From Candidatus Peribacteraceae bacterium (GTDB lineage: Bacteria; Patescibacteriota; Gracilibacteria; Peribacterales; Peribacteraceae), in NCBI GenBank assembly GCA_018061945.1, contig JAGOTD010000002.1:186001-250000 (forward strand): a DNA stretch of 64,000 nucleotides, written 5' to 3'. Positions 1-64,000 of the stretch are shown piece after piece. Both the position numbers and the translations under genes were made by a program. Under the pieces are notes generated by a model. It ran no database searches, was not told where the DNA came from, and worked only from the letters and a program-made list of their open reading frames with translations. Within the stretch, counting starts at the first letter, position 1. Each line of letters begins with the position of its first letter.

Positions 1-2
1 GA

Positions 3-221
3 AAAGAGAGCGACGTTTCAGCCAAAACAGGTATGCATTTCTTAAGCGTTCGCGGATTATTACCTCTGTGCAAGTCACTCACTCAAGAGCAAGTTCGCAC
101 ACTTGTTACCTTTGCTGCCTGCACAGATATCGCTCTCAAATCCGGAAAGCTCAAATACACGGTAGAACAGCCCCAAGAGGTGATGATTGCAGCGGAAAGA
201 CTGATTCTGTGCTGCCTATAG
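3..221 (+). CDS. holA: DNA polymerase III delta subunit, C-terminal end (partial)
   Basis: The open frame enters from the left edge, so the true start lies outside the window; 72 codons are visible, ending in TAG at 219-221. The tail resembles the clamp-loader delta subunit C-terminus: a helix (HFLSVRGLLPLCKSL), then a segment containing DIALKSGK, which matches the D-x-A-x-K-[ST]-G block shared by HolA proteins, and a final amphipathic helix. HolA helps load the beta clamp onto DNA during replication. The family call rests on this short end only; another helical protein is possible. Confidence 0.5.
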   Translation, partial: KESDVSAKTGMHFLSVRGLLPLCKSLTQEQVRTLVTFAACTDIALKSGKLKYTVEQPQEVMIAAERLILCCL

Positions 222-275
222 CTGAATCGAATTGCGAAGTACGAATCACGAATTTAGAAAAAAATACCTAACGTC

Positions 276-341
276 AGCGTGTCACTCTGAGCGGAGCCCG
301 CCCGGCTGAATCCGTTCGGACGGGTCGAAGAGCGACACGCT
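276..341. repeat. Intergenic inverted repeat, terminator-like
   Basis: The outer arms AGCGTGTC and GACACGCT pair and are followed inward by ACTCT/AGAG and a G+C-rich core. The left half (gtgtcactctgagcg) also occurs at 34594, so this belongs to a dispersed repeat family. It lies between the convergent holA end and the gene at 370-762 and may terminate both transcripts. Confidence 0.6.
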
Positions 342-369
342 AATTAGCTAAAAAGTTACAACCTCGCTT

Positions 370-762
370 CTACATATTCTGAATATTTTTCAGAATGGAT
401 TCTTCGGTCAATACCTCATTGTCCTGATGCTCCCTTTCAGCTTTTACCCGTTGTTCACGCTTATTCTTACGCTCGGCAGCAATATCTTCTACCTTTTTCT
501 GCGGAGCAGTTTCTGCGCTAGATGAACCAGTGTACTTGGCATCGATAGCTGCCAGCTGATTTTTTTCATTCGTTAAAATCTCCTCCAGATTCTGTATTTG
601 TTCTGGCGTCATAACGGGCAAAATATTCATCCAATATTGTCGCTCCTCGTTATTCATGCTTTCGGATTCAAGAATAAGCTGAACCAATGGACCAAACTTG
701 GTCTGCGCATCAGCAGGAATTTTTACAGACCCTGCGCCAGATTGTTGAGCGGAATCAGCCAT
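370..762 (-). CDS. Hypothetical charged, coiled-coil-like protein
   Basis: This 130-aa protein is not recognised. I start it at the ATG at 762 because the longer reading frame adds a hydrophobic leader encoded by intergenic repeat DNA. The N-terminal third has a neutral stretch (KFGPLVQLILESESMNNEERQYW), the middle is predicted helical (MTPEQIQNLEEILTNEK), and residues about 85-120 are a dense Lys/Arg/Glu helix. No signal peptide or membrane segment is visible, so it is probably cytoplasmic. It lies downstream of greA on the same strand but about 130 bp away, so co-transcription is uncertain. Confidence 0.6.
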   Translation of the reverse strand: MADSAQQSGAGSVKIPADAQTKFGPLVQLILESESMNNEERQYWMNILPVMTPEQIQNLEEILTNEKNQLAAIDAKYTGSSSAETAPQKKVEDIAAERKNKREQRVKAEREHQDNEVLTEESILKNIQNM

Positions 763-894
763 GGAGAAAGAATAGACGAAGAAATGGTTATTGAAAATAC
801 GAAGATCAAAGAACCAAGCACGAAACAAGCCTGAAATTGGAATTTCGAAGATCGAATTTGTCTAGAATTTGGTTCTTCGTCCTTCGGATTTCGC

Positions 895-1404
895 TTACGC
901 TACTTTTAGTACCTCATACGTATACTTGCCAGCCGGCGCGTCTACATGTATCTCGTCACCTTTTTCGTGACCAAGGAGAGCTTTACCGATAGGGGATTCG
1001 TTGCTGATTTTGTGGTTGAGTGGATCTGCCTCCATGCTTCCGACAATTGTGTAACTCTCGGGCTCATCGTCGTCGGTCTTGTTGCGAACTGTGACTGTTG
1101 ATCCGATATCGATTACTTTTCCTTTGCTCGTCTTCATGGACGCCCCTTCTGTGATGAGCTTGGCATTCTTGATCTGATTTTCGAGTTCCAAAATGCGACC
1201 TTCGATAAACGCCTGGTCGTTCTTTGCCTCTTCGTATTCTGCGTTTTCCGACAAATCTCCGTAGGAAATAGCCTCTTTAAGACGAGCGGCAATTTCACTG
1301 CGTTTGTTGGTCTTAAGACCATCGAGCTCTTCTTTGAGCTTCTTTAAGCCTTCCTTCGTAATAAGGATAGATTCGTCGTCTACAAAAGTGGTTGAAGTTG
1401 GCAT
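895..1404 (-). CDS. greA: Transcription elongation factor GreA
   Basis: GreA rescues backtracked RNA polymerase by inserting a coiled coil into the secondary channel and stimulating transcript cleavage. The 169-aa protein has the N-terminal coiled coil, including the acidic tip region (ISYGDLSENAEYEEAKNDQ) that carries the conserved D and E residues, and the C-terminal FKBP-like domain ending in SPIGKALLGHEKGD. I start it at the ATG at 1404; a TTG at 1413 is in frame. A TACAAT -10 box lies at 1414-1419, nine bases before the ATG, and there is no Shine-Dalgarno, so the message is probably leaderless. Confidence 0.95.
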   Translation of the reverse strand: MPTSTTFVDDESILITKEGLKKLKEELDGLKTNKRSEIAARLKEAISYGDLSENAEYEEAKNDQAFIEGRILELENQIKNAKLITEGASMKTSKGKVIDIGSTVTVRNKTDDDEPESYTIVGSMEADPLNHKISNESPIGKALLGHEKGDEIHVDAPAGKYTYEVLKVA

Positions 1405-1465
1405 AGTGGGCAAATTGTACTGGAAAAACGTTTAGCGGCAAGAGATTCCCGTGTTCGTAAAATCT

Positions 1466-1506
1466 GGGCGATCTAAAGTGCAGCGTAAGCTACAGTTCGA
1501 TCGCCC
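1466..1506 (-). terminator. Hairpin downstream of csrA
   Basis: Arms GGGCGATC (1466-1473) and GATCGCCC (1499-1506) pair perfectly, with an internal AGC-GTAA-GCT stem. On the minus strand a short T-rich stretch follows. It lies about 65 bp past the csrA stop codon and probably ends that transcript. Confidence 0.6.
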
Positions 1507-1572
1507 ATGGCATTCTATATGGCTGGATTTCTCCAGATACAGAACGCTGCTTTGGTTGTGTAGGGAACAAAA

Positions 1573-1845
1573 TTACTTGCTCCCAGAGTGATTCTGCTTG
1601 GCCGCTCGACGGATTCCCCTTGAGAGAGGAGGAGGCGTCGATTTGACCGGTTGTTGTTGTGCGACCTGCTTGGTCGCTTGCTTGCCATTGCCTGCCGTGG
1701 GGAAGATCTCCTCTCGGTAGATCAGCACCTCATCAGGGGCTTCGATGCCGACCCGGACTTGATTGCCATCGATCTTGACGATCGTGACAACAACCCCGTT
1801 TCCGATCATGATCTTCTCGGTCACCTTGCGGCTAAGAACAAGCAT
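1573..1845 (-). CDS. csrA: Carbon storage regulator CsrA with C-terminal extension
   Basis: CsrA is an RNA-binding dimer that recognises GGA in hairpin loops and represses or stabilises mRNAs. The start at 1845 is fixed by the canonical N-terminus (MLVLSRKVTEKIMIGNG) and by a strong Shine-Dalgarno, GGAGGG. Residues 1-50 are the full five-strand fold, including GNQVRVGIEAPDEVLIYREE. About 35 further residues are Gln/Lys/Pro-rich and unusual; typical CsrA is about 60-70 aa. It has its own promoter (1925-1952) and a downstream hairpin. The strong Shine-Dalgarno contrasts with the leaderless neighbours greA and gyrB, which suggests acquisition. Confidence 0.93.
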   Translation of the reverse strand: MLVLSRKVTEKIMIGNGVVVTIVKIDGNQVRVGIEAPDEVLIYREEIFPTAGNGKQATKQVAQQQPVKSTPPPLSRGIRRAAKQNHSGSK

Positions 1846-1925
1846 TGTAAACCCTCCAAGGTTTACGCATTCGTTCCACTTGGTGTCCATACCATGGTGT
1901 CCATTCCAAAGCGGAACTTCGTATA
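1846..1925 (-). promoter_or_regulatory. csrA leader with five GGA motifs
   Basis: Read on the minus strand, the leader contains GGA five times, one of them in the Shine-Dalgarno itself, plus two copies of ATGGACACCA and two small hairpins (TTCC/GGAA and CCAT/ATGG). GGA is the core of CsrA binding sites, so autoregulation of csrA translation is a reasonable inference. Confidence 0.5.
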
Positions 1926-1952
1926 GTATAGTCAATTGTCTAATAACATCAA
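1925..1952 (-). promoter_or_regulatory. csrA promoter
   Basis: Minus-strand TTGATG (1947-1952), 16 bp, TATACT (1925-1930). An overlapping alternative is TTGACA (1962-1967), 16 bp, TATTAG (1940-1945). Confidence 0.5.
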
Positions 1953-1991
1953 GAGATAATTTGTCAAATAAAGCAAAACCCCCGCTTATGT

Positions 1992-2036
1992 TAAAAAAGC
2001 CCCGGCTCGTCGCACAATGAGTGCGACGAGACCGGA
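1992..2036 (-). terminator. Strong intrinsic terminator between the 71-aa ORF and csrA
   Basis: A 10-bp stem (CTCGTCGCAC/GTGCGACGAG) extended by CCGG/CCGG across one bulged A, with a T-run on the minus strand (complement of 1993-1998). It separates the small upstream ORF from csrA, which has its own promoter. Confidence 0.8.
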
Positions 2037-2044
2037 AGCTCCTT

Positions 2045-2260
2045 TTACGCTGTTCCGTAGCCATTCCATGGCCCATCAGGCCTCCTTGGCCCCGGGGTTT
2101 TTTCCAACACGACCACGTTACCAGGAATATACGGCGTTTCGGCGGAAACACCCGAGTCACTGACGCCGATCGGGGGCTGGTCGAGCCCCCTATGAAGGGG
2201 CGTTCCAGCCTCGCGCGAGGTCTTGCCCGAGGTGTCGGGTCCGACGTTCAATCGTTCCAT
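2045..2260 (-). CDS. Small hypothetical protein upstream of csrA
   Basis: This 71-aa protein is not recognised. It is rich in Gly, Pro and Ser and looks largely disordered; the only hydrophobic run is PYIPGNVVVLEK. Support for a real gene comes from context: a purine-rich Shine-Dalgarno (AAGGGGA) sits before the ATG, a sigma70-type promoter lies about 150 bp upstream (2415-2442), the leader carries two strong hairpins, and a strong terminator follows within 10 bp of the stop codon. It is thus an independent transcription unit next to csrA and a possible CsrA target. Confidence 0.5.
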   Translation of the reverse strand: MERLNVGPDTSGKTSREAGTPLHRGLDQPPIGVSDSGVSAETPYIPGNVVVLEKTPGPRRPDGPWNGYGTA

Positions 2261-2281
2261 TTTCTTCCCCTTTAAAATTTT

Positions 2282-2354
2282 GGGCCGTCGCGGCCCTTCG
2301 GAGGCGGTTCATCCCGTCTCAACCAATTACTGTAGAGTAACTCGTTGAGACGGG
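2282..2354 (-). promoter_or_regulatory. Structured 5' leader of the 71-aa ORF
   Basis: Two stem-loops. The larger (2313-2354) pairs CCCGTCTCAAC with GTTGAGACGGG and continues as TTACT/AGTAA with a GTAG loop; the smaller (2282-2296) is GGGCCG-TCG-CGGCCC. Several GGA triplets flank them on the minus strand. It is either a CsrA-type regulatory leader or a stabilising structure. Confidence 0.55.
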
Positions 2355-2414
2355 AAGGATGACCTGAAGTGTAAAAGGAGCGTTGTGTACAATCTGAATG
2401 ACTGCACAAGTGTA

Positions 2415-2442
2415 AATATACTACAATTATAATTATTGTCAA
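2415..2442 (-). promoter_or_regulatory. Promoter of the 71-aa ORF
   Basis: Minus-strand TTGACA (2437-2442), 16 bp, TATATT (2415-2420), in a very AT-rich stretch. The AT-rich DNA continues to about 2560 with no other visible feature. Confidence 0.6.
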
Positions 2443-2536
2443 ATACTTACTTTATAATTCTAATCCATCTTTCTAATATTTTACACAATTTTCTAGGTAA
2501 ATTATTAAAGTATACTATTCATTAAATATTCAATAA

Positions 2537-4684
<2,148 letters not shown>

Positions 4685-4715
4685 ACGTCTAAATTTAACT
4701 GAAGTTTTTACATCT

Positions 4716-4783
4716 TCGAAAACGAATTACGTATCACGAATTACGAAGGTTTCGTACTTCGTAATTCGTATAGCGTACTTCGA
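4716..4783. repeat. ACGAATTACG-type microrepeat inverted repeat
   Basis: Repeats of ACGAATTACG and TCACGAATTACGAAG on one side are answered by CTTCGTAATTCGTA on the other, forming a long imperfect hairpin between the convergent gyrB and hisS. The same unit occurs near 230, 46630, 54209 and 54360. Confidence 0.7.
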
Positions 4784-4786
4784 GTT

Positions 4787-6139
4787 CTACACCCCTGGAT
4801 CCGCAAACTCACCCAACTTATCGGTGATCGAGTACGTGTCGAGTTTGTCGGCGCCGATCAGCTCCACAATTTGTGGAATGGCCTGATCAAACTTGATCTG
4901 CTTTTGCTTTCCGGCCTGCATATCGCGCAGGATGATGGTGTTTTCCTTCACTTCCATCTGACCAAGTAGCAAGGTGTAACGTGCCTGGAATTTATCAGCA
5001 AGGCGCATTTGGCTCTTAAGACTAGCCTCGCCAAGTGCTCCAACGGTATGAATGCCCAAATCTCGCAAGTCACTTACAAGCGACAAACACTTTTTCTTGG
5101 CCTCGGGTCCTAGCTGCGCCACGAATACATCGACTTGATCTTTGTCCGGAGCTTTCACTCCTGCCTCCTGCATGTGCCAAATAACGCGTTCCACGCCGAC
5201 CGCAAAACCTACTCCTGGTGTTGCTTTGCCCCCGAGTTGTTCAATGAGGTAATCGTAACGACCACCACCACCAACTGCATTCTGAGCACCTGTCGATTTA
5301 TCCCAAAATTCGAACACAGTCTGATTGTAATAATCCAACCCACGAACCAACTGCTGATTCTCTATATACGAAATACCGAGAGTCGCGAGGTAATCGAGTA
5401 GGATGGCATGATATTTTTTACTTTCTTCACCGATAAACTGATCGAGAGTTGGTGCCAGCTTTACCAAAATGCGCGTGTCTTCCTCTTTGGAATCCAGCAA
5501 ACGCAACGGATTGGTTTGCAAGCGTGCACGATCGATATCTGGCAAGTTGCGCTCTTTGCCGGTAAAGAAGTCTTTGAGTGCCTGCACGTAATTCTTGCGA
5601 TCTTCTGGCGCGCCAATGTTATTGATCTGCAATGTGAGACGGTCGAGAATTTTGAGATCATTGAATATTTTGACGAGCACATGAATCATCTGCGCATCGA
5701 TAGATGGATCACTCAGACCAATCACCTCAAAATCGAACTGATGAAACTGTCTGTAACGGCCTTTCTGTGGTCTGTCATAACGGAAACACTGGCCAATGGC
5801 ATACAGCTCTACCGGCTGCGGTAATTGATCCATACCATGTTCGATAAACGCGCGACAAATACCGGCTGTAAACTCCGGACGCAAAGCGTAGGCTTTATCG
5901 GCTGAATCTGTTTCTCCTTTGCGACCGACGGCAAACAATTCTTTTTCGACTACATCGGTATGATCGCCAATTGCGCGTTCAAACAATGCGCGCTCTTCAA
6001 ACATCGGCGGATCAATACGCTTGTATCCGGCCTGACGTGCGCGATGACGCACAGCTTTCTTGATATAGGTCATGTACTGGTGATCCACCGGCAGGACATC
6101 GTGGACACCTTTGGGAGAACGGTATTTAAGTTCGGCCAT
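4787..6139 (-). CDS. hisS: Histidyl-tRNA synthetase
   Basis: It charges tRNA-His with histidine. The 450-aa class II synthetase shows motif 1 near residue 45, motif 2 (CFRYDRPQKGRYRQFHQFD), the histidine-specific blocks LVRGLDYYNQTVFEF and GGGGRYD, motif 3 (GVGFAVGVERV) and a C-terminal anticodon-binding domain from about residue 345. Its cognate tRNA-His lies divergently about 230 bp upstream. The intervening DNA has no gene. Confidence 0.97.
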   Translation of the reverse strand: MAELKYRSPKGVHDVLPVDHQYMTYIKKAVRHRARQAGYKRIDPPMFEERALFERAIGDHTDVVEKELFAVGRKGETDSADKAYALRPEFTAGICRAFIEHGMDQLPQPVELYAIGQCFRYDRPQKGRYRQFHQFDFEVIGLSDPSIDAQMIHVLVKIFNDLKILDRLTLQINNIGAPEDRKNYVQALKDFFTGKERNLPDIDRARLQTNPLRLLDSKEEDTRILVKLAPTLDQFIGEESKKYHAILLDYLATLGISYIENQQLVRGLDYYNQTVFEFWDKSTGAQNAVGGGGRYDYLIEQLGGKATPGVGFAVGVERVIWHMQEAGVKAPDKDQVDVFVAQLGPEAKKKCLSLVSDLRDLGIHTVGALGEASLKSQMRLADKFQARYTLLLGQMEVKENTIILRDMQAGKQKQIKFDQAIPQIVELIGADKLDTYSITDKLGEFADPGV

Positions 6140-6315
6140 AAAAAAGAGGAAATTGGCTTAAAATAAAGCTCACAGTAGTGGTGGAGTGTACCAGTACAAA
6201 AGGAGTTTGTCGAGACTGGTCCATTCAAACGTCATTCATAGCTCAAAACGTATTTACGAGAGATAACGAGCTCTCTTAAGAGATTATTTTGGCTAGATCG
6301 AGAGGGGAATTTCAG

Positions 6316-6321
6316 TATAAT
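6316..6321 (+). promoter_or_regulatory. -10 box of tRNA-His
   Basis: TATAAT about 50 bp before the tRNA 5' end; no convincing -35 is seen. Confidence 0.45.
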
Positions 6322-6371
6322 GCCGAGGCTCACGGATTAATATGAGCACTCCACTCGTGATGAAAACGCAT

Positions 6372-6450
6372 GGCGATCGTAGCTCAGCTTGGTTAGAGCA
6401 TCTGGTTGTGGTCCAGAGGGTCGTGGGTTCGAGTCCCATCGGTCGCCCCA
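6372..6450 (+). tRNA. tRNA-His (GUG)
   Basis: A complete cloverleaf with a 7-bp acceptor stem (GCGATCG/CGGTCGC), anticodon loop TTGTGGT, T-loop TTCGAGT, encoded CCA and the His-specific extra G(-1) at 6372 opposite C73. Unlike the other intact tRNAs in the window it lacks the CCACGT trailer palindrome, because a convergent gene ends eight bases away. Confidence 0.95.
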
Positions 6451-6457
6451 GTTACTA

Positions 6458-9166
6458 TTAGATACTATCGGCGCGAATAATGGCAATCGGCGTATCGTCC
6501 GGTTGTCTTTGCAAATCATTTTCATTCACTGAATCAGGCTTGGCAGCGGCAACTTCTTTTGGTACATCTAGAGCAGGCGGCGCAGTCGGACTTTCGGATT
6601 GAACAAAAGGGGTATTTACTTGAGCAATCGGCTTAGTAATTACTGGCTGACCCGGACTTTCTTTTACTGGCTCAATAGGAGAAGCCGAAACTGGTGGGGC
6701 AACGTCTGGCTTCATTACTTCTGGCACAGGTTGTGCAGTTTGCTGTACGGCAGATGGAGTTAGTGGAGGATTCGCATCGGGTACTTTAGTTTGCTGATCA
6801 GCTATTGGAGTTGCAGCTGGAGTCATAGCAGTAGATTGGGCAATGACTGGCGGCGAGGAAGCCACAGCAACTGGCTGCACTGGTTTGACTGTTTGAGGTT
6901 CGAAAACCTTGGAAGGAGTAGCAGGAGCAGGCTTTGGTAGCGACGGGGAATCTATCGCAGGTTTTATGACAGGAATGATGGGTGCAGCTGGAGAAGTTCC
7001 CAATGTTCCAGGATTCTGCAGAGCAGCCTGCTTCTTTTTGCGACGACGCTTACGCTTTTGACTCGCGCTTAAGCCAGTTGGTGGATTTTGTGGCTGACCG
7101 GGAATCTGCGTACCATTTGGACGTGGCATTGGATTTGGCCCGGCCTGATACGTTTTCTGTTGACCAGTAGGCTGTACAGGCGGTTTGACGGAAGGAGCTG
7201 CAACAACCTGCTCAGGTTTTGGCAAAGCCGGAGCCGTTTGAGGTGCAGACTGCCGGGGTGGCTCTGTGTTTGATGGAGCATCTGCCACATCTGCTATCAA
7301 ATTTTGTGAATCATCGGGTTCAGGTACGCTCACTTCGGCTTCTTCTCTATTTTCTGATTCGTTTTTTTGTTTATCTGGTTCCATTGCCCACTCAGCCGTA
7401 GCCTGTGGATCGCTCAGCATTGTCTCATTTAAGCCAGTGAGATCATCAACTTCCGATGCGGCAACAGATGTCGGTGTAGGGACCGACGAAGTATCAGATG
7501 ATTTTTCAGAGTGCGCAGACGCAGTCTTAAGCCAATCGGGAACAGGCGCATCGCTTCGAGTTTCTGGGACAGGCTCGGAAGTAACTGCATCGACAACCGG
7601 ATTCGCCGCAGTCACTTGCCCTGTAGTTACAGGTGCAACTGCATCAGGCTTGAGCCAGTCTGGAACAGATTCCTCAAGATTCGGTTGAGGCGCCAGTGGC
7701 TCAGATTTATTTGAAGTGACTGCATCTTCGACAGGTGCTGTCGGCGTATTATTCAGCCAAGCTGGTACTGGCCCGCTGCTGGCCAGTGGTACGGAATTAT
7801 CCCGATCCTTGGAACGGAATTCTGTCTTCGATGTTTCGTTTTGAATAACGCTTTCACTTACCGACTGGGAAGGAACCGATACGGTTTCTCGCTTGAGCGG
7901 CATTACCGAAACAGCTTCGACAACATCTGCTTTTTTCTCTGGCTTGAATAAATTATCTTCCACTTTTTCCAGTGTTTGCTGCAGACGGCCGGTTGTCATG
8001 CGCTTAATCCACGAAAGAAGGGCAAATAATATGAGTCCGATACTGACAATAAAGAAAATAATGAGTCCGACTTTTACATAATTTCCAATCGAACCAAACG
8101 AAAAGGACGAAGACGGGTTCGTGGTGGCGGAAGAACTGATGGACGGCGATGCTACCGACGATGCAGTCGAAGACACTGGAGCAGACGAAATGCTAAGAGT
8201 AATTGTCTGGGAATCGGAAAATAGTGGTTGAGTGGTCGCAAGATCGCGTACCACAAGTGATACTGTATATTGCCCTGGCTGCGAATATGTATGCGTTGGC
8301 GCATCGAGGAGGCTTTTGGCGTTGTCACCAAAATCCCACTCATAGAGCAGCTGATAATTCTGCAAAAGATTCATGGGAACATCCGAGACAAATCCGGCTG
8401 TAAGGCCGCTGCGCTCGATAGTAAAACTGCCGCTTTTTTCCGGCTGAGGAACCGATAGAGCTGTTCCGTCAAACGCTATGCGCACTTGCTGCATGGCCGT
8501 ATTGCCAAAAGAATCCTGTACATGAAGCGTGACTGCGCGCGATGATGTAAGCGGCCGTACAAAAATTGCAAGCGGTGAGCCCGATTGCTGGCTATAGGTA
8601 CCGATGGTATCAAAATCATTGTCAAACTTCCCATCGCCATTGGAATCGACGGTGTTTTGTAGATCTAGATTATACTGCGTAATATTTCCAAGTGACTGCC
8701 TGCCATCGAACATGACAAATCCGCCTTCGGATGGAACATGAATGTAGCCAGCCTGTACATCGGGAGAGGTAGAAAGCACTGCCTGTAATTGATTGCCACT
8801 ACCCGATGGAAATGTTTGCAAATCGGGCGTATCGGCCACTGTTATGTGAAACGTGTAGTACTCGGTTCGCGTGCGGCTTTGATCTTGAATGTTTATATCC
8901 AGCGTATACGTTCCTGCAACCGTCTGGCGTGTCTGAAAAAAACGACCGCGCTGTGCATTGATGAACGTACGATCTTTCGTAAGAATCCAACTGAAATCCG
9001 GCTGATCGATAGAAGTATCAACAGTAAGCTCGATCGTCTGTCCACTACGAATGGTGAGCGATGGTAGCGCAGAGGCTTGGCCCCAAACAGTAGCCGGCAG
9101 AACACACAGGCTCATAGCCAGTGTCAAAGAGTAGGCAAGCCGAAGCACGAACCCAAGACGTATCAT
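6458..9166 (-). CDS. Large secreted/membrane PKD-domain protein with proline-rich cytoplasmic tail
   Basis: The 902-aa protein starts with a signal peptide (cleavage near ATVWGQA, residue about 30). Residues about 35-330 are beta-rich and include a PKD-type domain with YEWDFGDNAKS and HTYSQPGQYTVSLVV. A transmembrane helix (KVGLIIFFIVSIGLILFALL) lies near residue 370. The remaining roughly 500 residues are cytoplasmic, rich in Pro/Ala/Val/Ser, with three copies of a VPDWLK-like motif (AWLN, DWLKPD, DWLKTA) and one basic patch (KRKRRRKKK). The start ATG overlaps the TAA of the upstream VirB2-like gene, so the two are translationally coupled. The function is unknown; a surface sensor or scaffold is plausible. 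Confidence 0.85.
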   Translation of the reverse strand: MIRLGFVLRLAYSLTLAMSLCVLPATVWGQASALPSLTIRSGQTIELTVDTSIDQPDFSWILTKDRTFINAQRGRFFQTRQTVAGTYTLDINIQDQSRTRTEYYTFHITVADTPDLQTFPSGSGNQLQAVLSTSPDVQAGYIHVPSEGGFVMFDGRQSLGNITQYNLDLQNTVDSNGDGKFDNDFDTIGTYSQQSGSPLAIFVRPLTSSRAVTLHVQDSFGNTAMQQVRIAFDGTALSVPQPEKSGSFTIERSGLTAGFVSDVPMNLLQNYQLLYEWDFGDNAKSLLDAPTHTYSQPGQYTVSLVVRDLATTQPLFSDSQTITLSISSAPVSSTASSVASPSISSSATTNPSSSFSFGSIGNYVKVGLIIFFIVSIGLILFALLSWIKRMTTGRLQQTLEKVEDNLFKPEKKADVVEAVSVMPLKRETVSVPSQSVSESVIQNETSKTEFRSKDRDNSVPLASSGPVPAWLNNTPTAPVEDAVTSNKSEPLAPQPNLEESVPDWLKPDAVAPVTTGQVTAANPVVDAVTSEPVPETRSDAPVPDWLKTASAHSEKSSDTSSVPTPTSVAASEVDDLTGLNETMLSDPQATAEWAMEPDKQKNESENREEAEVSVPEPDDSQNLIADVADAPSNTEPPRQSAPQTAPALPKPEQVVAAPSVKPPVQPTGQQKTYQAGPNPMPRPNGTQIPGQPQNPPTGLSASQKRKRRRKKKQAALQNPGTLGTSPAAPIIPVIKPAIDSPSLPKPAPATPSKVFEPQTVKPVQPVAVASSPPVIAQSTAMTPAATPIADQQTKVPDANPPLTPSAVQQTAQPVPEVMKPDVAPPVSASPIEPVKESPGQPVITKPIAQVNTPFVQSESPTAPPALDVPKEVAAAKPDSVNENDLQRQPDDTPIAIIRADSI

Positions 9167-9588
9167 TACGAAAGAAGAGAGTTGGCAAAAACGACAATGA
9201 CTCGGGACAGAACAATTACCACAAGACCAATGACAGTGTAAATAATGATTTTCTTGGCCTTGTCCTTGCTGCCCTCGTCGCCGTTGCTAAAAATCAGGTA
9301 TAAGCCTGCGCTGATCACGGTAATCATTGCAAAGAGTGTCACGTAGTCCAAAACGACTGCCAGCACGCTCAAAATCATTTCGCGCAAACCGCGATTGGTT
9401 ATAATACCAGCTCCACCAAGTCGATTTGCAACATAGCTGAGGCCACCAAGAATGGAAAAGTCTCCCCCTTCTCCAAACGATGCGCCGTGTGCGCGTGGCA
9501 CGATACCGATACCGGCAAGAATCGTTATGACGATTCTACGGAGATATGTCGTTCGTGTATCTTTGCTGGTCGTCAATGAGTTTTGCAT
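9166..9588 (-). CDS. TrbC/VirB2-like small membrane (pilin-like) protein
   Basis: The 140-aa protein is started at the ATG at 9588, which removes a basic leader not typical of the family. It has a hydrophobic N-terminal signal (RIVITILAGIGIVPRAHGA) and two later membrane helices, the second following the family-typical SNGDEGSKDKAKKIIIYT. This arrangement matches VirB2/TrbC-like proteins common in Patescibacteria, often next to pilus or secretion genes. Its stop overlaps the start of the PKD protein. No other type IV secretion genes are in the window, so a role in secretion is only inferred. Confidence 0.7.
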   Translation of the reverse strand: MQNSLTTSKDTRTTYLRRIVITILAGIGIVPRAHGASFGEGGDFSILGGLSYVANRLGGAGIITNRGLREMILSVLAVVLDYVTLFAMITVISAGLYLIFSNGDEGSKDKAKKIIIYTVIGLVVIVLSRVIVVFANSLLS

Positions 9589-9605
9589 AGTGGCGAGGGA
9601 AAATA

Positions 9606-9622
9606 TCATACTATAATAGCAG
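9606..9622. promoter_or_regulatory. Overlapping divergent -10 boxes
   Basis: ACTATAATA contains TATAAT on the plus strand (9612-9617) and TATAGT on the minus strand in the same bases. It could serve pepP to the right and the pilin-like gene to the left. Confidence 0.45.
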
Positions 9623-9661
9623 AAAATCATCTTCTTTTCTAGTCTATTTCTTTCTGCACAC

Positions 9662-10684
9662 ATGACTGTTTCGCGCAAGAGTAAGCGCAGTAATCCTATT
9701 TCTGCTTCAAAAGTACTAAAAAGATCGCATATTTCGGCTCTTTTAGTGACAAATTTGATCAATATACGGTATCTCTCCGGTCTTAAGGTATCTGTCGGTT
9801 ATGGGCTTATAACATCGTCTGGCATTACTGTTTTTGTGGATGATCGCTATGTGGAGAATGCGCGTAAGTCCGCGCTGCCTGGCGTGCGAGTCGTGCATAG
9901 TGAGGAGCTTAAAAAACACCTTTTGCGCCTGCGTTCGTGCGCTGTGGAAGGAGAAACACTGACGCTTTCAGAGTGGAACAAGCTGCGTAAAAAGTACCCA
10001 AAAGTTCGCTGGAAGGAATCGGTAAATGCAATTGAGTTCTGGCGACGAAGTAAATCCGAACATGAATTGAAGTCAATTATGACTGCGTGCAAGATTACAA
10101 AAACGATGCTTGCAAAGGTTCCAAAGTTGCTTCAATTAGGCGTATCCGAAAAAGAAATTGCCTGGAAGCTCTGCGCCATGGCTCATGAACTCGGAGCCGA
10201 AGGCATGGCATTTGAAACAATTGTCGGCTTTGGAACAAACACGGCCTCGCCGCACCATAGACCGACAGATCGTACTTTTATCCCAGGTGATTTGGTGCAA
10301 GTGGATGTCGGCGTGCACTACAATGGCTATTGCAGCGATTACAGCCGTGTGTATTTTACGGCAGACCCAACACCTGAACAAAAAAAGGCGCATACGTCGC
10401 TTCTGCGCGTAAAAAATGCGGTCACCAAACTCGTTGCCCCGGGAGTGACTGTGTCGGCTCTCGATCGCTTTGCTCGCAGAGAATTAGAAAAAGACGGCTA
10501 CGAAAAAGAATTCTGCCACGCCTTGGGCCATGGTGTCGGGCTGGAAATTCACGAAGGCGTTGTTTTGACTAAGCGTATGCCAAAAACAGCATTGCTCCAA
10601 AACGAAGTAATTACGATAGAACCGGGTCTCTATTTCCCGGGTAAGTGGGGCATGCGCATTGAAGACACGGTGATTGTTCGATGA
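9662..10684 (+). CDS. M24 family metallopeptidase (Xaa-Pro aminopeptidase-like)
   Basis: It is predicted to cleave N-terminal residues before proline using two metal ions. An N-terminal creatinase-like domain (residues about 25-130) precedes the pita-bread domain. All five metal ligands are visible: Asp in VQVDVG, Asp in YCSDYSR, His in GHGVGLEIHE, Glu in TIEPG and Glu in RIEDT. At 340 aa it is a normal short PepP/PepQ length. It ends with TGA one base before the convergent gene at 10685, which confirms UGA as a stop codon here. Confidence 0.92.
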   Translation: MTVSRKSKRSNPISASKVLKRSHISALLVTNLINIRYLSGLKVSVGYGLITSSGITVFVDDRYVENARKSALPGVRVVHSEELKKHLLRLRSCAVEGETLTLSEWNKLRKKYPKVRWKESVNAIEFWRRSKSEHELKSIMTACKITKTMLAKVPKLLQLGVSEKEIAWKLCAMAHELGAEGMAFETIVGFGTNTASPHHRPTDRTFIPGDLVQVDVGVHYNGYCSDYSRVYFTADPTPEQKKAHTSLLRVKNAVTKLVAPGVTVSALDRFARRELEKDGYEKEFCHALGHGVGLEIHEGVVLTKRMPKTALLQNEVITIEPGLYFPGKWGMRIEDTVIVR

Positions 10685-11653
10685 TCACATGGTTTTTGTA
10701 CCTCGTAATTGTCGTCGTATTTCATGAGCGCCAAACACGATAATAGCGATTATGAGCGGCAATATATAATAGATAGCTCGATACACAATGAGAGATGCCA
10801 TCACCGACGCTGTGCTAAAACGATCGGGAAGAAGCAGTAGAATCACTCCTTCAAACACACCGATGCCGCCCGGAACCTGGCTGACAAGTCCCGACAATTG
10901 AGCGAGCAGAAAAATACTAAAGAAAAGATAAAATGGTAAACCCGGTGGCAGCAATGAATAGAGTACGCTTGCCGCCAAAATAATTTCGAGCGATGCAACC
11001 GCAATCTGCGCCACAAGCAGATCCGTATCCAGCTTCGGCAATTGCCATTTAGCCGGCGTAATCGGTTTTTTGCTAATAAGGTTCCACGCAATAAATGCAA
11101 TGAGAAGGAATAAAAAAAGAACGCCCAGCGGCTGCGCTGTTGCAAGCGGTATGTGAAAAGAGCGGGGGATAGGCAGCGGTCGAAACAAAAAAATGACACT
11201 ACCGACCGTCAAAAAACCCAGCCAATAGGTAAGCGTGCAAAAACCGATTACCTCTGTAATACATTTTATCGACAGTCCAAATTGCGAGTAGAGCCGGTAG
11301 CGAACAGTGCTGCCACTGAGCATCGGAAAGCCGATATTGTGTCCGAATGCATAACACAAAAACGAAGTCATTGCTGTTTTGGCATACTGCACATTATGAC
11401 CGATAAATCGCAGCGCAAGACTGTCGAAGGAGGTGAGAATAAAATAGTCCAGACAGGTAAACAGCAACGCCATGAAAATACGGTGATCCGGTATCGAGCT
11501 GATACTTGCAAGCAGTGTATGCGAATGCAGAAGTATGAGTTTCTGACGCAAGATCCAAATCGCAAAAGTAAATAATGCCAGACCAAACAACGCTCCAAAG
11601 CTTTGGGTGATTATTTTTCGCAGAAAATGCACGGTGGTACGCAAAAACTGCAC
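10685..11653 (-). CDS. Lysylphosphatidylglycerol synthase TM-region family (UPF0104) membrane protein
   Basis: The 322-aa protein has about eight membrane helices and the family signature QVPGGIGVFEGVILLLL near the C-terminus, together with GHNIGFPMLSGSTVRYRLY in the middle. In MprF this region flips or synthesises modified lipids; stand-alone members have unclear substrates. No catalytic lysyl-transferase domain is attached. It is convergent with the M24 peptidase. Confidence 0.8.
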   Translation of the reverse strand: MQFLRTTVHFLRKIITQSFGALFGLALFTFAIWILRQKLILLHSHTLLASISSIPDHRIFMALLFTCLDYFILTSFDSLALRFIGHNVQYAKTAMTSFLCYAFGHNIGFPMLSGSTVRYRLYSQFGLSIKCITEVIGFCTLTYWLGFLTVGSVIFLFRPLPIPRSFHIPLATAQPLGVLFLFLLIAFIAWNLISKKPITPAKWQLPKLDTDLLVAQIAVASLEIILAASVLYSLLPPGLPFYLFFSIFLLAQLSGLVSQVPGGIGVFEGVILLLLPDRFSTASVMASLIVYRAIYYILPLIIAIIVFGAHEIRRQLRGTKTM

Positions 11654-11705
11654 CTAGTCAGTGTAGCATCAAGTTCAAAACTGGCAATTAGGCTGATTGA
11701 TTTGT

Positions 11706-11785
11706 AAAGCGATAAGCGGCAAGCGGTTAGCGATAAGAAATACAGCCGGCTTTTCGCTTACTGCTTTCTACTTACCGCTCTTTCG
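11706..11785. repeat. AAGCGGTAAGCG-type microrepeat inverted repeat
   Basis: Left side: AAGCGATAAGCGGCAAGCGG; right side: the complementary CTTACCGCTC pattern. It is a relative of the element at 15561-15640. The -10 box of the asparaginase gene lies just after it. Confidence 0.6.
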
Positions 11786-11829
11786 TTCAAGTAATTGCCA
11801 TCACCCGATCTGTGCTATCATTCCCTCAT

Positions 11830-12819
11830 ATGGCTCGACCAAGAATTGCAGTACTGTACATGGGCGGTTCCATCGGCATGGTGCAAAACCAGAAAACAGG
11901 TCGTATAGATCCTGTAGAATCACTCTCCGAAATTCATCGTTTTCTTCCGGAAGCGCAACGCGAAGTAGCGCTCGATTTTCATTCGCTGGCAAATGTCGGA
12001 TCATCGGAAGTGACGCCGTCGCATTGGGTGGATATTTGCAATACTATTACGAATTTATACGACTCGTGCGAGGGGTTTGTGGTAATTCATGGCACCAACA
12101 CCATGAGTTATACCGCGTGTGCCGTTGCTTTTGCGTTGCAAAACCTGAGCAAACCCATTGTGTTTACCGGCTCTCTGCTGCCTTTAAATGATCTGGGAAG
12201 TGATGGTCGCATGAACCTGACTTTTGCCATTCGCGCCGCTCAATTGGATATTGCAGAAGTATGCGTTGTACTCGGCCCGCATGTGCTGCGCGGTGTGCGT
12301 TCCAAGAAAGTTGAACAATCAATTTTTCAGACATTCGATACGCCAAAATTCCCACCACTTGCCGAATTCAATGCGACGACCATGCAGCACCCAAACCGCT
12401 TTGTGCGTCGCAAACGCGTATTGTCGGAAGCAATCGGTTTTGATCCGGATGTCGTGTCTATAACGGTGCATCCCGGCATGCCGGAAAAGTTTTTCGATGC
12501 CGTGCTTGCGGTAAAACCACATGGCATTGTTCTGCGTGCGTATGGCCCTGGAATGCTTCCCGAGGGACTATTCCCCTGGATGCGCAAAGTGACCAAAGCG
12601 GAAATTCCTCTCGTTATTACTTCCCAGCTTTTACGGAGTTCTATCGATCTTCAGTTTTTCCGTAAGCAGTTGCAGTTGGAAGAACTTGGCGTGATTTCTG
12701 GTAAAGACATGACCTACGAATGCGCGGTGGTCAAATTGATGTGGGCCCTCAATCAAACTGCTTCCGTAAAGAAAGTACAGGAATTGATGGAGAAGAACTT
12801 GGTAGGGGAGATGGATTGA
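11830..12819 (+). CDS. Type I L-asparaginase family protein with altered active-site residues
   Basis: The 329-aa protein has the asparaginase N-terminal domain and a shorter C-terminal domain. Expected catalytic blocks are present but changed: the TGGTI block reads MGGSIG, so Ser replaces the first catalytic Thr, and the HGTDTM block reads HGTNTM, so Asn replaces the catalytic Asp. The Lys after LRGVRSKK is retained. Hydrolysis of asparagine is therefore uncertain; altered substrate or lost activity is possible. The start is the ATG at 11830, because the -10 box TATCAT (11816-11821) overlaps the in-frame GTG at 11812. The mRNA is predicted leaderless. Confidence 0.85.
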   Translation: MARPRIAVLYMGGSIGMVQNQKTGRIDPVESLSEIHRFLPEAQREVALDFHSLANVGSSEVTPSHWVDICNTITNLYDSCEGFVVIHGTNTMSYTACAVAFALQNLSKPIVFTGSLLPLNDLGSDGRMNLTFAIRAAQLDIAEVCVVLGPHVLRGVRSKKVEQSIFQTFDTPKFPPLAEFNATTMQHPNRFVRRKRVLSEAIGFDPDVVSITVHPGMPEKFFDAVLAVKPHGIVLRAYGPGMLPEGLFPWMRKVTKAEIPLVITSQLLRSSIDLQFFRKQLQLEELGVISGKDMTYECAVVKLMWALNQTASVKKVQELMEKNLVGEMD

Positions 12820-12865
12820 TGACTGCCCTTTCTCGCCTTTCTGCCTTCCTATAGTATTTGCGTGT

Positions 12866-12953
12866 GCCGGGGTGGCGAAATGGTAGACGCGAGGGACTTA
12901 AAATCCCTTATCCATTAACGGATGTGTGGGTTCAATTCCCACCCTCGGCACCA
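12866..12953 (+). tRNA. tRNA-Leu (UAA)
   Basis: Acceptor GCCGGGG/CCTCGGC, anticodon loop CTTAAAA with anticodon TAA, a long variable arm (class II), T-loop TTCAATT and encoded CCA at 12951-12953. Confidence 0.95.
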
Positions 12954-12987
12954 CGTAAAGCGCCTTCGGCGCCACGTGGCGCAGCCA
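12951..12987 (+). repeat. tRNA-trailer palindrome (copy 1)
   Basis: CCACGT-AAA-GCGCC-TTC-GGCGC-C-ACGTGG, starting with the CCA of tRNA-Leu itself, then GCGCAGCCA. The CCA would pair with TGG in the trailer. TGGC at the 3' arm can instead pair with GCCA across a 3-nt loop. Confidence 0.85.
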
Positions 12988-13047
12988 GATTCAATATTGA
13001 TGTAGTGAGCCTTTGTTAATATTTGATAAATATGCTATAATATACAT

Positions 13048-14046
13048 GTGAAACACATACATTCACCGTACACACTGCGCCATCGCAAGCAATTGCATGC
13101 TTTGGAAAAAACCGGCTATGTGTTTGCCATAGGCTCAGTTTTGTTCGATGGAACATACGGCTCACTCGCCAAGGGGCTCACAGAATTCCTCTCGCCAGTC
13201 ACGCTGCTTATTTTAACCGAAAGCCTTGTTGCGGCCTTTGTGGTGGTGACAATCGGATTGCTGCCACTCATCAAGCTACTATCCAAACTGAAACCGAAGC
13301 AGCTGCTTATCGGTATTGTAGTCGGATGTTTAAACTCCGGTATTGCGCCATATTTGTGGTTTACAGGTTTGAAAAATACAACAGCCGTAAATGCTGCCAT
13401 GCTATCGTCGGTTGATCTGTTGTTTATACTTTTGTACGGCAGATTGCTCCTTAAAGAAAAGTTACGTCCAATGCAGCTTACAGGCGCTGGTATTGCGGCG
13501 ATAGGAATTGGAATTATTGCCATTGGCAGAGGCGGAGAGTCATTTGGTATTCATATGGGCGACATGCTCATTATAGCGGCTGGCGCAGTCTTCTCGCTTG
13601 GAACAGTGTTGTTTAAGAAATACTTGATCGGTATTCACCCGGAAGTGGCCCTATTTCTTCGCAATATAAGCGGGATTTTCCTAATCTCGGTTTTTGGCGC
13701 GATCTTCGGCTCGCAGTTGTATCCGGAACTATCAGTATTTCCGGTAGCAAGTATTGCAGCACTGCTTACATTCGCCTTCTTTTCACGCTTTTTAAATCTT
13801 AGTTTACTATACTCAGCCTTAGACAAATTGCCTGCTACCAGTGTGGCACTCATACAAAATGCCACGCCGATTTCAGGTATGATATTTGCCTCACTTATTT
13901 TGCACGAGACAATCGGCAGACATCACATGCTTGGAGCGATCTTCATTGTATTAGGTCTCCTAATTGAAAACGTCTCGGCTGATAACGCCAAATTTATGAC
14001 CCAGAAGCTTTTGCGGTATAGTTTTCGCGCGCAGGAATCGACGTAG
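13048..14046 (+). CDS. EamA/DMT-family transporter
   Basis: The 332-aa protein has about ten membrane helices arranged as two EamA repeats (residues about 22-155 and 170-310), the usual form of drug/metabolite transporters. The second repeat ends with LIQNATPISGMIFASLILHE, typical of the family. The substrate cannot be told from sequence. It starts with GTG at 13048, six bases after TATAAT (13036-13041), with TTGTTA 17 bp further upstream; this is the clearest leaderless arrangement in the window. Confidence 0.85.
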   Translation: MKHIHSPYTLRHRKQLHALEKTGYVFAIGSVLFDGTYGSLAKGLTEFLSPVTLLILTESLVAAFVVVTIGLLPLIKLLSKLKPKQLLIGIVVGCLNSGIAPYLWFTGLKNTTAVNAAMLSSVDLLFILLYGRLLLKEKLRPMQLTGAGIAAIGIGIIAIGRGGESFGIHMGDMLIIAAGAVFSLGTVLFKKYLIGIHPEVALFLRNISGIFLISVFGAIFGSQLYPELSVFPVASIAALLTFAFFSRFLNLSLLYSALDKLPATSVALIQNATPISGMIFASLILHETIGRHHMLGAIFIVLGLLIENVSADNAKFMTQKLLRYSFRAQEST

Positions 14047-14092
14047 GATACGCACACCAAAACGATTGACTGCTTAAATATGAAGCAGAGAA

Positions 14093-14184
14093 AGGTAAGG
14101 TACGTACAGTAGGTATAGTAAGTATTGTAGGTATTAAAAAACTACCTACCTTACATCCCATACTTACCTTACCTACAATACCTA
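14093..14184. repeat. GTAGGTAAGGTA-type microrepeat inverted repeat
   Basis: Several copies of GTAGGTA/GGTATAGTAAG on the left pair with CTACCTACCTTAC and CTTACCTTACC on the right. It forms a long imperfect hairpin between convergent genes. Confidence 0.7.
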
Positions 14185-14187
14185 GCT

Positions 14188-15501
14188 CTAAATCGGCAGT
14201 TCATCCAACATCACCGGATTTACTTGCTGCTCACTTGGTCGCTGGCCTACTTTTAGGATTTCACCGGTAACAGGATCTATTTCCTCGGCACGCACAATCA
14301 GGCGGCGCAGCGTGGTCCCAACCGGCGTACAGGTCATCAGTGTCGAAAGACGCTTATCGAGCGGCTGATCCAAAACAGATACGTTATTGGGACTCACTTC
14401 GAACTTTTCGATGACACGATACTGATGCAAATCACCTTTATGGTACAACGAATACGTGTCGCCAACACGAATATTGCCAAGAGTCGCAAAGATCTCTTTG
14501 TAGTTACTCGCAACGTTAAAATAAAACGAGCTATGACCCGTGAGGAACACGTTTCCCGTCTGTCCAGGCCGCGCAGAACCCGGATAATGCACCACTCCCT
14601 GTAGCAGAGAAGCCTGCACATCTTTTTCAAATTGCACCCAGTTTTGCGACACAAGCGCATCGATTTTCGGCTCTACAATCGGCGCATTAATGCCAAGTGA
14701 TGGAATAATAATGCGATTTGTCGGCGGCCCCACTGGTGACAAATGAGCGAGCAAACTGCCATCATCGCGCTGATACGACACGTGCGATGCAGTCAGCGGC
14801 GATGCCAAGCTGCGCTGGCCGACAATATCGGCGAGCGCGTGCTGCGTTTGTATGTCATTACCGAGAGCTAAATCCGCCTTGGCGATCTGCCAGAAGCTTT
14901 GGTAGTTGATACCGACAAACAGAGTGACAAAGATCAACGCGAACGTTCCGCCGAAGCGAACGGTGTCGATAAGGAAGAGAGTCAACTTTGATCGTGGCTT
15001 CTGCCTCTTGCGTTTGCCAATGGTGACAGGTTTGCTGGCGATGGCAGACGAGCGTACGAGAAACGTCTGGGCTTGTGAAGGGATTTGCCGAAAAGTTTTG
15101 AGTGTCTGTTGCCAGCTGCTTACACCCTGATTGGCTACAGCTTGATACTGGCGCTTGCTTTCGCTGAGCGTTTGCTCAATCCAGTTATGGGTATGAGTTG
15201 AAATAGAGTGAAGTGCAGGGTGCGGATTTTCTTGAATGATCAGATCAGGATCGGCTGTCACTTCTGCCAGTTTCGATTGATCCACAAATACATTTTCCGA
15301 TACAGCATTCCATGGCGTACAGCAATCCTCATCCTTTACCGTATGAGCAAAAATCAACATATCCTTTGAGTCTTTTGAGTCCTCTGAGTCATTTAATTCT
15401 TTTACATCTGGCTCCATAGGAATGACGTCATCGGGCAAAATAACGATATTGCCATCGCGGTCATAACAAGCCCGGTTGAGGTGTGGGTGTGTGAGAGACA
15501 T
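14188..15501 (-). CDS. Sortase with long cytoplasmic N-terminal region
   Basis: Sortases are transpeptidases that cleave a sorting motif and attach proteins to the envelope. The catalytic domain lies at the C-terminus (residues about 265-420) with His in FLTGHSSFY, Cys in TLMTCTPVG and Arg in LRRLIV. One membrane helix (residues about 190-210) anchors it, and the first roughly 180 residues are cytoplasmic, much longer than in class D/E sortases. Part of that tail (SEDSKDSKD) is encoded by the same GAGTCTTTTGAGTCC microrepeat found near 45834. No LPXTG substrate is seen in the window. Confidence 0.9.
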   Translation of the reverse strand: MSLTHPHLNRACYDRDGNIVILPDDVIPMEPDVKELNDSEDSKDSKDMLIFAHTVKDEDCCTPWNAVSENVFVDQSKLAEVTADPDLIIQENPHPALHSISTHTHNWIEQTLSESKRQYQAVANQGVSSWQQTLKTFRQIPSQAQTFLVRSSAIASKPVTIGKRKRQKPRSKLTLFLIDTVRFGGTFALIFVTLFVGINYQSFWQIAKADLALGNDIQTQHALADIVGQRSLASPLTASHVSYQRDDGSLLAHLSPVGPPTNRIIIPSLGINAPIVEPKIDALVSQNWVQFEKDVQASLLQGVVHYPGSARPGQTGNVFLTGHSSFYFNVASNYKEIFATLGNIRVGDTYSLYHKGDLHQYRVIEKFEVSPNNVSVLDQPLDKRLSTLMTCTPVGTTLRRLIVRAEEIDPVTGEILKVGQRPSEQQVNPVMLDELPI

Positions 15502-15560
15502 GAAGGTTTCTCATAATTATACCATAAACAGGCTCTTGAAGCCATACACACACAAGTCAA

Positions 15561-15640
15561 GTAGCGGTAAGCGATAAGCGGCTAGCGGTTAGCTTTTAGA
15601 GCATAATTTATACTTACCGCTTACCGCTACCCGCTTTCCA
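15561..15640. repeat. AAGCGGTAAGCG-type microrepeat inverted repeat
   Basis: GTAGCGGTAAGCGATAAGCG on the left pairs with TTACCGCTTACCGCTACCCG on the right. It belongs to the same family as 11706-11785. Confidence 0.7.
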
Positions 15641-15680
15641 GACGCATCGTAATTCAACAATTCGATATGATGCTCAATAT

Positions 15681-16772
15681 CTACGCAATAACCCCTCCTC
15701 CCACCACTTCCTGACCCCGATACAGGACGATTGACTGCCCGGGCGCTTGCGGTGGCTGAGGCGAATCGAAGAAAAACGAGCCTGTTGTACCCGAAAACTC
15801 CAATCGACCGCGCTTTTTAGGACACAATGAACGATTGCGATACTCAAACGATACCGGCACATTCGGTTCCGGGCTCCACGACAAAAATCGAACACTTTGG
15901 AGTGTAACACTCTCAATCATTTCGGAACCTTTCGTCGATACAATCAAACTGTTATGCGCCGAGTCCTTCGCAACTACCTCGAGCGGGACTTTCAGTCCGC
16001 CAATTTTAAGTCCACGCCGTTGTCCGATGGTATAAAGTGGCAATCCTTCGTGCGTTCCGACCACTACACCATCGCGACGGACAATCGGCCCGGGTGTAAG
16101 AGAGTCGCGTAAATGACGCTTGAGAAATTCCTTCGGCTGTTTTTCGGGAAAGAAACACAAATCCTGGCTCTCTTTGTAGCCTTCCGGAAGTGGTACGCCG
16201 TACGCTTTTGCGAGTGCAAAGACATCTTCCTTCAGCATTCCCCCGAGCGGAAACAGCACGCGCGATAGTGCCGATTGATCAACTCCATACAAATAATAAC
16301 TCTGGTCTTTGGTTGCATCGAGCGCTTCCAAAAGAATGCTACGGTTCGATCCGTCTGTCAGTCGCTCCAGTGCAATACGAGCGTAGTGACCCGTTGCCAG
16401 TTTCTCGCAGCCAAATTGATCGGCAAGTTCGATAAGCTTACCGAATTTGATACTCCTGTTGCAGCCGATACACGGATTGGGTGTAAGGCCCTGCTTGTAA
16501 CCGGCCAAAAAAGGATCGACGACCGATTGCTTAAATTCCTGCTCTAAATCGATGATATGAAGTGGGATTTTCAGTTCTGCAGCGACAGTTTTGGCTCTTG
16601 ACGCTGTCTGCGTGTTACAGCATTTGCTCGGCAAAATTTGCGCGAGCGGTGGGGCAAGAGGATCGCTCCATAGGGTAAAGCGCACGCCTATCAGTTCGTG
16701 CCCCTGCCCTGCAAGCATGTGAGCAACGACACTGGAATCTATTCCGCCGGACATCGCAAGGAGAATGCGCAT
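15681..16772 (-). CDS. mnmA: tRNA-specific 2-thiouridylase MnmA
   Basis: MnmA thiolates U34 of Glu, Gln and Lys tRNAs. The 363-aa protein shows the PP-loop SGGIDSS (residues 8-14), the nucleophile Cys in NPCIGCN (about residue 102), the second catalytic Cys in SQDLCFF (about 203), the GQRRGL block and a C-terminal beta-barrel. PP-loop Val is replaced by Ile, a mild change. It is 43 bp downstream of the DUF1189-like gene on the same strand. Confidence 0.95.
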   Translation of the reverse strand: MRILLAMSGGIDSSVVAHMLAGQGHELIGVRFTLWSDPLAPPLAQILPSKCCNTQTASRAKTVAAELKIPLHIIDLEQEFKQSVVDPFLAGYKQGLTPNPCIGCNRSIKFGKLIELADQFGCEKLATGHYARIALERLTDGSNRSILLEALDATKDQSYYLYGVDQSALSRVLFPLGGMLKEDVFALAKAYGVPLPEGYKESQDLCFFPEKQPKEFLKRHLRDSLTPGPIVRRDGVVVGTHEGLPLYTIGQRRGLKIGGLKVPLEVVAKDSAHNSLIVSTKGSEMIESVTLQSVRFLSWSPEPNVPVSFEYRNRSLCPKKRGRLEFSGTTGSFFFDSPQPPQAPGQSIVLYRGQEVVGGGVIA

Positions 16773-16815
16773 GGCACCAGATAGTACGTATTTTTTGGCT
16801 ACAGCGCAACGAAAC

Positions 16816-17739
16816 CTACTTCTTTCTTGCCCTCTTCTTAGTTGGCGTTACAGTCGCATGTTTCTGTGCAATCGTTGGCATATCGCGCAGGACAAAGAAC
16901 ATCCAGATAACTAGTATTGCTGTAAATGCAAACGGAACATGGAAACCGAAAATGGTCTGACAGAGCGAGTAGAGAACAGAGAACGTCATGCCATGCATCG
17001 AGAGACGATAGATTTCTCCGTACGACACATCTTTGCGCAAGAGTAATGCCACAATGAGAACGAGTAACGTTGCAAACACCAAGTACAAAAGATTCCAAAG
17101 AAGGAGAAGACCCGAGCCCAAAAACGGCCATACAATGAGTAATCCGACAATCAGGTACTTCAATGCGGACGGAATATAATCCAGATAATACAAATTACTG
17201 GTCACATGCTTGTCGTAAAGCAGTTTATCAATGGTGATATCTTCAGCATCATCAAACTGCTGTACTTTGAATGCTCCTTTACTCTGACTATCCGGATAGA
17301 CAATAGACTTCTTTGTAACAAGAATAAGAGTGTGATAATCGGCAAAATTATCCGGATTTGCTTTGGTATCGATCGTGATAAAGCGATCGTACTGCGGGCT
17401 CTCTTTTTCAACTTCCTCCATCAATTTAGCAGGATACGGAATAAGGTAAGGCTCTTGTACATTGGTCGATAATTCTCCGTTCTTCACGACAACTTTCAGC
17501 TCGGCTGGATACGCGGTTGCCAAATAGCTTTTTACTTCTTCCACAAACAACGGTGACTTACCGATGATTGTTGCCAGGCTCAAACTCAAAATGACAGAAG
17601 TCACAAGTGTTACGAGTAGCAAGAGAAAGTACAGATACTTGAGTGAAAACCAGAAAGATTTTCCGCGCAATTCCTGATAATAGGTAGTGTCAGACAGACT
17701 ACGCTTAAGGTGATAAAAGAAAGCAGGTTTGGAAGACAT
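16816..17739 (-). CDS. DUF1189-like multi-pass membrane protein
   Basis: The 307-aa protein starts at the ATG at 17739; the longer frame to 17808 runs through promoter DNA. A helix at residues about 35-60 is followed by an extracytoplasmic domain (about 65-200) with FITIDTKANP and LILVTKKSIVY, then about four membrane helices and a basic tail (KKRARKK). This architecture matches DUF1189 proteins of Patescibacteria and Firmicutes. The function is unknown. It is divergent from the DUF5671 gene. Confidence 0.7.
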   Translation of the reverse strand: MSSKPAFFYHLKRSLSDTTYYQELRGKSFWFSLKYLYFLLLLVTLVTSVILSLSLATIIGKSPLFVEEVKSYLATAYPAELKVVVKNGELSTNVQEPYLIPYPAKLMEEVEKESPQYDRFITIDTKANPDNFADYHTLILVTKKSIVYPDSQSKGAFKVQQFDDAEDITIDKLLYDKHVTSNLYYLDYIPSALKYLIVGLLIVWPFLGSGLLLLWNLLYLVFATLLVLIVALLLRKDVSYGEIYRLSMHGMTFSVLYSLCQTIFGFHVPFAFTAILVIWMFFVLRDMPTIAQKHATVTPTKKRARKK

Positions 17740-17848
17740 AGGTAATAAGCGTAGCAATAATACGTCTACATATCCAATGACATATATCAAAAGTAACGTT
17801 GGAATCATTTTTCATCTGCTATAATTGCCTCTCCTTCCCTCTTCTCTT

Positions 17849-18808
17849 ATGAAAACTACTGTCTCACACAAGCCATCGGGTGCGAAAGACTTTTTCTTGC
17901 ATCTGCTGACTATCGTGACGCTTTACGGATCGGTCATCAGTCTCATTGCTCTTCTTTTTCAGTATGTAAATTACTTGCTGCCCGATGTCCTCGATTATTC
18001 TCGCTACGGCATTTTAGACGGCATCAAATGGTCGACTGCGTATCTCGTCATTATGTTTCCGGTCTTTCTCTTTACGTCGTGGCTCATAAACAAAGATTTG
18101 TCGCTGCATGAGGAAAAGGCCGAATATCGCATTCGCAAATGGCTGCTCTATCTTACGCTTTTTATTGCAGCCGTGACGGTCATCGGCGATCTTGTTGCGC
18201 TTGTGTACCGACTGCTTGATGGAGACATTACGCTGCGCTTTGCCTTAAAAGTGCTGATTGTTCTGGGTGTTGCTGGCAGTATGTTTGGCTATTATTTCTG
18301 GGACGTACGCAGAACTGATTTTGAAAGTGGATTCATTGCGCGCGTCGCAGGTTTACTCGCATCAGTTGTTGTTATTGCAAGTATTGTTGCCGGGTTTTTT
18401 CTGATTGGATCGCCAGCTGATCAGCGCCGGGCACGTCTGGATGAACGTCGCACGAACGATTTAAGTCAGATTCAGAATCAAATTGTCTACTACTGGACGA
18501 ACAAAGCGCAGCTTCCGGCAACTCTCCAAGATTTAGAAAATCCGCTCGAAGGCTACGCATCACCGGTTGATCCGGAGACAGGTAAGAGCTATGAATACTC
18601 TATCGTATCACCACTCACGTTCAAGCTGTGTGCAGATTTTGCGACAGTTTCTGTCCCATCTTCCCAGACGCCGGCATTGCCGATTTCTAGAGATTTGTAT
18701 TCCCAGAACTGGGCGCACGCCAAAGGAAACGTGTGTTTCGAGCGAACGATCGACCCAGAACTCTACAAACCTGTAGGCAAGCCGCAACCTCTCATGCAAA
18801 TGCAGTAG
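17849..18808 (+). CDS. DUF5671-like membrane protein
   Basis: The 319-aa protein has about five membrane helices beginning with KDFFLHLLTIVTLYGSVISL, a block typical of DUF5671 proteins, and a soluble C-terminal region from about residue 195 that resembles a pseudopilin periplasmic part (RRTNDLSQIQNQIVYYW, then PVDPETGKSYEYS). The start at 17849 follows TATAAT by 24 pyrimidine-rich bases. The role is unknown; the paired divergent membrane gene may be functionally linked. Confidence 0.7.
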   Translation: MKTTVSHKPSGAKDFFLHLLTIVTLYGSVISLIALLFQYVNYLLPDVLDYSRYGILDGIKWSTAYLVIMFPVFLFTSWLINKDLSLHEEKAEYRIRKWLLYLTLFIAAVTVIGDLVALVYRLLDGDITLRFALKVLIVLGVAGSMFGYYFWDVRRTDFESGFIARVAGLLASVVVIASIVAGFFLIGSPADQRRARLDERRTNDLSQIQNQIVYYWTNKAQLPATLQDLENPLEGYASPVDPETGKSYEYSIVSPLTFKLCADFATVSVPSSQTPALPISRDLYSQNWAHAKGNVCFERTIDPELYKPVGKPQPLMQMQ

Positions 18809-18912
18809 GAATGACTGCAAGCGTGCGAAATTCAGAATGAAGAAGACAGGTTTCACCAATTGTGCACTTTGCAATATTTCTCTATTCTGGATTCCCGCTA
18901 CTGCCATCTTCC

Positions 18913-19968
18913 ATGATCGACAAAGTAAAAGCATTTGTACAGGAACACGACGACTTGCAGAAACAACTGCAAGATCCGGCCGTGTACGGCGATCAGAAAG
19001 AAGTAGCGAAAATCTCAAGACGCATTAAACAACTCGATCCGATTACCAAAAAATACGCAGAATACAAGCAGGCCGAAGACACTATTGCCGAAGTGGAGAA
19101 TGTAAAAGATGATCCAGATTTACTCCTGATTGCTAAAGAGGAGGCGAGTATTGCGCGTATGAAAATCGAGCGTCTGGAAGACGAGCTCAAGCGTTTATTG
19201 GTTCCTCGCGATCCGAACGATGAGAAAAGCGTCATTCTAGAAGTGCGCGCCGGAACTGGTGGCGAGGAAGCAGCATTGTTTGCAGCCGAGCAGCTCAAAA
19301 TGTATTTACGTTACGCGGAGAACAAAGGTTGGAAAGTAGAACTGATGGATACATCGGCTGCCGATGCCGGCGGCATAAAAGAAGCATCGGCACGTATAGA
19401 AGGCGATGGTGTCTACGGCGATTTGAAATACGAATCCGGAGTGCATCGTGTTCAGCGTATTCCAGCAACCGAAAATAAAGGTCGCGTGCATACCTCTACG
19501 ACAACTGTTGCCATTCTGCCGGAAGCCGAAGAAGTGGATATGGAAGTGCGTAACGAAGATTTACGTATCGATACCTACCGTGCCGGCGGTGCCGGTGGCC
19601 AGCACGTGAACAAAACCGAAAGTGCCGTTCGTCTCACGCATATTCCAACAGGAGTTGTGGTTGCCTGCCAAACCGAACGCAGCCAAATAAAAAACCGAGC
19701 ACTTGCTATGAGCTTACTGCGCAGTCGCTTGTATGCAGCGGAGCAGGAGCGTCTTGCTAAAGAACGCGGCGACATGCGCGCCGGACAAGTGGGTTCTGGC
19801 GACAGAAGTGAAAAAATCCGCACGTACAACTTTCCACAAGATCGGATTACGGATCATCGCATCAATCAAAATTTTTCGAATATTCCAAAAGTGATGGAAG
19901 GGGAATTGGACGACCTCATAAGTGCACTCAAAATTTATCAGGAGCAAGAATTATTGAAAAAGTTGTAA
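18913..19968 (+). CDS. prfA: Peptide chain release factor 1
   Basis: RF1 terminates translation at UAA and UAG. The 351-aa protein has the GTGGEEA segment near residue 115, the codon-reading PAT tripeptide (in RIPATEN, so RF1 not RF2) and the catalytic GGQ in GGAGGQHVNK near residue 230. The start is the ATG at 18913, which gives the normal N-terminus (MIDKVKAFV); the upstream frame is intergenic. A prmC partner is not adjacent. Confidence 0.96.
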   Translation: MIDKVKAFVQEHDDLQKQLQDPAVYGDQKEVAKISRRIKQLDPITKKYAEYKQAEDTIAEVENVKDDPDLLLIAKEEASIARMKIERLEDELKRLLVPRDPNDEKSVILEVRAGTGGEEAALFAAEQLKMYLRYAENKGWKVELMDTSAADAGGIKEASARIEGDGVYGDLKYESGVHRVQRIPATENKGRVHTSTTTVAILPEAEEVDMEVRNEDLRIDTYRAGGAGGQHVNKTESAVRLTHIPTGVVVACQTERSQIKNRALAMSLLRSRLYAAEQERLAKERGDMRAGQVGSGDRSEKIRTYNFPQDRITDHRINQNFSNIPKVMEGELDDLISALKIYQEQELLKKL

Positions 19969-20090
19969 ACTACTCCTCGCGTTAGCTCCGGATTTAAACG
20001 GAAATTAACTCTTAAAAGTCTTGACTCAAGCAAGGCGTTCATTTAACCTGCTCGCGCAATTTATTTTATTAGTTGTTATTTTTTACAACG

Positions 20091-20507
20091 ATGTCTATTA
20101 ATTATCCTCCGAATCGAAGCGCCTCATTACAATGGACGATAGAAACTGCAAATCAAAAACTAATGCCGTTGCGAGAAGGGATAGATAAACTTACAGAAGA
20201 TGAAATCAGTGAGAGAATTAAGAATGCAACAGATGAACAGCGTTCAGCATTTAAGTTTCTGCTGTTACAGGAAGTAATCAAAGAAGCAATAGCTAGTGAT
20301 AATGCGAAGAAAGAAAACCCGTTTGGGATAACAGACAATCTACCTTCTAATACGACGAAGAGAGTCAACTCTCTCTCCCAGGAGCTTATTAGTCCCGATA
20401 TCCCTGCGATACCGAATGGGGCCCTCGACACCAGCGCAAATATTGGAACATCGCAATTGAGAGTCTTCAATGGTACCTCCGATTCCGACGACGCCGATGC
20501 TGCGTGA
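20091..20507 (+). CDS. Hypothetical protein overlapping purD in antisense
   Basis: This 138-aa protein is not recognised. The first 80 residues look like a normal soluble helical domain (EDEISERIKNATDEQRSAFK). The last 55 residues are encoded opposite the 3' end of purD (20340-20507) and are Ser/Asp/Asn-rich, low-complexity sequence. The purD tail in that stretch is conserved in kind (YRRDIG), so the overlap is probably an overrun of this gene into purD. A possible promoter (TTGACT, then TTTAACC) lies about 50 bp upstream. Only the N-terminal part is well supported. Confidence 0.45.
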   Translation: MSINYPPNRSASLQWTIETANQKLMPLREGIDKLTEDEISERIKNATDEQRSAFKFLLLQEVIKEAIASDNAKKENPFGITDNLPSNTTKRVNSLSQELISPDIPAIPNGALDTSANIGTSQLRVFNGTSDSDDADAA

Positions 20508-21713
20508 TCCGCCGAGGTGTAATTTTCCTGTATCATCCTGAGACACATCGCCATAATAGATTTTAATATCGTCAGGAATTGCATCTGGTAGCGTGAGCAA
20601 TTCGCCTTTCTCGTTTTTGGCATCTGGGTAGCTTTTAGGCACTATGTATTTGCAGACAGTTGCCTTTTTCTCGAATGTAACGAGATCTTCAGAGAGTGAG
20701 CCATCTATAATGCTCAAACAAATATCCACAAAATCCGATGTAAGAAGCGAAAGGAGATTTAAGACTTCCGGATCTCCAAAGCGGGCGTTGAATTCAATCA
20801 CGCGAATGCCGTCTTTTACGGCAATATATCCTCCGTACAAAATTCCCTTATACGGCTCGCCGCATTCTTTCATGAGCGCTGCAGCTACTCGGCGATTGAT
20901 AATTCTTGCTTGTTCGATGTCTTCGGAAGAAAGAAAGGGGAGTGAGTGATTGGCATCGGTATACGTTCCCATGCCGCCGGTGTTGGAGCCAGTATCGCCT
21001 TCGAATGCGCGTTTGTGGTCTTGTACAGCTGGCATATCAACTACTTTGTCGCCAGACACGAATGACAAGAAACTGAATTCTACACCAACTAATTTTTCTT
21101 CAATTGTTACTTGCCCGATCCCATCGGGGCGGGCTTTTCCACATTCATCGATACATTCGAGTGCGTAGTCGACTCCTTCTTGAATAGAATGCAAATGCTC
21201 GTCACTGAGTTTGACACCCTTGCCACCTTTAAGTGCGTCGTACTTCACCACATAATTTCCGCTTAAATCGTCACGCAAGTAATTGTCGATTTCGAGCGCG
21301 AGTTCTTCACGTGAAATGCCGTCAGCTGATGAATAAATTGCAAACTTTGGCGATGCATCAATCTTATACTTCTGCATTAAGTTTCGCGTAAAACCTTTGC
21401 TGGATTCCACTTGTGCCAACGCTTTTTTTGGCGCTACGCACGGAATACCGATCGCTTCGAGCAGATCAGCCAGCCCGCCACCGATTGGATCATCGGGTCC
21501 GATAAAACAAAAATCAGGCTTTTCTTTCTTAGCCGTCTCGACTACAAAATCGAAGTCCATAATGCTATGGACATACATCTGTGAACTGAGCGAACGAACG
21601 CCTGGGTTATTCGACGTGCAGATGGAAACAATATCCGGATTGTGTTTGCTACGTTTAAGAGCGGCTGCGACAGCATGCTCGCGGGCACCATTGGCAATAA
21701 GGAGGATCTTCAT
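20340..21713 (-). CDS. purD: Phosphoribosylamine-glycine ligase
   Basis: PurD makes glycinamide ribonucleotide, step two of purine synthesis. The 457-aa protein has the N-terminal NGAREHA block, FIGPDDPIGGGLADLL, an ATP-grasp core with VVKYDALKGGKGV, and metal-binding ENARFGDPE near residue 285 (here FNARFGDPE). The C-terminus contains YRRDIG. The start is the ATG at 21713, six bases from a TATTCT box (leaderless). purF lies about 860 bp upstream on the same strand; the rest of the pathway is absent from the window. Confidence 0.95.
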   Translation of the reverse strand: MKILLIANGAREHAVAAALKRSKHNPDIVSICTSNNPGVRSLSSQMYVHSIMDFDFVVETAKKEKPDFCFIGPDDPIGGGLADLLEAIGIPCVAPKKALAQVESSKGFTRNLMQKYKIDASPKFAIYSSADGISREELALEIDNYLRDDLSGNYVVKYDALKGGKGVKLSDEHLHSIQEGVDYALECIDECGKARPDGIGQVTIEEKLVGVEFSFLSFVSGDKVVDMPAVQDHKRAFEGDTGSNTGGMGTYTDANHSLPFLSSEDIEQARIINRRVAAALMKECGEPYKGILYGGYIAVKDGIRVIEFNARFGDPEVLNLLSLLTSDFVDICLSIIDGSLSEDLVTFEKKATVCKYIVPKSYPDAKNEKGELLTLPDAIPDDIKIYYGDVSQDDTGKLHLGGSRSIGVVGIGGTIEDSQLRCSNICAGVEGPIRYRRDIGTNKLLGERVDSLRRIRR

Positions 21714-21749
21714 GATGGCAGAATAGCAAAGAAGCAAAAAGAATACACC

Positions 21750-21779
21750 GGTAACCGGCGGTTTAAACCGCCGGTTACC
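21750..21779. repeat. Perfect 30-bp palindrome
   Basis: GGTAACCGGCGGTTT followed by its exact reverse complement. A sister palindrome with a compensated change (GGTAGCCGG) lies at 42229-42260. Confidence 0.85.
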
Positions 21780-21904
21780 TATATCTCAAGTTCACCATTC
21801 GATTACTATCTCTAATAACACGCAATCGTTTCGATGCCATAGTTTAAGTCACTCGCTACGACGACCTCGCTTGCGCATACATTTACTATACAAATAACCG
21901 ATAA

Positions 21905-21930
21905 CAGCGATTTGTGAATCGCTGCTGCGG
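21905..21930. repeat. CAGCGATT hairpin repeat
   Basis: CAGCGATTTGTGAATCGCTG pairs with itself and is followed by CTGCGGGG. It is related to the element at 40111-40170. The rest of 21780-21992 has no recognised feature. Confidence 0.55.
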
Positions 21931-21992
21931 GGATTTGTAGTAATTTGATTGGGACTTAATTTTTCACCATCCGAAATCCTTTGAGCCATTTC

Positions 21993-22562
21993 TTATGTTC
22001 GCAGCAACGCAAACGTCTGCAATGCCCGATCGATAATTTTTGCGTCATTCTTGTTCTCGGATGGTGTGACGTGCACGATAAAAAAGTTCTGACTGTTGGA
22101 ACGTGTGGGATTGACGACGATTGCGTAACGATTGGTCTTGTCCTTGTACGTGATGCGTGTGGCATTCATGCCATTGAATTTCATTGGCTCCTTATTTGCG
22201 ATATCTCCGGGCACATGCTTACTCACTGCTTCATCGACTGTGAGCACACGATGCGAATCATCGAGAAGGGGAACATGCATCACAGTGACCGGCTGACCAA
22301 ACTGGAACTGATCGACGCCTTCCACTACACGCTCTCGAGGCTCGCCCCACGACTCGGGGTACTGCATGGCAAAACCCGATCTGTCGACAAAGACTTTCGG
22401 CTGAGGAATGGTTGTCACCACCTCTGACTGTAAGTTTTCTGTAAACGGAGCGTAACCATCGGACAGAAGGAGTGATAGCCCTTCGACGGCCACAATGAGA
22501 GCCAATATTCCATAGAGAGCATGAGTCGGACGAACGCTGCGAAGCTTCTTTAATTTGGCCAT
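21993..22562 (-). CDS. Membrane-anchored PsbP-like extracytoplasmic protein
   Basis: The 189-aa protein has an N-terminal anchor helix (residues about 15-35) and an extracytoplasmic alpha/beta domain. The stretch GFAMQYPESWGEPRERVVEG and the pattern of a YPxSW motif followed by VTVM resemble PsbP/MOG1-type domains found in many bacterial lipoproteins, but no lipobox Cys is present. It sits 11 bp downstream of purF on the same strand and is probably co-transcribed, with no obvious metabolic link. Confidence 0.6.
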   Translation of the reverse strand: MAKLKKLRSVRPTHALYGILALIVAVEGLSLLLSDGYAPFTENLQSEVVTTIPQPKVFVDRSGFAMQYPESWGEPRERVVEGVDQFQFGQPVTVMHVPLLDDSHRVLTVDEAVSKHVPGDIANKEPMKFNGMNATRITYKDKTNRYAIVVNPTRSNSQNFFIVHVTPSENKNDAKIIDRALQTFALLRT

Positions 22563-22572
22563 ATGCGTTCTA

Positions 22573-24081
22573 CTATACCAAAGCCATCATCTTCGTCTGC
22601 TCTGCATTGTCTTGACTTTCGGCTTTATTGTATTGGTCTCTCGTTGAATTACGACCGACCCCCATACTGCGTAACAGTTTGGGCGTTACTTCTGGTGTCG
22701 GATACTTGCCGGTGAAACATCCGTCACTAAATTTTTTGATCTTCGGATTTCCGACTTTGATAGCCCAGTGCAAATCTTTGACCGTTGTATAGAAGAGTCC
22801 ATCAGCACCAATAATTTTGCAAATTTCGGCAATGGTATGATCGGCAGCAATGAGTTCGGTTGTCGTTGGCAAATCAATTCCGTATGGATCTGGCCCAATG
22901 ATCGGTGGTGCGGCGGAAGCGAGGTACACTTTTTTTGCACCGGCTTTGCGCGCCATTTCGACAATCTTTTTACTGGTATTGCCGCGTACAATCGAATCAT
23001 CGACAAGCAAGACGCTGTTGCCTTTAAATTCCAATTCGATCGGATGCAGCTTAAAGTTAAGACTGCGCTTGCGAATTTCCTGACCTGGCATAATAAATGT
23101 ACGACCGATGTAGCGGTTTTTTACAAATCCTTCGCGATAACGAACTTTGAGCTTGTCGGCAAGACCGGCTGCGGCAGGGCGTCCGGTATCGGGAATCGGA
23201 ATAACTGAGTCGATCTGAATACCTGCTTTCTTAATCTGCCTAGCGAGCGCTTCGCCCATACGTACACGAGCTTTGTAGACGTTGACACCGTCGATAGTCG
23301 AATCTGGCGCAGCGAGATACACCCATTCGAACGCGCACGGATTGAGCTGACCTTTTTTCACAACTTTAGAATGCAACTTGTTATTCTTGTCGATAAACAC
23401 CACTTCGCCCGGCTGCACATCGCGGACAAATTCGAAATCGAGAGACTTGAAAACAGTATCTTCTGATGCCAGCATGTATTCCTCTTTCAAGCCGAATTTA
23501 CGTTTTCCCAGCTGCAGCGGACGAATACCATGCGGATCGCGGAAACCGACAATGCCATGACCACCAATGAGAGCGACAGCCGAATAAGCGCCTTGGCACT
23601 TACGGAACACTGTTTTTGCAGCTCGGAAAATATGATCGGCTGTTAGTTTATCCGGACGCGTCTTACGCAAAGCGAGTGAGAAAACGTTAAGCAGGACTTC
23701 GGAATCCGAAGTCGTATTGAGGTGACGGTAATCCTTCTCCTTTATATCTTTGGCGAGCTCGGCCGAATTTGTAAGGTTTCCATTGTGTGCCAACGCCATT
23801 CCAAACGGTGAGTTCACGAAAAATGGCTGCGCCTCGAATTCGCTGGAACAACCGGCAGTCGGGTAACGCACGTGGCCGATTCCCATTGAGCCTTTCAAGC
23901 GAGCCAATGAACTGGCATGAAACACCTCGCTGACCATGCCGGTCGACTTTTTTAAGTGAAACTGATTGTCGTACGTCACAATACCGGCCGCATCCTGACC
24001 TCTGTGCTGAAGGACAATGAGTCCGTCGTACAAATCCTGAATAACATCACGGAAGGCGGAGACGGCAATAATTCCACACAT
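22573..24081 (-). CDS. purF: Amidophosphoribosyltransferase
   Basis: PurF makes phosphoribosylamine from PRPP and glutamine, the first committed step of purine synthesis. The 502-aa protein begins MCGIIAV, so Cys2 is the Ntn nucleophile after Met removal with no propeptide. The glutaminase domain shows GHVRYPTAG and HNGNL; the PRTase domain carries the PRPP motif VLLVDDSIVRGNTS near residue 355. Cys at SDGCFTGKYP suggests the usual FeS-type C-terminus is only partly kept. A TACATT box lies ten bases before the ATG. Confidence 0.96.
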   Translation of the reverse strand: MCGIIAVSAFRDVIQDLYDGLIVLQHRGQDAAGIVTYDNQFHLKKSTGMVSEVFHASSLARLKGSMGIGHVRYPTAGCSSEFEAQPFFVNSPFGMALAHNGNLTNSAELAKDIKEKDYRHLNTTSDSEVLLNVFSLALRKTRPDKLTADHIFRAAKTVFRKCQGAYSAVALIGGHGIVGFRDPHGIRPLQLGKRKFGLKEEYMLASEDTVFKSLDFEFVRDVQPGEVVFIDKNNKLHSKVVKKGQLNPCAFEWVYLAAPDSTIDGVNVYKARVRMGEALARQIKKAGIQIDSVIPIPDTGRPAAAGLADKLKVRYREGFVKNRYIGRTFIMPGQEIRKRSLNFKLHPIELEFKGNSVLLVDDSIVRGNTSKKIVEMARKAGAKKVYLASAAPPIIGPDPYGIDLPTTTELIAADHTIAEICKIIGADGLFYTTVKDLHWAIKVGNPKIKKFSDGCFTGKYPTPEVTPKLLRSMGVGRNSTRDQYNKAESQDNAEQTKMMALV

Positions 24082-24258
24082 AAGAATTTAGAATGTAAAA
24101 TTTAAAATGTAGAATGAGCAAAGCACGACTTGGCCGCAAAAAACGGAAAGCCGAACTAAATGTGGGAGGTGGACCACGGCTAAATAATAGGCTGATTTTG
24201 CAATTTTGCAAGAAAATAGATGCAAAATAGGTAATATTTAGCAGAAAAACTGTTATTT

Positions 24259-24576
24259 TTAATCATTTTTTTTCATTTTGTGTGTTTGCATGATTAAAAA
24301 GCAAGTATGTCGTAACGCTTCAACAACTCTCATTTGAGCTTTGAGGATTACAGCTAATCGCTCAGCTAGAGCATTATTGGCTTCCTTCTCATCGAAAATC
24401 ACATGAAGATCAGTGTCATCTTCGATAGTCATGCTCTTTGGATCAAGATTATTCATACAGTGAATCACAATACTGCCTTTTTGCTCATCACGATCCATAA
24501 ATGGCTGTACAAAGTAGGTTTTATCGCTAGAATATGTCAACTTTACACACTGACAGCCTGCTAATCGCACGGACAT
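24259..24576 (-). CDS. Small hypothetical protein
   Basis: This 105-aa protein is not recognised. It has three Cys in the first 40 residues (GCQCVKL and HCMNN), a middle acidic stretch (TIEDDTDLHVIFDEKEAN) and a helical C-terminal half with LAERLAVILKAQMRVVEALR. No signal peptide is evident. It is divergent from typA with only 28 bp between start codons, so a shared promoter region is likely. Confidence 0.5.
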   Translation of the reverse strand: MSVRLAGCQCVKLTYSSDKTYFVQPFMDRDEQKGSIVIHCMNNLDPKSMTIEDDTDLHVIFDEKEANNALAERLAVILKAQMRVVEALRHTCFLIMQTHKMKKND

Positions 24577-24604
24577 TCAGTCTCTATCTTTTTTTGACTG
24601 CACT

Positions 24605-26401
24605 ATGGAATTTCGCACTATCGCCATTATCGCTCACATCGACCATGGCAAGACAACCATGATCGACCAGATTCTGCGCCAAGGCGGTGCGTTCAATACG
24701 CATGAAGCAGTCGACGAACGCGTGATGGACAGCAACGACCAGGAAAAGGAGCGCGGTATCACTATTTACGCTAAAAACTGTTCCATCTCTTATAAAGGAA
24801 CAAAGATCAACATTGTCGATACTCCTGGTCACGCCGACTTCGGATCCGAAGTAGAACGTGTATTGCGTATGTGCGACTGTGTGCTGCTGCTTGTGGACTC
24901 CTACGATGGCCCGATGCCACAGACACGTTTCGTGCTCAAAAAGTCGCTCGAAATCGGTATTAAGCCGATTGTCGTACTCAACAAAATTGATCGTCCGGGT
25001 AGCGATCCAGAACGCGCGCTGAACTTGGTATTCGACTTGTTCATTCAGCTTGGTGCTAACGACGAACAGCTGGATTTCCCATACATCTACGCAATCGGTC
25101 GCGACGGAGTTGCCAAGAAAAAGCTCACAGATCCTTCCGAAAACTTAAACCCACTGTTCGATTTGATCATGGAAAAGGTGAAGCCGGGTGTAAATGATGC
25201 AACCAAGCCACTGCGCATGCAGCCAATCAACTTAGGCTACGATCCGTTTGCCGGACGCATGGCAATCGGCCGTATCGCCGATGGAAAAATCACGCAAAAT
25301 CAGCCGGTTCAAGTTCTCAAGAGCGACGGCACCAAAACAAGCGGCCGCATTTCTAAAATTCTCGTGTATCAGGGCGTGCGTCAGGTGGAAGTAAAAGAAG
25401 CAGAAGCAGGCGATGTCGTTCTGCTTGCAGGTCTCCCCGATGTTTACGTCGGCGATACCATTACCGATCGCGATGGCATCGAGCCACTGCCGATGATCAA
25501 AATCGATCCGCCAACTGTTGCAATGGATTTTATCGTCAATGATTCTCCATTTGCCGGTAAAGAAGGAAAGCTTGTTACCACTCGTCATATCCGTGAGCGT
25601 CTCGAAAAGGAACTGGAGACAAACGTCGGACTCAAGATCGAATTCGGCGACCGCACCGACTCGTTCCGTGTCTCTGGTCGCGGAGAAATGCACCTCGGTG
25701 TTCTTATCGAAAGTATGCGTCGCGAAGGCTTTGAATTGGCTGTGTCTCGCCCAGAAGTAATCATGCACGAAGAGGCAGGAGTCACAATGGAACCACTCGA
25801 AACTGCGTACATCGAAGTGCCAGACGAACACGTCGGTGGCGTTATCGAAAAGCTCGGTCGCCGCAAAGGAATCATGCAAAATATGGAAGCCAAAAACGGT
25901 ATCACGCGTTTGACCTACGATATCCCAACTCGCGGACTCCTCGGTTTCCGCAACGAATTTATTATCGATACGCGCGGTAACGGAATCCTGACACACTCGT
26001 TTAACAAATTCGTACCATACGTCGGCGAACTGCCAGGTCGCACAACCGGTTCTATTATCTCGGGTGTAAACGGCGAATCGGTTGCCTATGCCATTTGGCA
26101 GCTACAGGAACGTGGGACGTTCTTCATCGGCTCTGGCGTACAAGTCTACGAAGGCATGATCATCGGCCAATCGCCAAGCGGAATGGATATTATCGTCAAC
26201 ATCTCCAAAGAGAAGAAACTCAGTAACGTGCGCGCATCCGGAACCGACGAAGCTATTCGTCTTACACCGCCAATCATTATGACACTCGACATGGCGCTCG
26301 AATATATTCAAGACGACGAACTTGTCGAAGTGACGCCAATCAATTTCCGTTTGCGTAAGAAAATGCTCAAGGAAGTGGATCGCAAGCGCAACAAGAAATA
26401 G
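24605..26401 (+). CDS. typA: Ribosome-associated GTPase TypA/BipA
   Basis: TypA is a translational GTPase that binds the ribosome and helps 50S assembly and stress adaptation. The 598-aa protein has G1 [10 protein letters not shown]2 RGITI, G3 [12 protein letters not shown]4 LNKIDRPGS, then EF-G-like domains II, III and V and the TypA-specific C-terminal domain ([14 protein letters not shown], then [13 protein letters not shown]). The length is standard. Confidence 0.97.
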
Positions 26402-26442
26402 ACGTTTGCTTCACCATTCAATCTATAGGTAGGATACGGCTC

Positions 26443-26898
26443 ATGTCAGATAGCGCACATGGGCCTTTCTACGCATCGTTTCTTTTGCGACTTGCCGCCA
26501 ATATTGTCGACAGAGTCTTTATCTCATTCATTTTTGGGATCATCGCAAAAGGTATTCTTTGGCAGTATCCTCGAGCGTTAGACGAACACGTATTCTTATT
26601 CTTTCTTTTGTTACTGGTTATATCTGTGCTGTATTTTTCTGTTTTCGAAAGTTCAAAATGGCAGGCAACGCCAGGCAAAAAAATATATCATTTGAAAGTA
26701 GGCGATATACATGGTCATCGGATTTCATTCGGACGCGCCTTGGGTCGTTACATAGTAAAAGTATTTGTTTCCACTGGTCCATTATATGCCGGATTCCTGT
26801 TTATTTTCTTCACCAAGAAAAAGCAGGCAGCGCACGACTTGGTCATACAAACTATCGTCACGCGAAGTGGCAAAAAGAGATGGAATCTACTCCCATAA
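26443..26898 (+). CDS. RDD-family membrane protein
   Basis: The 151-aa protein has the RDD pattern: RLAANIVDRVFISFIFG at the N-terminus (here Asn-Ile-Val-Asp replaces the usual R-x-x-A-x-x-I-D), two further helices, the WQATPGKKIYHLKV block and the C-terminal QAAHDLVIQTIV. RDD proteins are small transport-like membrane proteins of mostly unknown role. It starts 41 bp after typA, possibly in one operon, and is convergent with the foreign-looking gene at 26971. Confidence 0.85.
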   Translation: MSDSAHGPFYASFLLRLAANIVDRVFISFIFGIIAKGILWQYPRALDEHVFLFFLLLLVISVLYFSVFESSKWQATPGKKIYHLKVGDIHGHRISFGRALGRYIVKVFVSTGPLYAGFLFIFFTKKKQAAHDLVIQTIVTRSGKKRWNLLP

Positions 26899-26913
26899 AA
26901 AGTATGCAGGTAC

Positions 26914-26943
26914 AAAAAAACTCCTACCCGCGAGGGTAGGAGT
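26914..26943 (-). terminator. Intrinsic terminator of the gene at 26971
   Basis: A 10-bp stem ACTCCTACCC/GGGTAGGAGT with a GCGA tetraloop, followed on the minus strand by seven T. It may also stop typA/RDD read-through in the other direction. Confidence 0.85.
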
Positions 26944-26970
26944 ATCCCAATTCAATTGAATTGGAGTTCT

Positions 26971-27498
26971 TTAGGGAAGGTAGTGAATGATGGTCACGCG
27001 ACCATTAGCGTCGTTCAGTTCGATCCAATACTGGCTGGTGCCAGTAAAGGTGAATCCGTACGTTGCACCAGTCATAAGAGGCTGGTACGGGCTGTAGACC
27101 CCGCTCGGATACCTCATACGAAACTGAACTGGCTTGAGGATCTTGAACTGAACCTCAATCGGCTTGCGCACGATCGCCTTGTGGAGGTGATACGGTGCCC
27201 AGTACCGACCAACGCCACTCGACGGCGAGAGAGGAAAGGTCTGAGGCTGGAAGTATACGTTCCCAGTGTAAAGGAACTGGTACACTCCATTCAGATACCC
27301 CATGTACCCCTCGAATCCGTACACGAATCCATCGTAGATCGTGTTTTTCGGCGCGTGGACGACGATGTTGCTGGAGGAGATTTGATCCTCCCCCCAGGCA
27401 ACAATCGGAGGCTGCTGTGCCTTGGTCACGTTGACCAATGAAAAGCCAGCGATCACGACCATCATTCCGACCGACTTCTGAAAGAACGAGCGTTGCAT
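26971..27498 (-). CDS. Secreted protein of unknown function (folD-side cassette B)
   Basis: This 175-aa protein is not recognised. A signal peptide (cleavage near VTKAQQ, residue about 28) precedes a Tyr/Phe/Pro-rich, beta-looking domain with little charge. The C-terminal part (QFKILKPVQFRMRYPSG, then YSPYQPLMTGATYGFTF) aligns by eye with the end of the gene at 28006, so the two may be distant homologues. It has GGAG nine bases before the ATG, its own promoter (27625-27652) and terminator (26914-26943). Strong Shine-Dalgarno use and isolation suggest recent acquisition. Confidence 0.65.
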   Translation of the reverse strand: MQRSFFQKSVGMMVVIAGFSLVNVTKAQQPPIVAWGEDQISSSNIVVHAPKNTIYDGFVYGFEGYMGYLNGVYQFLYTGNVYFQPQTFPLSPSSGVGRYWAPYHLHKAIVRKPIEVQFKILKPVQFRMRYPSGVYSPYQPLMTGATYGFTFTGTSQYWIELNDANGRVTIIHYLP

Positions 27499-27624
27499 GG
27501 GAGACTCCGCCTTTCGGCGTGTCTCATCCCTGAGTACTGTCTCTCTTTCTTAAGAGACAGACCTGACCAGCAGCATTTGGCTCACAACGCTGTGAAACCA
27601 GTTGCAAGCTACTGATCACTTGCA
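27499..27624 (-). promoter_or_regulatory. 5' leader of cassette B with hairpin
   Basis: The minus-strand leader contains a TGTCTCT/AGAGACA hairpin near 27538-27562 about 40 bp before the start codon and ends with GGCGGAGTC as Shine-Dalgarno region. Confidence 0.4.
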
Positions 27625-27652
27625 AATATATATTAATTATTTTATAAATCAA
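27625..27652 (-). promoter_or_regulatory. Promoter of cassette B
   Basis: Minus-strand TTGATT (27647-27652), 16 bp, TATATT (27625-27630) in AT-rich DNA. The block resembles the promoter of cassette C (TTGATTTAT, then A-rich, then TTTGC). Confidence 0.55.
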
Positions 27653-27793
27653 GAGAATTTAGCCATATACTATACTCATTAAAAATTTAAATACAAATTA
27701 TAATTGAAATTGATAGATGCATTTTTCCATCCCACTCTTCGTATAGCTATAAAGATAGATATACGCATTAACTCAAATAGCGCTACTAAGCCA

Positions 27794-27895
27794 TTTGCCT
27801 CTTCTTCGCCACCACACAATTTCGCATTAAACTCGCAACGGTCATCGGCCCGACTCCACCTGGAACCGGTGTTATTGCTGATGCAATATCTTTGA
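27794..27895 (-). repeat. Duplicated 3' end of folD (distal copy)
   Basis: 102 bp identical to 28817-28918 except one base (A at 27885, G at 28908). It encodes the FolD C-terminal residues from [12 protein letters not shown] to VVAKKRQ in frame, then diverges. With the proximal copy it brackets a 1,023-bp unit holding the gene at 28006. Confidence 0.95.
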
Positions 27896-27940
27896 GAGAG
27901 TTGAAAGGGGAATACGAAGTAGACATCAACGTTAGAACAT

Positions 27941-27973
27941 AAAAAAATCCCCCGACCACAGTGTGGTCGGGGG
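27941..27973 (-). terminator. Intrinsic terminator of the gene at 28006
   Basis: An 11-bp stem CCCCCGACCAC/GTGGTCGGGGG with a 3-nt loop and a minus-strand T-run of seven. Confidence 0.9.
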
Positions 27974-28005
27974 TATCGATTGCTATCCAAGGATAGAAAT
28001 CATGT

Positions 28006-28593
28006 TCATTGCGCAGGAGCATACCAGTTCGTCACGGCATACGCCGGAGGAAGCGATTGTCCAGAGGCTGTGAACGGTTCAACACGAAGTTGACCGTATG
28101 CAGTAGTCGAAACGCTAAGGACGACGGTGCTGCCCGCAGCGTAGTTCTTTGGCGTCGACCATGTGCCGTTGGTCGTATTGAGCTTCGAGACCTTGAACGG
28201 GTAGATGCTGGACACCACAACTGCATCCGAGTTGTAGATGAGTGCCGAGTACATCGGCGTCAATCCATAGACCCAGTAGTTGAGTCGATTTCCCGGAGCG
28301 GGGTACGTTCTTTGGAACTCAATTGCCGATTCAAAATCGGGGGAGTAGTAGAACGCGTACCACATGGTGGCTGAACGTGTTCTAAACCGGACCTGGGCAC
28401 CAATCGCCTCATCGTAGATGACGATGGCTGCCTGAAGGGGATTTTCGAACCATTCTGACAACTCATCGACAGCAGTTTCGATGAGCGCCTCTGATTCAGG
28501 TTCAGTAGCAGGAGCAGAGGAATTGATGCCCCCAGCCTGCGTGTCGAACCCGAGGCTCAGAAACAGAAGCACTGCGAGAAAGAAGCGTGTCAT
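28006..28593 (-). CDS. Secreted protein of unknown function (folD cassette C)
   Basis: This 195-aa protein is not recognised. A signal peptide ([16 protein letters not shown], cleavage near TQAGG) is followed by a short acidic linker and a beta-rich domain with many Tyr/Trp/Ser/Thr residues ([17 protein letters not shown]). The end, [18 protein letters not shown] followed by [10 protein letters not shown], resembles the tail of the gene at 26971. GGAG precedes the ATG by nine bases; it has its own promoter and terminator and lies exactly between two copies of the folD 3' end. Export to the surface or medium is inferred. Confidence 0.65.
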
Positions 28594-28736
28594 GGACTAA
28601 CTCCAACAATGGGGTGAAACTTTGCCAATCGCTCAATTGCGACTAGCGAACCAATGTATTGATGGACGTGTCAATAATTGATTCCGCGCCAGTTTAGAGT
28701 AGATTTTCTAAGAGTCAATACAATTTTGAGCAAATT

Positions 28737-28764
28737 ATTATACGCATTATATTTCATAAATCAA
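28737..28764 (-). promoter_or_regulatory. Promoter of cassette C
   Basis: Minus-strand TTGATT (28759-28764), 16 bp, TATAAT (28737-28742). A second candidate (TTGACT, 16 bp, TAAACT) lies nearer the gene. Confidence 0.6.
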
Positions 28765-28808
28765 ATTTAATCACCTGTAAGTATAGACAGAAATAAATAA
28801 TTATTTAT

Positions 28809-29654
28809 TTAGATACTTTGCCTCTTCTTCGCCACCACACAATTTCGCATTAAACTCGCAACGGTCATCGGCCCGACTCCACCTGGAACCGGTGTTATTG
28901 CTGATGCGATATCTTTGACAGCTTCAAAGTCGACATCACCGGTAAGGCCGTCTTTTGTTTTGGAAATACCGATATCGATGACGACTGCACCTTTCTTCAC
29001 CATATCTTTCTTGATCAGCCCAGCAACCCCTGTCGCCGAAAATAAGAGATCAGCTTGTCGTGTCTGCGCTGCCAGATCTTTGGTGTAAATGTGACAGGTT
29101 GTGACAGTCGCATTGCGATTGAGCAGCATAACAGAGAGCGGCTTGCCAACCGTATTACTGTGACCAACGACAACTGCATGCTTGCCTTGAATTTCGATCT
29201 TATAAAATTTAAGAAGTTCAATAATACCGGCAGGCGTTGCCGGTGGCAGGTGTTCGAATTCTGGTGACAGAAACATTTTGCCAAGGTTGTACGCACCAAA
29301 TCCATCCACATCTTTTTTCGGATCAATTGCCCGAATAATAATTGGCACGTGTGGCTGCAAATGTGGCGGAAGAGGCAATTGCACAATAAAACCAGAGACG
29401 TCGGCATCTTCGTTCAACTCTTTGATCATATCGAGCAATTCATCCAGCGACGTGCCGTTATCCATATGTCGATGCTCATGTCGCATGCCAATTGCATCAC
29501 AACTCTTTATTTTCTGCTTAATGTAACTCGAGGAAGCCGGGTCATTGCCAATTTGCACGACCACGAGCTTTGGATTGAGTATTTCTACCTCTGTTCTCAG
29601 CGAATCGAGCAGAGCATCGGCAGCCGGCTTTCCGTAGAGGATTGTTGCGGACAT
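28809..29654 (-). CDS. folD: Bifunctional methylenetetrahydrofolate dehydrogenase/cyclohydrolase
   Basis: FolD interconverts 5,10-methylene- and 10-formyl-tetrahydrofolate using NADP, feeding purine and formyl-Met synthesis. The 281-aa protein has the catalytic region SSYIKQKIKSC (Tyr and Lys), QLPLPPHLQ, DPKKDVDGF, the Rossmann motif VVVGHSNTVGKP and the C-terminal [15 protein letters not shown]. The last 102 bp of coding sequence (28817-28918) are the proximal member of the duplication, so the present C-terminus may have been supplied by the inserted DNA while keeping the frame. Confidence 0.96.
   Translation of the reverse strand: MSATILYGKPAADALLDSLRTEVEILNPKLVVVQIGNDPASSSYIKQKIKSCDAIGMRHEHRHMDNGTSLDELLDMIKELNEDADVSGFIVQLPLPPHLQPHVPIIIRAIDPKKDVDGFGAYNLGKMFLSPEFEHLPPATPAGIIELLKFYKIEIQGKHAVVVGHSNTVGKPLSVMLLNRNATVTTCHIYTKDLAAQTRQADLLFSATGVAGLIKKDMVKKGAVVIDIGISKTKDGLTGDVDFEAVKDIASAITPVPGGVGPMTVASLMRNCVVAKKRQSI
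28817..28918 (-). repeat. Duplicated 3' end of folD (proximal, in-gene copy)
   Basis: 102-bp direct repeat of 27794-27895 with one mismatch; offset 1,023 bp. Confidence 0.95.
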
Positions 29655-29696
29655 GGCTCAATGATACGCGAATTGAATACAATCGAACAGCCAATG

Positions 29697-29900
29697 TTAG
29701 ACATAAGGCCAATGCTGCTTTCTGTTATCAACAAGTTTTTGTTGGTAAGCAGGATCGCCAAATACATTATTGAGAAGATCGACTGCCTTTGCATGAACTG
29801 AAGAAAAAATCTCTTTCATACTTCTAATATTTCGATCACCTGCCTCGGTCGGCGTAGAAAAAGGCATTTCAAGTTCAAGACGAAGAAGGGAAAGACTCAT
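29697..29900 (-). CDS. Small hypothetical protein downstream of tmk
   Basis: A 67-aa reading frame beginning MSLSLLRLELEMPF and ending in a helical region (MKEIFSSVHAKAVDLLNNVF) with KQHWPYV at the end. It lies 44 bp after tmk on the same strand and could be its operon partner. No Shine-Dalgarno is present. It is not recognised; the amino-acid composition is normal for a soluble protein. Confidence 0.4.
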   Translation of the reverse strand: MSLSLLRLELEMPFSTPTEAGDRNIRSMKEIFSSVHAKAVDLLNNVFGDPAYQQKLVDNRKQHWPYV

Positions 29901-29944
29901 AAAAAAAGGGTGGGATTTCGCGAAATGGTATCCCTCTTTTGGTA

Positions 29945-30535
29945 TTAAGCAATGTTTTCGACCAGCTGCATGATGTTTTGCGCAGCCTCTTGCTTCTCTT
30001 TCGATGTGTCGACAATATAAACAGAGTTCTTTTGGCTTGCCATAGCCTCGTACAGGCGATAGATCGTGGTGGCAAAGTTCACGTTTTCGAACACATCGCT
30101 TTCTTTGCGCTTCTGCATGCGACTCAGACACACGTCTAAACCTGGTAACGTGAAGATTTCGATATCGGGCTTTGGAAACAAAACATTGAGCCGTTCCAGC
30201 CATTTGATATCGATACCAAGTGCTGCTCCGTAAATGAGTGTCGATGTCATGTACCTGTCGGTAATAACGGTCTTTCCAGCCTTCATAGCAGGTTGAATGA
30301 CGGTTTTGACATGCAATGCTCTGTCGGCACAAAAGAGCATTTGTAGTGCCTCTGGCGAGGGAATGGTCTTTTGGGCAAGTTGTTGACGAATAAATTTGCC
30401 GATTTCGTTATCGGTTGGTTCATTGGTAAGAACTACATCAATCCCTTTTGCAAGCAAATTTTCTGCCAAAAGTTGGCTTTGGGTGGTAGTACCCGCGCCG
30501 TCGGGGCCTTCGAGGACAATGAAAGTGCCTTTCAC
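29945..30535 (-). CDS. tmk: Thymidylate kinase
   Basis: It phosphorylates dTMP to dTDP. The 196-aa protein has the P-loop GPDGAGTTTQ (Thr replaces the usual Lys-Ser-Thr pattern), the NEPTDNEIG loop with Pro-Thr, the DRYMTSTLIYG block (usually DRY-x-x-S) and a lid region around QKRKESDVFEN. The P-loop without the usual Lys (GAGTTT) is notable, but similar GxGTTT loops are known in some archaeal and CPR-type kinases. Confidence 0.9.
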   Translation of the reverse strand: MKGTFIVLEGPDGAGTTTQSQLLAENLLAKGIDVVLTNEPTDNEIGKFIRQQLAQKTIPSPEALQMLFCADRALHVKTVIQPAMKAGKTVITDRYMTSTLIYGAALGIDIKWLERLNVLFPKPDIEIFTLPGLDVCLSRMQKRKESDVFENVNFATTIYRLYEAMASQKNSVYIVDTSKEKQEAAQNIMQLVENIA

Positions 30536-30588
30536 AAGTAGCAGTATGTCATAAGATAAAAGATTGTCATAATTGACATAATTGAATT

Positions 30589-31035
30589 ATGAATTATTAT
30601 ATTTTTATGCTAAAATCTGATGAAAATAGGGAGTCTGATCAAACAGTATTAAGTGAAGAATTGGACCCACTAAACAAATGGGCTGGAACTGAAAGGGCGA
30701 TAGTAATTGGTATTGAAGGAAATCAAGAAGCAGTCAGAGCAGGAATTCAATTGATGATGATGTATTTAAGAAGCAATTCATACATTAACGCCAAATCTTT
30801 AACAAAAAATGATCTACGAAACTTATTCTCTCTATCAAATGGAATTGCAGCAATTAGAAAGGAATACAGGGAGGGCGATGAAGATGCTGGATTTATGTGT
30901 ATAGCTGCGGGATATTCAAGTGTAATCAATCCAATGACTGACAAAATACTAAAAGCTGCAAAATTTTCATTGAACAATTTAGTAATAACAGAAGATCCAG
31001 CAATAATAGGAAAATTTATAGATTATTTTGCCTAG
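30589..31035 (+). CDS. Hypothetical AT-rich protein
   Basis: This 148-aa protein is not recognised. It is soluble and mixed alpha/beta (TERAIVIGIEGNQEAVRAG, then LRNLFSLSNGIAAIRKEY). The DNA is clearly more AT-rich than its neighbours and uses A/T-ending codons, which may signal a different origin. It starts within a CATAAT-TGAATT-ATG context, so it fits the leaderless pattern. It is convergent with groEL. Confidence 0.6.
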   Translation: MNYYIFMLKSDENRESDQTVLSEELDPLNKWAGTERAIVIGIEGNQEAVRAGIQLMMMYLRSNSYINAKSLTKNDLRNLFSLSNGIAAIRKEYREGDEDAGFMCIAAGYSSVINPMTDKILKAAKFSLNNLVITEDPAIIGKFIDYFA

Positions 31036-31157
31036 TTACAGACCACTGCAAGCCCACTACTGCTGATTGTAGGAATATTTGACTGTAGAATTTTTTGAAT
31101 GCAAAAAATAAGAATCAAGGTTTCCCTTGATCCCTATTATCTGTTTCTCATTTCTGA

Positions 31158-32801
31158 TTAATAATCTCCCATCCCGCCCATTCCTCCCATGCCACCTGGC
31201 ATGGCTGGAGCGCCGGACTCCTTCTTTGGAGCATCGACAATTCCTACTTCGATAGTGAGGAACATGGCAGCAACAGAGGCTGCATTCTGTAATGCTGAGC
31301 GTGTGACTTTCTTTGGATCGATAACACCAGCAGCTACGAGATCTTCGACTTTCTCTGTTACAACGTTGTAACCGTGCGTCACTTCCTTGGCGTTCTTTAC
31401 CTTCTCGACAATAACAGCACCTTCGAGACCAGCGTTGTTGGCGATATTCTTAAGAGGATAGGGGAGTGACATGCGAACGAGATCGATACCGATTTGCTCG
31501 TCTTCGGTTGCACCCTTGAGTTTTTCGAGACTCTTGAGCGCGTGGATAAGAGCTGCACCGCCACCGGCAACAATACCTTCTTCGGCTGCTGCGCGGGTTG
31601 CGGAGAGTGCGTCTTCCACACGGTGCTGTAATTCTTTCTGCTCTACTTCCGTTGCGGCACCGACACGGATAACAGCTACACCACCAGAAAGCTTAGCCAG
31701 ACGTTCCTGCAACTTTTCTACATCGAACGAGCTCTTGGTGTTTTCGATGGCGACTTTGATTTCGGCTACGCGTGCTTCGATATCTTTTTTCTCACCCATA
31801 CCGTCGACGATGAGCGTGTTGTCTTTGGTCACAACAATCTTCTTCGCCTGACCCAAATCCTCGAGCTTGGTGTTTTCCAGTTTCAAACCGACTTCCTCCG
31901 AAATAACGCGTCCGCCGGTAAGAGCAGCAATGTCTTTGAGCATCTCCTTGCGTCTGTCACCAAATGCTGGGGCTTTGACGGCGATTGCTGAGAACGTGCC
32001 GCGGAGCTTGTTGAGAACGAGTGTCGTAAGTGCTTCGCCTTCGATATTTTCGGCGATGATAACAATTTCTTTGCGACCTTTCTTGGCGAGCTCTTCCAAA
32101 ATCGGGAGAATTTCCTGAATAGACGCAATCTTTTTGTCTGTAATAAGAATGTAAGCGTTGTTGTAAATAGCCTCCATGCGTGCAGTGTCTGTGACAAAGT
32201 ACGCAGAGATGTAACCGGAATCGAACTGCATGCCTTCCACATATTCCTTTTCCATTCCCATAGTCTGACCAGCTTCGACTGTGACAACTCCGTCGGAACC
32301 GACTTCGTCCATCACTTCGGAAATAATGTTTCCCACTTCTGCATCTTGCGCCGAAATAGTGGCAACAGCCGCAAACTCTTCCTTAGAGTTGATCGTCTTC
32401 TTCTGTTTGTCCAAATCTGCAACGACTGCCTCGACTGCCTTCATGATTCCTTTTTTCATGGAGATAGCGTTGGCACCGGCTGTCAAGAATTTGAGTCCTT
32501 CCGAAATCATGCCTTCTGCAAGCACGGTTGCAGTTGTTGTACCGTCACCGGCTGCGTCGTTGGTCTTGGTGGCAGCTTCTTTCACAAGCTGGGCACCCAT
32601 GTTCTCCCATGGATCTTCGAGTTCGATTTCTTTGGCGACTGTGACACCGTCTTTGGTGACAGTCGGTCCGCCGTAGCTTTTGGCGATAAGCGCATTGCGA
32701 CCGTTTGGTCCCATAGTGACGCGAACAGCGTCTGCAAGCTTACGAATGCCGAGGATAATTTTGTGGCGAGCGTCGTCGCCGAAGGATAATTGCTTAGTCA
32801 T
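31158..32801 (-). CDS. groEL: Chaperonin GroEL
   Basis: The 547-aa Hsp60 subunit forms the double-ring folding chamber. Visible blocks are [22 protein letters not shown], the ATP site [14 protein letters not shown], and [14 protein letters not shown]. It ends in the Gly-Met repeat tail [12 protein letters not shown]. It is 36 bp downstream of groES in a CIRCE-controlled operon. Confidence 0.98.
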
Positions 32802-32837
32802 AATATTGAGGGTTAGGGATTGGGTTAAGGGTGAGGA

Positions 32838-33185
32838 TTATTTGACGATTCCTAAAACAGAATCTAAGTGGAGGATTTTTACTTCGACGTCCTTTCCTGC
32901 TTTGTCTTTCAGCTTAAGGTCGTCTCCAGCGTAGCGGCCGAACAACACAACATCGCCAAGCTTTAAGAATTTATTCGGATCGGAAGCGGCAACACCTTTG
33001 TCATTCATAATTCCTCCTTTACCAAGAGCGATAACGACTCCTTCCTGTGGCTTTTCTTTGGAGCTTGTTTCTGGAATAACGATACCGGAAGCCGATACCT
33101 GTTCTTTTTCGAGTGGGCGGATAATAACTCTGTCGCCAAGTGGCTCGACAGTGACGGCGAGCTGTACATCATCTTTCGCTGGCAT
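32838..33185 (-). CDS. groES: Co-chaperonin GroES
   Basis: The 115-aa lid protein of the GroEL chamber. PLGDRVIIRPLEKEQVSASG, the mobile loop (IVIPETSSKEKPQEGVV) and DVVLFGRYAGDDLK are all standard, with a slightly extended N-terminus (MPAKDDVQLAVTVE). It is first gene of the groES-groEL operon. Confidence 0.97.
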   Translation of the reverse strand: MPAKDDVQLAVTVEPLGDRVIIRPLEKEQVSASGIVIPETSSKEKPQEGVVIALGKGGIMNDKGVAASDPNKFLKLGDVVLFGRYAGDDLKLKDKAGKDVEVKILHLDSVLGIVK

Positions 33186-33225
33186 AGCTAGAATGGGAAA
33201 ATGGAAGTAGAAGAATAGTAAAATA

Positions 33226-33252
33226 TTAGCACTCTAAATGAGTGAGTGCTAG
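33226..33252 (-). promoter_or_regulatory. CIRCE operator (HrcA binding site)
   Basis: TTAGCACTC, nine bases, GAGTGCTAG: eight of nine positions per arm match the CIRCE consensus. It lies between the promoter and groES, so HrcA is expected to repress the operon; hrcA is not in the window. Confidence 0.95.
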
Positions 33253-33255
33253 TGA

Positions 33256-33283
33256 ATTGTAATCATAAATGTAGCAGCGTCAA
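33256..33283 (-). promoter_or_regulatory. groES-groEL promoter
   Basis: Minus-strand TTGACG (33278-33283), 16 bp, TACAAT (33256-33261), directly upstream of CIRCE. Confidence 0.7.
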
Positions 33284-33294
33284 GATAGGAATCA

Positions 33295-34005
33295 TTATTG
33301 CATTGCCATACTCGATTTTGTCGCATTTTCGCTTTTGCAACTTTCAGCAACTATTTTAAACAATGAGGCAATTCCTGGCTTTCCTTGCTTCAGAAATTCG
33401 CAGATCAATGGATGCATGTTTTCGATAAATTCTTTCTGTGCAATTGTCATAATCGGTCGTCCGTCTTTCTTCGTCGATTCCTTTCGAAACATATTAGTAA
33501 ATGAAGAGACTGATACAACAGTGGCATTGGCTCTGGCTTTCAAATGATGCAAGGCAGTATCCAGATAATCAGGGTTATCTCCGATAAGCTGAATGATTTG
33601 CAGGAAAGATCTTCTTACATTCGCATCTTCTATAAGCGCTATGACATTAATAACATCTTGCGCTTGTAGATCCTTCTTTTGCACTAATGTGATAAGCGGC
33701 TGAAGCATGGGAACTGTGCAATGAGCTATGCAATTTTCGATAGCATCGATCAATTCCGCCTCCTTTTCTTCTGGAGAGGACACCGCAGATAAAGATGACA
33801 TATCCGAGGCCACAATCGCCAACGCTTGTTTGGGCGTCGGTTCAAATTTTGGCAGATGACAGGAAAATGAGCTGCAGACTAAAAATGCAGCATAGGCAGT
33901 ATGGCTGATCACTTTTCCGACTCTTGTTTTTGAATGCACTTGTCGATCACTTTCTATCCTTTCGTAAGGAATGGTTGCAGCCTCATGCAGAGTGGCGACA
34001 TTCAT
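33295..34005 (-). CDS. Hypothetical protein with possible membrane anchor
   Basis: This 236-aa protein is not recognised. A hydrophobic stretch at residues about 35-48 (AYAAFLVCSSFSC) could be a signal or lipoprotein region, although it starts unusually far from the N-terminus. The remainder is helical (IENCIAHCTVPMLQPLITLV, then DANVRRSFLQIIQLIGD), resembling HEAT-type helices without a clear repeat. A TACATT box lies eight bases before the ATG. Confidence 0.6.
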   Translation of the reverse strand: MNVATLHEAATIPYERIESDRQVHSKTRVGKVISHTAYAAFLVCSSFSCHLPKFEPTPKQALAIVASDMSSLSAVSSPEEKEAELIDAIENCIAHCTVPMLQPLITLVQKKDLQAQDVINVIALIEDANVRRSFLQIIQLIGDNPDYLDTALHHLKARANATVVSVSSFTNMFRKESTKKDGRPIMTIAQKEFIENMHPLICEFLKQGKPGIASLFKIVAESCKSENATKSSMAMQ

Positions 34006-34125
34006 TAAAGTGCAATGTATATCGCAAAAGACTCAATCCGCAATAACTATCTTCCCACCTGCCAATATTTTCAGTACAGTATGCGCGCAAATCGTATAAA
34101 TTGGTCTTTTGATGATCTGAACTAT

Positions 34126-34212
34126 GCCGATGTGGCGGAATTGGTAGACGCGCACGCTTCAGGAGCGTGTATCCTCACGGATGTGGAGGTTCGAGTCCTC
34201 TCATCGGCACCA
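34126..34212 (+). tRNA. tRNA-Leu (CAG)
   Basis: Acceptor GCCGATG/CATCGGC, anticodon loop TTCAGGA with anticodon CAG, long variable arm, encoded CCA at 34210-34212. Confidence 0.95.
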
Positions 34213-34246
34213 CGTAAAGCGCCTTTGGCGCCACGTGGCGAAGCCA
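34210..34246 (+). repeat. tRNA-trailer palindrome (copy 2)
   Basis: CCACGT-AAA-GCGCC-TTT-GGCGC-C-ACGTGG, then CGAAGCCA; loop differs from copy 1 by one base. It begins in the tRNA CCA. Confidence 0.85.
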
Positions 34247-34287
34247 ATAAGAATAGGAAAAACCTCACCGAAATCTTCTTTTACATA

Positions 34288-34548
34288 ATGTCTGCAACCA
34301 TCAAACACTCAATCGCTCGGCAAACACTTACAGCATTTGTCATCGCCTGTACTTGTGCTGTCTTCTTTTTTATTACCGATACCAGAGAATTTACCGAATG
34401 CACCGTCACGTGTATTACCAAGCATTACGACCAAGCAGTAAGCATAGTTTTTGCACTCGCACTTGGTGGAGTGGTATTCGTAAGTTCTTTTCTGGCACTG
34501 TTCATCATCCAAAAAAAGAATGCGAAGAGGCGAAGTGCTAAGAATTGA
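34288..34548 (+). CDS. Small two-helix membrane protein
   Basis: The 86-aa protein starts at the ATG at 34288; an apparent longer frame runs through tRNA-Leu and is not real. Two membrane helices (ARQTLTAFVIACTCAVFFF and SIVFALALGGVVFVSSFLAL) flank a loop with three Cys/Thr-rich residues (TECTVTCITK), and a basic tail (KKNAKRRSAKN) stays in the cytoplasm. Not recognised. Confidence 0.6.
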   Translation: MSATIKHSIARQTLTAFVIACTCAVFFFITDTREFTECTVTCITKHYDQAVSIVFALALGGVVFVSSFLALFIIQKKNAKRRSAKN

Positions 34549-34593
34549 TCCACTTCTCGATGCACTTGTTCTGCCAATACATCCGAAGCAACA

Positions 34594-34668
34594 AGTGTCA
34601 CTCTGAGCGAAGTCGAAGAGTGATTCAATTAACTACTGTCATGGCTCGGCTCCGCTCGCAATGACACC
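34594..34668. repeat. GTGTCACTCTGAGCG dispersed repeat
   Basis: GTGTCACTCTGAGCGAAGTC is answered by a GCAATGACAC tail, with GGCTCGGCTCCGCTC between. It shares its first half with the element at 276-341. Confidence 0.6.
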
Positions 34669-34701
34669 TTAAAATTCGCTCACATAAAATTAAAAACAAC
34701 G

Positions 34702-34745
34702 TTCCTTCTCCTCGCAGGAGAAGGTGGCCGTAGGCCGGATGAGGC
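34702..34745 (+). repeat. Double-hairpin repeat, copy 1
   Basis: CTTCTCC-TCGCA-GGAGAAG followed by GGCC-GTA-GGCC and GGATGAGG. Its reverse complement recurs at 38824-38867 with one difference. Confidence 0.8.
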
Positions 34746-34746
34746 C

Positions 34747-35109
34747 CTACTTCGCCTCCACAAACCGCATGCTCAGCGAATTCACACAGTGACGCGTACT
34801 TTTATCAGTCAATTGCTCGCCTTCGAACACATGCCCTAAATGAGCATTGCAATTGGCGCATTCGATTTCGATACGATGGCCGTCGGAATCGGGAATGCGT
34901 TTTACGGCACCTGGAATTTCTTGGTCAAATGCTGGCCAACCGCAACCGGCATCAAATTTATCATCAGACCTATAAAGCTCTGCATTGCAACGTCTGCAAA
35001 TGTACGTTCCCTTTTTATAGAAATTATCGTACTCGCCGGTAAATGGCGCTTCGGTTCCTTTCTGCTCTATAACGTATGCTTCGTCGGGAGTGAGAGTGTT
35101 GAGTTCCAT
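34747..35109 (-). CDS. msrB: Peptide-methionine (R)-S-oxide reductase MsrB
   Basis: MsrB repairs oxidised methionine. The 120-aa protein has two zinc-binding CxxC pairs (ICRRCNAE and ECANCNAH), the substrate motif GCGWPAFD and the catalytic Cys in RHCVNSLSMRF. The length is typical of a stand-alone cytoplasmic MsrB. Confidence 0.96.
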   Translation of the reverse strand: MELNTLTPDEAYVIEQKGTEAPFTGEYDNFYKKGTYICRRCNAELYRSDDKFDAGCGWPAFDQEIPGAVKRIPDSDGHRIEIECANCNAHLGHVFEGEQLTDKSTRHCVNSLSMRFVEAK

Positions 35110-35230
35110 AGACTATGGATTGTGAGCTTTTGTCTAAATATGTGCAATCAGAAAACGTTCAATGTATCCGCGAAGGTGTGGCGAGATATCAGTAATTCGC
35201 GCACCCGCCTCCTTCGCCTAAAGCAAAATA

Positions 35231-36022
35231 TTAACGCTTGCGTCGTAGCTTACTTAAGAAGGAACCAACTCTTCCCAAAAAACTTTTAGTATTCTGGTGA
35301 GGCTGATCGGCCTGAACAGTGTCTACAGGTGAAGGCTTGGAAACGCTCATGTTGTTCAATGCAATAGCCGATAGCACTACTGTTGATGCGATTGCTGGAG
35401 TAGAACTTTCTGGCTCCACATCGCTACGCATAGTGCGCAAAGCATCGTCAAATACGTTATCCGGATCCGTAGCATCATCCATATCCAAATCTTCCAATGC
35501 CTCATCGTGCAGTATCTCAACTGGCTTCGTGACAGTTGTTGCAGACACGCATTGTTTCTGAACATCGGCAGGCAGACATTCTTGCATGGTGCCTTGCATG
35601 CCCTTGCCCCATGGCAAATCTTTTATGATGGAAGGATCGATAGACTTCCATGGAAGCTTCTTAAGAACGTTCGCTGGCACAGTTGCCCACTCCTGCTTGG
35701 TAATTTTATTCCAGAAAATTTCCGGTGGCTTACTCCAGTCAATCTTCTCCCAATCTGGAGCATACGAAATATGTACGGTTCTCTGCATTGTAGGCATCGC
35801 AGGCAAAGACTGGTTCGGCCGCTTGGGCAATTGCACCGTTATAACAGGGGTCTGAATATCTACATGATGTTCTGACATATCTATCTTTGGCATTCTTTGG
35901 GATGTCTGCATTTGGATGCCCGAAATGGCAACTGGAGATACAGAAGGGTTTATGGAAACCGTGCTCAACAGCTTTCGCGGTTCGAGATTTTCAAGTTCTG
36001 GTGCAAAACGACGAGTAGGCAT
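35231..36022 (-). CDS. LEPR-XLL-motif protein of unknown function
   Basis: The 263-aa protein begins MPTRRFAPELENLEPRKLLS, which contains LEPRKLLS. This fits the LEPR-XLL N-terminal sorting motif otherwise known chiefly from large planctomycete surface proteins. The rest is not recognised: a Pro/Met-rich region, a central Trp/Lys/Pro-rich segment (PDWEKIDWSKPPEIFW and PWKSIDPSIIKDLPWGKG) with short repeats, an acidic stretch (EALEDLDMDDATDPDN) and a basic end (LSKLRRKR). I start at 36022 because TATAAT overlaps the in-frame ATG at 36046. Confidence 0.6.
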   Translation of the reverse strand: MPTRRFAPELENLEPRKLLSTVSINPSVSPVAISGIQMQTSQRMPKIDMSEHHVDIQTPVITVQLPKRPNQSLPAMPTMQRTVHISYAPDWEKIDWSKPPEIFWNKITKQEWATVPANVLKKLPWKSIDPSIIKDLPWGKGMQGTMQECLPADVQKQCVSATTVTKPVEILHDEALEDLDMDDATDPDNVFDDALRTMRSDVEPESSTPAIASTVVLSAIALNNMSVSKPSPVDTVQADQPHQNTKSFLGRVGSFLSKLRRKR

Positions 36023-36141
36023 AGGGACATGAGAAATTATATACATTTTAATACTTATTTAGCATATGTCAAATACTAACTCTCCTTGCATGCAAAGCAG
36101 ATTATCATCCACTGACAAAAAAAATCCCTATACTTTCAACT

Positions 36142-36627
36142 ATGAACTTTCTTATTGATATGCCGTGGGATCTTTTTGGGAAATTATTTCTAGCCGGTTT
36201 TTTGGGTGCCATCATCGGTATTGAACGAGATTTAAGCGGTAGGCCAGCAGGACTACGTACAAACTTGATCATCGCTGTCAGCTCGTGCTTGTTCACTATT
36301 CTTTCTATTTATGCATTTGATGGCAGCGGTACAGATACGAGTCGTATTGCGTCTCAAATAGTAGTAGGAGTCGGCTTCCTAGGTGCCGGCGCACTCATGC
36401 ATCACAAAACACAAGTACTCGGCCTGACAACAGCTGCCGATATTTGGCTGGTGGCAGCCGTTGGCATGGCGGTAGGAACAGGCTTTGTTTCGCTTGCGAT
36501 CTTTGTCTCCATTTTCTCGGTTGCAGCGATTGTTCTCCTTGGGCCACTCAGCCATAGACTAGAAGGAATCGGGCAAGCGCGGATGAAGAAAAAAAATCTG
36601 AAGACAGTGAAGCAATCTCAAAAGTAA
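36142..36627 (+). CDS. MgtC/SapB family membrane protein
   Basis: The 161-aa protein has about four membrane helices and the MgtC core: GAIIGIERDLSGRPAGLRTN near residue 22 and GVGFLGAGALM near residue 78. MgtC proteins modulate magnesium homeostasis or ATP synthase in other bacteria; that role is inferred. TATACT lies eight bases before the ATG, so a leaderless mRNA is likely. The C-terminal tail is Lys-rich and lacks the extra domain of Salmonella MgtC. Confidence 0.9.
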   Translation: MNFLIDMPWDLFGKLFLAGFLGAIIGIERDLSGRPAGLRTNLIIAVSSCLFTILSIYAFDGSGTDTSRIASQIVVGVGFLGAGALMHHKTQVLGLTTAADIWLVAAVGMAVGTGFVSLAIFVSIFSVAAIVLLGPLSHRLEGIGQARMKKKNLKTVKQSQK

Positions 36628-36723
36628 ATTCGAAGAACAAAGAATCAAGCCCTAAACAATTTCGAAATTCTAGTTTTTAAATTTAGAATTTGTTTCGTGT
36701 TTCTCATTTGGTTCTTCGTATTT

Positions 36724-37542
36724 TTATACTGTATTCAAAAATTCCTCAAAATATTTCGACAGCTCCATCACATCGCCGTGAATCGCATCGAATGAAAAAG
36801 TATCGATGGTGCAAATCGGCAGTACTTTTGATGATGTACTGGTAAGAAATGCGCCGTCAAATGTCGCAATGGAGCTGAGTGGAACAGAGCGATGCTCGAC
36901 CGAGTAGCCATGCTTTGCGGCTACTTCCAATACATGCATGCGCGTAATGCCATCGAGAATTTGCTCCAGTGGTGGACTTACAATCACACGATCTTTTAAT
37001 GCGAAGAAATTCGTGCGCGTGCCTTCGGTAATGCAATCTGTGTGATCGAGCAGCAGACAATCGTATGCACCGGCACTTCTTGCTTTGTCGTAGGCGATGT
37101 AACTGCCAAGCATATTGAGTGTTTTTGCCTGCGGAAATAATCGCTCGTAGCGCATCGATGTGACTTGCACGCCATCTCGATACCACTTTTTTTCGGGGAA
37201 TACGGGCGAGAGCGGCAGAATCTGCAGTTCGCAATCCTCCGGCTTTCTTCCTCCAATCAGGAGAATTTTGATATTGAAAGCATCAACAGATGTCTGATTG
37301 ACGAGTTCTATCACAAATTTTTCGATGTCATCAGCAGTATAAGAATGAATGAGACCGATGACCGACGCCGAGTGCATCAGCCGCTTCGCATGATCTTTTA
37401 GAAAATAGGCAGTGCCACGTACAACGCGGATCGACTCGTACACGCCAAAACCGTACGCATACGAAATATTGAAGGTAGAGATAACGGCTTGCTCTATAGG
37501 AAGAACGATACCGTTGCGCGAAAAATGTGTAAATGAAGCCAT
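36724..37542 (-). CDS. Class IV aminotransferase (BCAT/D-amino acid/ADC lyase type)
   Basis: The 272-aa fold-type IV PLP enzyme starts with an N-terminal domain (NISYAYGFGVYESIRVVRG). The PLP-Lys is expected in KTLNMLGSYIAYDKA (about residue 140), followed by EGTRTNFFAL and GITRMHVLEVA, all class-typical. Whether it is a branched-chain aminotransferase, D-amino acid aminotransferase or 4-amino-4-deoxychorismate lyase cannot be decided from sequence. No biosynthetic neighbours are present. Confidence 0.85.
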   Translation of the reverse strand: MASFTHFSRNGIVLPIEQAVISTFNISYAYGFGVYESIRVVRGTAYFLKDHAKRLMHSASVIGLIHSYTADDIEKFVIELVNQTSVDAFNIKILLIGGRKPEDCELQILPLSPVFPEKKWYRDGVQVTSMRYERLFPQAKTLNMLGSYIAYDKARSAGAYDCLLLDHTDCITEGTRTNFFALKDRVIVSPPLEQILDGITRMHVLEVAAKHGYSVEHRSVPLSSIATFDGAFLTSTSSKVLPICTIDTFSFDAIHGDVMELSKYFEEFLNTV

Positions 37543-37622
37543 TTATTGCATAGTAGCGGATGACAAGCCAGTCTGGTATTTGCTTTTTATATTATATTAT
37601 TGTATAATATTGCATTGAGATC

Positions 37623-38810
37623 ATGAAACACATATACCAATACATACGATCGGCAGCAAAGAATGTTCTTTCTCGCAAAGGCCACTCCTTTAGTGATCAA
37701 CTGCCAAAAACTGATCAGGTATCACTACAGCTCATTCGATTGATCACAAAGAAAAGCGTTCAAGATATATATAGTGAGCCAAGAACATGTGCCAGTCTCG
37801 TTGGACTTATGTATACGTCCGATACAGACAAAGGTATTGGCCGAATGAAGAAGGGAAAAGCATTTTCCTATATCGACCACGATGGTAAACGAGTGAAAAA
37901 TCCTGCAACAATAAAACGTATTCGCAGTCTCGTTCTTCCGCCTGCTTGGAACGATGTCTGGATTTGCGCCAACGACAAAGGACATTTGCAAGCAACTGGA
38001 ATCGATGCACGCGGTCGCAAGCAGTATCGGTATCATCCGCTGTGGAACAAGACTCGCAATCTAACCAAATTTCATAGACTCGTGCCGTTTGCGCAGCTAC
38101 TCCCGCGTATTCGTGAGCAAATCAGTCACGACCTACGCAAAACAGGTCTGCCACGAGAGAAAGTATTGGCGACGATTGTTTCGCTGCTAGAAAAAACTCT
38201 TATCCGTATTGGCAACAAAGAATATGCCAAAGATAATCAGTCGTACGGACTGACAACCATGCTCAATAAACATGTAACTGTGGAGGGAAACATGCTCCAA
38301 TTCCGCTTCAAAGGTAAAAGTGGAGTCATACATTCTATTGATCTTGTTGATAAGCAATTAGCCACAATCGTGAAACAATGCCAGCGCGTACCAGGAAAAC
38401 ACTTGTTTGAATATATTGATGATACCGGCAACTGCCAGATAATTGATTCATCGGATGTAAATGCGTATCTGCAATCGGTCCTCGGCGATGAGTACACGGC
38501 AAAGGACTATCGCACCTGGAAGGGGACTGTCCTCATGGCATCGCATCTGCAAGACATTGGCGCTTTTACGACGCAGAAAGATGAAAAAGAAAAAATCCGT
38601 GAGGCAATCAAGCGCGTGTCGCAGACACTTGGCAACACGCCAACTGTCTGCAAAAACTACTACGTTCATCCGGTTGTACTGCAAGCCTATCACGAAGGTT
38701 CGCTACATGTTGTGTTTGCCAAAATGTCAGGCAAAACAGGAGACATGGAATTTTTCAAGCCAGAAGAAAGAGCAGTGTTGCATTTGCTGAAGAATGGAGG
38801 AGGAAAGTAA
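37623..38810 (+). CDS. DNA topoisomerase IB (poxvirus-type)
   Basis: It relaxes supercoils through a 3'-phosphotyrosine intermediate. The 395-aa protein has the N-terminal DNA-clamp domain and a tyrosine-recombinase-like catalytic domain: Arg in IRIGNKEYAKDN, Lys in the KGKSGVIHSI hairpin, Arg in DYRTWKGT and the nucleophile Tyr in CKNYYVHP near residue 350. Such bacterial IB enzymes are scattered and probably exchanged. A TATAAT box precedes the ATG by about 14 bases. Confidence 0.92.
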   Translation: MKHIYQYIRSAAKNVLSRKGHSFSDQLPKTDQVSLQLIRLITKKSVQDIYSEPRTCASLVGLMYTSDTDKGIGRMKKGKAFSYIDHDGKRVKNPATIKRIRSLVLPPAWNDVWICANDKGHLQATGIDARGRKQYRYHPLWNKTRNLTKFHRLVPFAQLLPRIREQISHDLRKTGLPREKVLATIVSLLEKTLIRIGNKEYAKDNQSYGLTTMLNKHVTVEGNMLQFRFKGKSGVIHSIDLVDKQLATIVKQCQRVPGKHLFEYIDDTGNCQIIDSSDVNAYLQSVLGDEYTAKDYRTWKGTVLMASHLQDIGAFTTQKDEKEKIREAIKRVSQTLGNTPTVCKNYYVHPVVLQAYHEGSLHVVFAKMSGKTGDMEFFKPEERAVLHLLKNGGGK

Positions 38811-38823
38811 ATGTTCATGACGG

Positions 38824-38867
38824 ACCTCATCCAGCCTACGGCCACCTTCTCCTGCGAGGAGAAGGAA
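38824..38867 (-). repeat. Double-hairpin repeat, copy 2
   Basis: Reverse complement of 34702-34745 with one change (GGCTGG for GGCCGG). Confidence 0.8.
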
Positions 38868-38906
38868 AGTATATAAAAATTTTCAAGTATAATATTTCTT
38901 AAGATT

Positions 38907-38953
38907 CCTCTCTCCCTGCGGGAGAGAGGTGGCGCATCAGCGCCGGAGTGAGG
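38907..38953 (+). repeat. Double-hairpin repeat, variant
   Basis: CTCTCTCC-CTGC-GGGAGAGAG then GGCGC-ATCA-GCGCC and GGAGTGAGG: the same two-stem layout as copies 1 and 2 with different stem sequences. Confidence 0.7.
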
Positions 38954-39021
38954 CCCGTAAAATCTTCAGCTCCTTTTACTGTTTCAGGTAAAAGCCTTCT
39001 CTATGCTACGATTCTGTCGCT

Positions 39022-39966
39022 ATGCTCGAACTACACCGCAAAATCCTCGGCGATACAGGGCGTAACGATGCGTTTTATGCAGCGTTACAACAATCGATTG
39101 TTCCGGGTAAAAGCGTTGTCTGCGATATCGGTTCTGGAACAGGCTTCTTAAGTTTTCTTGCATCGAGACTCGGAGCCAAAGAATGTCATTTGTTTGAGCA
39201 ATCAGAAGATATGCTTTTATGCCAGGAACTCGCACAGATCAATAAAATTGAGAATCTGAAGTTTCATCACGAACATTCGGGACAATCAGAAGCCAAAATT
39301 CTAGCAGATGTTCTGGTATCCGAAACGCTCGGCAATTATGCGCTGGAAGAAAACATCATCGAATCAGTCGAAGATGCCAAGAGATTCTTAAAAAAAGGCG
39401 CTGTAATTATTCCAGGAAAAATCGAACAGTTTGCGTGCCCTGTTACATCGAAAGAAGTATGGGAAAGTGTGAACGTGTGGGATGCAATTGGTTATGATCT
39501 CGATTTCTCGGCAGCTAAAAATATTTCGCTGCAAAATATGTATGTACGAAGCATCAAGCCGGATCAACTGATGCACGAGAAGCATGCCGTTCAGCTGTGG
39601 GACACCATCGATTTCTCGCAAACGAATGAAAGTGTGCGACAGGCGACAATCAGTTGGAAGTCCAGTCAGGAACAAACCATTTATGGCTTTGCGCTCTGGT
39701 GGAATGCACACCTTATAAAAGGAGTAGAACTGTCGACCAGTCCCTTCGATGTCCCCACGCACTGGGAACAGATTTTTCTGCCGCTGCTTGATCCTATCAA
39801 TTTGGCAGCTGGTGATCGCCTAGAATTAACGCTGATTTCCGATACCTCGCCCGATGTAAAAGTAAATCTAGAGTGGGACGTAACACTTTGGTCGACAGAT
39901 GGTAAGCCACTTACGCATCAGCATTTGGATATGCAACAAGGATTTATCGATATGCCATCAGCCTGA
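39022..39966 (+). CDS. PRMT-like S-adenosylmethionine methyltransferase
   Basis: The 314-aa protein follows protein arginine methyltransferase layout: SAM motif I VCDIGSGTGFLSF, acidic post-I residue in HLFEQSE, a double-E-type loop in VSETLGNYALEEN, and a C-terminal beta-barrel containing PTHWEQIFLPL, which fits the THW loop of PRMTs. Only two segments are weaker than in eukaryotic enzymes: the N-terminal helix is short and the dimerisation arm is hard to see. The substrate is unknown; Gly/Arg-rich or other proteins are candidates. Confidence 0.8.
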   Translation: MLELHRKILGDTGRNDAFYAALQQSIVPGKSVVCDIGSGTGFLSFLASRLGAKECHLFEQSEDMLLCQELAQINKIENLKFHHEHSGQSEAKILADVLVSETLGNYALEENIIESVEDAKRFLKKGAVIIPGKIEQFACPVTSKEVWESVNVWDAIGYDLDFSAAKNISLQNMYVRSIKPDQLMHEKHAVQLWDTIDFSQTNESVRQATISWKSSQEQTIYGFALWWNAHLIKGVELSTSPFDVPTHWEQIFLPLLDPINLAAGDRLELTLISDTSPDVKVNLEWDVTLWSTDGKPLTHQHLDMQQGFIDMPSA

Positions 39967-40110
39967 TCAGAAATACTTGATTGGGCGCCAGTAAATGGGC
40001 CTAAGCGCGAGGTCATGCCAGTGTAAGAACAACAAAGTAAATAGTCATGTCTACGTTGACGTACGGACAAGCGAATACTTGCTAATGAATAGAATTCATT
40101 CGAATCAATA

Positions 40111-40170
40111 CCCGCAGCAGCGATTATCAAATCGCTGTGCACCGTGCGATTTGCGAATCGCACCTGCGGT
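40111..40170. repeat. Twin hairpin repeat
   Basis: CAGCGATTATCAAATCGCTG (40118-40137) and GTGCGATTTGCGAATCGCAC (40144-40163), two near-perfect hairpins in tandem. It is related to 21905-21930. Confidence 0.65.
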
Positions 40171-40233
40171 TCATAAGTGACTATTGTCAAAAGCTGATAG
40201 AACCTCAAATGCTTTCACGCTAGACTGCACATC

Positions 40234-42201
40234 ATGCTCAGCATCTCACGATTTAACATCGAAAAAATTGCTCTCTGTGTATCTATCGCGATTCTCATTC
40301 TCTGGAAAGGCGGAAAAGCCGTCGATGCCACATGGATGGTGGGCACTTTGGCAATTTTTCTCACTACTATCGATTGTCTGCGCAGCCGACCATCCAAGAA
40401 AATTCCCATGGTTCTGTTGTTGCTGATAGGTGCTTGGTGCGTCTGGACCGTGCTCAGTTTTGTAGTATCAACCACCATGAATTACGGACTGGATGAAGTG
40501 TTGCAGACTATCAGCCTGTCGCTTGTTTTCCTCTGGGCACTACGGCGTTCGGGGAATAATGTCGATCGATACTCTCTTGAAGCACGTATTGCACAAACGA
40601 TTTCTGTGGCCGTACTTTTGGCCTGTGCCTTAGGTATTGCGGTGTATATTTTTCAGCCTGTCAGCCGCTTTGTCGGCTCATTTTTTGATTATCGATTTCA
40701 TACCGATTACTGGCCAAATGCATGGGGGGAATTCGTCCTCCTCGCATGGCCGATGCTCGTTTGGACTCTATGGTCCAAGCCTCTTACCAAACTTTCCGGC
40801 TCGTCATTCTGGCTTCGATCTCTCACGATCGGATTGCTCCTGGGTTGTTTGCTGCTGAGCTATTCGCGCGGATCGCTGCTGGCATTGGGCGTTCAGCTAG
40901 TTCTCAGCGCATGTCTTATGGTATTTGGCCGATTGAAACTGCCCATCAAGAAGACAGGTATCGTTCTTGCAACTGCCACTCTCACCGCAGTTATTCTCTT
41001 TGTTGGCATCAATTCCATTCGCTCTCAAACGTATGCTGTGGAATCTGTCATCAAAAAAGCAACGTTCACCTCTGCCGAAAAGGCGTCGTCGGTTTCGGAG
41101 CGCTCGCAGTTTTGGCAGCAAGCAACGACACTCACAAAAGCTCATCCGTTTCTCGGCTGGGGTCCGTACAGTTTCCGGTTTGTACAGCCACAGCTGCAGC
41201 AAGATATTCTGGCAACGACCGATCATCCACACAACGTACTCTTAAAACTTGCAATGGAGCGGGGGATTCCGGCCGCTGTCTTCTTCGGACTGATCTTTCT
41301 GATTGTCTTTGGCCTCCATCTACATTCACTTCGACCATCGAAACGCGAACAGCATGACACAACTACCCGCTGGTTTGTTCTGGCATCGTTTGTCGCTATC
41401 GCCGGTGTCTTGGCACATAACATGATCGACTACAATCTGCAGTTTGTCGGCATATCGTTGCCACTGTGGGTGCTTGCCGGTCTTGGCTCAGGTATTGCAC
41501 TGCGACGCGAGGCAACACTGCAATCCAATGCGGTGACATTTGAACATACCGGACGCCTCTTGGTCGCAGTCATTCTTCTTTCTGTACTGATCATCGAAGG
41601 CCGCTATCTGTATCTTTCTTCTAAAGGCCGCCACGCCGAAGCGGCTGGCGATATGCAAACTGCTCTGGATTATTACGATGCGACGACGCAATCATTGTTT
41701 ACACGAGACACGCTTTTAAGCACTGCCAATTTGCACTTGAAGCGCGGAGAAATGCAAAAGGCGAGTGAGAACATAGAGGCGTATATGAAGCAAAACATCG
41801 AAGATGGCCGCGCCTGGAAATTGAAAGGCAATAGCGAGGAAGCGCAAAACATGTCTCCACGGGAGAGCTACAAACGAGCTTTCGGCATTTTGCGCTACAA
41901 CGATGTATCCACCATAGTGTCCTACGTTCAATTTCTTGAGCAGTCCGATCGAGCCATGCTGGATGATAAACGCAAAGAGATAGAATCGCTGATGAATGAC
42001 TATCAGCTGGCCGTTGAAAATAACGTGCATTTCATTGCACAGTCGTCCAATGTGGAAGCGCTCGTCGAACTGTCGCATGTCATGAGCAAAGCGTATCCAG
42101 ACGAGCGTGAGGCATACGAAGAGCTGGCAGTGAGTGTCATGCAAAAGGCAACGCAGGAGCGAGCGAAGGAGACTGGTCGGCCATCGGGAATATTGTGGTA
42201 A
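40234..42201 (+). CDS. O-antigen ligase (Wzy/WaaL)-family membrane protein with TPR-like tail
   Basis: The 655-aa protein has about ten to twelve membrane helices, with the Wzy_C/O-antigen-ligase loop around residues 270-330: SERSQFWQQATTLTKAHPFLGWG, then the conserved His in TTDHPHNVLLKLAMERG. A C-terminal soluble region (about 455-655) has TPR-like helices (AEAAGDMQTALDYYDA and ANLHLKRGEMQKASENIEA). It likely polymerises or transfers surface glycans or glycosylates pilins. TAGACT lies seven bases before the ATG. Confidence 0.85.
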   Translation: MLSISRFNIEKIALCVSIAILILWKGGKAVDATWMVGTLAIFLTTIDCLRSRPSKKIPMVLLLLIGAWCVWTVLSFVVSTTMNYGLDEVLQTISLSLVFLWALRRSGNNVDRYSLEARIAQTISVAVLLACALGIAVYIFQPVSRFVGSFFDYRFHTDYWPNAWGEFVLLAWPMLVWTLWSKPLTKLSGSSFWLRSLTIGLLLGCLLLSYSRGSLLALGVQLVLSACLMVFGRLKLPIKKTGIVLATATLTAVILFVGINSIRSQTYAVESVIKKATFTSAEKASSVSERSQFWQQATTLTKAHPFLGWGPYSFRFVQPQLQQDILATTDHPHNVLLKLAMERGIPAAVFFGLIFLIVFGLHLHSLRPSKREQHDTTTRWFVLASFVAIAGVLAHNMIDYNLQFVGISLPLWVLAGLGSGIALRREATLQSNAVTFEHTGRLLVAVILLSVLIIEGRYLYLSSKGRHAEAAGDMQTALDYYDATTQSLFTRDTLLSTANLHLKRGEMQKASENIEAYMKQNIEDGRAWKLKGNSEEAQNMSPRESYKRAFGILRYNDVSTIVSYVQFLEQSDRAMLDDKRKEIESLMNDYQLAVENNVHFIAQSSNVEALVELSHVMSKAYPDEREAYEELAVSVMQKATQERAKETGRPSGILW

Positions 42202-42228
42202 ACGATATGGTAGCCTCTGGTAAAGATA

Positions 42229-42260
42229 TGGTAGCCGGCGGTTTAAACCGCCGGCTACCA
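42229..42260. repeat. Perfect 32-bp palindrome
   Basis: TGGTAGCCGGCGGTTT followed by its exact reverse complement; same core as 21750-21779, with the change kept paired on both arms. A partial TGGTAGCC copy precedes it. Confidence 0.85.
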
Positions 42261-42326
42261 TAAAGGTCTATGGACGAAAACAATCAAGGCAGGTCATACT
42301 ATTTACCCTCTTCTTACCACTGAATT

Positions 42327-42884
42327 ATGCGCCGCTCTTCACTCATACTTGTAACCGCTCTCATACTTGTTGCGTGCAACAAAACCCCAGCCGATACATC
42401 GACCGTCCTGCAAACCGATACGATTCGTACTATTACGAAAACGAATGATGAATTGGTCGATCCGATTCACGGAACCGAGGAGTCATTCTCGTATGGCGCG
42501 ATTTCTGGCGTGGATGGCAATAGCGCCAACGGCGTTGGCTATCGCTACGGTTTTTCCGATGGCGCCACAGTCATCACTCTCAACTTAAATGTACCGATCA
42601 CGAAAGGTTCGTACTACATCGGCTGGCTGACTCAAGATGATTCATCGAAAGACTGGATCAAGATGGGCGATTTCTTCGCGCCATTTAACGATGCGCGCCA
42701 CGGCCTCAAGTTTGAAAGTATGGAAAATCTGACCAACTATAAAAATGTGATGGTCACACAGGAGCAGAGCCAAAACCCAGCAACACCCGGAAAGATCGTG
42801 GCAGCAGGCGCTTTGACCATAGTCAAACCTCCGGTCCCACTCAAAAAACCAACGCAACCACCAGCAAGCAAAGCTACGCTGTAA
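42327..42884 (+). CDS. Lipoprotein of unknown function
   Basis: The 185-aa protein has a lipoprotein signal ending in the lipobox LVAC (Cys at residue 17) and a beta-rich body (SYGAISGVDGNSANGVGYRY, then GSYYIGWLTQDD) with a Pro/Lys-rich end. The middle part resembles anti-sigma-anchor-like (DM13-type) domains only weakly. Lgt at 53439 would lipidate it. A convergent 39-aa ORF overlaps its last bases. Confidence 0.7.
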   Translation: MRRSSLILVTALILVACNKTPADTSTVLQTDTIRTITKTNDELVDPIHGTEESFSYGAISGVDGNSANGVGYRYGFSDGATVITLNLNVPITKGSYYIGWLTQDDSSKDWIKMGDFFAPFNDARHGLKFESMENLTNYKNVMVTQEQSQNPATPGKIVAAGALTIVKPPVPLKKPTQPPASKATL

Positions 42885-42993
42885 ACGTTGGCATGGAGAG
42901 GATCATGGCGACCGCAACGAATGCGATGAGTGCCACGTGCGCTAAGACGAGCGGCACAGAAATACTGTTTCTTAACTTTCTCACGTAATTCAT
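42874..42993 (-). CDS. 39-aa single-helix membrane microprotein
   Basis: Translated by hand: it starts MNYVRKLRNSISVPL and continues with one hydrophobic helix (VLAHVALIAFVAVAMIL), ending in MPTFTA. It overlaps the lipoprotein gene convergently by 11 bp. A TATTAT box lies about 22 bases before the ATG. The size, basic N-terminus and single helix resemble the microprotein at 52134. Confidence 0.4.
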   Translation of the reverse strand: MNYVRKLRNSISVPLVLAHVALIAFVAVAMILSMPTFTA

Positions 42994-43336
42994 GCTGAGT
43001 GGGAAATAATAGAAAGCAAGTGATTGTAAATTGAGACAAATAAGTGTCTAGTATCTGTTGTACAACTTGATTGTTCATAAATAAGTATCAAAATGTATAA
43101 TTGTGGCTTTTACTTACCATTAAACACGCCTTGAATGACAAGATTACATGACTTGCTATATTTGTAATATTGTATAATAATGCTATTTAACCACACTAAT
43201 TTACAAAATAAAGGGAGCAGGCATTCTGACTGCGGTACCATAAAATTTACAGATCCGCTGTGCCACGGAGGGCTACTGCTGAAGTGTAGAAATTGATTGA
43301 TTGTTTAGGTAATCATTTTGAATATGATTTTTCTAT
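42994..43336. other. AT-rich non-coding stretch with one nested hairpin
   Basis: No gene is seen. At about 43220-43282 a G+C-richer island can fold with outer arms AGCAG/CTGCT and inner arms GCGG/CCGC. It might be a small RNA or an old tRNA-like remnant. The rest is AT-rich without clear motifs. Confidence 0.35.
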
Positions 43337-43433
43337 CGGGGCGTAGCTCAGTTGGTAGAGCGCCACTGTGCACCGGGGAGGCCGCTGGTTCAAGCTTGTC
43401 GTGAGCACACGAAGGATCCAGTCGCTCCGACCA
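43337..43433 (+). pseudogene. Degenerate tRNA-Pro-like gene with insertion in the T-loop
   Basis: A paired acceptor stem (CGGGGCG/CGCTCCG), A73, encoded CCA and an intact D-arm (GCTC-AGTTGGTA-GAGC) mark a tRNA of proline type. The anticodon arm does not pair (CCACT against GGGGA or CGGGG) and gives no sensible anticodon. The T-arm GCTGG-TTCAAG/T-CCAGT is split by about 22 bp (cttgtcgtgagcacacgaag), a repeat-like sequence. Either a dead tRNA at an integration site or a tRNA with an odd intron; the broken anticodon arm favours the first. Confidence 0.55.
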
Positions 43434-43478
43434 AGTTACGGTATTAGCCATTTCTGTTATTCAATGAAACAATGATAA

Positions 43479-43510
43479 ATCCCTCCAATGTCTTGCGACT
43501 CTGGAGGGAT
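43479..43510 (-). terminator. Terminator-like hairpin after the gene at 43543
   Basis: ATCCCTCCA/TGGAGGGAT, 9 bp, with a 14-nt loop; a short T-rich stretch follows on the minus strand. Confidence 0.6.
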
Positions 43511-43542
43511 GGTTGTGGCTACTTCAACTAAATGAAGCAATA

Positions 43543-43923
43543 TTACGACCCATTTGCGACAACTTTTTTAGCCTTCTTAGGCTTCGCAGAATGAAAAAAC
43601 GTGTTCTTCAGAGATTCTGGTGGCATTCGCTCTCTTGCCTTTCGACCTTCGTCGTAGGCGCGCTTTGCGAGGCCAGTAAGTTCGGTGACTTTGACCTGGA
43701 AAACATCGCTCGCAAGTTTTCGCTGATCATTCCATCCAGCAGCGAACGAATCGCCGATGAATAGAACGTCACCGACTGATTCATCGGGACCAACTGGAAT
43801 CGAACCGATCTCGATTCCAGCGAAGTTTCCGATTCTATCGCGACTCTCGATAGTCATCACTCGACTTGATCCGGGCAAATAATAAAAAATGAACTCTGTA
43901 GGAGCGAGCGCATCACTTATCAT
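43543..43923 (-). CDS. Hypothetical cytoplasmic protein (cassette D)
   Basis: This 126-aa protein is not recognised. The first 70 residues are beta-rich and mention GIEIGSIPVGPDESVGD and FIGDSFAAGWND; the latter resembles the GDS block of SGNH hydrolases but lacks the other blocks, so I do not assign it. The end is Lys/Arg-rich (KAKKVVANGS preceded by FFHSAKPK). AGGAGA lies seven bases before the second ATG, which I take as start. The gene sits in AT-rich DNA beside the broken tRNA. Confidence 0.6.
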   Translation of the reverse strand: MISDALAPTEFIFYYLPGSSRVMTIESRDRIGNFAGIEIGSIPVGPDESVGDVLFIGDSFAAGWNDQRKLASDVFQVKVTELTGLAKRAYDEGRKARERMPPESLKNTFFHSAKPKKAKKVVANGS

Positions 43924-43966
43924 TAGCATTCTCCTAAAAACGGTTTAGTGGATCGTAACTTATAGC

Positions 43967-43994
43967 ATTATAGATTTAATTTGAATTATGTCAA
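43967..43994 (-). promoter_or_regulatory. Promoter of cassette D
   Basis: Minus-strand TTGACA (43989-43994), 16 bp, TATAAT (43967-43972): both hexamers match the sigma70 consensus exactly. Confidence 0.75.
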
Positions 43995-44112
43995 TTAATT
44001 TGACTAGTAAGAATATGTTAAAGCATATGTCCCATAGACATAAACCCATCGCAATTTTTGCAGTGGATCTCTATAGTAGATATCTCAACCATTTTGTCCT
44101 TACCTTTATATA

Positions 44113-45372
44113 ATGCCCGGAACATCAAACCCTAAACGCAAACTATCACTTGGAACTATCTTCTTCACAGTCTTTTTAGATCTCGTGGGTCTTGGCATTG
44201 TCATACCAATTTTTGCGCCGTTATTCCTCAATCACTCCAGCACAATTTTGCCCGCAGCAACACCGGACAACATTCGTTCGATCATTCTGGGAATACTTTT
44301 GGCTTCGTATCCGCTGGCCCAGTTTTTCGGCGCGCCACTGCTTGGCGGCTGGTCGGACAGAGTAGGGCGTAAAAAGGCGCTTGTCGTGTCGCTTATCGGA
44401 ACAGTGATTGGCTACGTGATATTTGCGATGGGAATCGTAATGGGAAATATCTATCTGCTGTTTGCCGGACGTATTATGGATGGTTTTACCGGTGGCAATA
44501 TCTCGATTGCGATGTCGGCGATTGCCGATCAAAGCGATGAAACATCCAGAGCACGCAACTTCGGGCTTGTTGGTATGGCATTTGGCCTTGGCTTTATTTT
44601 GGGTCCATTTATCGGCGGCAAACTGGCAGATCCGACTATTGTGAGCTGGTTTAACGACGCGACACCATTCTGGTTTGCAGCAATACTTAGTACCATCAAT
44701 ATTTTGATGGTCATCTGGCGATTCCGAGAAACACTGCATACCTCTGTGCGACGCGAAATGAGCTTGCTCACAGGCTTTCACAATATCGCCAAAGCATTCA
44801 CAATTCCGAATTTGCGCACGATGTTCATCGTCGTATTTTTCCTCACACTTGGATTTAACTTCTTCACACAATTTTTTCAGGTATTTCTGTACGATAAATT
44901 CAGCTTCACGCAGTCGAATATCGGTGACATCTTTGCCTATGCTGGTATTTGGATTGCTCTGGCTCAAGGAGTTATCATCCGGCCGCTTTCGCGCCGCTTT
45001 TCTCCCACGCAGATATTTTCGTATTCTGCGCTCATTTTAGGCATAGCTCTTCCTGTTCTACTTGTTCCAGACAAAGCAATATATCTGTACATGGTTTTGC
45101 CGTTCGTTGCCGTGGCCAATGGCTTAACCCAGCCGAATATGACAGCGATCATTTCGGGTTTGAGCAGTAAGGAATCGCAGGGTGAAGCACTTGGTATCAA
45201 TCAATCGATTCAATCTCTTGGCCAAGCGATTCCGCCAATCATTGCAGGTTTTATTGTAGCTATCGACCGCAGCTTGCCGATCATGGTATCGGGTGCCTTC
45301 ACGCTGCTGGCATGGTTCTTGTTTGTGACACTCTTTCGCAATAAGTCGCATACCACTTCGCTTTCTTTATAA
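44113..45372 (+). CDS. MFS transporter of the DHA1/TetA-like group
   Basis: The 419-aa protein has twelve predicted membrane helices, MFS motif A between helices 2 and 3 (GGWSDRVGRKKAL), and the drug-antiporter helix-5 type motif (GFILGPFIGG). It resembles tetracycline or multidrug efflux pumps, but the substrate is unknown. No regulator gene is adjacent. Confidence 0.88.
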   Translation: MPGTSNPKRKLSLGTIFFTVFLDLVGLGIVIPIFAPLFLNHSSTILPAATPDNIRSIILGILLASYPLAQFFGAPLLGGWSDRVGRKKALVVSLIGTVIGYVIFAMGIVMGNIYLLFAGRIMDGFTGGNISIAMSAIADQSDETSRARNFGLVGMAFGLGFILGPFIGGKLADPTIVSWFNDATPFWFAAILSTINILMVIWRFRETLHTSVRREMSLLTGFHNIAKAFTIPNLRTMFIVVFFLTLGFNFFTQFFQVFLYDKFSFTQSNIGDIFAYAGIWIALAQGVIIRPLSRRFSPTQIFSYSALILGIALPVLLVPDKAIYLYMVLPFVAVANGLTQPNMTAIISGLSSKESQGEALGINQSIQSLGQAIPPIIAGFIVAIDRSLPIMVSGAFTLLAWFLFVTLFRNKSHTTSLSL

Positions 45373-45435
45373 AAGCTTCGCGGTATAAAAAAAGAAATTT
45401 GTCGAAGTCTAAAACATGGTTCATACTAGGTACCT

Positions 45436-45690
45436 ATGAAAAAGCCACTTTGGTTTAAGGCAAAAACTTACGGCTGGGGTTGGACACCCGCTACCTGGCA
45501 AGGTTGGGTTCTCATCCTTATCTATGTGGCCTTTGTGATGGTTTCTTTCTTTGAAGTGGACAACAGAACAAAATCCGTCGACGCAACGCTCATCAACTGG
45601 ATTGCCATGTGTCTGCTCGCCACCGTCACGCTCATTGCGATTTGTTACGCAACAGGTGAAAAGCCGAAGTGGAGATGGGGCAAAAAATAG
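45436..45690 (+). CDS. Small two-helix membrane protein
   Basis: The 84-aa protein has a Trp-rich N-terminus (KTYGWGWTPATWQGW) and two helices (VLILIYVAFVMVSFF and WIAMCLLATVTLIAICYA). This composition fits a family of small uncharacterised Patescibacteria proteins. CATACT precedes the ATG by about eight bases. Its stop is next to one arm of an inverted microrepeat. Confidence 0.65.
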   Translation: MKKPLWFKAKTYGWGWTPATWQGWVLILIYVAFVMVSFFEVDNRTKSVDATLINWIAMCLLATVTLIAICYATGEKPKWRWGKK

Positions 45691-45874
45691 GACTCAGAGG
45701 AAACAAAAGACTCAAAGGATCGTTCCTTATAGATAACCTGACAATTGGTTATATTAAGAGTGGATCAGAAACTTTATCACTTCTTTTATGGCGCGTCTTT
45801 GTTATTGGCTATAGACTTTGGATATATCTAAATTCCTCTGAGTCCTTTGCTTCCTTTGAGTCTTTTGAGTCCTT
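45689..45874. repeat. GACTCAAAGGACTC microrepeat, widely spaced inverted arms
   Basis: Left arm 45689-45719 (AGGACTCAGAGGAAAC, then AAAGACTCAAAGGA) and right arm 45834-45874 (CTTTGAGTCTTTTGAGTCCT) pair around a 114-bp spacer with no gene. The same unit codes for part of the sortase tail (15361-15395). Confidence 0.7.
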
Positions 45875-45877
45875 CTT

Positions 45878-46327
45878 ATGACCACCCTCACCCCAAACTC
45901 ACCGGCACCGGCATTCGAAGCAGTCGATCAACATGGCGCAAAACATTCGCTGGCCGATTATACTGGCAAATGGGTACTGCTCTATTTTTACCCGAAAGAT
46001 GACACACCTGGCTGCACTATAGAAGCCTGTGGTTTTCGCGATAATTTTTCAGTATTACAAAAAGAAATTGATGTGATTGGCGTGAGTGCCGACAGCGCAG
46101 AAAGTCATCAGGAGTTCATCAAAAAATATGACCTTCCTTTTACACTCCTTGCCGATACGGACAAAAAAGTGATTGCTGCATACGAGGCAACCAACGAAGG
46201 TTTTGGAAAACGTGTTTCGTTTATCATTGATCCAGTGGGCAATATACGAAAAATCTATACGAATATCGAGGCTACCACGCATGCCGGAGATATTTTGAAG
46301 GATCTTCACGAACTGAAAAATGCCTAA
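45878..46327 (+). CDS. bcp: Thiol peroxidase (peroxiredoxin, BCP type)
   Basis: It reduces hydroperoxides. The 149-aa protein has the peroxidatic Cys in DDTPGCTIEACGF (PxxxTxxC) near residue 47, with a second Cys five residues later (GCTIEAC), as in atypical two-Cys BCP enzymes, and the conserved FIIDPVGNIRKIY block. The start codon follows the inverted microrepeat arm by three bases. Confidence 0.95.
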   Translation: MTTLTPNSPAPAFEAVDQHGAKHSLADYTGKWVLLYFYPKDDTPGCTIEACGFRDNFSVLQKEIDVIGVSADSAESHQEFIKKYDLPFTLLADTDKKVIAAYEATNEGFGKRVSFIIDPVGNIRKIYTNIEATTHAGDILKDLHELKNA

Positions 46328-46336
46328 AATTCCTCC

Positions 46337-46444
46337 GTGCTTCCATCATCATTTTTTGAGCGCGATGCTCTGATAGTCGCAAGCGAACTGATCGGAACAT
46401 GGTTCGTGCAAAAAGCGCCGGAAGAACAAGTCAATGCAGTTTAG
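46337..46444 (+). pseudogene. Truncated 3-methyladenine DNA glycosylase remnant
   Basis: Translated by hand from a GTG at 46337: MLPSSFFERDALIVASELIG, then TWFVQKAP. FFERDALIVASELIGTWFV matches the N-terminus of Mpg/AAG glycosylases (F-x-R-D-x-L-x-VA-x-x-LLG). The frame ends in TAG after 35 codons and the other roughly 150 residues are absent. It follows bcp by ten bases. Confidence 0.7.
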
Positions 46445-46629
46445 GTTGAAAATTAATCAACAAATCAGCAGCGCCCCTTCGCGGGCGCGATAACTTATAG
46501 AATCTGCCAGCGTCCCTCATCAGCCTACGCTCTCAAGGAGCTACGGCCGACAAGCCCAGCCGCTCTAAGGAACATTTGGGCCTCAAGCACGAAGAGGGTA
46601 AATGTCCTGAAAATTTTCTATGGAATTAT

Positions 46630-46663
46630 TACGTAATTCGTACTTCGTCATTCGTGATTCGTT
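46630..46663. repeat. ACGAATTACG-type microrepeat
   Basis: TTACGTAATTCGTACTTCGT and ATTCGTGATTCG units, as at 4716. The rest of 46445-46708 contains a decayed relative of the double-hairpin repeat (46517-46553) and the lemA -10 box TATACT. Confidence 0.6.
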
Positions 46664-46708
46664 CAGGCTTGTGCTATACTTCGAACTCATTCTTTCCTTC
46701 TCCTCTTT

Positions 46709-47293
46709 ATGAAGAAATCTGCATGGCTTATTGTCCTGGGTGTCGTCGTTGTTCTCGGTCTTTGGCTTGTGAGTAGCTATAACGGTTTCATTGCCGCCAA
46801 AGCGAATGTCGATGGTCAGTGGGCGCAAGTCGAAACACAGTATCAGCGTCGCTTCGATCTTATTCCAAACCTCGTTGCCACAACCAAAGGCAATGCGCGA
46901 TTTGAACAGGAAACGTTTACCGAAATTGCGCAGGCACGCAGCGGTTGGGCTCAGGCGAAAAATGTCGGAGACAGAGGTCAGCAGATTGATGCAGCGCAGG
47001 AATTCGATGCTGCATTTACGCCAGCTTTAAGCCGTATCATGCTCACAGTCGAAGCGTATCCAGAGCTCAAAGCAAACGCATCATTTGCCAGCTTGATGAC
47101 AGAAATTACCGGTACCGAAAACCGCATTTCGGTTGCGCGCAAGGATTACAACGAAAGCGTCAAAGGCTACAACGTAAAAGTGCAGTCGTTCCCCGGCGCG
47201 CTCTTTGCCCGTCTGTTTGGGTTTAACGCAGAGGACTTCTTCCAGTCGACTCCCGGTTCCGAAACGGCACCGACAGTTGATTTTGAACAATAA
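46709..47293 (+). CDS. lemA: LemA family protein
   Basis: The 194-aa protein has one N-terminal membrane helix (residues 5-22), followed by the typical helical bundle: SYNGFIAAKANVDGQWAQVE, then QYQRRFDLIPNLVATTKG, and TEITGTENRISVARKDYNE. The C-terminus carries PGALFARLFGF, a family hallmark. LemA proteins face outside the cytoplasm; the function is uncertain. It is 11 bp before the TPM gene, a common lemA partner. Confidence 0.95.
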   Translation: MKKSAWLIVLGVVVVLGLWLVSSYNGFIAAKANVDGQWAQVETQYQRRFDLIPNLVATTKGNARFEQETFTEIAQARSGWAQAKNVGDRGQQIDAAQEFDAAFTPALSRIMLTVEAYPELKANASFASLMTEITGTENRISVARKDYNESVKGYNVKVQSFPGALFARLFGFNAEDFFQSTPGSETAPTVDFEQ

Positions 47294-47304
47294 TCTTTTC
47301 GCTC

Positions 47305-48207
47305 ATGTGCCAGCATCACTCGGGCTTCATCGGCCGATATATGGGGGCAATAGTTCTGGCATTACTGCTGGGACTTTCCTCGCTACCCACAGCCCAAGCC
47401 GAATTTACCGTTCCACCAAATGACGGATTTGTGACGGACGATGTCAATCTGCTCAAGCCCGATCAAAAAGCGCAGCTAGCCGCCGAATTGGAACGTTACA
47501 AAGCTGAAACAAGTAATGAAATTGCCGTACTGATCATCAATTCTCTCAATGATGAAATCTTAGAAGATGCAGCGCTTAAGACGCTGCGAACATGGGGAAT
47601 TGGAGATGAAAAAAAGGATAATGGCATTCTGATACTCGTGGTCTATGCCGATCGCAAGATTCGTATAGAAGTAGGGTACGGACTAGAGGGAGCTGTCACC
47701 GATTCGACGGCAGTCGGCATTGCCGAAAAAGACATGCAGCAGAATTTTCGTGACGGCAAATATTACGAAGGCATACGCCAGGCAGTCGATTCGCTCGAGA
47801 AGCATATCGGTGGTGAGTACACCGCCGACCGCTACGATACACAAGAATCATTTTCTCTCTCACCGTCACTTTTCTTCTTTGGCTTCATACTCCTTCAGTG
47901 GCTGATTGTGGTGATGAGCCGGACAAAATCGTGGTGGCTTGGCGGAGTATTCGGGGGAATTGCGGGTATCGCGTTATCTGTTTTATTTCAGTTATTCTTT
48001 ACGATTCCCATTTTCGTTATTTTGGGATTGGTCTTAGATTTCCTCATTTCCAAGAATTATCACAAACGTGGCCCAACAAGCTGGTGGGCAGGTGGCGGCT
48101 GGGGTCCGGGCGGAGGCGGATGGGGAGGAAGTGGAGGAGGTGGCGGGGGATTCAGTGGTTTTAGTGGCGGCTCTGGTGGCGGAGGCGGAGGCAGCAGCAG
48201 CTGGTAA
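47305..48207 (+). CDS. TPM-domain membrane protein with Gly-rich tail
   Basis: The 300-aa protein has a signal peptide (cleavage near AQAEF), a TPM domain (residues about 35-165; FVTDDVNLLKPDQKAQLAAE, DNGILILVVYADRKIRIEVG), two membrane helices and a glycine/Ser/Trp tail. An in-frame ATG at 47341 would shorten the signal peptide and is also plausible. The lemA-TPM gene pair is known in many bacteria. The TPM domain is linked to photosystem repair phosphatases in plants, but bacterial function is unknown. Confidence 0.9.
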   Translation: MCQHHSGFIGRYMGAIVLALLLGLSSLPTAQAEFTVPPNDGFVTDDVNLLKPDQKAQLAAELERYKAETSNEIAVLIINSLNDEILEDAALKTLRTWGIGDEKKDNGILILVVYADRKIRIEVGYGLEGAVTDSTAVGIAEKDMQQNFRDGKYYEGIRQAVDSLEKHIGGEYTADRYDTQESFSLSPSLFFFGFILLQWLIVVMSRTKSWWLGGVFGGIAGIALSVLFQLFFTIPIFVILGLVLDFLISKNYHKRGPTSWWAGGGWGPGGGGWGGSGGGGGGFSGFSGGSGGGGGGSSSW

Positions 48208-48258
48208 AATACTTCGGTTTTTGATAGGAAATACCGCCGTTGTTCGTACAATAGATCC

Positions 48259-49164
48259 ATGATTATCCTTCCTGTTCTTCTAGCTGCAACTATTGGTTCA
48301 AGCCCAGCGCTTACAACCAAATCACCAACAACTCTGACAATCAGCAGCCAGTCCACTGCACCCGCTTCTCTTCCTCGAGGCGCTTCTCGGGTGCCCATGC
48401 TTACTCTGTCATTTCAAGCATCGTGTGGCGCCGGCAACACTCAGGTCGCATCGCTCACGCTCACGCATACCGGTCTTGGCAATGCGCAGGATATTCGCAG
48501 TGTGTATGCGTTAAATGGTTACCAACGAATAACGCGTAGCGGGCATTTTAATCAGATCGGTAAAACAACCATCAGATTCATGAAGCCACTCACTGTTGCT
48601 GCATGCACCAAGCAGTCCATTGTCATTGCTGCCGATTTTGATGCCGATGCCGAAAGCGGCGGGGAGCATGGCGTGAGTATCCAGACTAAAAATGATGTGC
48701 AGACAACTGCGAGCGAGATAACGCTTGTTACAGAGACAGAGGAAAGTACCGTAGCCAATGTTGCCGGCGGCACTACTGGAAAAATAACAGTCACTTATCT
48801 GCCTCTGCGCGGAAATTTGCGCTATGGCGCAACACAAGCATTGGCCCGTTTGCAACTTACGGCAAGCGGCACGAGTGATTCGCTACTCAAAAGTATTACA
48901 CTGACCAACGACGGAACCGCGCGCGATAGCAATTTTAGCGACCTGCGTATGGAAACATCTGCTGGCGAAACTATCAGTAATATTGCGGGGCATTTGGATG
49001 GCAAGACCGTGCATCTTACCTTTACGCCCAACTATATTTTACGACGCGGAGACGTAAAAACCATCGTTCTCAAAGGCCGAGTAACAGGCTCTGCACTACG
49101 CACCGTACAGTTTCTTCTGCAAGAGGAATCGGATCTAGAAACAGCCGATATCCGCCTGCGCTAA
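48259..49164 (+). CDS. Secreted beta-sandwich protein of unknown function
   Basis: The 301-aa protein has a short signal (MIILPVLLAATIGSSPA) and two similar halves: residues about 45-150 and 165-300. Both contain a LTLSFQASCGAGNT- or ARLQLTASGTSDSL-type strand start and end in an IVIAADFDADAES- or IVLKGRVTGS-type strand, as in cohesin-like or S-layer-adhesin repeats. Two Cys in the first half may form a disulfide. TACAAT lies six bases before the ATG. Confidence 0.65.
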   Translation: MIILPVLLAATIGSSPALTTKSPTTLTISSQSTAPASLPRGASRVPMLTLSFQASCGAGNTQVASLTLTHTGLGNAQDIRSVYALNGYQRITRSGHFNQIGKTTIRFMKPLTVAACTKQSIVIAADFDADAESGGEHGVSIQTKNDVQTTASEITLVTETEESTVANVAGGTTGKITVTYLPLRGNLRYGATQALARLQLTASGTSDSLLKSITLTNDGTARDSNFSDLRMETSAGETISNIAGHLDGKTVHLTFTPNYILRRGDVKTIVLKGRVTGSALRTVQFLLQEESDLETADIRLR

Positions 49165-49210
49165 CAGCACTCCTGTTTATTATTTTTGACAAGTTGCGTA
49201 TCCTCTGTCT

Positions 49211-50062
49211 ATGCGACTCTTCGTTTTCGCTTCGGCTTTCGTCACTTTTACATTGTGCAGCTGCTCAGCGATAGGCACGAAGCAAGCGGCTGTACCGCAA
49301 GATGTTCTGGCTAGGTCCGTTCATGCAAATGCCCAAATAGAAAACGTACGTATGCAGGTGAATCTCCAATATGAACTCACAGGTCAAACGCAAGAGAAGG
49401 GACAGCTGCAATTTGCCGCCAATACGGCGTCGTGGTTTCAGTCCCTGTCTGGAAGCGGAAGTATGTCGAGGCGTGTGCAGAAATCAAATGGTCTAAGTAC
49501 GATCGCCGCAACTATGGATATTGCCATGGAAACGCCGGCATTGTGGTATGTGCGCTACAACACCGCGAGTTTTGATCTGGCCAATGACGCACTCAATGCC
49601 ACCCCTTTCTTGCGCACATGGTGGAAAATGACCGATGCCGACACTAACAGTGCAGAGCAAGAAACATTCGTACAAACACCCGATCCGACTATCATCACCG
49701 CTATTTTGGAATCGGTTGTCGTTGATCGCGATGACGGAATCGTGACTGAGGGGAATGAAAAGCTTTACCATTATTATGTGCATATTGATGCCGCTGCCCT
49801 CGGGGAAACTGCGGCCAGTTTGCCACAAGCGCCTATGGGAGAAGTATGGATCGATGCAGAGACGTTTTTGCTCAAACGCGCTATCTGGTCGCTTGCCGAC
49901 ATCCCTACAAAAACCGGTCACATAAGTACAAGCATGGATATTCGCCTGTCGCATCAAAACGAACAACTGCCTTTACTGCTGCCAATAGAGTCTCGCAACG
50001 CAACAAGCGAAGTGTGGCGTATGTTTCACACCATTTTGCCATCTGCGCTACTTCCTGAGTGA
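49211..50062 (+). CDS. Lipoprotein, LolA/LppX-like fold possible
   Basis: The 283-aa protein has a lipoprotein signal with Cys residues in TLCSCSA (the second Cys, after L-C-S, is a likely lipidation site). The mature part has a long beta-rich domain (ENVRMQVNLQYELTGQ, GQLQFAANTASWF, GEVWIDAETFLLKR) reminiscent of LolA/LppX half-barrels that bind lipids. TATCCT lies six bases before the ATG. It stands 35 bp before the PKD gene. Confidence 0.65.
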   Translation: MRLFVFASAFVTFTLCSCSAIGTKQAAVPQDVLARSVHANAQIENVRMQVNLQYELTGQTQEKGQLQFAANTASWFQSLSGSGSMSRRVQKSNGLSTIAATMDIAMETPALWYVRYNTASFDLANDALNATPFLRTWWKMTDADTNSAEQETFVQTPDPTIITAILESVVVDRDDGIVTEGNEKLYHYYVHIDAAALGETAASLPQAPMGEVWIDAETFLLKRAIWSLADIPTKTGHISTSMDIRLSHQNEQLPLLLPIESRNATSEVWRMFHTILPSALLPE

Positions 50063-50097
50063 GCCAAAAAACGACATACTGAGGAGGTATCTGCTCT

Positions 50098-52128
50098 ATG
50101 TCTCCCGACCAAAAGTTCATTCCATCCCTAGATGGAATTCTGCCACCGGCGCCAGAGCCGCTTCCTGAGCCAGCAAAAAGCCCAGAGTCGCAGCAGCCAA
50201 CTCCTCAAAAGAAAAAACCGATTCTCTCCGGTTCTGTTTTTCTATTCATCGGATTGGCAATTGCATACATTCTGCCGGCACTTTTTCTTGTGGCGATCTT
50301 TCCGACTCCCGACGCCAGCCTGGCAAATGTAAAAATTGCCGGCATCGTGTTCTACGGCCTTGGAGCGATGGTGTGGCTAGGCATCGGCTTCATTGCTTTT
50401 CTGCGTATCGCGAACTTCAAAGATAAACCGCGCATGCAGACGAATGCCATGTTGCGCCTTTTCCTTATAGAATTGCCGCTCATTGTTATCAGCGCTGGTA
50501 CAGTGTTTCTGATCAGCCAGGAACCGGCTTTACGCTTGGATATTGTGTCCCCGGAAGAAAAAGATTTAGTCGCGCCGATTACGGTAACGTTTGGCACCAC
50601 CTCGGCCTCCGCCATTTTGAAGCAACAGAAATTAACACCGCTTAAATACCAATGGGATTTTAATAATGACGGCATTATTGATCAGGATAACTTTGATTCG
50701 CAGGCGACTTTTTTCTACCGACTCAAGGGTGACTACGTTCCGTCGGTGCGCGTAACGATGACGAGTGGGGTGGTGAAGAAAATTTCGCTGCGACTGACAA
50801 TCAAAAAAGACAGCTTCGCTGTCGAACCGTCACCGGTGATTATCGATGAACCGGTGAATTTCAGCGTCGCTCACCTGTTTGTTAAAAAGGAAGATTTAAA
50901 AAACGCGCAGTGGGATCTCGATGGCGACGGCAATACCGATGCAACCGGCACCGCACTCGAGACAAGTTTTACATATCGTCGCTTAGGAACGGTTTCACCA
51001 ACCGTCACGTTATCACTCGCGAATCAGACACAACTCAAACTCTCGCGCACGTTCAGTGTTGTCGATGCACCAAAGCCACCGTTTCCGGTCACACTCGAAA
51101 GTAACCCGACAACGCTGCTTGGCCCGCCGCCATTTCCTGTCATGTTCACGATCAAAACCGATGAGCCGATTGCCAATTTCAGCTGGACGTTTGGCGACAA
51201 TAAAAACGGAGAAGGAAAAGTAGTCGAGCATGTGTATCGCGAAGTCGGCAATTATACGGCTACGGCATTTATCCGCTCCCAGAGCGGAACAGTTGCCAAG
51301 CTCACCAAACTCGTGCGTGTGACCACACCGCTTTCCATAAACGATCTGACATTCGAAGGCAAGCCGACGGTGCAAGGCGATACCATTACCGGCGAAGTAC
51401 CGCTCACACTGGATTTAACGCCTGCCACTTCTCAGCCACTCATCAGTTTCCAATGGGACGCGCCCGATGCAAGCGAGGTAATTTCGAGTGACACCCGTCT
51501 CCAAGCAATCTATCGCAAAGAAGGCAAATATAAAATTGAGCTGATCGCGCACGACACCGACTACAAAGTGCTGCGCAAAGTGATTACAGTAAACGTACAA
51601 CCAGCCTCGTCGGTTGTGTCGTTCTCCATGGATCCGCTTACACCCGAAGCGCCGGCATCGGTAAAATTCGATGCATCGGATACCTTTATCCGGCCGGGGG
51701 AAGATGTAACGGGATTCGTGTGGGATTTCGGCGATGGGAACAGCGGCAACAATTTCTCGGGTTCGCGCATCGAACATTTTTACGATAAGCCCGGCACCTA
51801 CAATATTTCGCTCACGGTACAAACAACATCGGGCAATACCTACAATGCCCGCAAAACACTGATTGTCCGCGCACCACTCAAACGCGCCTGTTTTGTGCCA
51901 AGCCGCACGACAGGCAAGGCGCCACTTTCTGTTCGCTTTGATACAACCTGCACAACCGGTGCCTTCAATTCATGGCTGTGGGACTTCGGTGACAATTCTC
52001 AGAGCGATCTGCAAAATCCTGAGCCACACGTATTTAAGGATCCGGGCGAGTATGTGGTACTATTCTCTGCGACCACAAAAGACGGAACGAAAGACACGTT
52101 TAGATCCGTCATTTCCGTTTCTCCATAA
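50098..52128 (+). CDS. Membrane-anchored multi-PKD-domain surface protein
   Basis: The 676-aa protein has a cytoplasmic Pro-rich N-terminus, three membrane helices (about 45-65, 80-100 and 120-140), then an extracytoplasmic array of about five PKD-like domains, recognised by YQWDFNNDGIIDQDN, FSWTFGDNKN, FVWDFGDGNSG and WLWDFGDNSQS with matching HVY/HFYDKPGTYNISLTV ends. Two domains contain DxDGDG-like calcium loops (WDLDGDGNTD). It is preceded by GAGGAGG, an unusual Shine-Dalgarno in this genome, fitting an internal operon gene after the lipoprotein. Confidence 0.9.
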   Translation: MSPDQKFIPSLDGILPPAPEPLPEPAKSPESQQPTPQKKKPILSGSVFLFIGLAIAYILPALFLVAIFPTPDASLANVKIAGIVFYGLGAMVWLGIGFIAFLRIANFKDKPRMQTNAMLRLFLIELPLIVISAGTVFLISQEPALRLDIVSPEEKDLVAPITVTFGTTSASAILKQQKLTPLKYQWDFNNDGIIDQDNFDSQATFFYRLKGDYVPSVRVTMTSGVVKKISLRLTIKKDSFAVEPSPVIIDEPVNFSVAHLFVKKEDLKNAQWDLDGDGNTDATGTALETSFTYRRLGTVSPTVTLSLANQTQLKLSRTFSVVDAPKPPFPVTLESNPTTLLGPPPFPVMFTIKTDEPIANFSWTFGDNKNGEGKVVEHVYREVGNYTATAFIRSQSGTVAKLTKLVRVTTPLSINDLTFEGKPTVQGDTITGEVPLTLDLTPATSQPLISFQWDAPDASEVISSDTRLQAIYRKEGKYKIELIAHDTDYKVLRKVITVNVQPASSVVSFSMDPLTPEAPASVKFDASDTFIRPGEDVTGFVWDFGDGNSGNNFSGSRIEHFYDKPGTYNISLTVQTTSGNTYNARKTLIVRAPLKRACFVPSRTTGKAPLSVRFDTTCTTGAFNSWLWDFGDNSQSDLQNPEPHVFKDPGEYVVLFSATTKDGTKDTFRSVISVSP

Positions 52129-52133
52129 GACCA

Positions 52134-52232
52134 ATGAAAAAGCCTGCTATCGTGAAAGTCGTTGCTTTACTCGGCGTTATCGCCATCTTACTCGGTGCGT
52201 TGCTGCCAACTTTGAGTGCAGTACCGATGTAA
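52134..52232 (+). CDS. 32-aa single-helix membrane microprotein
   Basis: Translated by hand: MKKPAIVKVVALLGVIAIL, then LGALLPTLSAVPM and TAA. A basic N-terminus followed by one hydrophobic helix. It begins five bases after the PKD gene stop, so it is probably translated from the same message and could assist that membrane protein. Confidence 0.5.
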   Translation: MKKPAIVKVVALLGVIAILLGALLPTLSAVPM

Positions 52233-52299
52233 GCGTAAACTCCCAATTTCCAAGTACCAACTCCCAATGAAACTTATGGGAGAAATGAATGATTTCTCA

Positions 52300-53352
52300 T
52301 TAACTCAACACCTGCTCCACATTTTCAGTCGCTTTGGTCGTAAATGGATGATCAGCCAGTTCTGGTTTTTCCTGCAGTAAAAAGTATCCAGCCGCCGCAA
52401 TCATCGCGGCATTGTCGGTACTATACATTCCTAGTGTCGGAAATCGCACAACCAGAGATTCTTGAGATGCAAGTCGCGATACTTCGGTGCGTAATTTCGT
52501 ATTGGCCGATACACCGCCGACAACATGCAATTCTCGAATGTCGGAATATCGCTCAAGTACAACCGCAATCTTCGCAAGCAAATGCCGACAGATCGCCGAC
52601 TGATAACTCGCTGCGATCGACGCTTTTATGCCTAACTGATTGATATCAATTCCCTCCTTTTGTAAGTCTCGCAACAGATATTTAAGCGATGTCTTGAGTC
52701 CCGAAAAACTGAAATCAGCAGTGTCTTCTTTGGATAGCGGCGAGGGAAAATCGTACGCATCTTCTGCGCCACTTTCGGCCAATTTGGCCAGTGCTGGCCC
52801 ACCAGGGTAGGGGAGACCGAGTAGTGTTGCGCCTTTGTCGAATGCTTCGCCGGCAGCATCGTCGCGCGTAGTACCTACACGCTGACCGTTCGTATGACTC
52901 GTGCGATACCACAAATCGGTGTGACCACCAGACACCGATAGTGTAAGAATCGGAAATTGCGGCTCTGATTCCAACTCAGTTGATTGCGTGAGCCAGGTTG
53001 AACTCAAGTGTCCCAGCGTGTGGTGTACGCCAATGAGCGGCTTTTGCCACACTGCTGCCAATGCTCTGGCCGTTGTTGTGCCAACCAGGAGTGATCCGAG
53101 TAATCCCGGCCCGCGGGTGACAACAATTGCATCAATAGCTGATGATTCTGTCTTGGCATCGGTAAGTGCTTTCTGCAAACACGCAGTCATGCATTCCACC
53201 TGTCTGCGAGCCGCGTATTCAGGCACGACACCACCGGTTTTCTGAAAATCGGCAAGTGAGCTAGCAATCGCACAGCTCAAAACTGTACGTCCATTTTCGA
53301 CGATCGCAACCGATGTTTCATCGCACGATGTTTCAATACCAAGAATTCGCAT
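52300..53352 (-). CDS. tsaD: tRNA threonylcarbamoyladenosine transferase TsaD
   Basis: TsaD completes t6A37 on ANN-decoding tRNAs. The 350-aa ASKHA protein starts MRILGIETSCDETS at 53352, has GGVVPEYAARRQ, the metal motif HHTLGHLSS, LSVSGGHTDL, RDDAAGEAFDK and the C-terminal STDNAAMIA. The start is chosen because upstream residues are not conserved in kind. TsaB, TsaC and TsaE are not adjacent. Confidence 0.96.
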   Translation of the reverse strand: MRILGIETSCDETSVAIVENGRTVLSCAIASSLADFQKTGGVVPEYAARRQVECMTACLQKALTDAKTESSAIDAIVVTRGPGLLGSLLVGTTTARALAAVWQKPLIGVHHTLGHLSSTWLTQSTELESEPQFPILTLSVSGGHTDLWYRTSHTNGQRVGTTRDDAAGEAFDKGATLLGLPYPGGPALAKLAESGAEDAYDFPSPLSKEDTADFSFSGLKTSLKYLLRDLQKEGIDINQLGIKASIAASYQSAICRHLLAKIAVVLERYSDIRELHVVGGVSANTKLRTEVSRLASQESLVVRFPTLGMYSTDNAAMIAAAGYFLLQEKPELADHPFTTKATENVEQVLS

Positions 53353-53438
53353 ACGAGAAAGATATCGAAGTGCCAGAAAGGGTGATAGCATAGCAATCAA
53401 TCTGATGTTTTGATACTACACTTATCTCAGACATATCC

Positions 53439-54233
53439 ATGATTCATCTTTTCCCAGAACGCGCCATCGCCCTTACTATCGGCACATTTTCCATTCACTG
53501 GTACGGCATTATGTATTTGCTCGGGTTTTTGATCGGTGCGTGGCTGCTCAAAAAACTTCAACACTATCGCCATCTTTCCCTGAGCGACGATGAGCAAAGC
53601 TCACTTGTCGTACATATCATTTTGGGCGTCCTGATCGGCGGCAGACTTGGGTATGTTTTGCTCTATGAACCTCTAACGTATCTAAAAAATCCACTCGAAA
53701 TACTGGCGGTGTGGCACGGTGGCATGGCTTCGCACGGCGGATTTATCGGTGTTGGATTGGCACTCGTGATGTTCTGTACCAAGAAAAAAATCAGTATCTG
53801 GAAAGTTCTCGATGTGATTGTCGTTCCCGTTGCAATCGGCCTCGCACTCGGTCGATTGGGGAATTTTATCAATGGCGAATTGTACGGAACGGTGACCACA
53901 CAACCGTGGGGCATGCAGTTTCCAAGCGTTGTCGGCGTGCGTCATCCAACGCAGATCTATGCCATTTTTAAGGATCTCACGATTGCGATCACTTGTTATT
54001 ATCATTTGAAATTGACAGCGAAAAAACACACGGCAGGTTTTACCACTGCACTATTTTTGACGATGTACGGCTGTCTGCGATTTATCGTCGAAATCTTTCG
54101 CGAGCAACCGTTTGGATTTTTTACAGTCGGCCCAATTTCTCTGAGTTATGGTCAGATGTATACATTGCCGATTATCTTGATTGGAATTGGGTTATGGATC
54201 TACAGAAAGCGAAGTACGAATCACGAATTATGA
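53439..54233 (+). CDS. lgt: Prolipoprotein diacylglyceryl transferase
   Basis: Lgt attaches diacylglycerol to lipobox cysteines. The 264-aa protein has about seven membrane helices, GMASHGGFIG (catalytic His region) and the Lgt signature GRLGNFINGELYG with its essential Arg and Asn, then RHPTQIY. It would process lipoproteins at 42327 and 49211. The last residues and stop lie inside an ACGAATTACG microrepeat. Confidence 0.96.
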   Translation: MIHLFPERAIALTIGTFSIHWYGIMYLLGFLIGAWLLKKLQHYRHLSLSDDEQSSLVVHIILGVLIGGRLGYVLLYEPLTYLKNPLEILAVWHGGMASHGGFIGVGLALVMFCTKKKISIWKVLDVIVVPVAIGLALGRLGNFINGELYGTVTTQPWGMQFPSVVGVRHPTQIYAIFKDLTIAITCYYHLKLTAKKHTAGFTTALFLTMYGCLRFIVEIFREQPFGFFTVGPISLSYGQMYTLPIILIGIGLWIYRKRSTNHEL

Positions 54234-54241
54234 ATTACGAC
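54209..54241. repeat. ACGAATTACG-type microrepeat at the lgt end
   Basis: GCGAAGTACGAATCACGAAT and TATGAATTACG; it encodes the end of Lgt (RSTNHEL). A related unit at about 54355-54375 encodes part of the MurE tail. Confidence 0.6.
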
Positions 54242-54329
54242 TACTAGGGAGCGGGTTGCTCCCCGCGGTTTTCAATCAAACAGCAATCGCGTGGCGTCCC
54301 GTCTGCGGGAAATATTGATTGAATTATCC

Positions 54330-55652
54330 TTAATTCTTACTTCTATCTTCTTGATTCTCACTTCGTAATTCGTCTGTCACAATCTTCACTTCATCCCACG
54401 GAATCTGGCCGTTTTTTGTCATCATGGTGATGTCGCCGCCCTTGCCGCTAAACAATATTATGTCACCGAATTTAGCCTGAGACAGAAGAAAGCGAATCGC
54501 TTCCAAGCGATCGGAAATACGGACGCACGCTTTGGCATTCGATGAATGATAATTTTTGGCCCCCACAATAATCGGCTGATTTTTTACGCCCGAGAGAACT
54601 TCATCGATAATTTTTTCCGGATCTTCGGTATACGGATCTTCGTTGCTGACAACCATAATATCGGCAAGCTCACTGCAGATTTTCCCCACGAGTGGGCGTT
54701 TCTCGGGCATGCGATCTCCACAGCTTCCCGTGAGAACAAGCAAGCGGCCACCAGGTGTGAGTGCCGCCCGCAGCGACGTAAGAGTTCGCTCGTAGGCGAT
54801 AGGTGTGACAGTAAAATCAACATACACAGAAAACGGCTGACCAACATCAATTTGCTGCATACGACCTGGCGCACCGGCAAACGAAGCGAGTGCCTTGATA
54901 CTCACTGCTGGATCGACGCCGACAGCCTGCGCGCAGGCAATGGCACACAGAGCGTTGTACAGATTGAAGACACCGGGAATCGGCAGAACGAGTGAATACT
55001 GCTTGCCATCAATCGTTGCAGTTGCGGTAGTGGATGACGTGCCAGCGATAATCGAAGTTAGTTGTGACGTAGGAGAAAAGATGATGGTCTTGCTGGAAGG
55101 AATATTCGCATACGGCGCAAACGTCTGATCATCCCCATTGAGCACTTTCGTCCCTCTTCCGCGCAAGCGATGGAAGAGCATTGCCTTGGCAAGGATATAT
55201 TCCGACATCGTGCCGTGATAATCCAAATGCTCCAGCGAGATGTTGGTAATAGCCGCAACCTCGGGCGTAATCCCATTGAATCGTCCTTGCATGAGGCCAT
55301 GCGACGAAACTTCCAGCACGGCAAATTCACAGTGCTCAGTAATCAAACGATTTAAAAATGATTGCATATGATCTGCCGTGAGCGATGTTTTCTGCGTCGC
55401 ATTCGGTTCGCGCTTGTTGCCGATCTGCAAAAAAGCCGTAGATGCGGCGCCCACTTTCAAACCAGCTGCTGCCAAAATATGCGTCGTCATGGCAACCGTC
55501 GATGTTTTACCGTCGGTGCCGGTAATAGCAATCACACGCAATTTCGAAGCCGGATACTTGGCCTTCAAAGCCGCAAGCGATCCCTTGGCCCGGTGATAGC
55601 CGAGTCGGATCGGATGCGTGTTGGGAATGAGTGCATTAAGAATCTTTTTCAT
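54330..55652 (-). CDS. MurE-like Mur ligase
   Basis: It resembles UDP-MurNAc-tripeptide synthetase, which adds the third peptide residue in peptidoglycan. The 440-aa protein lacks most of the usual N-terminal substrate domain. P-loop GTDGKTST (about residue 45), NISLEHLDYHGT, the carbamylated Lys context YILAKAMLF and SCGDRMPEKRPLVG are intact. Two positions differ: the VDYAHTP block reads VDFTVTP, and the amino-acid-selecting DNPR motif reads NEDPYTEDP. The C-terminal 14 residues come from repeat DNA. The added amino acid cannot be predicted. Confidence 0.82.
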   Translation of the reverse strand: MKKILNALIPNTHPIRLGYHRAKGSLAALKAKYPASKLRVIAITGTDGKTSTVAMTTHILAAAGLKVGAASTAFLQIGNKREPNATQKTSLTADHMQSFLNRLITEHCEFAVLEVSSHGLMQGRFNGITPEVAAITNISLEHLDYHGTMSEYILAKAMLFHRLRGRGTKVLNGDDQTFAPYANIPSSKTIIFSPTSQLTSIIAGTSSTTATATIDGKQYSLVLPIPGVFNLYNALCAIACAQAVGVDPAVSIKALASFAGAPGRMQQIDVGQPFSVYVDFTVTPIAYERTLTSLRAALTPGGRLLVLTGSCGDRMPEKRPLVGKICSELADIMVVSNEDPYTEDPEKIIDEVLSGVKNQPIIVGAKNYHSSNAKACVRISDRLEAIRFLLSQAKFGDIILFSGKGGDITMMTKNGQIPWDEVKIVTDELRSENQEDRSKN

Positions 55653-56050
55653 ACACTGCCCAGAATAGCACGAGTCTGGCTGATGTCCTGAGCAATTGCC
55701 GCCTTTAACTCCTCTGGACCGGGAAAATTTTGCACATCACGCAGCCTGGCGATCACTTGTACTTGGATGGACTTTGGCGCAGTGGCGACAGTCGTATCGA
55801 GCAAATGCACTTCGAACGACACGCTGTCTTGGAATACCGGCCGCGGTCCGTAGTGTGTGGCCGATTGCAACCATGTTTTGCCGCTATCGAGTGACACAAG
55901 ACAGGCATACACACCGTGTTGCAGAGAGCTTGGAACAGTGTGCAAATCCAGATTGATGGTCGGCACATTCAGCTTTTTCCCGCGACCAGCACCTGCAACA
56001 GGCGAGGAGGTAAAACGAATCGGAGGAGAGTAGGGGATTGGAAGTTCCAT
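55649..56050 (-). CDS. Stand-alone riboflavin kinase domain
   Basis: It phosphorylates riboflavin to FMN. The 133-aa protein equals the C-terminal half of RibF: AGAGRGKKLNVPTINLDL (the GxxxGxxLGxPTxN block), GVYACLV, HYGPRPVF, FEVHLLD and the final AAIAQDISQTRAIL. The FAD-synthetase half is missing, so FAD formation must rely on another gene. Its end overlaps the murE-like start by 4 bp, indicating an operon. Confidence 0.85.
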   Translation of the reverse strand: MELPIPYSPPIRFTSSPVAGAGRGKKLNVPTINLDLHTVPSSLQHGVYACLVSLDSGKTWLQSATHYGPRPVFQDSVSFEVHLLDTTVATAPKSIQVQVIARLRDVQNFPGPEELKAAIAQDISQTRAILGSV

Positions 56051-56051
56051 A

Positions 56052-56531
56052 TTATTTTTTCAGATGAAAATACCCTAAGGCGACGGATGTTTTTGGCAGA
56101 ATGCGCAGACAGACTTTCCCCAAATACTCGCCCGGCTTTACTTCCACAATTTCATCCACAACACCGCGTACCCACCAAGGATTGTCGCGCGACGAATAAT
56201 CGATGCGCAACACTTCTTTGGTCGGATCCACAACGCTTTTGGTCACGTAAGTTTTAAACGGATATTTCTGCATGGAGCCCGATGCATCGGAGAACTCATT
56301 GATACCGGTTTCGGTAATGCCCGAAAAACTCTTGCCTTTCCACGACAATTTCCAGCCATCGACTGTACCAGCGTAAAAGCCGTCGGGTAGTGGTGATGGC
56401 ACCGTCGCCATCAGAAAACTGCGCTGCAAATCACTATTTTGTATTTTCCAATGACGGACAAAAATAAACAGCGCCAACGAAAAGACCGTAATGACGACAA
56501 GAGACAAAAGAATAAGTAAAGCTGTTTTCAT
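56052..56531 (-). CDS. Membrane-anchored hypothetical protein
   Basis: The 159-aa protein has an N-terminal helix (LLILLSLVVITVFSLALFIF) and an extracytoplasmic domain with GFYAGTVDGWKLSWKGKSF, YPFKTYVTKSVVDPTK and a C-terminal GKVCLRILPKTSVALGYFHL. Similar proteins appear in other Patescibacteria but I know no function. It lies one base upstream of the riboflavin kinase gene, so the three genes 56531-54330 probably form one operon. Confidence 0.6.
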   Translation of the reverse strand: MKTALLILLSLVVITVFSLALFIFVRHWKIQNSDLQRSFLMATVPSPLPDGFYAGTVDGWKLSWKGKSFSGITETGINEFSDASGSMQKYPFKTYVTKSVVDPTKEVLRIDYSSRDNPWWVRGVVDEIVEVKPGEYLGKVCLRILPKTSVALGYFHLKK

Positions 56532-56645
56532 CGCAAAAAAGGCGTAAAGGACACCGACAGAGTACCATAGAGGAAGACAAACTGCATTCAGCCGAAACAG
56601 CAGCTGCTATTTATCCATCAGCAGAAGTATGCAAAAATCCTGTCC

Positions 56646-57677
56646 ATGCATATTCTGATAACGGGTGGAGCGGGCTTTTTTGGGGATATCTTGAAAAAGG
56701 CGCTGATCGAAAACGGTCATACGTGCGTGAGCATTGATCTGCAGCCCGATTCCTACACACATCCGAAGCTGCAAACAATGCAGGCAGATATCCGTGATAC
56801 TGCACTAATGGATAAAGTATTTTCCGCTCATTCATTCGACGCCGTATTTCATTGTGCGGCGATTTTGGCGCATGTGGGCGCCAAAAAGGATTTTCTCTGG
56901 AGCTGCAATGTGGACGGCACGCAGGTAATTGCCGACTGCTGCGCTCGATACAGTTGCAAAATTATCTTCCTGTCGACAAATTGCCTGTGGGCGACAGCGT
57001 TCAATCGACCAGTCACCGAAGACGATATTCCAGCCCCTGTCGAGCTCTACGGCAAATCCAAATTGGCCTCCGAGAATATTCTCTTGTCCTATGCGGATCG
57101 TATCCCTGTCATTATTTTTCGCTGCCCGACGATTGTCGATGAAGGGCGATTGGGGCTTTTGAGCATTCTATTTGAGTTCATTCACGAAGGCCGGAAAGTA
57201 TGGCTGATAGGTGGTGGCAAAAACAGGTATCAATTTATCTACGCGCAGGATTTGGCAGCCGCCTGTCTGCGCGCGCTGAATTATAATCAGTCTGATATTT
57301 TCAATATCGGCTCCGACAATGTGCGCTCGTTTCAGGAAATTTATAGCTCTGTGATTGCAAAGGCCGGTACCGCTGCCAAAACCGTCGCCGTCCCCAAGGC
57401 GCCTACACTTCTGGCAATGCGCATTGCCCATACGCTAAAACTGTCTCCGCTTGGTCCATACCAATATAAGATGATAGCAAGCGACTTTGTTTTCCATACC
57501 GGCAAAATCAAGCAAAAATTAGGCTGGATGCCCACTCTTACCAACGAACAAATGCTCTGGAAAGCCTACCAGTACTACAACACACATCGTGAAACTCTCG
57601 GCAAGCGAACGAATGTGTCTGCTCATAAGCAGCCGGCAAAGATGGGGATTATCCGCATTCTAAAATGGCTTTCATAA
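56646..57677 (+). CDS. NAD-dependent epimerase/dehydratase (extended SDR)
   Basis: The 343-aa protein has a Rossmann GGAGFFGDIL motif at residue 7, the Asp of the NAD site in SIDLQPD, catalytic Ser region FLSTNCLW and the YGKSK catalytic pair near residue 140. It likely works on nucleotide sugars for surface glycans, together with the following GT-C transferase and the glycosyltransferase at the right edge. The exact substrate is unknown. Confidence 0.88.
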   Translation: MHILITGGAGFFGDILKKALIENGHTCVSIDLQPDSYTHPKLQTMQADIRDTALMDKVFSAHSFDAVFHCAAILAHVGAKKDFLWSCNVDGTQVIADCCARYSCKIIFLSTNCLWATAFNRPVTEDDIPAPVELYGKSKLASENILLSYADRIPVIIFRCPTIVDEGRLGLLSILFEFIHEGRKVWLIGGGKNRYQFIYAQDLAAACLRALNYNQSDIFNIGSDNVRSFQEIYSSVIAKAGTAAKTVAVPKAPTLLAMRIAHTLKLSPLGPYQYKMIASDFVFHTGKIKQKLGWMPTLTNEQMLWKAYQYYNTHRETLGKRTNVSAHKQPAKMGIIRILKWLS

Positions 57678-57682
57678 ATCTC

Positions 57683-59026
57683 ATGTCGAAAAAACATGCG
57701 TCTTCCCAGGCAGCGGTAGAATCCGAATGGATCCCAATTGAAAAAATCCTGTGCCTGTGTTTTGTCCTCGCAAAGTGTCTGCTGCTCTGGAAAATGTGGA
57801 ATCAAGCGGTTGGCTTCGACTGGAAACCGCACATCGATATGATTTCGACCATTCGATTCACGACGTTCAACACAGATATTTTCGCGACGTTTTACAGTTA
57901 TCATCCGCCGTTTGCGTTTTTTATCGCGCGGCTGTTTTTTCTGATGGGCACACCGATTATTGGTAGCGTCCAACTGACATCTGCACTAGCCATCTTCATC
58001 AGCTTCTTTTTTCTCCGCGCAACACTTCGACTGCTCAAGCTTCTCACCAAGCCCGAAGGAATTGCTTTTCTTTACATTGTCTACGCGCTTCCCCTTAACA
58101 TTTTTCTGTCGTACAGCGTGAATATGGATAGCGTTATTTTCGCTTGTACTAGCGGTGTTCTGTATTACTCAATACAGATGCTGATGCTCAAGAAAAACGC
58201 ATCGTTTGCACATCAGCTGCTTACCATCGTTCTCACTGCCGTATTTGTCGCCGCCGGACTCCTCACCAAATTTACCGGCATTTTGCTTCTACCCATTCCA
58301 CTCTTCGTATTTTTCTTCCTCTCAAAACGTATTCCTTATAGCCAATTATGGCTGCCCATTTGCAGTATCGTCATAGCATTAATATTTGTCTTTCCGTACT
58401 ACTCGCTGCGGTATTACAAAACTCAAGGCGTGTGGCTGCCAAGCAATACTAATCATTTTGATGCGATTTCCCAAAAGCAAGCGCGCGCGCAGCGAGACAG
58501 TGATCGGATTGTATTTGTTACAAATCTCTTTGGGCCTACTACTGTTCATAAGAAAGGAATACAATTTCGTGACCTGACTACTGCGCGTCTTGCCGATACT
58601 TGGAAAGATGTCTGGATCATGGATCAGTGGCTAATTGATGGCAGTAAAATCATCGTTCCGCTACGCGCTCGAATAATCGGTACTGTATACCTCACTCTTA
58701 TGCCTTTCCTTTTACTGGGTGGATTTGCGATGCATTTGTGGCAATTGCGTAAGAAGAACAAGAATGATGTATGGCAACGCTTCGGTTTGCTTTTGCTATC
58801 GTATTCCGCACTGCTCATTCTTGCACTTATTTTCTACATCTACAAAAATCCATGGGCTGGTTCGCTGGCGAACAAAGCCATTTACATCGCGCCGGCAACT
58901 CTTGGCATTGGCTACTTACTTGCTGAGTACACACGCACAAAAAAATCAACACATATGTCCCAAATACTTCTCTTTGGCTTACTCGTGTGCATGATGATCA
59001 TGAGTCATTTGATTCCGGTGTATTAA
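57683..59026 (+). CDS. GT-C family membrane glycosyltransferase (PMT/GT39-like)
   Basis: The 447-aa protein has about eleven membrane helices. An acidic pair in the first extracytoplasmic loop (FDWKPHID) matches the catalytic D-x-D-like region of dolichyl-phosphate-mannose-type transferases, followed by FYSYHPPFAFFIARLFF. It may transfer a lipid-linked sugar to surface proteins. An earlier ATG at 57665 would overlap the epimerase by 13 bp and is also possible. Confidence 0.75.
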   Translation: MSKKHASSQAAVESEWIPIEKILCLCFVLAKCLLLWKMWNQAVGFDWKPHIDMISTIRFTTFNTDIFATFYSYHPPFAFFIARLFFLMGTPIIGSVQLTSALAIFISFFFLRATLRLLKLLTKPEGIAFLYIVYALPLNIFLSYSVNMDSVIFACTSGVLYYSIQMLMLKKNASFAHQLLTIVLTAVFVAAGLLTKFTGILLLPIPLFVFFFLSKRIPYSQLWLPICSIVIALIFVFPYYSLRYYKTQGVWLPSNTNHFDAISQKQARAQRDSDRIVFVTNLFGPTTVHKKGIQFRDLTTARLADTWKDVWIMDQWLIDGSKIIVPLRARIIGTVYLTLMPFLLLGGFAMHLWQLRKKNKNDVWQRFGLLLLSYSALLILALIFYIYKNPWAGSLANKAIYIAPATLGIGYLLAEYTRTKKSTHMSQILLFGLLVCMMIMSHLIPVY

Positions 59027-59038
59027 GTAAAACAGTAA

Positions 59039-59186
59039 TTATTGATCGGTAAGATAATGAGTGATTTGCTTTTTTAAGTATCGCCATCCAGATCCACTCT
59101 TTAAAAATTTCTCTCGACCAAGTGCATCGAGCTTATGAACATAGACTTCGCAATAGATCATTTTCTAGAAGATAGACGAAATACAT
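59039..59186 (-). pseudogene. GIY-YIG endonuclease remnant with internal deletion
   Basis: Hand translation gives MYFVYLLENDLL at the start (GIY-YIG N-terminus) and, in another frame, VYVHKLDALGREKFLKSGSG, then WRYLKKQI, matching the family C-terminus (A-x-x-REK-x-LKSG-x-G-x-R-Y-L). The middle roughly 40 residues, including the catalytic Arg and Glu, are missing. It is a dead copy. Confidence 0.7.
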
Positions 59187-59238
59187 ATCTTTATTCTAGC
59201 AAGATCAGAAAAACGAACGAATCGATTGAAGACACAAG

Positions 59239-59268
59239 CCACGTGGCCGCTTTAGCGGCTTTACGTGG
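59239..59268 (-). repeat. tRNA-trailer palindrome (copy 3, covarying stem)
   Basis: Minus strand CCACGT-AAA-GCCGC-TAAA-GCGGC-C-ACGTGG, beginning in the CCA of tRNA-Ser(UGA). The inner stem sequence differs from the other copies but is fully re-paired. It lacks the trailing AGCCA. Confidence 0.85.
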
Positions 59269-59355
59269 CGGAGAGGGAGGGATTCGAACCCTCGAACCCC
59301 TTACAGGGTTAACAGTTTTCAAGACTGTCGCCATCGACCACTCGGCCACCTCTCC
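59266..59355 (-). tRNA. tRNA-Ser (UGA)
   Basis: Acceptor GGAGAGG/CCTCTCC, discriminator G73, anticodon loop CTTGAAA with anticodon TGA, long variable arm, T-loop TTCGAAT, encoded CCA. Confidence 0.95.
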
Positions 59356-59403
59356 AGCGAGGCTAGGATACGACATTTTTGCTTTCGATGCACGTGTAAG
59401 TTT

Positions 59404-59526
59404 TTATATAACCGACGGAATGATATTTGCGCATGCAATCAGTTATTCCTGTATGACCACACGAGCAATCGAGCGAGCCTCTGCTTCGGTAGCGGTCGTG
59501 CTATAAATGAGAACAAAATCAGTCAT
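59404..59526 (-). pseudogene. CutA-like remnant with in-frame stops
   Basis: Hand translation: MTDFVLIYSTTATEAEARSI, then ARVVIQE, stop, then LIACANIIPSVI and another stop. This matches the CutA N-terminus (F-x-x-VYST, E-x-EA-x-x-IA, L-AACVNIIP). Two TAA codons interrupt the frame and the remaining half is lost. It is divergent from the P-type ATPase. Confidence 0.7.
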
Positions 59527-59558
59527 AATCCTGAAAATTCTACGCTATACTCGCGGCC

Positions 59559-62033
59559 ATGAATACTTCCGTTTCCCACCCATCAAAAATGCAAGTTACA
59601 GGATTAGACGCCGCAACAGTCGCACAAAAGCGCCTTGAATTCGGCTTCAACGAACTGCCACACAAACGCTCCTCGGCGTTCTTGCAGTTTCTCTCTCAAT
59701 TTAACAATATCCTCATTTACATCCTACTCGGTGCAGTTGCAATTTCCATTGTCGTACCCCTCATTGCCGAAGGTCATGTGAATCAAAGTGAACTGACGAA
59801 TGCGATAGTGATTCTGGCAATCGTGATCCTCAACGCCTGTCTCGGCTTCTTTCAGGAACGTCGAGCCGAACATTCCATTGCTCTTCTACAAAAACTTACA
59901 GCTCCGCAAGCAAAAGTCCGCCGTGATGGCAAGACACAAATGATTCCATCACGCGAACTACTCCCTGGTGATCTGCTCATTATAGAAGCAGGGGACAAAA
60001 TCGGAGCCGATGGCGATATCGTTAGCATGTCTTCTTTTGCGGTGGATGAGTCGAGTTTGACAGGCGAATCAATGCCCAGCCAAAAGGACTTAAAAGGGAA
60101 AGAGGATTCGCAAAAGCAGATCTTTGCGGCAACCACTGTCGTACGCGGATCGGCAGAAGCGGTGGTTCGTTCGATCGGTTTGCACACAGAAATCGGCAAA
60201 CTCACAAAGCTCGTAATGGATACGAAGCCACCTAAAACTCCACTGCAGGTAAAGCTTTCGAACTTAAGCGGCAAGATCGGGCTCATCGTATTGGTCATTT
60301 GTATCCTGCTGATTGGTGTTGGGTATGTTCGCGGCATTTCGCTCATCAATCTTCTCTTTACGGCGATCAGCTTGGCGGTTGCCGCTGTGCCAGAAGGATT
60401 GCCGGCGATTGTGACCATCTGTCTCGCGCTCGGTGTACAACGCATGCTGAGTAAACACGCACTGGTACGCAGACTCGACGCCATCGAAACACTCGGCAAC
60501 GTGACGATGATCTGCGCCGACAAAACCGGCACCATGACCGAAAACCACATGCGCGTGACAGATTTGTGGACAGTAGAGGAGCACGATAACGATATGCTGC
60601 TCACCATTGCCGCAGCGTGCAACAGAGCCGAACTTCCGGATATCGGCGACCCGACAGAAATCGCGCTTTTGGTTGCAGCAGAAGAGAAACAAGTCCCGCG
60701 TCTGCCTATTCACTTTGAAGATGTGCCGTTTACGTCGGAAGAAAAATATATGGCAACCAGCCACGCAAAAGACGAAGGAACAATCAAGTTTTACAAAGGT
60801 GCGCCAGAAGTGATTATGGGCATGACCAGCCACAAGGACATGGTAAAAATCAATAAAATTCACGAAGATTATGCCCTGCAGGGCAAGCGCGTTTTGGCGT
60901 GCGCTGTCCAGTATCCGGGCACCGACACACTCTCGTTTGTCGGACTCATCGCAATGATGGATCCTCCGCGAAAGGGCGTAAAAGAAGCAATTGCAACGGC
61001 CAAGCGCGCCGGCATTCGTACCGTAATGATCACCGGTGATAACAAGCTAACTGCCTTGAGCATTGCAAACATGATCGGCATCGAAACAAGTGGCGCGATA
61101 GAAGGAAAAGAAATGCTAAGCATGAGTAAGGATGAACTGCGTAAAAAGCTGAAAACCGTGTCTGTTTTTGCCCGTGTGTTACCCACACAGAAAGTCGATA
61201 TTCTCGAAGCCCTACAAGCAGACGGTCACATTGTGGCCATGAGCGGCGATGGCGTAAACGATGCACCGGCACTCAAGCGCGCACACGTCGGTATTGCCAT
61301 GGGCAAGCGCGGAACCGATATCGCCAGAGAGTCGGCAGCAATGGTCTTAACCGACGATAATTTTGCGACAATCGTCGATGCAGTTGCCGAAGGTCGTAAG
61401 ATTTACGATAACATTCGCAAGTTCATTACGTTTCTTCTGCGTACCAACATCGGCGAAGTATTCATCATCAGCTTTGCCCTTGTGTTCGGTCTCCCTCTGC
61501 CCCTACTTCCGCTGCATATTCTTTGGATCAACTTAGTCACAGACAGCTTACCAGCACTCGCACTCGCCGCAGAGAAGGGTGGCAAGAATGTCATGAACAG
61601 ACCGCCACGCCCGGTTGGAGAGCACATTCTGCACAACGAATTTTCTCTCACTGTTGTTGCGGGACTTCTGAATGCCGGCATGGTACTTATCTTGTTTGAA
61701 TACCTGCTGGAAAACGAATACGGTTTGCCACTTGCTCAGACCGCTGCCATGACATCAACTATTCTGTTACAGATATTCTTTGCCTTCTCGACACGCGTTC
61801 GCCATACCGTCTTCGAACGATCACCCTTTGGCAATCCATGGCTCGTCGCAGCTGCTGTCGCAACGGTTCTCTTACAAGTTCTTCTCCTTGCCACTCCTCT
61901 AAGCAAATTCTTCTTCGTCGTCCCCCTGTCTATTAGTATGTGGGGAGTAGTAACTGCCAGCGCATTTGCCGCATTCACCTTATTTGAAATCGCCAAGTGG
62001 GTGAGGAATAAGACGTCGAAAGTTAAAGAGTGA
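59559..62033 (+). CDS. P-type cation ATPase, Ca2+-pump (P2) type
   Basis: The 824-aa pump has the N-terminal cation-ATPase domain, actuator TGES (LTGESMPS), ten membrane helices, phosphorylation site CADKTGTMTEN near residue 322, and hinge MITGDN and SGDGVNDAPAL. Helix 4 reads AAVPEGLPA and helix 6 NLVTDSLPA, both like SERCA/PMCA calcium sites (SERCA: VAAIPEGLPA and NLVTDGLPA), so calcium export is likely. TATACT lies seven bases before the ATG (leaderless). Confidence 0.93.
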   Translation: MNTSVSHPSKMQVTGLDAATVAQKRLEFGFNELPHKRSSAFLQFLSQFNNILIYILLGAVAISIVVPLIAEGHVNQSELTNAIVILAIVILNACLGFFQERRAEHSIALLQKLTAPQAKVRRDGKTQMIPSRELLPGDLLIIEAGDKIGADGDIVSMSSFAVDESSLTGESMPSQKDLKGKEDSQKQIFAATTVVRGSAEAVVRSIGLHTEIGKLTKLVMDTKPPKTPLQVKLSNLSGKIGLIVLVICILLIGVGYVRGISLINLLFTAISLAVAAVPEGLPAIVTICLALGVQRMLSKHALVRRLDAIETLGNVTMICADKTGTMTENHMRVTDLWTVEEHDNDMLLTIAAACNRAELPDIGDPTEIALLVAAEEKQVPRLPIHFEDVPFTSEEKYMATSHAKDEGTIKFYKGAPEVIMGMTSHKDMVKINKIHEDYALQGKRVLACAVQYPGTDTLSFVGLIAMMDPPRKGVKEAIATAKRAGIRTVMITGDNKLTALSIANMIGIETSGAIEGKEMLSMSKDELRKKLKTVSVFARVLPTQKVDILEALQADGHIVAMSGDGVNDAPALKRAHVGIAMGKRGTDIARESAAMVLTDDNFATIVDAVAEGRKIYDNIRKFITFLLRTNIGEVFIISFALVFGLPLPLLPLHILWINLVTDSLPALALAAEKGGKNVMNRPPRPVGEHILHNEFSLTVVAGLLNAGMVLILFEYLLENEYGLPLAQTAAMTSTILLQIFFAFSTRVRHTVFERSPFGNPWLVAAAVATVLLQVLLLATPLSKFFFVVPLSISMWGVVTASAFAAFTLFEIAKWVRNKTSKVKE

Positions 62034-62103
62034 TAGCAGAGTCATTCATTTTATCGCTCTCCTATCACTGCACTTTTCCAGTATGAAAAATCTAAAACCT
62101 GCG

Positions 62104-62109
62104 TATAAT
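62104..62109 (+). promoter_or_regulatory. -10 box of tRNA-Ser (GCU)
   Basis: TATAAT ten bases before the tRNA 5' end; transcription would start almost at the mature end. Confidence 0.55.
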
Positions 62110-62119
62110 CGCCCTACAC

Positions 62120-62210
62120 GGAGAGGTGGCTGAGCTGGTCGAAAGCACCACACTGCTAACGTGGCAGGCTGTTAAAGGCCTCGAGGGTTCGAATCCCTCC
62201 CTCTCCGCCA
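62120..62210 (+). tRNA. tRNA-Ser (GCU)
   Basis: Acceptor GGAGAGG/CCTCTCC, G73, anticodon loop CTGCTAA with anticodon GCT, long variable arm, T-loop TTCGAAT and CCA at 62208-62210. Confidence 0.94.
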
Positions 62211-62244
62211 CGTAAAGCGCCTTCGGCGCCACGTGGCACAGCCA
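62208..62244 (+). repeat. tRNA-trailer palindrome (copy 4)
   Basis: CCACGT-AAA-GCGCC-TTC-GGCGC-C-ACGTGG, then CACAGCCA. A lone half-site (TTTACGTGGC) occurs about 35 bp downstream. Confidence 0.85.
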
Positions 62245-62370
62245 AAAGTATCAGGCAATTATAACATCACGCAGGCTTTACGTGGCTTGTATCTCCATTC
62301 GACTCACTATCGCTTGCTCATAGTCTGAATTATCTTTGATGATTATCATCATTTGCTATAGGCTTTAGTA

Positions 62371-62946
62371 ATGCTTGGTCATAGTTGTTCTGCGTCCTTC
62401 AATTCATTGCGTATACATTCTTGGTCGAGGCTGCGAAGGCTTGTCGCCATTCTGTCATTATCATTTATTACGAGCTTTATTGGAATATCGGCTCTTTTTT
62501 TTGTGCTTAGGCTTATTCTCAATAGTCTGCTCGGTCATAATTATCGGCCAATTGCATATCTCTATCGTATGTTCATGTATCCGGACCAACATCCTTTACA
62601 GTACATTGCTATTATTTCATTCATATTTGCTCTTTTGAATGCAGTATGGATAGTTGCCGTACGAAAAAAATTTTCTCAAAAGATGAAGTGGCTGCAAATT
62701 ACTTTCATTGCATTCCTCTCTGCACTTATCAGCTGTGTTCTTTGCGGAATGCTTTGGATTTATCATGATATGCAAGCTGGATACTTTCCATCACACGACG
62801 CGATGATTGCATATTTGAAATGGGGAGCTGTTCAAGGTTTCTTTCTAGGACCCTTAATAGTTGCCTTCTCTATTCCGATGAACCTTCTTTCATTTCTTAT
62901 TATCTATAAGATTGCTAGCTTTACTCAACGCATATTTTCGACGTAA
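62371..62946 (+). CDS. Four-helix membrane protein of unknown function
   Basis: The 191-aa protein is not recognised. About four membrane helices are clear (residues about 25-50, 75-95, 108-130, 150-180) with a loop containing YRMFMYPDQHPLQYIA. The C-terminus is a helix-rich end (PMNLLSFLIIYKIASFTQRI). No signal or soluble domain is present. The gene stands alone between tRNA-Ser and the L,D-transpeptidase-like gene. Confidence 0.6.
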   Translation: MLGHSCSASFNSLRIHSWSRLRRLVAILSLSFITSFIGISALFFVLRLILNSLLGHNYRPIAYLYRMFMYPDQHPLQYIAIISFIFALLNAVWIVAVRKKFSQKMKWLQITFIAFLSALISCVLCGMLWIYHDMQAGYFPSHDAMIAYLKWGAVQGFFLGPLIVAFSIPMNLLSFLIIYKIASFTQRIFST

Positions 62947-62986
62947 AAACTCCTCTCCTCCTCGCATCTTCTCATCCTCTCATCCT
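62947..62986. repeat. CTCATCCT-type microrepeat
   Basis: CTCCTCTCCTCCTCGCATCT and CTCATCCTCTCATCCTC, tandem pyrimidine units between convergent genes. Confidence 0.5.
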
Positions 62987-63649
62987 CTAGAACCCCCTCA
63001 CCGCCAATATCGCATTCTTGTCCTGTATGTACTTAGCAAATTCACTATCCCACTTCTGTAGACCTTCGGTAATGATCACCGGCATATCGCCAGTCACTGC
63101 TACAGTTTTCTCTATAGCTTTTAGCACATCTCGATTGGTAAGAATGCAGCCCATGCTGGCATAGCGAGCATCGCGGTCGCGGCTGAGGACTGTATCAATG
63201 TAAAGCGTGCTATGGATCCCATACGCTGTGCGCTCACCTCTATCTGTAATGAGCCGGAAGAATGTTCCGTCTTTGTCGAACGTAACCGGATCACCATATT
63301 GCCTCTCTTTTTTATAGACATGGAAAAGACCCTCTGGAGAAGCGGCAAAATACGTGCGTCCAATGTAACGAACCACCTTACGCTGACCCGAACCAATAGT
63401 CATACCGACATATTCTCCGTTTGCATGCATCAGATAACCGATATTTTTCTGGGTATCAGCAACAAAGACATCGCCCTTCTGTGGCTGCCACTCGCTGAGC
63501 GATCGTTCAAAAAAATAGCCGGGTATGGAAAACGCGTTTTGCTCTAGTCCCTCAGCAAAAGCTGAGAGGGGAGTAAGCGCCAGCGCTATCAGTGCCACAC
63601 TGATAAACCTTGGAATGGATAAAACCAAAGTACAGCATTGTACATTCAT
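62987..63649 (-). CDS. L,D-transpeptidase-like (YkuD) exported protein
   Basis: YkuD enzymes cross-link peptidoglycan. The 220-aa protein has a signal peptide (cleavage near AFAEG), then a catalytic region YGIHSTLYIDTVLS followed 22 residues on by ASMGCILTNRD. The His in IHST and the Cys in SMGC match the catalytic pair; the usual SHGCVR block has Met for His and no Arg, so activity may be altered. It pairs with the murE-like and lgt genes as envelope functions. Confidence 0.7.
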   Translation of the reverse strand: MNVQCCTLVLSIPRFISVALIALALTPLSAFAEGLEQNAFSIPGYFFERSLSEWQPQKGDVFVADTQKNIGYLMHANGEYVGMTIGSGQRKVVRYIGRTYFAASPEGLFHVYKKERQYGDPVTFDKDGTFFRLITDRGERTAYGIHSTLYIDTVLSRDRDARYASMGCILTNRDVLKAIEKTVAVTGDMPVIITEGLQKWDSEFAKYIQDKNAILAVRGF

Positions 63650-63773
63650 TGCTAGTTATGTCAAGACCTACAACACCCCAAACAGGCCGTTTTGCTCTTC
63701 CGTTAGAGCGGGGAGGGGGTATACAATAGTTCACATTCGGAAGTCTATACAGACAACCTTTATTTAGTACTCT

Positions 63774-64000
63774 ATGAAAATAGGTGTTTTCAGCTACGAC
63801 TTTGATCCGCCCATAGGCGGGCTTGGACGCAGTGTAAAAGCACTGTTTGACGCCATGAAACAACGGTATACAGATCACGAATTCCTCGTATTTTCACCAA
63901 GTTCAAATAGTGCGAAAAATGTACCGAAAATCGCCAGATTTTGGTGGAAAAAGAAGGGTGGTTGCCCCATGTTTTCATTGAGCCTCTATTTTGCCCTCTC
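63774..64000 (+). CDS. Glycosyltransferase family 4-type protein, N-terminus (partial)
   Basis: The gene runs off the right edge; 75 codons are visible. MKIGVFSYDFDPPIGGLGRS has the first beta strand followed by the GG-x-G-x-x loop seen at the donor/acceptor cleft of GT4 enzymes. Together with the epimerase and GT-C gene it suggests surface glycan synthesis, but the specificity is unknown. Confidence 0.65.
   Translation, partial: MKIGVFSYDFDPPIGGLGRSVKALFDAMKQRYTDHEFLVFSPSSNSAKNVPKIARFWWKKKGGCPMFSLSLYFAL

Follow-up and report, generated by a model that had tools for sequence, protein, structure and literature searches.

An N-terminal LEPR-XLL-type motif on an orphan protein of a Peribacteraceae bacterium and its recurrence in the family

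A minus-strand open reading frame of Candidatus Peribacteraceae bacterium (ORF 35231-36046 of the window, i.e., of the entire stretch of 64,000 nucleotides analysed here) carries the sequence LENLEPRKLLS near its N-terminus, and N-termini of the same type recur in proteins encoded by other genomes of the family. The original prediction had described this motif on a 263-aa protein devoid of any recognized domain; the observation is confirmed, while the interpretation attached to it, namely transfer or the existence of a matching sorting system, is partly supported. With moderate confidence, we regard the protein as specific to its lineage and as a client of a non-classical N-terminal signal for export or sorting that spans the family. 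The first ca. 20 residues (TRR, followed by LExLExRxLLST) would then constitute a targeting signal of the planctomycete type (LEPR-XLL/Planc_extracel), which appears to head a variety of proteins of the family, most of them long and some with domain types of surface or extracellular proteins. Such a signal may take the place of a classical Sec signal peptide, combining a basic stretch with the lack of a strongly hydrophobic core. A putative machinery would recognize, and possibly process, the LExLExRxLLS segment and deliver the protein to the surface or the exterior of the cell, with the window protein as a small lineage-specific client of this putative route, perhaps co-transcribed with msrB. 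The features of the locus are collected in Table 1.

Table 1. Features at and around the gene for the motif protein (positions refer to the window; expected numbers of promoter-like sites were taken from shuffles and indicate no excess in the region).
Feature	Position	Strand	Remark
LEPR-motif protein, 263 aa from the inner ATG	35231..36022	-	orphan, without known domain
Core motif LENLEPRKLLST	35960..35995	-	form [FLVM]E.LE.R.[LM][LM][SA]x
Promoter-like TTGACA-16-TAAAAT (11/12)	36045..36072	-	overlaps first ATG; 3 found in region vs. 3.1 expected
MsrB (SelR domain)	34747..35109	-	next downstream, 121 bases past the LEPR ORF
Terminator-like hairpin	34704..34724	-	directly 3' of msrB; 2 such sites in region vs. 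1.3 expected
MgtC-family membrane protein	36142..36627	+	divergent neighbour

Recurrence in the family was assessed with profile A5, which comprises 16 N-termini including those of both motif proteins from the window's own genome. At E ≤ 0.05 this profile returned 57 matches distributed over 33 of the 57 family genomes, as compared with two matches in two genomes for the reversed profile that served as control. Twelve of the matches coincide with rows of the profile or duplicate one of them exactly; the other 45 come from 28 genomes. No match was obtained for 24 family genomes, some of which are incomplete, and G001, a member of the same genus, is likewise without one. The matches are located N-terminally: in 51 of the 56 with DNA sequence available (all except that in G003), no more than 100 aa separate the match from the first possible start codon upstream, vs. 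11.0 expected for uniform positions in open frames, and the median open frame of the family matches amounts to 696 aa. Contamination fails to explain these matches because genomes assembled into a single contig (G028, G030) also contain them. Several proteins sharing the motif, which the original prediction had proposed to look for, are therefore at hand, both within the genome and among its relatives, and this recurrence favours a matching sorting system in the organism.

In a set of 379 genomes from the phylum, 15 matched A5 at E ≤ 0.01, 11 of the 16 belonging to the window's family and four of the 363 others. We reject these figures as an indication of concentration in the family, since every positive genome other than G030 and G123, hence 13 of the 15, had contributed rows to A5 and the result is thus largely one of construction. 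Of the curated models, PF07595 (Planc_extracel, cut-off 25.5 bits) matched at E ≤ 0.5 in 11 of the 16 family genomes vs. 55 of the 363 others, many of its family matches being N-terminal within long frames, and exceeded its own cut-off in two of the 379 genomes. NF012209 (LEPR-XLL, cut-off 17 bits) gave no clear concentration at E ≤ 0.5 (four of 16 vs. 59 of 363). Eight of its matches in the phylum lie above the cut-off, and four of these (G020, G163, G190, G230) lie close to the N-terminal end of frames that are open for 172 to 1,409 aa; among the 30 best matches, which were viewed in context, many belong to short frames and have the appearance of chance hits. The gene order pyrE-LEPR-pheS common to G020 and G230 was considered as a case of conservation across families and rejected: over 5,076 bases, 99.6% identity links the contig of G230 (G230:C29), a genome placed in another family, with a contig of G034 (G034:C33) from the window's own family, so that the shared order is not independent of the family. 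Judging from this identity, the G230 contig is probably misbinned.

The second motif protein of the window's own genome (G000:C2:87490-88644, L188:3491-4645) comprises 384 aa, contains MSLVSAIRTIFPGRVRPIKRRSRNVVLSVFGPSAFDSLETRALLSG with the motif at residue 35, and did not yield a domain in a Pfam scan. It scored 18 bits (E 0.0049) with A4, a profile of seven rows to which it does not belong; a third match in the genome was weak with the same profile (11.2 bits, E 0.73). Two ABC exporters are encoded upstream of it on the same strand. In the neighbourhoods listed, inspection by eye did not reveal a recurrent partner gene beside the motif genes.

In the 51 rows other than that of the window protein, the core mostly reads [FVLI]-E-x-L-E-x-R-x-[LM]-[LM]-[SA]-[AGVT], with glutamate at position 2 in 50, glutamate at position 5 in 50 and arginine at position 7 in all 51. 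The basic stretch ahead of the core carries a net charge of +2 to +11 in 16 full proteins and of only +1 in the window protein, the core of which spans residues 10-21 of the 263-aa form. Neither the window protein nor any of 16 further motif proteins exhibits a Sec-like hydrophobic core by our hydropathy measure: the maximum over 15 residues is 1.17 in the former and, within the first 90 residues, 0.21-1.59 in the latter, none of which reaches 1.6. Five hand-picked, exported-looking proteins of the window gave 1.80-2.67 in their first 70 residues (one other protein, 0.07), such that a narrow margin separates the highest motif protein (1.59) from the lowest exported-looking control (1.80). Two PKD-domain proteins of the window (6458-9166, 902 aa, and 50098-52128, 676 aa) have hydrophobic segments in their first 70 residues; lacking the LEPR motif, they are ordinary surface candidates. 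Hydrophobic N-termini of window proteins, together with large cysteine-rich exported proteins of Peribacteria, most of which have a predicted signal peptide (PMC4736985), indicate that an ordinary signal-peptide route is in use as well.

Pfam domains above cut-off were found in nine of 21 scanned motif proteins and none in the other 12. The domains are DUF11, dockerin (on the contig shared by G230 and G034), RTX repeats (in L179 and L182, both of the family), laminin G, lipase, Big_9/cadherin and NPP1. The NPP1 match (26.3 bits, cut-off 21) is located near the C-terminus of a motif protein of 1,769 aa (L181:402-5708, G419:C13). These data bear on an alternative reading in which the motif is real and shared and yet serves another purpose, for instance in docking, retention or regulation within the cytosol, or as a tag acting after Sec-dependent passage. 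It is in favour of this reading that export of the proteins discussed here is deduced from sequence and that in planctomycetes, too, the motif is only "thought to represent" an export signal (PMC8567305). We nevertheless consider it unlikely, given that domains of extracellular type occur on nine of the 21 scanned proteins and that the 16 measured N-termini are without a Sec-like hydrophobic core.

Returning to the proposed export or sorting signal, the assignment of the window protein itself to this group depends on the profile used. Neither the complete protein nor its N-terminal 24, 40 or 63 aa were reported by NF012209 at E ≤ 10, and the best score in the own genome, 8.8 bits, was obtained at another site; the search with the LEPR-XLL model put forward in the original prediction was hence negative for protein and genome alike. 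PF07595 scored the protein below cut-off (12.2 bits, E 0.431). NF012209 misses the protein because the lysine after the arginine is a costly residue: an altered copy with leucine in its place reached 17.8 bits, as compared with 11.0-11.3 bits for copies in which T was changed to A, L to F or N to Q. By these curated models alone, the motif would pass for chance. Simple patterns gave a graded picture. LEPRxLL alone occurs once in the genome, as does the backwards pattern, which is not significant; the looser L-E-x-R-x-L-L gave nine matches vs. five backwards; and the fuller consensus [FLMVIY]E.[LC]E.R.[LMVY][LMF][SADT], which was composed after the rows had been seen, occurs once in the six-frame translation of the window and in none of 30 rounds of residue shuffling.

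Profiles freed of rows from the own genome were searched against 1,240 ORFs, and the resulting E-values apply to that small database. With 14 rows, the window ORF attained 4.9 bits (E 1.4, rank 4 of 1,240), whereas with 50 rows it attained 18.6 bits (E 5.7e-5) and rank 1, followed by the second own protein with 11.8 bits; the best other ORF of the window remained at 3.8 bits. The 50 rows consist of 41 non-seed family rows and ten family seed rows with one duplicate left out. Counted from the matches, the 57 in the family were reduced to 53 rows by the loss of that in G003, of two that contain a stop or are too short and of one without core, the latter being a second match inside an ORF already counted, and to 50 by removal of the two own rows and one duplicate. 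All of the 41 placed non-seed rows score at least 13.0 bits with the 14-row own-free profile and are therefore independent of the window protein. The profile test is thus positive only with a clade-tuned profile of sufficient size, i.e., 50 rather than 14 rows. A chance origin of LENLEPRKLLS in the N-terminal region of a young orphan ORF would accord with the silence of the curated model, with LEPRxLL being no commoner than its backwards control, with the low score of the 14-row profile and with the atypical codon usage reported below. We judge it quite improbable in view of the first rank with the larger own-free profile, the position of the motif at the N-terminus where it is expected, its recurrence in the family and the absence of the fuller consensus from the shuffled sequences. 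Chance had been the outcome foreseen in the original prediction for a low model score combined with the lack of any other motif protein; the score is indeed low, but other such proteins exist.

The ORF measures 271 aa when counted from its first ATG (36046); the start assumed in the original prediction, an ATG at 36022, gives a protein of 263 aa that begins MPTRRFAPELENLEPRKLLSTVSI. The promoter-like element ends on the first ATG, so that transcription would commence within the first codons, which makes the start at 36022 the likelier one. A scan against Pfam and NCBIfam reported no family for the ORF. Its coding frame has the highest codon score of all six (0.121, compared with -0.324 to 0.029 for the other five), and its GC content of 0.46 lies inside the range of the window genes. 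Synonymous codon bias amounts to -0.007, lower than in any of the 31 window genes compared (0.005-0.194), although these genes are at an advantage here, having also trained the table. In sum, ORF 35231-36022 is probably a real, atypical and young gene. A single-sequence fold of the protein reached a mean pLDDT of only 44.1. Tryptophan-rich near-repeats (W..I....I.K.LPW) were noticed by eye at window positions 35590-35760 (ORF residues about 98-150); when sought with two patterns across the collected loci, they were found in the window protein only.

The host genome comprises 1,369,190 bases in 15 contigs. In a genome of the same genus, on record as uncultured Candidatus Peregrinibacteria, the genes for MsrB (92.5% identity), MgtC (81%), an aminotransferase (83%) and topoisomerase IB (74%) lie in the same order as in the host. 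This one record supplies the name by which the host is placed in the CPR and outside Planctomycetota. The gap between msrB and mgtC, however, spans 1,032 bases in the host vs. 144 in the relative, where no LEPR gene intervenes, and alignment of the inter-gene regions of the two genomes yielded nothing except this difference in length. Since the gene is absent from the locus in the relative, it was either gained in the host or lost in the relative. Co-transcription of the LEPR ORF with msrB is possible. Further observations were made in the surroundings: a 177-aa ORF at window positions 34015-34548 overlaps a tRNA gene (34126-34209), and its first half is probably spurious; topoisomerase IB (window 37623-38810), consisting of Topoisom_I and the bacterial N-terminal domain, is encoded here in a small CPR genome; and in L022 (G057:C1), from a genome of the same class, the MgtC match crosses four TGA codons, as if TGA were recoded there.

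Recent transfer of the gene together with its motif from a planctomycete or another bacterium, which the original prediction had entertained, would agree with its location between conserved neighbours, its absence from the same-genus genome and its codon bias below that of all window genes compared. No donor emerged from the collections searched. A search for the whole protein in 59 relatives yielded no convincing homologue (best match outside the own genome, E 0.034), nor did a close-relative search across 84,980 species genomes by a method that needs exact seeds of eight residues. The GC content is inconspicuous, direct repeats of at least 14 bases were not found at 35050-36200, and motifs of this type are frequent in the host's own family. 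Taken together, transfer appears slightly less credible still than a chance origin of the motif. An assembly or binning artefact, i.e., a foreign contig in a CPR genome, is highly improbable: one misplaced contig was indeed met among the genomes compared (G230:C29), but a Peregrinibacteria contig carries counterparts of the gene's four nearest conserved neighbours in collinear order and at 74-93% identity, which already contradicts an artefact, and one-contig genomes also carry matches.

The proposed signal may be set against several known systems. NF012209 (LEPR-8K) denotes, as its name conveys, a class of very large proteins with extracellular repeats. The window protein shares with them the N-terminal LExR-x-LL-S core and differs by its length of 263 aa and the lack of a Pfam domain; other N-termini of its family are reported by this model (17.2 bits in G020 and 14.9 bits in G024). 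Double-glycine leaders of peptide-exporting ABC transporters are short and N-terminal, end in small residues and have no hydrophobic core. In these respects the LEPR-type signal, a short N-terminal leader that ends in small residues and is without hydrophobic core, resembles them, whereas it lacks the double glycine, and no C39 peptidase domain was reported in the two ABC exporters encoded upstream of the second own protein, of which the first is truncated in the sequence extract. PF07595 represents a cell-surface signal of Rhodopirellula with the consensus RRLxxExLExRxLLA (PMC8567305). The same N-terminal arrangement, basic residues followed by ExLExRxLL, is present in the window protein, the host of which is a member of the CPR rather than a planctomycete and the basic region of which is weak. 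In the planctomycete Tuwongella, this type of motif marks 52 genes; proteomics detected the products of 20, eight of these only in fraction S3 (PMC8567305).

Occurrence of LEPR-XLL outside Planctomycetes, to which the original prediction had drawn attention and which holds for the CPR host studied here, is already in print for Limnohabitans (PMC9611531) and for Vibrio sp. VB16, in which a giant of ~8000 aa combines the motif with RTX and seralysin domains (PMC10868602). The Vibrio protein resembles the group described here in the N-terminal position of its LEPR-XLL motif and in its RTX domains, which L179 and L182 of the window's family possess as well, and it differs from the window protein by its Gram-negative host and its giant size. 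A survey of adhesins counts Planc_extracel among signal peptides (PMC10952558), and the portions of the cited papers covered here name no machinery for the N-terminal surface signal of the planctomycete type. No report of the motif in CPR was found in the literature searched, subscription journals and preprints excepted; under automatic annotation at NCBI, some of these proteins may bear the name LEPR-XLL already.

That an ultra-reduced CPR lineage runs a dedicated export route independent of Sec signals and keyed to the planctomycete-type LExLExRxLLS segment is a tentative and somewhat doubtful extension of the client reading preferred above. If true, the machinery would have to fit into a genome of ~1.2 Mb and into an envelope unlike that of planctomycetes, and presence or absence of the signal inside one family would indicate the translocase through phylogenetic profiling. 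With 33 signal-positive and 24 signal-negative genomes out of 57, all of them small, the family offers a compact data set for such a search for partner genes. A published list of bacterial phyla with an enrichment in huge proteins includes Peregrinibacteria (PMC11573180), and the signal described here suggests one way in which these bacteria could send large surface proteins out of the cell.
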